A stretch of DNA of 22,632 nucleotides from a virus. Positions 1 through 22,632 of this stretch are shown in pieces. How positions within the stretch are numbered: position 1 is the first letter of the stretch; each line of letters opens with the position of its first letter. A program made the position numbers and the translations under genes. The notes below the pieces were generated by a model. That model saw nothing but the letters and a program-made list of their open reading frames with translations, searched no databases and was not told the DNA's origin. Location of the stretch: the IMG/VR virus record IMGVR_UViG_3300030385_002035, positions 1 through 22,632 of that record; one strand, given 5' to 3'.

Positions 1-2
1 AC

Positions 3-272
3 TCTGACAAACCTATTATAGGAGTGCAAGGACATTGGGATGAAGATAATCCTGACAAAGTAATGGGAGCAGGGTTAGCGATACAGACAAGTCTATTGAA
101 AGAAGTTTGTGGATACAACGAAGAAGAACCTATTAATGATGGAGAGTCTATTGTTCGCAAAATATCTAATGAAGTTTTTGGAACTGCTACATCAAAATGG
201 GGATTAGTCAGAACAGAGAAACCCATTTACAATTATGAACGACATGAGGGGAGTATGTCATGTCCAGGTTAG
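3..272 (+). CDS. Glycosyltransferase-like protein, C-terminal part (5' end outside window)
   Basis: The reading frame is open from the first complete codon, so the gene starts upstream; the GTG at 24 is internal and not a convincing start. What remains (about 89 residues) resembles the end of a GT-A fold, family 2-like glycosyltransferase: a GAGLAIQTSLLKEV stretch followed by CGYNEEEP matches the usual 'x-G-x-x-x-hydrophobic-R/K...GGYDE' region before the acceptor-site Asp/Glu, and the end carries YERHEGSMS, a common terminal motif in this family. The nucleotide-binding half with the DxD motif is not in the window, so donor and acceptor cannot be told. It overlaps the next gene by 13 bp, suggesting translational coupling with the PEP aldolase. 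A role in glycosylating the virion or a host surface sugar is an inference from context. Confidence 0.6.
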   Translation, partial: SDKPIIGVQGHWDEDNPDKVMGAGLAIQTSLLKEVCGYNEEEPINDGESIVRKISNEVFGTATSKWGLVRTEKPIYNYERHEGSMSCPG

Positions 273-1063
273 CGAAGTTATTCGGACCTGATGCAAAATA
301 CCCTTTAGTACGTTCCTATCAAGAGAAAGAAGCACCAGAGTTAAATTTCATTGCAGGACCATGTTCCATAGAGAATTTGGAACAGATATATGCCATAGCT
401 TGTAAGGTACGACAAGCAGGTGCAACTATGTTACGAGGTGGTTGTTATATATATGGAACGTACCCTCCAGAGAATAGTGGATTTGTAGCAGATAGATCAC
501 TATCTCTTTCAACAGCAGCAAGTGGAAACAAACTTCCTTGGATAGTGGAAGTGATGGATGCACCAGATATGCAACACGTTACCGATGCAGACTGGATACA
601 AATAGGTATGCGTCATGCACAACATTATCCGTTGTTGAAAGCGATAGCTTCTTATGGAAAGAAAGTATTATTAAAGCGTGGTTCATGGATGACAGTTGAT
701 GAAACGCTTGGGGCTATAGAGTATTTGCTTCAACATGGAGCAGAAGATGTAGCAATATGCGAAAGAGGAATGGTTAGCTTTGAAGACCATTGTAGGTGGA
801 GTTTCTCTGCTTCGTTTATTGCGATGATAAAAGAATATACTGCATTGAAAATAGTAGCTGATCCTTCTCATGGCAGTGGAGATAGAAAGTTAGTTCCTAG
901 ACTTGCGAGAGCAGGAATAGCAGCAGGGGCAGATGGAGTATTATGTGAAGTACACCCTAACCCTGACGAATCTGTTTCCGATGCTGAACAAGCGATTGAT
1001 TACGACACCTTTGAAGAAGTAGTGAAAGGGTGTAAAGAAATAAAGGGATATATTTATGGCTAA
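260..1063 (+). CDS. DAHP synthase-like (class I) PEP-condensing aldolase
   Basis: This 267-residue protein has the TIM-barrel signatures of class I 3-deoxy-7-phosphoheptulonate synthases, which join phosphoenolpyruvate to an aldose phosphate in the first shikimate step. The metal ligands are all seen: Cys35 in AGPCSIE, His204 in DPSHGSG, Glu230 in CEVHP and Asp241 in VSDAEQ. PEP/phosphate-binding motifs VLLKRG (Lys139, Arg140) and CERG (168-170) are intact. There is no regulatory ACT or chorismate-mutase domain, so it is a bare catalytic core. The odd point is the loop after RGG (residues 59-61): the family's KPRTSP motif, which contacts the phosphate of erythrose 4-phosphate, is replaced by CYIYGTYPPENSGF. 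PEP condensation is therefore likely kept while the sugar partner may differ. It lies between a glycosyltransferase and a structural gene and overlaps both (13 bp and 8 bp). Confidence 0.85.
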   Translation: MSRLAKLFGPDAKYPLVRSYQEKEAPELNFIAGPCSIENLEQIYAIACKVRQAGATMLRGGCYIYGTYPPENSGFVADRSLSLSTAASGNKLPWIVEVMDAPDMQHVTDADWIQIGMRHAQHYPLLKAIASYGKKVLLKRGSWMTVDETLGAIEYLLQHGAEDVAICERGMVSFEDHCRWSFSASFIAMIKEYTALKIVADPSHGSGDRKLVPRLARAGIAAGADGVLCEVHPNPDESVSDAEQAIDYDTFEEVVKGCKEIKGYIYG

Positions 1064-2645
1064 CAACCTCCAAATGCAAAGAGTGGAGTTTGGAAAGAAT
1101 GTTGGTGGTATCAATGATTCCACGCAGATAACGTCTGTGAAAGAACATGAAGCGTTAGATATTCATAATGTCAGGTTAATACCTACAGGTGGGATACGAA
1201 AGAGAAAAGGATACTATGTTGTTAATACAGCTAGCCTTGTCGGTTCTGGAACTATCACTGGCGTTTTTAATTATCTACGTTTTACTGGAAACTCAGACTT
1301 AATTGTATGTGTGAATAGTGGTAGCGTTGCGAATAAGATATATAAAAAAGATGCTGGAACAAATACGTTCACTTCCATTACTCCTTCAGGAACATTTTCA
1401 GGTGGTGATGTAACCTTCGCTGTGTCTAACGATTTATTGATGATTGCGTCTGATGGTGGTTCTAACATATTACAATGGGATGGTTCCGCTACCGCCTGTA
1501 CTGATTTAAACACAGCGACTGCTCCTTTGGCAGAAGTGGTAAGTGACTGGAATAGACACGCTGTTGCTTTAAAGATACCAGCGAGGGGAAGTAACTTTGA
1601 AATATCACATCAAGGTGATTCTGCACAGTGGAGAAATTCTGATCGGTTTCCTACGGATAGACAGACTATTGGGGCAACTACGTTATACGATGACTTGTTT
1701 ATCTTTACCACAGATAGAATGTATCGTGTTTCAGGTCACGATAGGGATGATGTCCGAATGGATGCAGTTAGGCTTTCTGTAGGGGCTACGAATCAAAGAA
1801 GCATAGTCAACGTAGCGAATAGAAACTTAATAGTCTGGCCTTGGAGAGAGAATTTCTACGAGTTCGATGGTGTCAATACACGCATTATATCGAACAGAAT
1901 AGAAAGACCTCTTGCCAATACCAGCGACTTCTTTAACATTAACTTAGCAAAATTTGACAATATACAAGGTGTAAATATTGCATCACAGTCTAGGGTAAGT
2001 TTTTTAGTTGCACAAAAAAATGAAACCCAAAATAGTCTCATATTAAATTACAACTATGATTTAAGAACACCAGACCCTAAGACAAACCAACCTATAGGTG
2101 CATGGACTGTAGATGAATATGACAGAAACTTTGCTTACCTATCTGTTGCAGTGGAAGACGATCAAGAAGTGTTGTATGCAGGTGATTATGATGGTCATCT
2201 ATGTAGGTTAGAAGTTGGAGATGCAGATGGAGATTCCTCTAATGATGCCAATGATGGAAACGCTATTGTATCTCGATATCAGACAGGTCCATTTCATGCA
2301 AATATGCCAGACGTAACAAAGAGATGGAGAGAAATTATTCCCATTGTCGGACAGACTTCCAGTGGAACTGTAACTATCAGTACCGCAGAGAATTGGGCTG
2401 GTAGTTTCATAACCGCAGATACAATTACTTTAGCGACAGGAGGGTTTGCTTCCTATTGGGGAGTCTCTAAATGGGGAGAAGATTTATGGGGAGCAGCGAT
2501 ATCGGTTATTAAACGATTATCTTTATCAAACCGAAGTGAAGCACTTTCTATAAAGTTTTCCGATTCCAGTAAAGACCCTTCATGGCGTATTGATACTTGG
2601 GTTTTGAGATATCAAGTTCTACCAGGATTGAGGCGATTTGAATAA
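1056..2645 (+). CDS. Virion structural protein, probable tail nozzle/stabilising beta-propeller-like protein
   Basis: This 529-residue protein begins with a segment typical of phage tail-tube or nozzle proteins: an early 'EALDIHNVRLIPTGGIRKRKG'-type stretch (about residues 28-49), meaning 'named N-terminal joints followed by Gly and basic residues'. It continues as repeated beta-rich blades with SDLIVCVNSG, NILQWDG, LFIFTTDRMYRVSG, NFYEFDGVN and EVLYAGDYDGHL, a spacing that suggests a propeller. An Asp-rich loop (about 389-401, GDADGDSSNDAND) looks like a calcium site. It ends with WRIDTWVLRYQVLPG. The family resemblance is to T7 gp12-like nozzle or P22-type stabilising proteins, but this is judged by pattern only. 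Its ATG overlaps the aldolase gene by 8 bp, and the next gene starts in its stop codon (TAATG). Confidence 0.6.
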   Translation: MANNLQMQRVEFGKNVGGINDSTQITSVKEHEALDIHNVRLIPTGGIRKRKGYYVVNTASLVGSGTITGVFNYLRFTGNSDLIVCVNSGSVANKIYKKDAGTNTFTSITPSGTFSGGDVTFAVSNDLLMIASDGGSNILQWDGSATACTDLNTATAPLAEVVSDWNRHAVALKIPARGSNFEISHQGDSAQWRNSDRFPTDRQTIGATTLYDDLFIFTTDRMYRVSGHDRDDVRMDAVRLSVGATNQRSIVNVANRNLIVWPWRENFYEFDGVNTRIISNRIERPLANTSDFFNINLAKFDNIQGVNIASQSRVSFLVAQKNETQNSLILNYNYDLRTPDPKTNQPIGAWTVDEYDRNFAYLSVAVEDDQEVLYAGDYDGHLCRLEVGDADGDSSNDANDGNAIVSRYQTGPFHANMPDVTKRWREIIPIVGQTSSGTVTISTAENWAGSFITADTITLATGGFASYWGVSKWGEDLWGAAISVIKRLSLSNRSEALSIKFSDSSKDPSWRIDTWVLRYQVLPGLRRFE

Positions 2646-2947
2646 TGTCATCTAAAAAACTTCGTAAGCCTTTGTTTATACAGGACTTAAATGACCAATT
2701 TGCACCAAGAGTTTTACACGATAATGTTATGGGTATCTACCATTTCTTAGATACAAATATGGAATGGGGATCAGCTACCTCGAATACTGGAACTACATTA
2801 TCTAAAATTAAATCGACAGATTACATTGTAAATATCACCCCTTTAGCAGAACCAGGAAGTGCAACAGTTACAAAAGCTACTGCTTCTTTCACTTACACTA
2901 CAAGTGCAACAGTGGCATTTAATTATTTAGTTATTGGATCAAGTTAG
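2645..2947 (+). CDS. Small beta-rich virion protein
   Basis: A 100-residue protein that starts in the stop codon of the preceding structural gene (TAATG), so it is almost certainly translated with it. The first 45 residues are mixed (KKLRKPLFIQDLNDQF, then YHFLDTNMEWG). The second half is Ser/Thr/Ala-rich and beta-like: PGSATVTKATASF, then a terminal FNYLVIGSS. This composition matches the fibre protein immediately downstream and is usual for small tail or decoration proteins. I do not recognise a named family. Its position between the nozzle-like protein and the fibre suggests a connector or fibre-attachment role. Confidence 0.65.
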   Translation: MSSKKLRKPLFIQDLNDQFAPRVLHDNVMGIYHFLDTNMEWGSATSNTGTTLSKIKSTDYIVNITPLAEPGSATVTKATASFTYTTSATVAFNYLVIGSS

Positions 2948-2955
2948 GAGTTATT

Positions 2956-4674
2956 ATGGGAACAGTTTCTCGCCCTTACACTTACACTGCTGGTGATGTT
3001 ATTCAACCAGCCGAAGTTACAGACAACGAGACAACTTTATATAGTCTCGTTAATGGAAACATAGACAACGACAACATAGATTCTTCGGCAGCAATCAAGG
3101 CCTCTAAACTTGATCTTGCCTCTGCAACTACAGCTTCATTCTCTAAGAATGTACTTATGTCTTTGTCTTCCACTATTACATTGGGAACAACAACACAAAC
3201 GATTGCTGTAGGTAGTTCTGCTACAGTAACTATCACCGCTAGTGGCGGAGTTGCCGAAATAGGCAAAATGACTGTCATAGCTAGTGCTACTGTCGGCAAT
3301 CTTAAAGTGTCAGGTACTGCGACATTGGGTGCATTGGCTACGCTAGGTACATTGGTCGTATCAGGAACTGCTACGATAAGTGGTCTGGTATGTAGTGGCA
3401 CTGCGACTGTGGGAGATTTGAAAGTATCCAACACAGTTACCATACCGAACTTAGTCGTATCAGGCACAGCTACATTAGGTAACATTATTGCCAGTGGCAC
3501 AGCGACAATCAATACCTTGGTTGTATCGGCTACATCTACATTAAAAACAATAGTTGTAAGTGGAACTGCTACGATAGGAGACTTGAAGGTTAGCAATACA
3601 GTAACGCTACCAAGTTTGGTGGTGTCAGGTACTGCTACGTTAGGCAACATTATAGCGAGTGGAACAGTGGTAGGTAATTCATTATTAATATCCGCTACTG
3701 CAACATTGAACTCATTAGTTGTGTCAGCGACATCAACTTTAAATACGTTAGTAGTTTCAGCGACATCAACTTTAAAGACAATCGTAGTAAGTGGAACAGC
3801 TACAGTAGGAGATTTAAAGGTATCAAATACTGTTACCCTCTCTAAGATTGTCGTATCAGGAACAGCAACACTTGGAAATATAAAAGCGAGTGGAACAATA
3901 GTGGGTAATTCGCTAGTCGTTACCGCTACTGCGACAATCAATACAATGGTCGTAGCAGCCACAGCGACACTAAACACTCTAGTCGTATCAGCTACGTCTA
4001 CTCTGAAAACAATCGTGGTGAGTGGCACAGCTACAGTTGGTGATTTGAAAGTAAGTAACACTGTTACCTTATCGAATATAGTAATAAGTGGAACTGCTAC
4101 GTTGGGTAATATTATCAATAGTGGAACTGCGATAACAAATTCGTTACTTGTCTCTGCTACGTCAACTATGCTTTCTCTTGTTGTAAGTGCAACTGCTACA
4201 TTGGGAGATTTGGTAGTAGGTGGTCGTGGTTTGGGAAAGGTGTTGCAAGTTGCTCACACTACCACAACTACTGAAACGCAGACAACCAGTGCTTCTTTCG
4301 TAACAACTTCATTAACTTTAGATATATTACCAGCAAGTTCTGCTTCCGTAATAAATATTGGATTAGCTAGTAATATTAATATAGGTGGTACTAGAGGAAA
4401 TTGGGTTTATTGGACTATATTCAGATTTACAAGTGGAACCACAACGGGAACCAATATATCTGGAGAAGATGATGGATTTGGTGGCGTATACATTGAACAA
4501 GATGGGGCTAACTTTGACCTTCATGTTCCGATGGCTGGTTTTACTGTGGATTCACCAAATACAAATGTTACCGCAACGTACACTGTGATGATTCGTGTTA
4601 CTGGTGGAACTGGAAAACTTAATCAAAATCAACCACATAAAGCGTCAATGGTTCTTTCTGAGATAGGAGCATAG
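2956..4674 (+). CDS. Tail fibre/adhesin-like protein with 28 eleven-residue repeats
   Basis: This 572-residue protein has three parts. Residues 1-104 form an N-terminal module (RPYTYTAGDVIQPAEVTDNE, NGNIDNDNIDSS) of the kind seen at the virion-attachment end of phage fibres. Residues 105-418 consist of 28 units of an 11-residue repeat with consensus (L/I)-V-V-S-G-T-A-T-L-G-N, broken once by a six-residue insert (LATLGT) after unit 2. The alternation of hydrophobic and Ser/Thr residues at fixed phase predicts a beta-helical or beta-solenoid shaft. Residues 419-572 are a distinct beta-rich C-terminal domain starting GRGLGKVLQVAHTTTTTE, a head sequence common to receptor-binding ends of marine phage fibres. 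GGAG precedes the ATG. The function as a host-recognition fibre is inferred from architecture and position; receptor unknown. Confidence 0.75.
   Translation: MGTVSRPYTYTAGDVIQPAEVTDNETTLYSLVNGNIDNDNIDSSAAIKASKLDLASATTASFSKNVLMSLSSTITLGTTTQTIAVGSSATVTITASGGVAEIGKMTVIASATVGNLKVSGTATLGALATLGTLVVSGTATISGLVCSGTATVGDLKVSNTVTIPNLVVSGTATLGNIIASGTATINTLVVSATSTLKTIVVSGTATIGDLKVSNTVTLPSLVVSGTATLGNIIASGTVVGNSLLISATATLNSLVVSATSTLNTLVVSATSTLKTIVVSGTATVGDLKVSNTVTLSKIVVSGTATLGNIKASGTIVGNSLVVTATATINTMVVAATATLNTLVVSATSTLKTIVVSGTATVGDLKVSNTVTLSNIVISGTATLGNIINSGTAITNSLLVSATSTMLSLVVSATATLGDLVVGGRGLGKVLQVAHTTTTTETQTTSASFVTTSLTLDILPASSASVINIGLASNINIGGTRGNWVYWTIFRFTSGTTTGTNISGEDDGFGGVYIEQDGANFDLHVPMAGFTVDSPNTNVTATYTVMIRVTGGTGKLNQNQPHKASMVLSEIGA
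3268..4209 (+). repeat. Array of 28 coding 33-bp repeats, with a 231-bp higher-order period
   Basis: The array encodes 28 in-frame 11-residue units. Two units are followed by an 18-bp insert, and 26 more run without a break from 3352. A higher-order pattern is visible: units beginning LKVSNTVT recur at 3418, 3583, 3814 and 4045, so the last three are spaced exactly seven units (231 bp, 77 residues) apart. The blocks at 3583-3813 and 3814-4044 match at 64 of 77 residues by my count. At the DNA level copies differ largely at synonymous sites: SGTATLGN at 3625-3648 and at 3856-3879 is identical in protein but differs at 8 of 24 bases. Confidence 0.9.
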
Positions 4675-4676
4675 AT

Positions 4677-4997
4677 ATGATAGATATTATTGATGCAATT
4701 TTAGCTTTAGACTCCAATGCAGTAGTAACCATGCAAGGTCAAGAAATATCAGGGTTAAGATGGGAAGATGGCAATCCCAATAACATTACCAACCAACAAA
4801 TATTAGATAAACAAACAGAGTTAGAGTCTAAATATACCAATGACGAGTATAAGAGAAATAGAAAAAATGCGTATCCTACGTTTAGTGATTTCGTGGAAGC
4901 ATATACTGAGAAAGAAATCTTAACTAGAAGCGATAAATGGATGGCATATATAGAGGCTTACAATAAAGTACGAACTGATTTTCCGAAACCAGAATAA
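4677..4997 (+). CDS. XkdW-like small virion or fibre-associated protein
   Basis: A 106-residue protein starting 2 bp after the fibre stop. Its N-terminal half (DAILALDSNAVVTMQG, then ISGLRWEDGNPNNITNQQIL) follows the pattern of the small XkdW-like proteins encoded beside phage tail fibres: a helix, two strands with a Trp, then 'x-ITxxQIxxKxxEL'. The second half is helical and charged, with aromatic residues (AYPTFSDFVEAYTEKEIL, WMAYIEAYNKV). The role of this family is not settled; adjacency to a fibre suggests assembly or attachment. No signal peptide or membrane segment. Confidence 0.6.
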   Translation: MIDIIDAILALDSNAVVTMQGQEISGLRWEDGNPNNITNQQILDKQTELESKYTNDEYKRNRKNAYPTFSDFVEAYTEKEILTRSDKWMAYIEAYNKVRTDFPKPE

Positions 4998-5009
4998 AGG
5001 GAATAAATT

Positions 5010-5105
5010 ATGAACTGCAACTGCAAATTTCCATGTACGTGTAGCATTGTCGCAGTCGTTATCGGTATCATCACTGGTATCGTTATTTATCAAATAGGAC
5101 TATAG
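5010..5105 (+). CDS. 31-residue Cys-rich membrane microprotein
   Basis: A very short ORF with a good ribosome binding site (AAAGGG at 4996-5001, 8 bp before the ATG) in the otherwise unexplained gap between two genes; it ends 1 bp before the next ATG. The product opens with MNCNCKFPCTCS, four cysteines in two C-x-C pairs, followed by one membrane-spanning segment (IVAVVIGIITGIVIYQIGL). The Cys cluster could bind metal, be acylated or form disulfides. I do not recognise a family. Because no longer ORF competes on either strand and spacing fits the operon, I believe it is expressed; function is unknown (a lysis-related or virion membrane role is possible). Confidence 0.6.
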   Translation: MNCNCKFPCTCSIVAVVIGIITGIVIYQIGL

Positions 5106-5106
5106 A

Positions 5107-5340
5107 ATGAATAATTTAGGGGTTTGCATAAGTGCGTTTGTAGCATTGATAGGTGGTTTATATATTGTATTGCAATTATATGCTTACCCTTTACCAGAAG
5201 GTAGAAAATTGGAAGTGCGTGTCGATTCCAATGAGAAAATGGTACAGAGTATGGACATGAGACAGAGGTCTATAGCAGATAAAGTAGGAAAGATACATGG
5301 CATATTGGTTGATCAAATTAAAGATAAGAATCACGATTAA
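5107..5340 (+). CDS. Small membrane protein with one N-terminal transmembrane helix
   Basis: A 77-residue protein starting 1 bp after the stop of the Cys-rich microprotein, so the two are probably coupled. Residues about 8-26 (ISAFVALIGGLYIVLQLY) form a membrane segment. The remainder is soluble and heptad-like (LEVRVDSNEKMVQSMDM, IADKVGKIHGILVDQI), compatible with a short coiled coil outside the membrane. This design occurs in phage holins, antiholins and inner-membrane spanins, but a separate holin-like gene and spanin pair lie further right, so the role is open. No cysteines beyond Cys7. Confidence 0.6.
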   Translation: MNNLGVCISAFVALIGGLYIVLQLYAYPLPEGRKLEVRVDSNEKMVQSMDMRQRSIADKVGKIHGILVDQIKDKNHD

Positions 5341-5357
5341 CCGCCCAAGAGGTTTAT

Positions 5358-6305
5358 ATGGATAATGCAGGTCTTCTAAAGAAGGAACAGTTAAAAGCTA
5401 GGAACGAAAAGATAATGCAAGGTTGGTTACACAAATGGGTATCCAATACTGCTACCAACTATGGAAGTAAACTGCTAGGCGAAAAAGAAAACTTCGCTAA
5501 CTTATTCATGGCACACAAGGGAACGCCAGCATTAATTACAGGGTCAGGTCCTAGTTTAGAAGATACCATTCCTCATATAAAGAACTTTGATGGATTGGTT
5601 ATCAGTACCAATAGTTCCATGAGCCTGCTATTAAAGAATGGGATTAAACCAGACTACGTACACGTATTTGATGGACAATATCGGTCTGAGAGAATAGGGA
5701 ACCTTCCCATAGATGGCATTAAACTGATATGTGCAACCTTTGTTTTGCCAGACATGGTGGAGTTTTGGAAGACGAAAGGTGATGTATATGGATTCAGTGC
5801 TTTCGATCCAGAGGAAGCATGGTTTAAGAAGTATATGTGGTATATGTACCGAGACTATGTAGGTATTCCCACTAGTGGTTCGGTAGGCCCCAATGCTATT
5901 CGATTGGCAGCCTATATGGGTTGTGATCCGATTATCATTACAGGATTAGATCAGACCTTCACTGATGGAAGATACCGAGTAGATCAATACGATTACGTTG
6001 ATGATAAATATGTATTGAAAGATTTTGATCACGAAGAAGCGATTAACAAGCAACCTATCAGTTATCACAATGGCAAACAGCTTTGGTATATCACTGGAAT
6101 GATGTACCGAACAGCGATTGTGGGGATAGCAGATGAGTTAAGGGATAAGGGATTATCGGTTGTTCGTTGTCACAATCAAGGCGATCCAAATTTTTATAAG
6201 GTAGAAGGTGTTCTACTTAAAGAAACTAAAGGAATTAAAGTAATGAACGCTACTATGGGTGGCGTATGGAAGAATGAACTTCCGAGATATGATTTAGTTG
6301 CATAG
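5358..6305 (+). CDS. MptE/Maf-like (DUF115) protein
   Basis: A 315-residue protein with the DUF115 signature: ALITGSGPSLED (58-69), VISTNSSM (81-88), GIKPDYVHVFDG (95-106), then GSVGPNAIRLAAYMGCDPI (174-192) and ITGLDQTFTDG (194-204). The fold is Rossmann-like with a Gly-rich nucleotide-binding loop. Known members include archaeal 6-hydroxymethyl-dihydropterin diphosphokinase MptE and the bacterial Maf proteins that transfer nonulosonic sugars to Ser/Thr of flagellin. No other pterin gene is present, while sugar genes and a Ser/Thr-rich fibre are, so a Maf-like glycosylating role is favoured here by context only. AAGAGG lies 6 bp before the ATG. Length is close to the bare DUF115 core, without the extra domains of flagellar Maf proteins. 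Confidence 0.75.
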   Translation: MDNAGLLKKEQLKARNEKIMQGWLHKWVSNTATNYGSKLLGEKENFANLFMAHKGTPALITGSGPSLEDTIPHIKNFDGLVISTNSSMSLLLKNGIKPDYVHVFDGQYRSERIGNLPIDGIKLICATFVLPDMVEFWKTKGDVYGFSAFDPEEAWFKKYMWYMYRDYVGIPTSGSVGPNAIRLAAYMGCDPIIITGLDQTFTDGRYRVDQYDYVDDKYVLKDFDHEEAINKQPISYHNGKQLWYITGMMYRTAIVGIADELRDKGLSVVRCHNQGDPNFYKVEGVLLKETKGIKVMNATMGGVWKNELPRYDLVA

Positions 6306-6314
6306 GGGAAAATA

Positions 6315-8792
6315 ATGGCTATAAACAATTTAGAACAGGCAGCTCAAACTGTTGCTTCAACAGGGGTAACTCCTACACCTACTAGAGTGCCTCAATACGA
6401 AGACAAACCTGGTGATGAGTGGATGTCATACGTTCCAGAAGCGTATGGTGAATTGCCCAGTGTAATTGGAGAACAGAGAAAACTCCAAGCACAACAATTA
6501 CGAGAAGGTGTACCTGAAGTAATAAGACAAGCAGCACAACCTATGACTAGACGAGGCTTATACGGATCAGGTTTACAGCTAGAAGATATTGGTCAGGCAG
6601 GGTTACAGAGACAGCAAGCGATACAAAATGCTGAACTTCTGGCAAAAATTGATCCCATAAAAGCTAGAGTTGCTATGGGAGATATATCTCAGAAAAGATT
6701 TCAAGATAGGGCACAGGAGTCTCGAAGAAGGTATGAGAAAGAGGAAGCATACAGACAGCAAGAAAGGGCTAGAGAAGATTTAATGAGACAGCAAACAGGC
6801 TCTTCTTTAATGAATATGGTTACTGGCAAGGGAGGAGTCAACGAAGCCTTATTTGGAAGTCAACCCACTGCCATGCAACAACTTCTTTTAGCTAACGAAA
6901 AAGACCCTCAAAAAAGAGCTGCTTTATCAAAACAAATGGGAATAGGTCAACCTAGTTTCGTGTTAAAGGCAGCAGTTGGTGAAGAGAGAGCAAATCAACT
7001 TGCCAAAGGTGGTATTGCAGGGGCTGTTATATCTTCCATCATACCGAAGGAAGGTATTTTGGGAGCACCTATTAAAGCGATAGATTCTGCTCTTGAAAAA
7101 ATAGGAGGTGCTCTATCAGGATTGTTTGGGGGAGAAGTAACTAAAAAAGAAGCTGTAAAACAACAAATTGAACCTGTTGGTCAGCCACAAAAAATATCAT
7201 CTATTGATCAGTCAACAAAAAACGTATCATACACTCAAGACGCACAAGGGAATATAATAAGAGATGGCCAAGTCATTCCTCAGTTGCCACAAAATCAAAT
7301 GATGAGAGATGCTGTTTATAGAGAAGAAGTTTTGATGAGAGATGGTCAGGAAGTAAGACCTTTGCCACAAACTAGAACTGCAGACTACACTGAAACTCCT
7401 ATAGAACAAGAAGCAAGGTTAGCAAGTCAATTAGGTGAAATGACCTTTGAACAAGAAGCAGCAATTAGGAATATGCCAAGGGTTGGAGAGACTATAGACA
7501 TTGAAGAAGCAGGTCGTCTTGGTAGTTTGGAAGGAGGAAGTCAAGATATAGGTGGTCAGGTTCCAAAAATGCGAGAACTCCCTGTTGAAGAAATATTTAA
7601 AAAACCTTCACTTGCTCAACCAGAAGGTGGACCATATAGAGAGCCTAAAGATATATATAGTGCGTTTAGAGATTCTGGTGGTCCCTACGTTCCTGATGCA
7701 GCTTTGGAAGCTGCGATGGATGCTGATTATTTTCAAGATGGACTACAAACAACTTTTGAAGAATTTGCCGATGAGTATGCTCCCTCTCTAGGTTCATCTC
7801 TAGGTTCACTAGGTTCAGGTATACAAGATGCGTTAAAAGGAATATCTGACGTAGTTCCTGGAAATATTGTAGATACAGGGATAGGGTTAGCGATATCGGC
7901 TGCATTGAATCCTAAGGGACTCAAAGGAGTTTTTGATGCTCCAGCTTCTTTCCTTGGTCCTCAAATAATGGCTCAAAGTGGAGTAGGACCTCTTGCTCTT
8001 GCTGAAATGTTAGCGACACAAACTCTTCCCACAGGAAAAGCACTAACTTCAGCATTGGCTGGTAGTGCGATAGGTGCTCCACTGGCTTTGATGTCTATTG
8101 GTCAGGCAAAAAAGAAAAGAGATAGGGCTAGAGATGAAGCAGAAGAAATTAGAAATAGAGCAGGTAGTGCTCGATATAATTTCGTTCCTGGTGAGTTACA
8201 AATGGCTGGAAGTAAAAGAACTTCCCCTGTTCTTGATGAAGCTAACACCAACTTTAGATTTACAGATGAAATTACAGGAATGAACCTTATATATGAACAA
8301 GACCCAAGAAGATCAGTTATGGGTGGAGACTCTCTATCAAAACGTGGACAAGACTTTGCTAGGGAAGCTGGTATTGATTACACCAACCCTGACCCTGATA
8401 TTCAGAATACAAGTCAAAAATGGTTAGGGAAACAGCAAGTGTATAGCGAACTAATACCTGGATTAAAGCCTATATTTATGGCTGGCTTAAAAGGTCAAAT
8501 GACCAGAGAACAGACAGAGGATTTAGTGGCAGAAATATCTAACAAATATTTCATGGATAACCCACAAATAAATGAACTTCAAAAAGTTACTTCCGAAATA
8601 GATTTGCTTACGGAAGCTAATAGAATTGAAGCAGACTCTTTCATTGAAGATGATATATTGGAATTGAGAAAGCGAGCAGAAATAATGAAAACAAAAGTTC
8701 CAGAGTCGTGGAAATCCGCACCTTCTTTTGAACCTGAACCTATTTTTGTTAGCGTTGAATTAGATGATAGTTTTGTAGAATCGGAGGATTAA
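6315..8792 (+). CDS. Large virion protein 1 (putative internal/ejection protein)
   Basis: An 825-residue protein of no family I recognise. Visible parts: a Gln-rich N-terminal half with a long charged helix, probably coiled coil, at about 95-165 (RFQDRAQESRRRYEKEEAYR); a hydrophobic Gly/Ala stretch at about 232-273 (GGIAGAVISSII, IGGALSGLFGG); a small internal duplication (IRDGQVIPQLPQ at 315-326 and MRDGQEVRPLPQ at 341-352); a Gly/Ser stretch (PSLGSSLGSLGSG) followed by another hydrophobic region; and a helical acidic C-terminus. The mixture of long helices and membrane-like patches, its size and its place after the tail genes with two similar giants match the trio of podovirus ejection proteins. 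This role is inferred. AGGGGAAA precedes the ATG. Confidence 0.6.
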   Translation: MAINNLEQAAQTVASTGVTPTPTRVPQYEDKPGDEWMSYVPEAYGELPSVIGEQRKLQAQQLREGVPEVIRQAAQPMTRRGLYGSGLQLEDIGQAGLQRQQAIQNAELLAKIDPIKARVAMGDISQKRFQDRAQESRRRYEKEEAYRQQERAREDLMRQQTGSSLMNMVTGKGGVNEALFGSQPTAMQQLLLANEKDPQKRAALSKQMGIGQPSFVLKAAVGEERANQLAKGGIAGAVISSIIPKEGILGAPIKAIDSALEKIGGALSGLFGGEVTKKEAVKQQIEPVGQPQKISSIDQSTKNVSYTQDAQGNIIRDGQVIPQLPQNQMMRDAVYREEVLMRDGQEVRPLPQTRTADYTETPIEQEARLASQLGEMTFEQEAAIRNMPRVGETIDIEEAGRLGSLEGGSQDIGGQVPKMRELPVEEIFKKPSLAQPEGGPYREPKDIYSAFRDSGGPYVPDAALEAAMDADYFQDGLQTTFEEFADEYAPSLGSSLGSLGSGIQDALKGISDVVPGNIVDTGIGLAISAALNPKGLKGVFDAPASFLGPQIMAQSGVGPLALAEMLATQTLPTGKALTSALAGSAIGAPLALMSIGQAKKKRDRARDEAEEIRNRAGSARYNFVPGELQMAGSKRTSPVLDEANTNFRFTDEITGMNLIYEQDPRRSVMGGDSLSKRGQDFAREAGIDYTNPDPDIQNTSQKWLGKQQVYSELIPGLKPIFMAGLKGQMTREQTEDLVAEISNKYFMDNPQINELQKVTSEIDLLTEANRIEADSFIEDDILELRKRAEIMKTKVPESWKSAPSFEPEPIFVSVELDDSFVESED

Positions 8793-8793
8793 T

Positions 8794-10440
8794 ATGGTTT
8801 CAGCATGGGTAACAGGTGCAATACAGGGATTGGAAAAAGGTCTAGCAGCGAAGGAACTAGCTAGAAGGCAAGACTTAAAAGACTACATTTCCATTCAGAA
8901 ATTACAATCTACTTTAAATGCTAATAAAATAGCTCAAGCTAAAAGAGATGCTTTGAAATTAAAAGCATCAAACGAAACAAAAGCTATAGATAATGAAGTA
9001 ACTAGAAGAACAAACGAACTTACGATGAAATTAAAAGCCTCCAATTATGATCATTTAAGCGATGCGGAAAGAACCTTACAAATAGAAACTTTAGGTAAAA
9101 GAGTTCGTAGCAATTTACTTCTGTCTCCTGCTAAATACTATGGCGGTCTACAATCCAGAGAAACAAAACTGCAGGGAATTGAACTTCAAATTCAGTCTAT
9201 GATAAATTCAAATCCTGGAATGACACGAGAAGAAGCCATGAACAGGCTTGGTAAAGGTAAGTGGAAAACTGTCATAACAACGAAAGGTCATGCAATTCTC
9301 CAAAATAAAGACAAGCCTTGGCAATTAACCTATGCAAATACTAATACACCTATAGGAAATTGGAAAGCAAACAGAAAACTGTTTGTAACAAATCCTGATG
9401 CGTTTAAAGAAAAAATCGGAAAAGAATTTGGATTTGAAAAATTAGATGTTGTAAGAGAAGGAAAAGATGGAAAACTTACTCTCGTTGAACCTAAAAAAGA
9501 CAATTTGCAAAGTGACACTCTTACAAAAATTAGACAAAACAGAGCTGTGAAGGATACGGAAATTTTTCCAGAAAGACCATTATATAAACCAGAGAAATTA
9601 AATAGGTATGAAATTCCCACTGGCAATTATACTTATGCAAGTGAAAGGTATATGGATTCTATTGGAACAGTTGATTGGTCGCAAGAAGCAATAAAAGATT
9701 TGGAATCCTATGGTTTTTACGCACCTGTCAAAGGAATGAGTGGAACAAGATTGTCTCTATCTGAAAATGTTGATCCATACGATCTCGTTACTCCTGGTTG
9801 GTTGGATGAGAAACTAATTCAATGGGGTGTAGCTGCTTTTAAGCCAGATTTAGTAAGAACAAAAAATATTAAAATACGAAACGACATTAGAAACTTTAAA
9901 ATAAAAGTAATTAGACTGTTTCGAGATGACGCTAAGTTTCAAAATTTCATAACAAAGAAAATAAATGCTATTTTTCCAGATAAACCTAAATTTTTGGGAA
10001 CTATAAAAAAGTTTAAAGGTGATGTCATATCTTTGGGAGAAGTATTAAACTCAGAACTTCAGCAAAAGAAACAACTTATAATGGACAACCCATTAGAAAA
10101 TGTAGCGAAAAACAAAAAAATCATAAAAGGTTTAGAGTCTGCTATAGGTAAATTAGGCAATCCATACCGAATCAGAGAAGCTGGAGATGTAGTTACTCCT
10201 GAAAGTTTCAAACTTTGGATACAAAAACTTCCCATGTCAAATTCGATGAGAAAGAATTTAATGAAAAGATTTAATAACCCTGAAGCAGTGGTACTGGAAA
10301 TAGAGAAAGATGGGGTTATATTCGTTCCGAAGACGAAGCCAAAGAAGAAAGATCAAGGCTTACATCAGGGAGCTATGGGAAGAACTAGAGAAAAAAGAAG
10401 AAAAGCTATGCAGAGGGGGATAGAAGAATGGTGGAAATAA
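8794..10440 (+). CDS. Large virion protein 2 (putative internal protein)
   Basis: A 548-residue protein starting 1 bp after the preceding stop, with GGAGG as ribosome binding site. Residues 1-100 are strongly helical and basic, with a short duplicated phrase (LKLKASNETK and MKLKASNYDH). The middle has no recognisable motif. The C-terminus is highly basic (KTKPKKKDQGLHQGAMGR, then KRRKAMQRGIEEWWK), which would suit contact with packaged DNA. No catalytic signature or signal peptide is visible. Membership of the virion trio is inferred from neighbours. Confidence 0.6.
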   Translation: MVSAWVTGAIQGLEKGLAAKELARRQDLKDYISIQKLQSTLNANKIAQAKRDALKLKASNETKAIDNEVTRRTNELTMKLKASNYDHLSDAERTLQIETLGKRVRSNLLLSPAKYYGGLQSRETKLQGIELQIQSMINSNPGMTREEAMNRLGKGKWKTVITTKGHAILQNKDKPWQLTYANTNTPIGNWKANRKLFVTNPDAFKEKIGKEFGFEKLDVVREGKDGKLTLVEPKKDNLQSDTLTKIRQNRAVKDTEIFPERPLYKPEKLNRYEIPTGNYTYASERYMDSIGTVDWSQEAIKDLESYGFYAPVKGMSGTRLSLSENVDPYDLVTPGWLDEKLIQWGVAAFKPDLVRTKNIKIRNDIRNFKIKVIRLFRDDAKFQNFITKKINAIFPDKPKFLGTIKKFKGDVISLGEVLNSELQQKKQLIMDNPLENVAKNKKIIKGLESAIGKLGNPYRIREAGDVVTPESFKLWIQKLPMSNSMRKNLMKRFNNPEAVVLEIEKDGVIFVPKTKPKKKDQGLHQGAMGRTREKRRKAMQRGIEEWWK

Positions 10441-12896
10441 ACGATACTCAAAATTACTTTCAAAAACAGCAAGAGGGGACAGAGGGAACGATAGAAAAAT
10501 TTTTGGAGACTCCCTCAAAGAAAGAAGAAACTGTTACAAAAACTCCAATTCCACAGCAGAAAGAAAAACCTGAAACGGAAATACCTTCACCTTCAAGTTT
10601 GCAACGTGGAAAAGTTCGTGTCGGAGTAAGAATATACAATATAGAAGCGTGGATTCCTAACAATGTAACCGATGAAAAAAGACAAGAAATATTTAAAAAT
10701 GAAGCGTTGAAGAAAGATGCTTCTGAGAGAAAAAAAGCTCTTGACTTGTCTGTCGAGGCACAGAAAGAAAGCCCCAGTATTTTTGGAAAAACATTTTTTC
10801 CCTCTGACAAAGAAAACTATCCACTCGCTGCTTTTCGTAGAAAGTTGGAGGATAAACATACATTCTTAGATATAGCCAAAGAATATAGTCTCCCTCCCAT
10901 TTTAGGATACGGAGCCGAAAGATTATGGGGTGGTGCAAAACTTATGATTAAAAACCCTTGGGGCAAAGGAGCGATGAAAGGTTTTTGGAGACAGCCAGTT
11001 AGTATACCAGTTTTTGCTGGAATGGAAATGTTGGGAGAATATTTAGCTCAGAGAAGTGGATTGACTGGACAGTCAGATACAGCACTTCTCTTGTCTGTTC
11101 TTGGTCCCATGACAGCAAGAGGAGGTAGATTTACAGGAAAGTCTCTGAGAAGTTTTTCTGGAAAAACTGTTGGATTTAGATTAGCTAGAGAAAAACTTGC
11201 CAGTTTGCAGTTGGAAGATAGATGGAGAAAAATTGCAAATATTGCTGCAAAAAGAGGGTTAGATGCAAAGGGAGATTTGATAAGTAAATCATCACTCCGA
11301 TCACAGAAGTTATATAAAGTATTGGAAACAAAGTATAAGGGAATAAAAGTAGACCTTGCTTCTAGTTTCAATAAAACAAAAAAAACTTTAGATGAGATAA
11401 AAAATTCAATTCCAACAGAATTTCATGGAGACCCTGAAGTATCCACAGTAATGGGTGTGATAAATACTTTTGAAGAAATGGTTAATAGTGGGAAAAATGT
11501 AGATTTCAGTGCAATGCACAATGTTATAAAATTGATAAATGCCAAGATAAGAAAATTAGATGTAACTGACAAGAGTGGATGGCAAAGTGGTGCAGCAAAA
11601 AAGATTTACACTGCTTTCTACCAAGATTTGCCTAATTCTAAATGGATTGATTATAGGGGGGTAGGCCAAAGAGGAATGAAGGGATTAACTCCTTCTCCAG
11701 CCGATCTGAACACAGCGAGAGATATTAAAAATTATCTTGACAAAGCAAATAAGGCGTTTATGAAAGAGGAGTCTATCCAAGAACTTGTTAGCATGGTTAT
11801 GACAGGTAAGTACAGACGAGTTCCGCCAGGAGCTAAGAGAAGAACACAATATATAAAATTTCAAACTGGAGATTTTAAAAAGGGACTGAAACCTAAATAT
11901 GTTAAAGAAGGTTATCAAAAGGATATTCTTCCTAAAGAATGGAGAGTCAATGACTTTTTCAACGATTTTATGGATAGAACCGACCCTACTAAAAAAGGTA
12001 CCTATGACGAATTGTTTACGCAGGGATTAGGTGGCTGGAACAGGAAGGGAGAAACTGCGGTTGAGTATCATGGGGCAGTAAAATATTTGAGAAAAATATT
12101 TGAACACGCAAACGAAATGATTCCTCCAAAAACTGAAATGGGTGGGTCTTTACAACAGAGAGCTCTTATGTCAGGTGCAATATCATCTTTATTTGGTGGG
12201 ATTACTTCTTGGGGAGCAGGTGGAGATGCTGCAGCTGGTGCTGCCACAGGAGGTGCTTTAGGTTTGTTAGGTGCTTTTCTAGGTGCTAGAGGTCCTGAAA
12301 TTTTAGGAAAGTCTTTGGAACATAAACAAGGGCAACGTTTCATTGCATGGTTAATGATGAACCCAAGCAAAGAAGCTATCCAAAAATGGAATAGAAACAC
12401 TATTCTAACGGAAAGGTATATAAGGGGAGCAGTGAAGGGAGAAATTCTACCTTTTGGAGAGTCTAGGGTAGGACTTGCTGGTGCAGATACTGGAGTAGAG
12501 GCAAAGAAACAACAGGAAAGACAACTGAAACGATTTAAAAAACCTACAGAGATGGTAGGTAAGTCAGATGCAGTTATTCCAGAAGATTGGGGCGTGGAAT
12601 ATGAAATTACTAAAACAGGAAGAAGACCTTTGGAAGGGATATCCACAATGTACGATCCTAGTGGTCGACCTGTTGCGAAAGAACTTCCCCTTTTAGATAG
12701 AGTAAATAATCTATTTGCAAAGAAAGAATTTAAGAAACATTTCAATGAAAAGCAAATGAAGGAAATAAAGAAAATAATATTTGCTCCACCTAGAAAAATT
12801 ACCGACCCTACTACAGAGTATGATGTTACTAAAACAGGAAGAATACCTTTATCAGGAGTATCTCCAAGGTTTGAGCCTAGAAGTTTTTATAGATAA
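10428..12896 (+). CDS. Large virion protein 3 (putative ejection protein with Gly-rich membrane segment)
   Basis: An 822-residue protein whose ATG overlaps the previous gene by 13 bp. The N-terminus (1-60) is a low-complexity Lys/Glu/Pro/Thr stretch. A small module GKVRVGVRIYNIEAWIP then NNVTDEKRQEIFKNEAL (about 61-90) resembles short 'strand-strand-helix' segments seen in many phage ejection proteins. At about 582-621 lies a long Gly/Ala-rich hydrophobic region (GGITSWGAGGDAAAGAATGG, then ALGLLGAFLGARG) with glycine-zipper spacing, probably membrane inserting. Near the end a motif occurs twice: EYEITKTGRRPLEGIS and EYDVTKTGRIPLSGVS. No lytic transglycosylase motif was seen. The role in DNA ejection is inferred from size, order and the membrane segment. 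Confidence 0.6.
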   Translation: MVEINDTQNYFQKQQEGTEGTIEKFLETPSKKEETVTKTPIPQQKEKPETEIPSPSSLQRGKVRVGVRIYNIEAWIPNNVTDEKRQEIFKNEALKKDASERKKALDLSVEAQKESPSIFGKTFFPSDKENYPLAAFRRKLEDKHTFLDIAKEYSLPPILGYGAERLWGGAKLMIKNPWGKGAMKGFWRQPVSIPVFAGMEMLGEYLAQRSGLTGQSDTALLLSVLGPMTARGGRFTGKSLRSFSGKTVGFRLAREKLASLQLEDRWRKIANIAAKRGLDAKGDLISKSSLRSQKLYKVLETKYKGIKVDLASSFNKTKKTLDEIKNSIPTEFHGDPEVSTVMGVINTFEEMVNSGKNVDFSAMHNVIKLINAKIRKLDVTDKSGWQSGAAKKIYTAFYQDLPNSKWIDYRGVGQRGMKGLTPSPADLNTARDIKNYLDKANKAFMKEESIQELVSMVMTGKYRRVPPGAKRRTQYIKFQTGDFKKGLKPKYVKEGYQKDILPKEWRVNDFFNDFMDRTDPTKKGTYDELFTQGLGGWNRKGETAVEYHGAVKYLRKIFEHANEMIPPKTEMGGSLQQRALMSGAISSLFGGITSWGAGGDAAAGAATGGALGLLGAFLGARGPEILGKSLEHKQGQRFIAWLMMNPSKEAIQKWNRNTILTERYIRGAVKGEILPFGESRVGLAGADTGVEAKKQQERQLKRFKKPTEMVGKSDAVIPEDWGVEYEITKTGRRPLEGISTMYDPSGRPVAKELPLLDRVNNLFAKKEFKKHFNEKQMKEIKKIIFAPPRKITDPTTEYDVTKTGRIPLSGVSPRFEPRSFYR
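12607..12624 (+). repeat. Coding direct repeat, copy 1 (18 bp identical)
   Basis: TTACTAAAACAGGAAGAA here is repeated exactly at 12826-12843. Both copies are in the same frame and encode the core of the (E)Y-x-(I/V)-T-K-T-G-R motif at the C-terminus of the third large virion protein. Unlike the fibre repeats, identity is kept at the DNA level, which suggests a recent duplication. Confidence 0.8.
12826..12843 (+). repeat. Coding direct repeat, copy 2 (18 bp identical)
   Basis: Second copy of the 18-bp repeat found at 12607-12624. It encodes the same TKTGR core 73 residues further on, just before the end of the protein (PRFEPRSFYR). Confidence 0.8.
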
Positions 12897-12900
12897 ACTA

Positions 12901-12930
12901 TTGACAACCCCATAGAGAGGGTTTTATGAT
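12901..12930 (+). promoter_or_regulatory. Candidate sigma70-like promoter and hairpin at the start of the lysis block
   Basis: TTGACA (12901-12906), a full -35 consensus, is followed after 18 bp by TATGAT (12925-12930), five of six bases of the -10 consensus. The -10 overlaps the ATG of the next gene, so a transcript from here would start inside that gene and mainly serve the endolysin, holin and spanins. The same stretch can form a short hairpin (AACCC at 12906-12910 with GGGTT at 12919-12923) that covers part of the ribosome binding site (GAGAGG). Either could be chance; no transcript data are available. Confidence 0.35.
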
Positions 12931-13213
12931 ATACAAGACTGCAATTTTGGCACTAAGTATGTTCTTTGTCCTCGGTGCTACTCCGACCCAAGAAAAAAAA
13001 GAAGTAGTTCGTTTCGTTATGCCAGCGTTTAAACAGACTTGTTTCTCGCCCATACCTTGCATAGCCTATGGGATAGGGTATGACAGTATAAAACATGGAG
13101 CCAAGTTTGCAGATTACATTGAAATTAAAATTGATTCTGAGTGCTTTAGGAAAAATATACTCCCGCTTGTTAAGAAAGATAAGGATGAAAGACAGATTCG
13201 ATTCCGCTTTTAA
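12926..13213 (+). CDS. Small exported protein in the lysis block
   Basis: A 95-residue protein with a typical signal peptide: MIYKTAILALSMFFVLGA, basic then hydrophobic, with likely cleavage after ALGAT-like small residues near position 18-20. The mature part has three cysteines (CFSPIPC and one in DSECFRK), consistent with one or more disulfides in the periplasm, and a basic C-terminus. GAGAGG lies 5-6 bp before the ATG. It overlaps the endolysin gene by 29 bp. I do not recognise the family; its position suggests a lysis accessory or periplasmic factor, and an envelope-directed role in exclusion is an alternative. Confidence 0.6.
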   Translation: MIYKTAILALSMFFVLGATPTQEKKEVVRFVMPAFKQTCFSPIPCIAYGIGYDSIKHGAKFADYIEIKIDSECFRKNILPLVKKDKDERQIRFRF

Positions 13214-13688
13214 GAGGCTAATGATATTCGAGGGTGGACACGTTATAGATGAAAGAGATCCAGGTGGTGAAACAAAGTATGGTATCTCTAAGCGTTCTTA
13301 TCCAGAGATAAATATAAAGTCTCTCACTAAACAACAGGCGAAAGAAATATATCGCAAAGATTGGTGGAAGAAATATAAGTACGAGAAGATGGCTACCATG
13401 TGTGATGGAGATTACTCAGAAATAGCTATCAGGTTATTTATTCTCGCTGTAAATATTGGTCCCAAAAATGCACATAAATGTTTGCAACGAGCATTAATTT
13501 CCTGTGGCGAGGAACTAGATGTAGACGGAATCATAGGAGGAGCAACGAAATCTTTGCTTCTATCTAACGGACACAGAATCATTTTTCCATTCAGGTCCGA
13601 AGCTGCTGGGTTTTATAGATCACTAGTGGCAGGTAGACCAGAACTAAAACCCTTCTTAAAGGGTTGGCTCGATAGAGCCTATTCATAA
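13185..13688 (+). CDS. Endolysin, GH108-type N-acetylmuramidase with C-terminal peptidoglycan-binding region
   Basis: The 167-residue protein cuts the peptidoglycan glycan backbone at lysis. The glycoside hydrolase 108 signature is clear: FEGGHVIDERDPGGETKYG, with the catalytic Glu16 in EGG, followed by GISKRSYPEI and the helix KEIYRKDWWKKY. The second half (KCLQRALISCG, LDVDGIIGGATKSLL) matches the PG_binding_3 region that normally accompanies this family. I chose ATG 13185 rather than the upstream in-frame ATG at 13095 because the family starts just before the EGG motif and the extra 30 residues are shadow sequence of the preceding gene. There is no signal peptide, so export needs the holin. 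It overlaps the preceding gene by 29 bp. Confidence 0.88.
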   Translation: MKDRFDSAFKRLMIFEGGHVIDERDPGGETKYGISKRSYPEINIKSLTKQQAKEIYRKDWWKKYKYEKMATMCDGDYSEIAIRLFILAVNIGPKNAHKCLQRALISCGEELDVDGIIGGATKSLLLSNGHRIIFPFRSEAAGFYRSLVAGRPELKPFLKGWLDRAYS

Positions 13689-13700
13689 GGAGCAACACAA

Positions 13701-13895
13701 ATGTTTATAATTGAGTACATAGCAAAGCTACCAGACGTACTTCATGCGATTACATTAATTATATCTGGTGCAAGTATTATTGCATCTATCACCCCTTCAC
13801 AGGTGGATAACAATTTCTTGAATATGATATCTAAAATTATCAACACGCTTTCATTCAACATTGGTAAAGCAAAGAATCTTGATGATGATGTTTAA
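13701..13895 (+). CDS. Holin-like small membrane protein
   Basis: A 64-residue protein with a strong ribosome binding site (AAGGAG, 8 bp before the ATG, overlapping the endolysin stop). One hydrophobic segment (AITLIISGASIIASIT, about 16-31) precedes a TPSQVDNNFLNMISKIINTL helix and a conserved-looking end (LSFNIGKAKN). This arrangement, hydrophobic helix then 'x-TP...KIINxLxxNxGKAK', recurs in small proteins next to phage lysozymes that are usually labelled holin. Its place directly between endolysin and spanins supports that role. A single membrane span is fewer than in classical holins, so pinholin or antiholin function is possible. Confidence 0.6.
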   Translation: MFIIEYIAKLPDVLHAITLIISGASIIASITPSQVDNNFLNMISKIINTLSFNIGKAKNLDDDV

Positions 13896-13897
13896 TT

Positions 13898-14119
13898 ATG
13901 TGGGGAATTATAGGAACTATCCTCAACTCCATAGGTGGTACATTTCTGAAATGGTTTTGGAGAAAGAAAGAAAATGACAGGATTGCTGACTCAGTTCATT
14001 CGGAGATTGAGATCAAAAACCTTGAAAAGGTGTCGAAGGGCCTTCGTGCCCGCAATTCTCTTAATAGGCATAAGTATGAGCAGTTGCTCAAGTCTCAAAA
14101 ATATAAACGCAAGGACTGA
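13898..14119 (+). CDS. Rz-like inner-membrane spanin
   Basis: A 73-residue protein starting 2 bp after the holin-like gene. The N-terminus (MWGIIGTILNSIGGTFLKWF) is a hydrophobic anchor, followed by a basic stop (WRKKEN) and a charged helix (EIEIKNLEKVSKGLRARN, then KYEQLLKSQKYKRKD). This is the layout of a type II inner-membrane spanin with a periplasmic coiled coil. The decisive support is the out-of-frame lipoprotein gene overlapping its 3' two thirds, the hallmark of Rz/Rz1 pairs. Together they would fuse the inner and outer membranes after peptidoglycan degradation. Confidence 0.65.
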   Translation: MWGIIGTILNSIGGTFLKWFWRKKENDRIADSVHSEIEIKNLEKVSKGLRARNSLNRHKYEQLLKSQKYKRKD

Positions 14120-14228
14120 CGTGAGTTGCGAAGTATTTAAGGTAATTACTTGGTCTGACAAAGATACCAAACCTACGTTGGAACAGGTGTTCGCCCATAA
14201 CATAACTTGGGATACTATATGCCAGTAA
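13974..14228 (+). CDS. Rz1-like outer-membrane spanin lipoprotein, embedded out of frame
   Basis: The ORF lies in another frame inside and beyond the Rz-like gene, sharing 13974-14119 with it. It carries a lipoprotein signal: basic KRCRRAF, hydrophobic VPAILLIGIS, then the lipobox MSSC with the acylated Cys at residue 38 and SS following. The mature part is short and ends with ITWSDKDTKPTLEQVFAHN and WDTIC, a phrase that recurs in small phage lipoproteins next to endolysins. ATG 13974 gives a long n-region; a TTG at 14022 would give a more typical 21-residue signal and may be the true start. It overlaps the phosphoesterase start by 10 bp. Confidence 0.7.
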   Translation: MTGLLTQFIRRLRSKTLKRCRRAFVPAILLIGISMSSCSSLKNINARTDVSCEVFKVITWSDKDTKPTLEQVFAHNITWDTICQ

Positions 14229-14974
14229 CCTACGCAATTTTAAATGACATCCATATTCCCTACCATGATAAGAAGGTACTAAACTTAGTCTTATCTTTCC
14301 TTAAAAAGAAAGAGGTGAAGATAGATGAGATTATTTTAAATGGGGACATAGTTGACTGTTATCCCATTAGTACATTTGATAAGAAACCATTTAGCCCTTC
14401 GTCTATAGACCTTGAGATAGAGGAACTAGAAAAGTTTATTAAGGAACTGCAAAAGATAACACCCAAGATTACCTATATAGCAGGAAACCATGAAGATAGA
14501 ACCAGAAAATGGATATGGAAGAATGAAGTTATCCATAGACTGGGACAGGACAGGGGAATACAGGTAAGTAAATTATCCTTCGCTACCCTGTATGGACTAG
14601 ATGATTTAGGTGTGAAGTATTTAGAGTATGGTGATGGTGTATGGCTAGGAAAACTCTTTTGTACCCACGGCCGAGTGGTACGCAAGCATAGTGCTTTTAG
14701 TGCAAAGGCAGAGTGGGAAGGTAATGGTTGTTCCACATTGACTGGACACACGCATAGAATAGGTAGGTATTCTGTAACTTTAAGAGGAGGAACATACGCC
14801 TCCTTTGAAAATGCCTGTCTCTGCTCCCTAAATCCAGAATACATAAAGGGAGTTCCTAACTGGCAACATGGGTTCTCTATAGTTCATGTGTCACCTAATG
14901 GCTTATTTAATGTCAACCAAATCGACATTCTCAAGAGGAGTAGCTTGTTCTATGGCGGAAAAGAGTATTCTTGA
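14219..14974 (+). CDS. Calcineurin-like metallophosphoesterase
   Basis: The protein (251 residues from ATG 14219) has every metal-binding motif of the family: Asp10-x-His12 (NDIHIP), Gly-Asp43 (NGDIVD), Asn90-His91-Glu (GNHED), His150 (CTHG) and Gly-His177-Thr-His179 (GHTHR). It should be a two-metal phosphohydrolase; the substrate cannot be told from the motifs, but the phage-borne single-domain forms are often nucleotide phosphodiesterases or nucleic acid end-processing enzymes. I preferred ATG 14219 to TTG 14207 because the next residues go directly into the first strand (VTYAILND) and ATG overlaps the spanin stop by 10 bp. It is the last convincing gene of the rightward arm. Confidence 0.85.
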   Translation: MPVTYAILNDIHIPYHDKKVLNLVLSFLKKKEVKIDEIILNGDIVDCYPISTFDKKPFSPSSIDLEIEELEKFIKELQKITPKITYIAGNHEDRTRKWIWKNEVIHRLGQDRGIQVSKLSFATLYGLDDLGVKYLEYGDGVWLGKLFCTHGRVVRKHSAFSAKAEWEGNGCSTLTGHTHRIGRYSVTLRGGTYASFENACLCSLNPEYIKGVPNWQHGFSIVHVSPNGLFNVNQIDILKRSSLFYGGKEYS

Positions 14975-15143
14975 ACTTCTAGAAACCAATAAACCAAATG
15001 AAAATCAATTTGACTTCCTAAACAAAAAGGGCATACGCCAACCAAAAAGCGTATGCCCTGACTCACTACATCACGACCAAGAAAATGGAGTAAAACCTAG
15101 TTCTGATGTAGCACGACATCCTCCCCTTCACAACAGTAACTAA
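14952..15143 (+). CDS. Doubtful 63-residue ORF at the end of the rightward arm
   Basis: An ATG at 14952 with GAGGAG about 10 bp upstream opens a frame that overlaps the phosphoesterase by 23 bp. The first 28 residues (MAEKSILELLETNKPNENQF and on) look protein-like. The rest runs through the leftward terminator hairpin and then antisense to the 50-residue leftward gene at 15097-15249, where composition turns poor (DVARHPPLHNSN). Either a short real gene has its end in the terminator region or the ORF is accidental. No family is recognised. Confidence 0.3.
   Translation: MAEKSILELLETNKPNENQFDFLNKKGIRQPKSVCPDSLHHDQENGVKPSSDVARHPPLHNSN
15029..15058 (-). terminator. Rho-independent terminator of the leftward operon
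   Basis: Perfect 10-bp stem (GGGCATACGC at 15029-15038 and GCGTATGCCC at 15049-15058) with a 10-base loop. On the minus strand the hairpin is followed by TTTTTGTTT (15028 down to 15020), a good U-tract. On the plus strand no T-run follows, so it is oriented for leftward transcripts. It lies 39 bp beyond the last leftward gene, exactly at the convergence of the two arms. Confidence 0.85.
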
Positions 15144-15249
15144 CTTTGACTATCAAATACTGACCATCACTTAAATAACTTTTCACACTATACCCCTGAG
15201 ACAAATGTTCCACTAACTCATCATGGTAAACTACTTTCGTTTCTTCCAT
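15097..15249 (-). CDS. 50-residue protein, last gene of the leftward operon
   Basis: A short ORF with a strong ribosome binding site (AAAGGAG, 7 bp before the ATG) inside the 3' end of the nuclease gene, which it overlaps by 29 bp. The product begins MEETKVVYHDELVEHLSQGY and continues VKSYLSDGQYLIVKVSYCC. The order 'strand, DELxEHLxxGY helix, SDGQYLIVKV strand' is like small phage proteins with a 'LxxxLxxGWxv...x-hydrophobic-V/L-K' pattern whose function is not known. Two adjacent cysteines follow. The terminator lies shortly after its stop, which supports it as a true final gene. Confidence 0.65.
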   Translation of the reverse strand: MEETKVVYHDELVEHLSQGYSVKSYLSDGQYLIVKVSYCCEGEDVVLHQN

Positions 15250-15565
15250 TCTGAATCTCCTTTGGATCAATTTGCATAATGGCTATCGCTAAACCACTAT
15301 CGTCTAGGATTAATCCGTAGCCATCATCGGAAAGAGCCTTCTTCATTGAAGCTGGAATTGATTTACATCGCTTCACTTGAAAGGCAAAAGATTTGCCACT
15401 GTCTAAAACCAAGTCAGCACCAAACTCATCACCTGACCTTCTGTGCGAGTTCCAAACCCTGGATCCTTGGAAAAGACCCTGTAGGTATTTCTTGAACATC
15501 AGATTACCTGCTGAGCCTTTTCTTTTATTAGACCTAGCAATCGCTGCTTTACTCTTGGAAGACAT
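15221..15565 (-). CDS. PD-(D/E)XK-like nuclease, possible Holliday-junction resolvase
   Basis: A 114-residue protein with a basic N-terminus (KSKAAIARSNKRKGSAGN) and the layout of small Hjc-like or PD-(D/E)XK nucleases: helix FKKYLQGLF, strand VWNSHRRSGD, then FGADLVLDSGKSFAFQVKRC. Asp51 and Lys65 would be the catalytic Asp and Lys; the usual acidic residue of the E-x-K motif is Gln63, a substitution known in some nuclease branches. I chose ATG 15565 because the longer frame begins with TTG at 15595, while GGAGAGAGG precedes 15565. It overlaps the HTH gene by 17 bp. With the annealase and primase-helicase it would complete a recombination set. Family assignment is by pattern only. Confidence 0.6.
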   Translation of the reverse strand: MSSKSKAAIARSNKRKGSAGNLMFKKYLQGLFQGSRVWNSHRRSGDEFGADLVLDSGKSFAFQVKRCKSIPASMKKALSDDGYGLILDDSGLAIAIMQIDPKEIQNGRNESSLP

Positions 15566-15782
15566 GGTCTGTACTTTCCTCTCTCCAACGTTCAAAATCA
15601 GATGTGTAAATTCTTATGTGACCTTTTTTTCCGTTTCCAATATTTGTTCTATGCACTCTAGGAAAAACCCCAGAGTTTACCAATGAACGCACCCTGTGAG
15701 TGCTATAACACATGATAGTTGCTATATCTGCAACTGTCAACATTGTATCAACCCCACTTCCTGACTTAATTTCTTTTTGCAT
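15549..15782 (-). CDS. Small HTH (MerR/excisionase-like) DNA-binding protein
   Basis: A 77-residue protein whose core (LTVADIATIMCYSTHRVRSL, about 15-34, then VNSGVFPRV) is a winged helix-turn-helix of the HTH_17/excisionase type: 'LTxxEIAxxLxxSxxxVxxLxxxGxFPRV', followed by a wing and the aromatic-rich YTSDFERWREE helix. Such proteins act as excisionases, regulators or replication accessory factors. AGGAG lies 8 bp before the ATG, inside the end of the primase-helicase gene (17 bp overlap). No integrase is present in the window, so a regulatory role is at least as likely as excision. Confidence 0.7.
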   Translation of the reverse strand: MQKEIKSGSGVDTMLTVADIATIMCYSTHRVRSLVNSGVFPRVHRTNIGNGKKGHIRIYTSDFERWREESTDHVFQE

Positions 15783-17055
15783 TACTTTCTCCTATTATTA
15801 TATCATTTTCGTTGTAGGAAACTTGCGTTCCCCAATTGAAAGAACCATCAGAATAAATCTTGTATCCTAAAGAATGTTGCAAATTAGATAGATTTGATTT
15901 CACATGAACTAAAACATTGCTGTGATATTTTTCTCTCGAATCTATTTCCTCTGTCACCTTACCTGCCAACATCATACTTCTAGCTAATCCACTCAGTCCT
16001 GTACTTCCTGACAGCCTGTAGATTGCGTCTGTTATTTGAGAAGATTTATTCAAATGACTAATGCAGAGCAAGGCACAGTTGTATTTCCTTGCCTCTTTTA
16101 AAATGTCAGACAACACTTCTCGAACCTCATTGTCTGAATTTACGTTCTGATATCCTGCAAAGAAAGCGTTGAGAGGGTCAATGACACACAGGCTAGCTTT
16201 CGTTTCCCTTATCATAGCCTTTATTTCGTCTATACCCTCTGGCGTAAACTGTACGCTTCCCTCGTCAAATACACTTATCTTGTCCATATCGTGTTCCTCA
16301 AAGGTTTCTATTCTAGTTTTGAGTACCGAACTGGAATCTTCCCCCAACAGAAACAAACTATCAAATGGTTCAAACTTCTCTTGCTGTGGCAATCCCTTTC
16401 CGATAGAACCTGCACAAGCTATTGCAGAGGATATGTAAGACTTTCCACATCCTGGATATCCGTACAGAATAGATAAGTACGACAAGGGAATACGATTTTC
16501 CCACAGCCAAGAAACACTTTCGTCTTCCACTTCGGAAAGTTTTTTGAGTTTCTGATAAGGTAGTTCAATAGATTTCGCTTCCTTGATAAGTTCTTTCAGT
16601 TTATCTAATGAACCCTTTCTTTCCGTTATCCATTCATAAAAATCTTCGGAAGGAAAAAGACCAGGAAGTTTAATAATCTTGGAAACTATTCCTAACTTTA
16701 ATAGCTGATAAGCAAAGTCAGTTACATATTTGTGTCCTGTCTCGTCATTGTCAGGGATAAGAATTACTCTCTCGACTCCCACTTCCTTCAGCCACATGGC
16801 ACAAGTCGCATCAGAGTTAGAACCATTGGGGCAACAAGTAGCTTTCCATTTCGTTTTTTGATGGAAGAAGTCTACACACTTTTCCCCTTCCAAGAGAAAG
16901 ACTGTTTTCGTGTTCGCTATTTCATCTAATCTATAAGGGACTGTTGTCTTTAATGGCTTTTTCCAATAAATCTCTTTGCCTTCTTGGGTATCTCTTCGAG
17001 TTTTGACCCCCTGCACCTGACCCATAATGTCCCTGTAAATGTATTCTGTCTCCAT
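15766..17055 (-). CDS. TOPRIM plus RecA-like ATPase primase-helicase (RepA/AAA_25 type)
   Basis: This 429-residue protein opens with a short strand module (TEYIYRDIMGQVQGVKTR) that normally follows a primase zinc finger. A TOPRIM domain comes next: FLLEGEKCVDFF (Glu56, Glu58) and ILIPDNDETG (Asp102, Asp104). From about 190 a RecA-like ATPase follows: Walker A GYPGCGKS (199-206), FLLGEDS, Walker B LCVIDPLNAF (Asp293) and the HLNKSS segment. It should unwind DNA and possibly prime synthesis at the fork, but it lacks its own zinc finger, which is encoded just upstream in another frame. AAGGAAG lies 6 bp before ATG 17055. The 3' end overlaps the HTH gene. Confidence 0.85.
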   Translation of the reverse strand: METEYIYRDIMGQVQGVKTRRDTQEGKEIYWKKPLKTTVPYRLDEIANTKTVFLLEGEKCVDFFHQKTKWKATCCPNGSNSDATCAMWLKEVGVERVILIPDNDETGHKYVTDFAYQLLKLGIVSKIIKLPGLFPSEDFYEWITERKGSLDKLKELIKEAKSIELPYQKLKKLSEVEDESVSWLWENRIPLSYLSILYGYPGCGKSYISSAIACAGSIGKGLPQQEKFEPFDSLFLLGEDSSSVLKTRIETFEEHDMDKISVFDEGSVQFTPEGIDEIKAMIRETKASLCVIDPLNAFFAGYQNVNSDNEVREVLSDILKEARKYNCALLCISHLNKSSQITDAIYRLSGSTGLSGLARSMMLAGKVTEEIDSREKYHSNVLVHVKSNLSNLQHSLGYKIYSDGSFNWGTQVSYNENDIIIGESNAKRN

Positions 17056-17269
17056 TTAAGTCTTCCTTATTTAGATTTAAAGCATTGACAATACTTTCTT
17101 CCGTGCAACCTGTTCTACACCTAACTACGATTCTTCCTGTTTTGTTAGATGTGAAGAAATAAAGACTTGGGCGTTTGTCGTTGTGTGCTGGGCAAAGACC
17201 TCTCCACCAAGAACCATTCGGAGAACCCTTTGCCTTCTGAATATAGGTGCTAAATTCTTCTATATTCAT
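16931..17269 (-). CDS. CHC2-like primase zinc-finger protein
   Basis: A 112-residue protein with a primase-type zinc ribbon: Cys26-x2-His29 (WWRGLCPAHNDKRPS), then Cys51-x3-Cys55 (VVRCRTGC), a strong match to DnaG/T7 gp4 zinc domains that recognise the template priming site. The helix TEESIVNALNLNKEDLN follows; in ordinary fused proteins the TOPRIM module would come next. Here that module continues in the +1 frame from ATG 17055, while this frame runs 125 bp further into a Gly/Arg-rich tail (YGSGAGGQNSKRYPRRQR) that may have no function. The start (ATG 17269) overlaps the dehydrogenase stop as ATGA. Confidence 0.75.
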   Translation of the reverse strand: MNIEEFSTYIQKAKGSPNGSWWRGLCPAHNDKRPSLYFFTSNKTGRIVVRCRTGCTEESIVNALNLNKEDLNGDRIHLQGHYGSGAGGQNSKRYPRRQRDLLEKAIKDNSPL

Positions 17270-18585
17270 AGCGAAAGCACCTTACCTTCCTTTTGATAGT
17301 ATTCCACTTGTTTCGGATATACGTTGCAGCAGTCAACTATACTTTTTGCGTCTAAAAATATTTCGTCAAAATTTTTAATACTTGAATGTCTTTGAAGGAT
17401 GACCACGCAATCAAATTCACCTACATTACTGAGTGCCACACTCTTCACTTGCTTATCCTTCGATAACCAAAAAGAAGAAACGAGAGGGTCATGGTACTGG
17501 ACATCCACATTTTCTTCCCCCAAAACATTCCACAACGCTCTGCAAGCAGACTCTCTTGTATCAGATACGTCTTTTTTATAAGAGGCACCAATTAACAAAA
17601 CCTTCTTGCCAGATATATTTACATCTTCTAAGGTTATATCTCCCACCGCTTTTTTAATAAGCCATGCTATATGTATCGCCATCGAGTTATTGACAGCTAA
17701 AGCCTTTTCCAACATACCTAACCTACAGTTTACCTGTTTCGCTGACCAAGCCAAACAAGAACTATCCACTCCGATACATTCTCCGCCAACTGAAGCTGAT
17801 GGATAGAAACTCTGGAATCCAAAAGGTTTAGTCTTCGCAGCATCGATTACTTCCCAAATATCTATATCAATCTTGGAAGTAAACTGACTCAATTCTTGAA
17901 TTAACGCACTGTTAACCATTCGGTATGAGTTTTCCAAAAGTTTAGAAGTCTCGCAAACTTCTGGAGAGGAACAGAGAATGGGAGGGCATATAGTCTGATA
18001 CAGATACTCTGTTATTTCACCGCAGTTATCTGTAATTCCACTGACTAGTTTTGGCACGTTGTGAATGAAAAATTTTTCATTTCCTGGATCTACTCTCTCA
18101 GGGCTACAACCCATAAAAAAATTATGTCCCACCTTGCATTTTTCTCCCTCTAACAATGGAAGAATTGAGTTTCTTGTCGTTCCCACAGGTACAGTTGACT
18201 CCAAAATAACCAACTTATTTTCCGCAGAAGGAATGTCCTGCACTGCTTTCTCTATGGCACTGAGGTCAGGATTCCCTGTCTTTGCTCTAGGAGTTGGAAC
18301 ACAGATAATAATAATATCGCTGTTACTTCCTTGAAATTGTTGAGGGTCAGAGTTGACATCAAATTTCAGCAACTCATACTTAGGGTCTTTGAACTTATCT
18401 CTAAGCATAGATATTCTCTTGGAAGAAATATCATAACCTGTGACAGGGAAACCCTGTTGGGAAAAAGCACTTCCCAACGAGGACCCTACGAAACCACAAC
18501 CAATGATACTAATTTTAGCCTTACGCATTTCTATTTTCTCAAGCAGTTTCTTGCCAACAGTAGATTGCTTAGAAGGGAATGTCAT
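17266..18585 (-). CDS. UDP-HexNAc/UDP-sugar 6-dehydrogenase-like enzyme (WbpA/WecC type)
   Basis: A 439-residue protein, full length for the family that oxidises C6 of UDP-N-acetylhexosamines to uronic acids with two NAD. Seen: NAD-binding GCGFVGSSLG (29-38), ESTVPVGTT, CSPERVDPGN (160-169), which is the UDP-GlcNAc/ManNAc dehydrogenase form, ETSKLLENSYRMVN with Lys215, KPFGFQSFYP, and the catalytic Cys270 in VGGECIGVD. The C-terminal domain has KVLLIGASYKKDVSDTRES. Odd: the usual GGHCIP carries Glu for His and Gly for Pro, and PGPG is SAS, so activity or substrate may be changed. The N-terminus has 20 extra residues; AGGAGG 9 bp before ATG 18585 favours this start over ATG 18528. It sits, unexpectedly, between replication genes. 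Confidence 0.85.
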   Translation of the reverse strand: MTFPSKQSTVGKKLLEKIEMRKAKISIIGCGFVGSSLGSAFSQQGFPVTGYDISSKRISMLRDKFKDPKYELLKFDVNSDPQQFQGSNSDIIIICVPTPRAKTGNPDLSAIEKAVQDIPSAENKLVILESTVPVGTTRNSILPLLEGEKCKVGHNFFMGCSPERVDPGNEKFFIHNVPKLVSGITDNCGEITEYLYQTICPPILCSSPEVCETSKLLENSYRMVNSALIQELSQFTSKIDIDIWEVIDAAKTKPFGFQSFYPSASVGGECIGVDSSCLAWSAKQVNCRLGMLEKALAVNNSMAIHIAWLIKKAVGDITLEDVNISGKKVLLIGASYKKDVSDTRESACRALWNVLGEENVDVQYHDPLVSSFWLSKDKQVKSVALSNVGEFDCVVILQRHSSIKNFDEIFLDAKSIVDCCNVYPKQVEYYQKEGKVLSL

Positions 18586-19375
18586 CTGCCTTATCCTCCT
18601 CTAAATCTGCTTCAGTGAGTTCAACTTGTGGATCCGCTTCCTGTACTTCACTTAACCCCATTTCAATATCTCCCATGAGTCTATCTTTATCTGTGGCTGA
18701 CAGATATTTAATGTCATCGAGGTTAGCTAATTTACCTCTCTTAGATTTGTAGTTGTCAAAGATATGATCCCACAGTTGACCTACACCGATATCTCTTGAC
18801 TCGCAAGCAGTTTGAAACTTAGTCAGGTATGGTTCCTTAAACCAATACTCTCTATCAGAAGACTGCGAATCTTCACCACTGCTGGATGCAGATTGGTTAT
18901 CTGTTTTTGGTGAAGACTCGCTAGGTTTTCTGGAAGGATTTTTGTGGGGAACGTAAGCATTGCCATCATCGTCTAAAATATCGTTACTGCAAGACATTCC
19001 CCAATAATTTTGGCAACTGTATCTCTTAATGTACGAGGAAAAACTGCCGAACTTTTGGGGATCCAGGATTGCTTCGTCAGGTACAGCGAAACAAGATTCT
19101 TCCGTTTCATCACTTGCCCTATCCCTCACTAACATCTTTATAATGTTTCTGTTCTCCCCATTCACGCAAAACTTAAATGTTTGAAACAGCCCATACTTTT
19201 CTAATACAGGTCGAACCACTGTAAGTAAATCGTGTAGGGTGGAATACTTGCTGTTGCCGAAGAAAGGATTGTTTCCACTTTGCTTTAGGTCTTGCTTGTT
19301 AATCTCGTAAGTAGCTAGTGCCAATCGTTCTCTAAATGTCAGTTTCTTTTTCGTTGTTGCTTTTGCTTCCGTCAT
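18569..19375 (-). CDS. erf: ERF-family single-strand annealing recombinase with SSB-like C-terminal tip
   Basis: A 268-residue protein that should anneal complementary single strands in phage recombination. The ERF core is recognised by NSKYSTLHDLLTVVRPVLEK (41-60), YGLFQTFKF, and SSYIKRYSCQNYWGM (113-127) followed by NDILDDDGNAY. A Ser-rich linker (about 147-173) joins it to a C-terminal region with WFKEPYLTKFQTAC and WDHIFDNYKSKRGK. The last residues, EEDKADDIPF, copy the acidic tip by which bacterial SSB recruits repair proteins (DDDIPF in E. coli). AGGAG lies 7 bp before the ATG. It overlaps the upstream gene by 44 bp and the dehydrogenase by 17 bp; the bases coding EEDK also form the dehydrogenase ribosome binding site. 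Confidence 0.85.
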   Translation of the reverse strand: MTEAKATTKKKLTFRERLALATYEINKQDLKQSGNNPFFGNSKYSTLHDLLTVVRPVLEKYGLFQTFKFCVNGENRNIIKMLVRDRASDETEESCFAVPDEAILDPQKFGSFSSYIKRYSCQNYWGMSCSNDILDDDGNAYVPHKNPSRKPSESSPKTDNQSASSSGEDSQSSDREYWFKEPYLTKFQTACESRDIGVGQLWDHIFDNYKSKRGKLANLDDIKYLSATDKDRLMGDIEMGLSEVQEADPQVELTEADLEEDKADDIPF

Positions 19376-19580
19376 AAAATATCTCCTTTAATGTTTGGAT
19401 TAATTTTTCTACTCGATTAACTCTCTCATCTAATTCAGCAAGTTTAAAATCAGACTTGCGATATAACTTTTTTGCCACTGCCCTTCGTGTTTGTAAATCT
19501 ACTACTCTCTCTATTACCTCCTTTAAATTTTTAGGGGCTACTATATCTTGTGGTTTGTCTTTGATAACATATTGCTTCAT
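19332..19580 (-). CDS. Small helical protein upstream of the recombinase
   Basis: An 82-residue, mostly helical and charged protein (NLKEVIERVVDLQTRRAVAK, KLAELDERVNRVEKLIQTLK) with heptad spacing that suggests a coiled coil. No catalytic motif or membrane segment. GGAGGG precedes the ATG by about 12 bp, and its 3' end overlaps the ERF gene by 44 bp, so the two are translated together. It may partner the recombinase or regulate it; I recognise no family. Confidence 0.6.
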   Translation of the reverse strand: MKQYVIKDKPQDIVAPKNLKEVIERVVDLQTRRAVAKKLYRKSDFKLAELDERVNRVEKLIQTLKEIFYDGSKSNNEKETDI

Positions 19581-19714
19581 ATCGTAATATATCCCTCCAA
19601 ATAAAAAAAACCTTTACGGAATTTAAAAATTATGATAATTATTCCATGTATCATGGATGTCATGGAGGAATGAGTATCCGATTTCCGACATGACTTGTGC
19701 ATCCGCACAACACC
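19581..19714. other. 134-bp gap with two short inverted repeats
   Basis: The longest gap in the leftward arm. It holds two perfect inverted repeats: CCATG-TAT-CATGG (19644-19656) and TTGTGC-ATCC-GCACAA (19695-19710), the latter right after the stop of the gene at 19715-19951. On the minus strand an A/T-rich stretch (TAATTATCATAAT) and a run of eight T lie before the 19580 start. I see no ORF. It could hold an internal leftward promoter with operator-like sites; no element is strong enough to name. Confidence 0.4.
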
Positions 19715-19951
19715 TTACGATTTTCCCATGTTCATAATAGTTTCTTTCGCAACCAATCTAACCCAATCTATGAACTCCATATCGTATCTTCTCTCTATTT
19801 CTCCCTTGACTACGTTCCACTGCTTATCTGTAAATCTATTATTAGTCCATCTTTCTACATCATCTCTGTCAATAATATCTGCCAACAATTCTGCATCGTC
19901 CTGTTTATCTTTCAGTTGCCTATTGATAGAACTTTTTTTCGTAATAAACAT
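19715..19951 (-). CDS. Unknown 78-residue protein
   Basis: A charged small protein (KKSSINRQLKDKQDDAELL, then DIIDRDDVERWTNNRFTDKQ and WNVVKGEIERRYDMEFIDWV). Two tryptophans within a predicted helical hairpin and many Asp/Glu, without recognisable motif. It directly follows the stop of the gene at 19952 (adjacent, no gap), with AAGGAGAAGTAA just before its ATG. Probably an early accessory protein. Confidence 0.6.
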   Translation of the reverse strand: MFITKKSSINRQLKDKQDDAELLADIIDRDDVERWTNNRFTDKQWNVVKGEIERRYDMEFIDWVRLVAKETIMNMGKS

Positions 19952-20200
19952 TTACTTCTCCTTTTTAAAATAGTTAGAATTATCCCCCGTTGAAAAAATA
20001 TCTCGCAGTTCTAGTGAAGATAACTTATCGTTCAGCCACTCGGTGGGGTCTGCTGTTTCCCCTGTCATAACTGTGTAGGGCATTTGATCTTTAAATGCTT
20101 CAAGTAACGCTTCCTCTAACTCATCACTAAAATCTTCACCATCATAAAACCATTTCTTAAAATCCTTTTCATGCTTTCCAATTACCTCTAACAACTCCAT
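19952..20200 (-). CDS. Unknown acidic 82-residue protein
   Basis: An acidic protein (EDFSDELEEALLEAFKDQ, ETADPTEWLNDKLSSLELRD) with an aromatic N-terminal patch (FKKWFYDG). Starts immediately after the stop of the gene at 20201, with AAGGAGAAGTAA before the ATG, the same arrangement as at the next gene downstream. Acidic small early proteins sometimes mimic DNA or bind host enzymes, but nothing in the sequence proves that. Confidence 0.6.
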   Translation of the reverse strand: MELLEVIGKHEKDFKKWFYDGEDFSDELEEALLEAFKDQMPYTVMTGETADPTEWLNDKLSSLELRDIFSTGDNSNYFKKEK

Positions 20201-20365
20201 TTACTTCTCCTTTCCTCGTTGAGATTCTAATTTATTTGCGTGTCTACAGGCTTGGTCGTGAAGTTTTAAATTCTTCTCAGCAATAAAATCACCGAAATCA
20301 TCAAACCACTTCACGACCCCCCTCATTCTATTTACCTCTTCTTCCCATGTTTCTTTATTATTCAT
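20201..20365 (-). CDS. Unknown 54-residue protein, first gene after the candidate promoter
   Basis: From ATG 20365 (GAGG about 7 bp upstream) the protein reads MNNKETWEEEVNRMRGVVKW then a helix FIAEKNLKLHDQACRHANKL. The frame could start at ATG 20395, but that ATG lies in the A/T-rich promoter-like region and has no ribosome binding site. No family recognised. Its stop is directly adjacent to the next ATG. Confidence 0.55.
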   Translation of the reverse strand: MNNKETWEEEVNRMRGVVKWFDDFGDFIAEKNLKLHDQACRHANKLESQRGKEK

Positions 20366-20369
20366 AACT

Positions 20370-20436
20370 AACCTCACATAATAATATATACACACTTATA
20401 TACTATCATGCTTGTCAAGTTTCAAAATAAACTTGC
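20370..20436 (-). promoter_or_regulatory. Candidate leftward promoter with overlapping palindrome
   Basis: Between the methyltransferase stop and the next gene, on the minus strand, TTGAAA is followed 17 bp later by TATATA (or 19 bp by TATAAG), and a TTGACA lies a few bases further on. The putative -35 is inside a perfect palindrome, CAAGTTT-N6-AAACTTG (20416-20435), which also spans the methyltransferase stop codon. The region beyond is very A/T-rich. A promoter under repressor control for the replication operon is plausible; a weak terminator hairpin for the upstream operon is the alternative, though no U-tract follows. Confidence 0.4.
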
Positions 20437-21162
20437 ATTCAATCTGTTCTCTGCTATCTCTAAATAATTCGGCAACAACTCACTTCCAACATATCTTCTA
20501 TTCATTCTTCTTGCGACTAGAGCTGTCGTTCCTGTTCCTAAAAATGGATCATAAACTCTATCTCCCTCGTTAGAAAAGTTTGTCAAAACCTTTTCAACTA
20601 ATTCTTCAGGAAAAGCCGCTCCATGATAAGAACCCCTGGATCTTTTCCTCTCTCTCTTTATTCGCCAAACATCATCAAGAGTACCCCTTGCAAATGGGGC
20701 TTCCTTAAACTGCCTGTATTTTGGATGGGAGTTTTCAAAAACTAAGATTAGTTCGGAACGTCTATTTAAAACTTGTTTCGACATGGATGGAATCCCATGA
20801 CATTTATCCCAAACAATAATCTCTTTCAGCTTGTCGTGAAAATCTCCTATCATTTTAAAGAAAGGAATCTTACTGCCTGTGACTATTTGAATGACGTAAA
20901 ATATTAAGTCACTCACTCTCAACATTTCTTCCAACGCTTTTTTATGAAACTCATAAAATTCTTCTATTGGAAGATTGTCATTGAACCCATCGTACTTGGT
21001 GCTAAATTCTTTCACCAATTCCCTCGATATATATTTACCTTTGCTCAATCGTAAATTCATATTGTAGGGAGGGCTTGTGATAATGAGATTTATAATTCCA
21101 TCAGGCATTTTCTTCATCGTTTCCAAGCACGATTCATTGTATAAATGATTGTCTTTTATCAT
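20422..21162 (-). CDS. DNA methyltransferase, N6-adenine/N4-cytosine, beta-type order
   Basis: A 246-residue amino-methyltransferase. The catalytic motif IV is TSPPYN (29-34), near the N-terminus; the S-adenosylmethionine motif I is YDPFLGTGTT (204-213), near the C-terminus, preceded by HGAAFPEELVEKVL. This motif order is the beta class. The target recognition region should be the middle, with WRIKRERKRSRGSYH. SPPY is shared by N4-cytosine and many N6-adenine enzymes, so the base cannot be told. No restriction endonuclease is beside it, making it an orphan that may protect phage DNA from host restriction or time gene expression. AGGGGG lies about 7 bp before the ATG. Confidence 0.88.
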   Translation of the reverse strand: MIKDNHLYNESCLETMKKMPDGIINLIITSPPYNMNLRLSKGKYISRELVKEFSTKYDGFNDNLPIEEFYEFHKKALEEMLRVSDLIFYVIQIVTGSKIPFFKMIGDFHDKLKEIIVWDKCHGIPSMSKQVLNRRSELILVFENSHPKYRQFKEAPFARGTLDDVWRIKRERKRSRGSYHGAAFPEELVEKVLTNFSNEGDRVYDPFLGTGTTALVARRMNRRYVGSELLPNYLEIAENRLNASLF

Positions 21163-21171
21163 AAATTCCCC

Positions 21172-21309
21172 CTACCTAAACCCTTTGGAACTTAATTTAA
21201 AAGATCCAGGAGGCTTGTATGAGGGCTGTTTTTTGGAGAAAGGTACATAAATTACCCTTTCCCTAGTTTTTTTGCCACGCTTGGAAAAGTGAAACATCTT
21301 CAATAGCAT
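21172..21309 (-). CDS. 45-residue basic protein
   Basis: A short ORF filling most of the gap between the methyltransferase and the next gene upstream, with a very good ribosome binding site (AAAGGAG, 7 bp before the ATG). The product is strongly basic (MLLKMFHFSKRGKKTRERV, SKKQPSYKPPGSFKLSSKG), suggesting nucleic acid binding. It ends 9 bp before the methyltransferase ATG, whose own ribosome binding site (AGGGGG) follows the stop. No family recognised. Confidence 0.55.
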   Translation of the reverse strand: MLLKMFHFSKRGKKTRERVIYVPFSKKQPSYKPPGSFKLSSKGFR

Positions 21310-21350
21310 TTATATCTCCTTTGTTAAAAGTTAAATAGTAATATCGAAGC

Positions 21351-21378
21351 ATCGCAGGCTCACAGATGGAGGTCGGTT
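21351..21378 (+). repeat. Intergenic element, copy A (inverted relative to copy B)
   Basis: The plus strand reads ATCGCAGGCTCA then CAGATGGAGGTCGGTT. It matches the minus strand of 21957-21985 at 25 positions, with three mismatches and one single-base gap by my alignment. Both copies lie in gaps between small early genes but in opposite orientation. Confidence 0.5.
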
Positions 21379-21387
21379 TGGTTAGGG

Positions 21388-21606
21388 TTAGGTTACTTCT
21401 TTGTCTTCACTAACTTCATAGTTCTTTCCTTCTTCTCTTAGAAAAAACTTAACGTGTATGCAGTTATCGCCTCCATTATTTTGCATTGAGGAAATAGTGT
21501 AGTTGGGGTTGTTATCTGCAAGAAGTCTCTTTCTTTTCTCCGAAAAAGGAAACGTCTTTAGCCATTTTAAAAATTTATTCATAGCTTCCACTTGGTCATG
21601 TGACAT
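21388..21606 (-). CDS. Unknown 72-residue protein
   Basis: Begins MSHDQVEAMNKFLKWLKTFP, an amphipathic basic helix, then a beta-like half (YTISSMQNNGGDNCIHVKFF and EGKNYEVSEDKE). AGGAGAG lies 8 bp before the ATG, which overlaps the upstream gene by 11 bp. No motif recognised; typical of small early phage proteins. Confidence 0.6.
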   Translation of the reverse strand: MSHDQVEAMNKFLKWLKTFPFSEKRKRLLADNNPNYTISSMQNNGGDNCIHVKFFLREEGKNYEVSEDKEVT

Positions 21607-21937
21607 TCGCTCTCTCCTTCTTAGACTTTGTTTTTTTCTTAGCTTTCTCTGCCTGTTCTCTCTCTATTCTTTTATTTCTTTCGTATTCATACATATACTG
21701 AGGACAGTCAGCGTACTCGCTAACACATTGTCTCAAATCTAGGGTTAGTGCCTTCTCTGCCTCTTCAAGAGTGTCAAATCTATCAACTATGTAAGTTTCT
21801 CTAAATCCAGAATGTTGTAGTTCATCTACATAAACCACATTATATTTCAGTTTTTTTCTACCTTCTAGATTAACAGAATCAGAAACCCATTCTTTCTCGA
21901 TTCCTAATTTTATAGAATAATAAACATTCATACTCAT
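21596..21937 (-). CDS. Unknown 113-residue protein with Lys-rich tail
   Basis: The first half looks folded: alternating strands (NVYYSIKLG, KYNVVYVDE, ETYIVDRF) followed by DTLEEAEKALTLDLRQ, a helix motif common in small phage proteins of unknown function. Two cysteines lie in CVSEYADC. The C-terminus is a highly charged helix (EYERNKRIEREQAEKAKKKT) that may bind nucleic acid. ATG 21937 and ATG 21931 are both possible starts; GGAG lies about 10 bp before the first. Confidence 0.6.
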   Translation of the reverse strand: MSMNVYYSIKLGIEKEWVSDSVNLEGRKKLKYNVVYVDELQHSGFRETYIVDRFDTLEEAEKALTLDLRQCVSEYADCPQYMYEYERNKRIEREQAEKAKKKTKSKKERANVT

Positions 21938-21956
21938 ATTTTATTTCTCCATTTGT

Positions 21957-21985
21957 AACCAACCTCCATGTGTTGAGCCTACGAT
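21957..21985 (-). repeat. Intergenic element, copy B
   Basis: On the minus strand the sequence reads ATCGTAGGCTCAAC then ACATGGAGGTTGGTT. It is the partner of copy A at 21351-21378 and lies about 20-48 bp before the start of the gene at 21596-21937. No ORF explains it; the gap it sits in (21938-22024) holds nothing else that I can see. Confidence 0.5.
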
Positions 21986-22024
21986 TGTGATTGAACGCAT
22001 CCAAAAGCATACTGCTTGGTTAAT

Positions 22025-22303
22025 TTAAAGTTCAAATAATATTTCGGTGGTGTATGGAACGTAGAATTTTTCCAAGTGTTGTTGGCTTTCAACGTAGGAA
22101 CATTCCTCTTCTTTGTAATCATTCACATTGTGGCTTACAGTTAACTTATTTTCTTTCGCCACATCTTCCACAGTAACTGAGCCTAAGTCTCTATCATCTA
22201 ATATTTTTTCAAATATTTTTTTCATCTCTTCAAGAGACTTCCCTTCGACTACAACTTCTCTATAAACCTCTTCCCTGTAACTAAATACTATTTTATCACT
22301 CAT
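22025..22303 (-). CDS. Unknown 92-residue protein
   Basis: Reads MSDKIVFSYREEVYREVVVE, then GKSLEEMKKIFEKILDDRD and two further strands, ending FYVPYTTEILFEL. The strand-strand-'SLEEMKKIFEKI' helix layout parallels the two neighbours at 21596 and 22303. The ATG shares its A with the upstream stop (TAATG), so translation is coupled. No named family. Confidence 0.6.
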   Translation of the reverse strand: MSDKIVFSYREEVYREVVVEGKSLEEMKKIFEKILDDRDLGSVTVEDVAKENKLTVSHNVNDYKEEECSYVESQQHLEKFYVPYTTEILFEL

Positions 22304-22632
22304 TATCTATCACCTCCCCATTGCTCTGCCTCCTCCTTCCAATCGAGATTGTCGGTAAACGATTGAGAGGAATGATGCCATGTTACCTCTATGACTGTTA
22401 TCCGATACGCTAAACGTTTCTCCCTTGCGTACCATATAGCATCTAGGGAAGGATCATTTTCATCAAAGTCATATTCAACATATTCAGCTTCAGTGACACC
22501 TCCTACACTATCTAAAAACTTATTTAGAGCTTCTTCTTCATTTTCAGCTACAATAAAGTCTGTATGAAAACTTGGTACTGTAACTCTATATTTACTTAAT
22601 ACTTTCTTGCCAGCCCCACTTTTTGAAACAAA
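22303..22632 (-). CDS. Unknown protein, C-terminal 109 residues (5' end outside window)
   Basis: The frame is open from the window edge to the TAA at 22303-22305 and contains no Met, so the start lies beyond the window. It includes KYRVTVPSFHTDFIVAENEE, an EEALNKFLDSV helix, an acidic stretch (EAEYVEYDFDENDPSLDAI) and WYAREKRLAYRITVIEVTWH. Coding is supported by the TAATG junction with the next gene and the GGAGGTG ribosome binding site it contains near its end. The strand-'AENEEEALNKFL' arrangement is common in small phage proteins of unknown role. Confidence 0.55.
   Translation of the reverse strand, partial: FVSKSGAGKKVLSKYRVTVPSFHTDFIVAENEEEALNKFLDSVGGVTEAEYVEYDFDENDPSLDAIWYAREKRLAYRITVIEVTWHHSSQSFTDNLDWKEEAEQWGGDR

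Follow-up and report, generated by a model that had tools for sequence, protein, structure and literature searches.

A genus of marine phages carries a conserved set of sugar enzymes inside its tail-gene operon. This cassette may make an activated acidic keto-deoxy sugar and attach it, most likely, to the phage's own tail, a reading to which slightly less than an even chance is given here. The comparisons support one part of it, namely that a CMP-ulosonate would be made by the phage and used by a DUF115 protein. The window analysed is a stretch of 22,632 nucleotides of viral DNA (IMG/VR record IMGVR_UViG_3300030385_002035), the start of which cuts the cassette and leaves the cytidylyltransferase (CTPT) outside. 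The arrangement of the genes is not due to chance, as every relative whose contig covers the region has the same order, with zero exceptions: adaptor, methyltransferase, radical-SAM enzyme, CTPT, GT2-family glycosyltransferase, aldolase, tail hub, fibre and DUF115. Neighbouring genes overlap, by 13 bp between the glycosyltransferase and the aldolase and by 8 bp between the aldolase and the tail hub. The cassette genes are under purifying selection, with dN/dS values of 0.06–0.17, similar to that of the capsid gene (0.08). The cassette has no dedicated sugar phosphatase, which counts against the proposed pathway.

A first-pass annotation of the window had proposed a virion glycosylation cassette around a repeat fibre. 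All the genes it named are present where it placed them; the span that it gave for the cassette, 260-5358, omits both the glycosyltransferase and the DUF115 protein. The predicted co-occurrence of the gene types in related phages holds without exception across the genus, and no case of a fibre kept with the sugar genes randomly lost was seen within it. Of the interpretation itself, the phage-encoded keto-deoxy-sugar pathway is supported, while a standard nonulosonic acid as product, the membership of a dehydrogenase and the fibre as acceptor are not.

The pathway is completed by an enzyme that had not been seen in the first pass. In 14 of the 14 contigs that extend far enough, the glycosyltransferase and aldolase genes are immediately preceded by that of a CTP_transf_3 cytidylyltransferase, in the place where a CMP-keto-deoxy-sugar pathway needs such an enzyme. 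The protein matches PF02348 (E 2e-13, 51.3 bits vs a cut-off of 22.6), carries the QARMxSxRLxGK motif as QARMDSRRLYGK and is matched weakly by KdsB models; a tblastn search with it against the INPHARED phages gave no match. Further upstream come genes for a methyltransferase and a SPASM radical-SAM enzyme. The window opens with the C-terminal 89 aa of the glycosyltransferase (3-272, + strand). Alone, this fragment matches no glycosyltransferase family, and its earlier assignment was upheld through a full-length relative (G008_50/L008:1633-2298; 99% identity) that matches Glycos_transf_2 (PF00535, E 7e-8). The full-length enzyme is short, at about 203-222 aa, and its N-terminus with a DAD motif falls outside the window. 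CMP-sugars are seldom used by GT2 enzymes, a point that counts against the proposed pathway.

The PEP-condensing aldolase at 260-1063 (+ strand), correctly named in the first pass, is a synthase of the DAHPS type Iβ family (DAHP_synth_1, PF00793, E 6e-45; PDB DAHPS 1vs1, 1zco and 1rzm). With the DAHP synthases of the Thermotoga, Pyrococcus and Aeropyrum type it shares the fold family, the metal tetrad (Cys35, His204, Glu230 and Asp241) and most, not all, of the PEP-binding residues (Arg59, Gln114, Arg118, Lys139 and Arg169 are kept). It differs from them in the KPRT motif, which is replaced by IYGT (I64, G66, T67), and in the TRNTLD region, which reads CRWSFS. All 10 aligned synthases of the genus have YIYGT or YVYGT, with Ile or Val for the Lys and Gly for the Arg, whereas both KPRT residues are kept in all five DAHPS-family sequences compared and in the aligned PDB enzymes; the predicted sugar-binding motif is unlike that of every relative compared. 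It has been reported that the Lys of KPRT contacts PEP and that the Arg and Thr contact erythrose 4-phosphate (E4P) (PMC6362186). The IYGT change removes the PEP-contact Lys and the E4P-contact Arg; without this Lys, the synthase could have a different chemistry or be inactive.

Matches to the curated models fall under their cut-offs: 228.6 bits for the DAHP synthase model TIGR01361 (cut-off 267.75), 19.1 bits for NeuB PF03102 (E 1e-3, cut-off 22.1) and 76 bits for the KDO8P synthase equivalog model (E 2e-21, cut-off 314). An assignment as NeuB was rejected on the DAHPS-like character of the enzyme and its PF03102 score. Because the synthase is DAHPS-like with an altered aldose site, its product probably differs from the standard nonulosonic acids. 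Two scans of genome contigs that required exact pattern matches, and beyond which cellular relatives may exist, gave no relative for the aldolase alignment and only two chance matches for the synthase loop pattern.

The synthase could also act separately from DUF115, as an ordinary DAHP synthase and an auxiliary metabolic gene that boosts the shikimate pathway of the host. Its closest matches are DAHP synthases, at about 35-42% identity, and its PHROG match, phrog_5045, is labelled DAHP aldolase. However, the substituted KPRT runs through the genus, and the gene has those of the cytidylyltransferase and glycosyltransferase as its neighbours and, unlike DAHP synthase Iβ, no shikimate genes around it. 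This ordinary shikimate role was rejected for these two reasons and is considered highly improbable.

The DUF115 protein (5358-6305, + strand; MptE-like PF01973, E 1e-26), present as first annotated, is a candidate Maf-like transferase of 315 aa with the motifs GSGPSL and TSGSV..A..LA...G...I...G.D. The central domain of Maf is pfam01973, and CbMaf transfers Neu5Ac and KDO from CMP-sugars onto Ser/Thr (PMC11339370). The phage protein and Maf (PseD/Maf, PDB 5mu5) share the DUF115 domain with its GxGPS motif, the partnership with a PEP-condensing synthase and a CMP-sugar synthetase, and a proposed transfer to Ser/Thr. Unlike Maf, for which the solved chain is 666 aa, the phage protein matches the central domain only and lies within a phage tail operon without flagellin. 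It also scores below the curated cut-off for FlagModPseD (33 bits vs 670, residues 55-222 only) and, at its length, does not have the three-domain architecture of a complete Maf. No match was returned by tblastn against the INPHARED phages, and the literature search found no paper on DUF115/Maf virion glycosylation in phages.

The Pfam name would suit a 6-hydroxymethylpterin diphosphokinase with no link to glycosylation. A Foldseek search with a low-confidence AlphaFold model (19 sequences, pLDDT 57) placed Methanocaldococcus HPPK/MptE best (E 4e-7 to 5e-6) but also matched Maf (E 2.5e-6), so that the fold does not tell the two apart; a model built on only six near-identical sequences had been poorer (pLDDT 45). 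Against this, the profile alignment to Maf 5mu5 reaches E 5e-19 across 185 positions and both domain halves, and that to the archaeal pterin kinase reaches E 2.5e-4 over only 61 of 292 profile positions, so that the E-value for Maf is lower by some 15 orders of magnitude. The Maf-like character suggested in the first pass is supported by this far better alignment. No folate or pterin genes were noticed near DUF115, and elsewhere in phages DUF115 proteins accompany NeuB and CTPT. A pterin kinase is scarcely credible.

The use of a phage-made CMP-ulosonate by DUF115 gains support from three other phage contigs, in which a Maf-like DUF115 is paired with NeuB and with a cytidylyltransferase homologous to that of the cassette (E about 1e-14 to 1e-18). 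PseB/PseC/PseH-like enzymes are also found in these contigs (typed in L149), and the clusters of L149 and L151 adjoin tail or fibre-like genes. A total of 62 phage DUF115 loci were found outside the genus. DUF115 alone does not imply a CMP-ulosonate pathway, as in a flank profile search most of these loci had no PEP aldolase and only one had a CTPT. The first domain of 478-aa DUF115 proteins, considered glycosyltransferase-like from a DLD motif seen by eye, was dropped after no database match was found.

The tail genes begin with a podovirus tail-hub (‘stabilization’) protein (1056-2645, + strand), which is 86-95% conserved in relatives and matches the stabilization protein of Pseudoalteromonas phage Y3 in tblastn (E 2e-7). 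A small tail-associated protein (2645-2947, +; ORF 82-94% conserved) separates it from the tail fibre (2956-4674, +), which consists of an N-terminal anchor, a repeat shaft and a C-terminal domain. Downstream are a phage protein, phrog_9114 (4677-4997, +; E 1e-15), and a 77-aa membrane protein judged holin-like by eye (5107-5340, +; 86-100% conserved). The fibre anchor is 95-97% identical in most contigs, and the shaft comprises 29 eleven-residue units of the VVSGTATLGNI type from residue 105 to 423. The Ser/Thr-rich repeat described in the first pass was recovered, with 3-5 Ser/Thr in 28 of the 29 units; the whole protein is 30% Ser plus Thr, the top value in the window. A repeat-pattern scan for the fibre was too strict for use as a control, and tblastn of the fibre against INPHARED phages found no match.

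This richness is weak evidence for glycosylation, because a relative with a similar anchor and a fibre-like protein of 25% Ser plus Thr has no annotated sugar genes. It was rejected as proof of O-glycosylation, and the fibre as glycan acceptor is not supported. The absence of annotated sugar genes from the adaptor-hub-fibre region of phages Y3 and ctLwi270 counts in favour of the preferred reading. With the tail the most likely target, the shaft would be the leading candidate acceptor.

A gene order shared within a single genus does not show whether the target is on the virion or on the host surface. The same CMP-ulosonate pathway could serve to place the sugar on a surface glycan of the host late in infection, blocking superinfection or keeping new virions from sticking to debris. 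Phages do alter host surface sugars, as in the conversion of pseudaminic acid in the Acinetobacter capsule by prophage epaA/epaB (PMC12053666). An integrase also stands beside the NeuB and Maf cluster of one phage contig (G026). Surface-glycan loci typically carry radical-SAM, SAM-methyltransferase and SpsF-type genes. However, the cassette is situated inside the tail operon, overlapping the hub gene, and no tyrosine integrase was found in the genus (G000, G008, G019, G005 and G013) and no polymerase or flippase among the typed genes. The Maf enzymes described in PMC11339370 act on a protein. A host-surface target is unlikely, though it deserves serious consideration.

A nucleotide-sugar dehydrogenase (17266-18585, - strand; TIGR03026, E 4e-92) is present as first annotated, and its inclusion in the cassette was rejected. 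This UDP-sugar dehydrogenase probably belongs to another system, since it is in the early module, evolves much faster (identity between relatives of about 40-50% vs about 96%) and in two relatives is near a TET-associated-type, or DNA-type, glycosyltransferase (TAGT). The sugar enzymes might serve DNA hypermodification, with the TAGT placing the sugar on phage DNA. PF20691 is matched in G008 (E 1e-50) with a homologue in G019, and a nucleotide-sugar epimerase and the dehydrogenase lie outside the tail block. The CTPT, GT2 and aldolase genes sit instead in the late tail block, away from replication genes, and TET/JBP was not detected in a search run without a positive control. DNA modification would explain the dehydrogenase better than it does the cassette, for which it is improbable.

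Under the preferred reading, a sugar destined for the tail, the cassette would be expressed with the tail genes as a single late block. The DAHPS-fold synthase would condense PEP with an aldose, probably not erythrose 4-phosphate, and the upstream cytidylyltransferase would use CTP to give a CMP-ulosonate. The Maf-like DUF115 may then move the sugar, most likely onto Ser/Thr of the phage's own tail, where the fibre shaft is the main candidate. The GT2, radical-SAM enzyme and methyltransferase would extend or tailor the glycan, with a possible effect on adsorption or masking. A more specific version, that the DAHPS-fold enzyme was recruited for another aldose and yields an undescribed keto-deoxy sugar acid, CMP-activated and O-linked by a stand-alone DUF115 to the fibre shaft, is rather doubtful.

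The KdsA/KdsB and NeuB/NeuA pathways, including the KdsA|KdsB pair of cyanophage S-SCSM2R, likewise place a PEP-condensing synthase beside a CMP-transferase and can be phage-borne; the cassette differs in its DAHPS-like synthase, its weak KdsB matches and its tail-operon location. In mycobacteriophages, phage-encoded glycosyltransferases also act on virion proteins, with glycans at capsid and tail-tube C-termini (Freeman et al. 2023, cited in PMC12619734); the portion of PMC12619734 drawn on here does not mention a CMP-ulosonate synthase.

If the preferred reading is true, phages can synthesize and activate their own acidic sugar, beyond borrowing host sugars. Such a sugar on the tail would alter charge, adsorption and recognition. 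With the PEP-condensing enzyme named, its substrate could be found by one assay. The unexplained MptE-like/DUF115 genes of many uncultured aquatic phages (62 loci outside the genus) would also gain a possible function.

The left arm of this 22.6-kb virus record, a phage fragment, carries on its plus strand the 3′ end of a GT2 glycosyltransferase gene (3-272), a PEP-condensing synthase (260-1063), a tail-hub protein (1056-2645) and a Ser/Thr-rich repeat fibre (2956-4674), with one small protein between hub and fibre. After the fibre come two more small proteins and then the DUF115 protein (5358-6305). The genes from which the first-pass annotation had proposed a virion glycosylation cassette are all present. 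GT2 overlaps the synthase by 13 bp, and the synthase overlaps the hub by 8 bp. To the right lie a GH108 endolysin (13095-13688) and a calcineurin-like phosphoesterase (14207-14974; 76-86% conserved among relatives), which is possibly a sugar phosphatase.

The cassette is cut by the window edge. The synthase recurs at 93-100% identity in 19 stretches from 18 IMG/VR contigs, which we take to be marine from the kind of dataset. In one relative (L008/G008) the genes upstream begin with a lysozyme-like one, followed by a cytidylyltransferase (CTP_transf_3, PF02348, E 2e-13) and then a full-length GT2 (PF00535, E 7e-8). The cytidylyltransferase was found in all 14 contigs reaching that far upstream; the other five end or start too near for its position to be covered. 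Beyond the cytidylyltransferase, the interval from the head-tail adaptor to the tail hub also includes genes for a class I methyltransferase and a SPASM radical-SAM protein. The suggested co-occurrence of the gene types holds in the relatives, gene order and content being identical in all contigs covering the region. Two distant relatives, Pseudoalteromonas phage Y3 and Podoviridae ctLwi270, have an adaptor-hub-fibre region without annotated sugar genes, which gives the cassette the look of an insert in a block of tail genes. The lysozyme-like gene is pesticin-like, a second one besides GH108 (L008 309-920), and lies directly upstream of the cytidylyltransferase in G008 and L016. The large terminase of the genus occupies two separate reading frames (L026 9032-9961 and 10235-10909), both 94-98% conserved, and may be a gene that is split or interrupted.

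The dN/dS values are 0.06 for GT2, 0.08 for DUF115, 0.10 for both the cytidylyltransferase and radical-SAM genes, 0.13 for the synthase and 0.17 for the methyltransferase, compared with 0.08 for the capsid protein. With the fixed order and content and the overlaps, these values show that purifying selection maintains the cassette, and the gene layout suggests co-expression with the tail.

The synthase is a member of the DAHP synthase Ibeta family and not of NeuB, and it scores under the curated cut-offs for both DAHPS and KDO8PS. By the residue roles published in PMC6362186, it retains all four metal ligands and five PEP contacts. At the KPRT motif the PEP-contact Lys is replaced by Ile and the E4P-contact Arg by Gly, and Y-[IV]-Y-G-T occupies this site in 10 of 10 aligned genus members, one of which has a 4-aa insertion in the loop. 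Among 2.9 million viral contigs, only those of this genus matched the DNA pattern of the loop, and a related pattern gave two matches in 84,980 prokaryote species, both by chance. A changed acceptor aldose is the likely meaning of these replacements; a dead synthase is unlikely because of the purifying selection.

As sole query, the DUF115 protein matched Maf (5mu5) at E 6e-5. A profile including distant phage relatives reached Maf at 5e-19 over 185 positions, against only 2.5e-4 over 61 positions for archaeal pterin kinase with the same profile. The structural comparison with Maf and MptE proposed earlier does not separate the two: a modest model (pLDDT 57) resembles both Maf and pterin kinase in fold and, more weakly, sialyltransferases. 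It is the sequence profile that favours Maf. Clostridial Maf moves Neu5Ac and KDO from CMP-sugars onto Ser/Thr, and the central Maf domain (pfam01973) is similar to the sialyltransferase Cst-II (PMC11339370).

A motif scan beyond the genus gave 62 DUF115 loci, the majority encoding ~478-aa proteins on other podovirus-like contigs. An FkbM-type methyltransferase lies near the DUF115 gene in 47 of the 62, and the profiles used here detected no PEP aldolase or cytidylyltransferase near most. In this large group, exemplified by L123, the 478-aa protein (3194-4630 in L123) has an N-terminal domain besides DUF115, and it and its FkbM neighbour (2225-2911) lie upstream of the tail genes. Three loci (L149 8753-17304, L150 3248-11728 and L151 1217-10096) hold in one run a Maf-like DUF115-TPR protein, acetyltransferase, SDR, NeuB (in all three), aminotransferase, oxidoreductase and cytidylyltransferase; the L149 enzymes match PseH, PseB, NeuB/PseI and PseC models. 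Their DUF115 proteins (E 8e-10 to 1e-13) and cytidylyltransferases (E about 1e-14 to 1e-18) share homology with their counterparts in the window's genus, whereas the synthases are of different families. Tail or fibre-like genes adjoin the run in L149 and L151, one of the three clusters having baseplate and fibre genes, and an integrase lies near that of L150. The clusters are mutually homologous, perhaps spread by transfer, and therefore count as one independent DUF115-cytidylyltransferase pairing.

The nucleotide-sugar dehydrogenase (17266-18585, minus strand), earlier linked to the cassette, is better separated from it: it sits beside a recombination gene of ERF type and one resembling a primase-helicase, and its identity among relatives is only about 40-50%. 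It is probably part of a different system, which may be DNA glycosylation. Two relatives, G008 and G019, encode a TAGT-family glycosyltransferase of the TET-associated type in the early region (L027 1548-2396, in G008, PF20691 E 1e-50; G019 21582-22745), and close to their terminase they have an epimerase. A search run without a positive control detected no TET/JBP gene in these relatives. The window's early module also holds an N6/N4 DNA methyltransferase (20422-21162; PF01555 E 3e-38).

The cassette is built from known families, while the papers searched do not describe a tail-operon CMP-sugar cassette whose DAHPS-like synthase has lost its KPRT motif. It is likely that the phage encodes a CMP-ulosonate pathway together with a Maf-like transferase. 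Fibre Ser/Thr content, 26-31% across the genus, had been read as a sign of glycosylation; it is weak evidence, as the ctLwi270 collar protein has 25% without annotated sugar genes (the Y3 fibre has 14%; two phages, a comparison and not a statistic). The main rival, a host-surface acceptor, is less likely than a tail acceptor. The best guess, a tentative one for the reading as a whole, is that the phage's own tail would be the acceptor.
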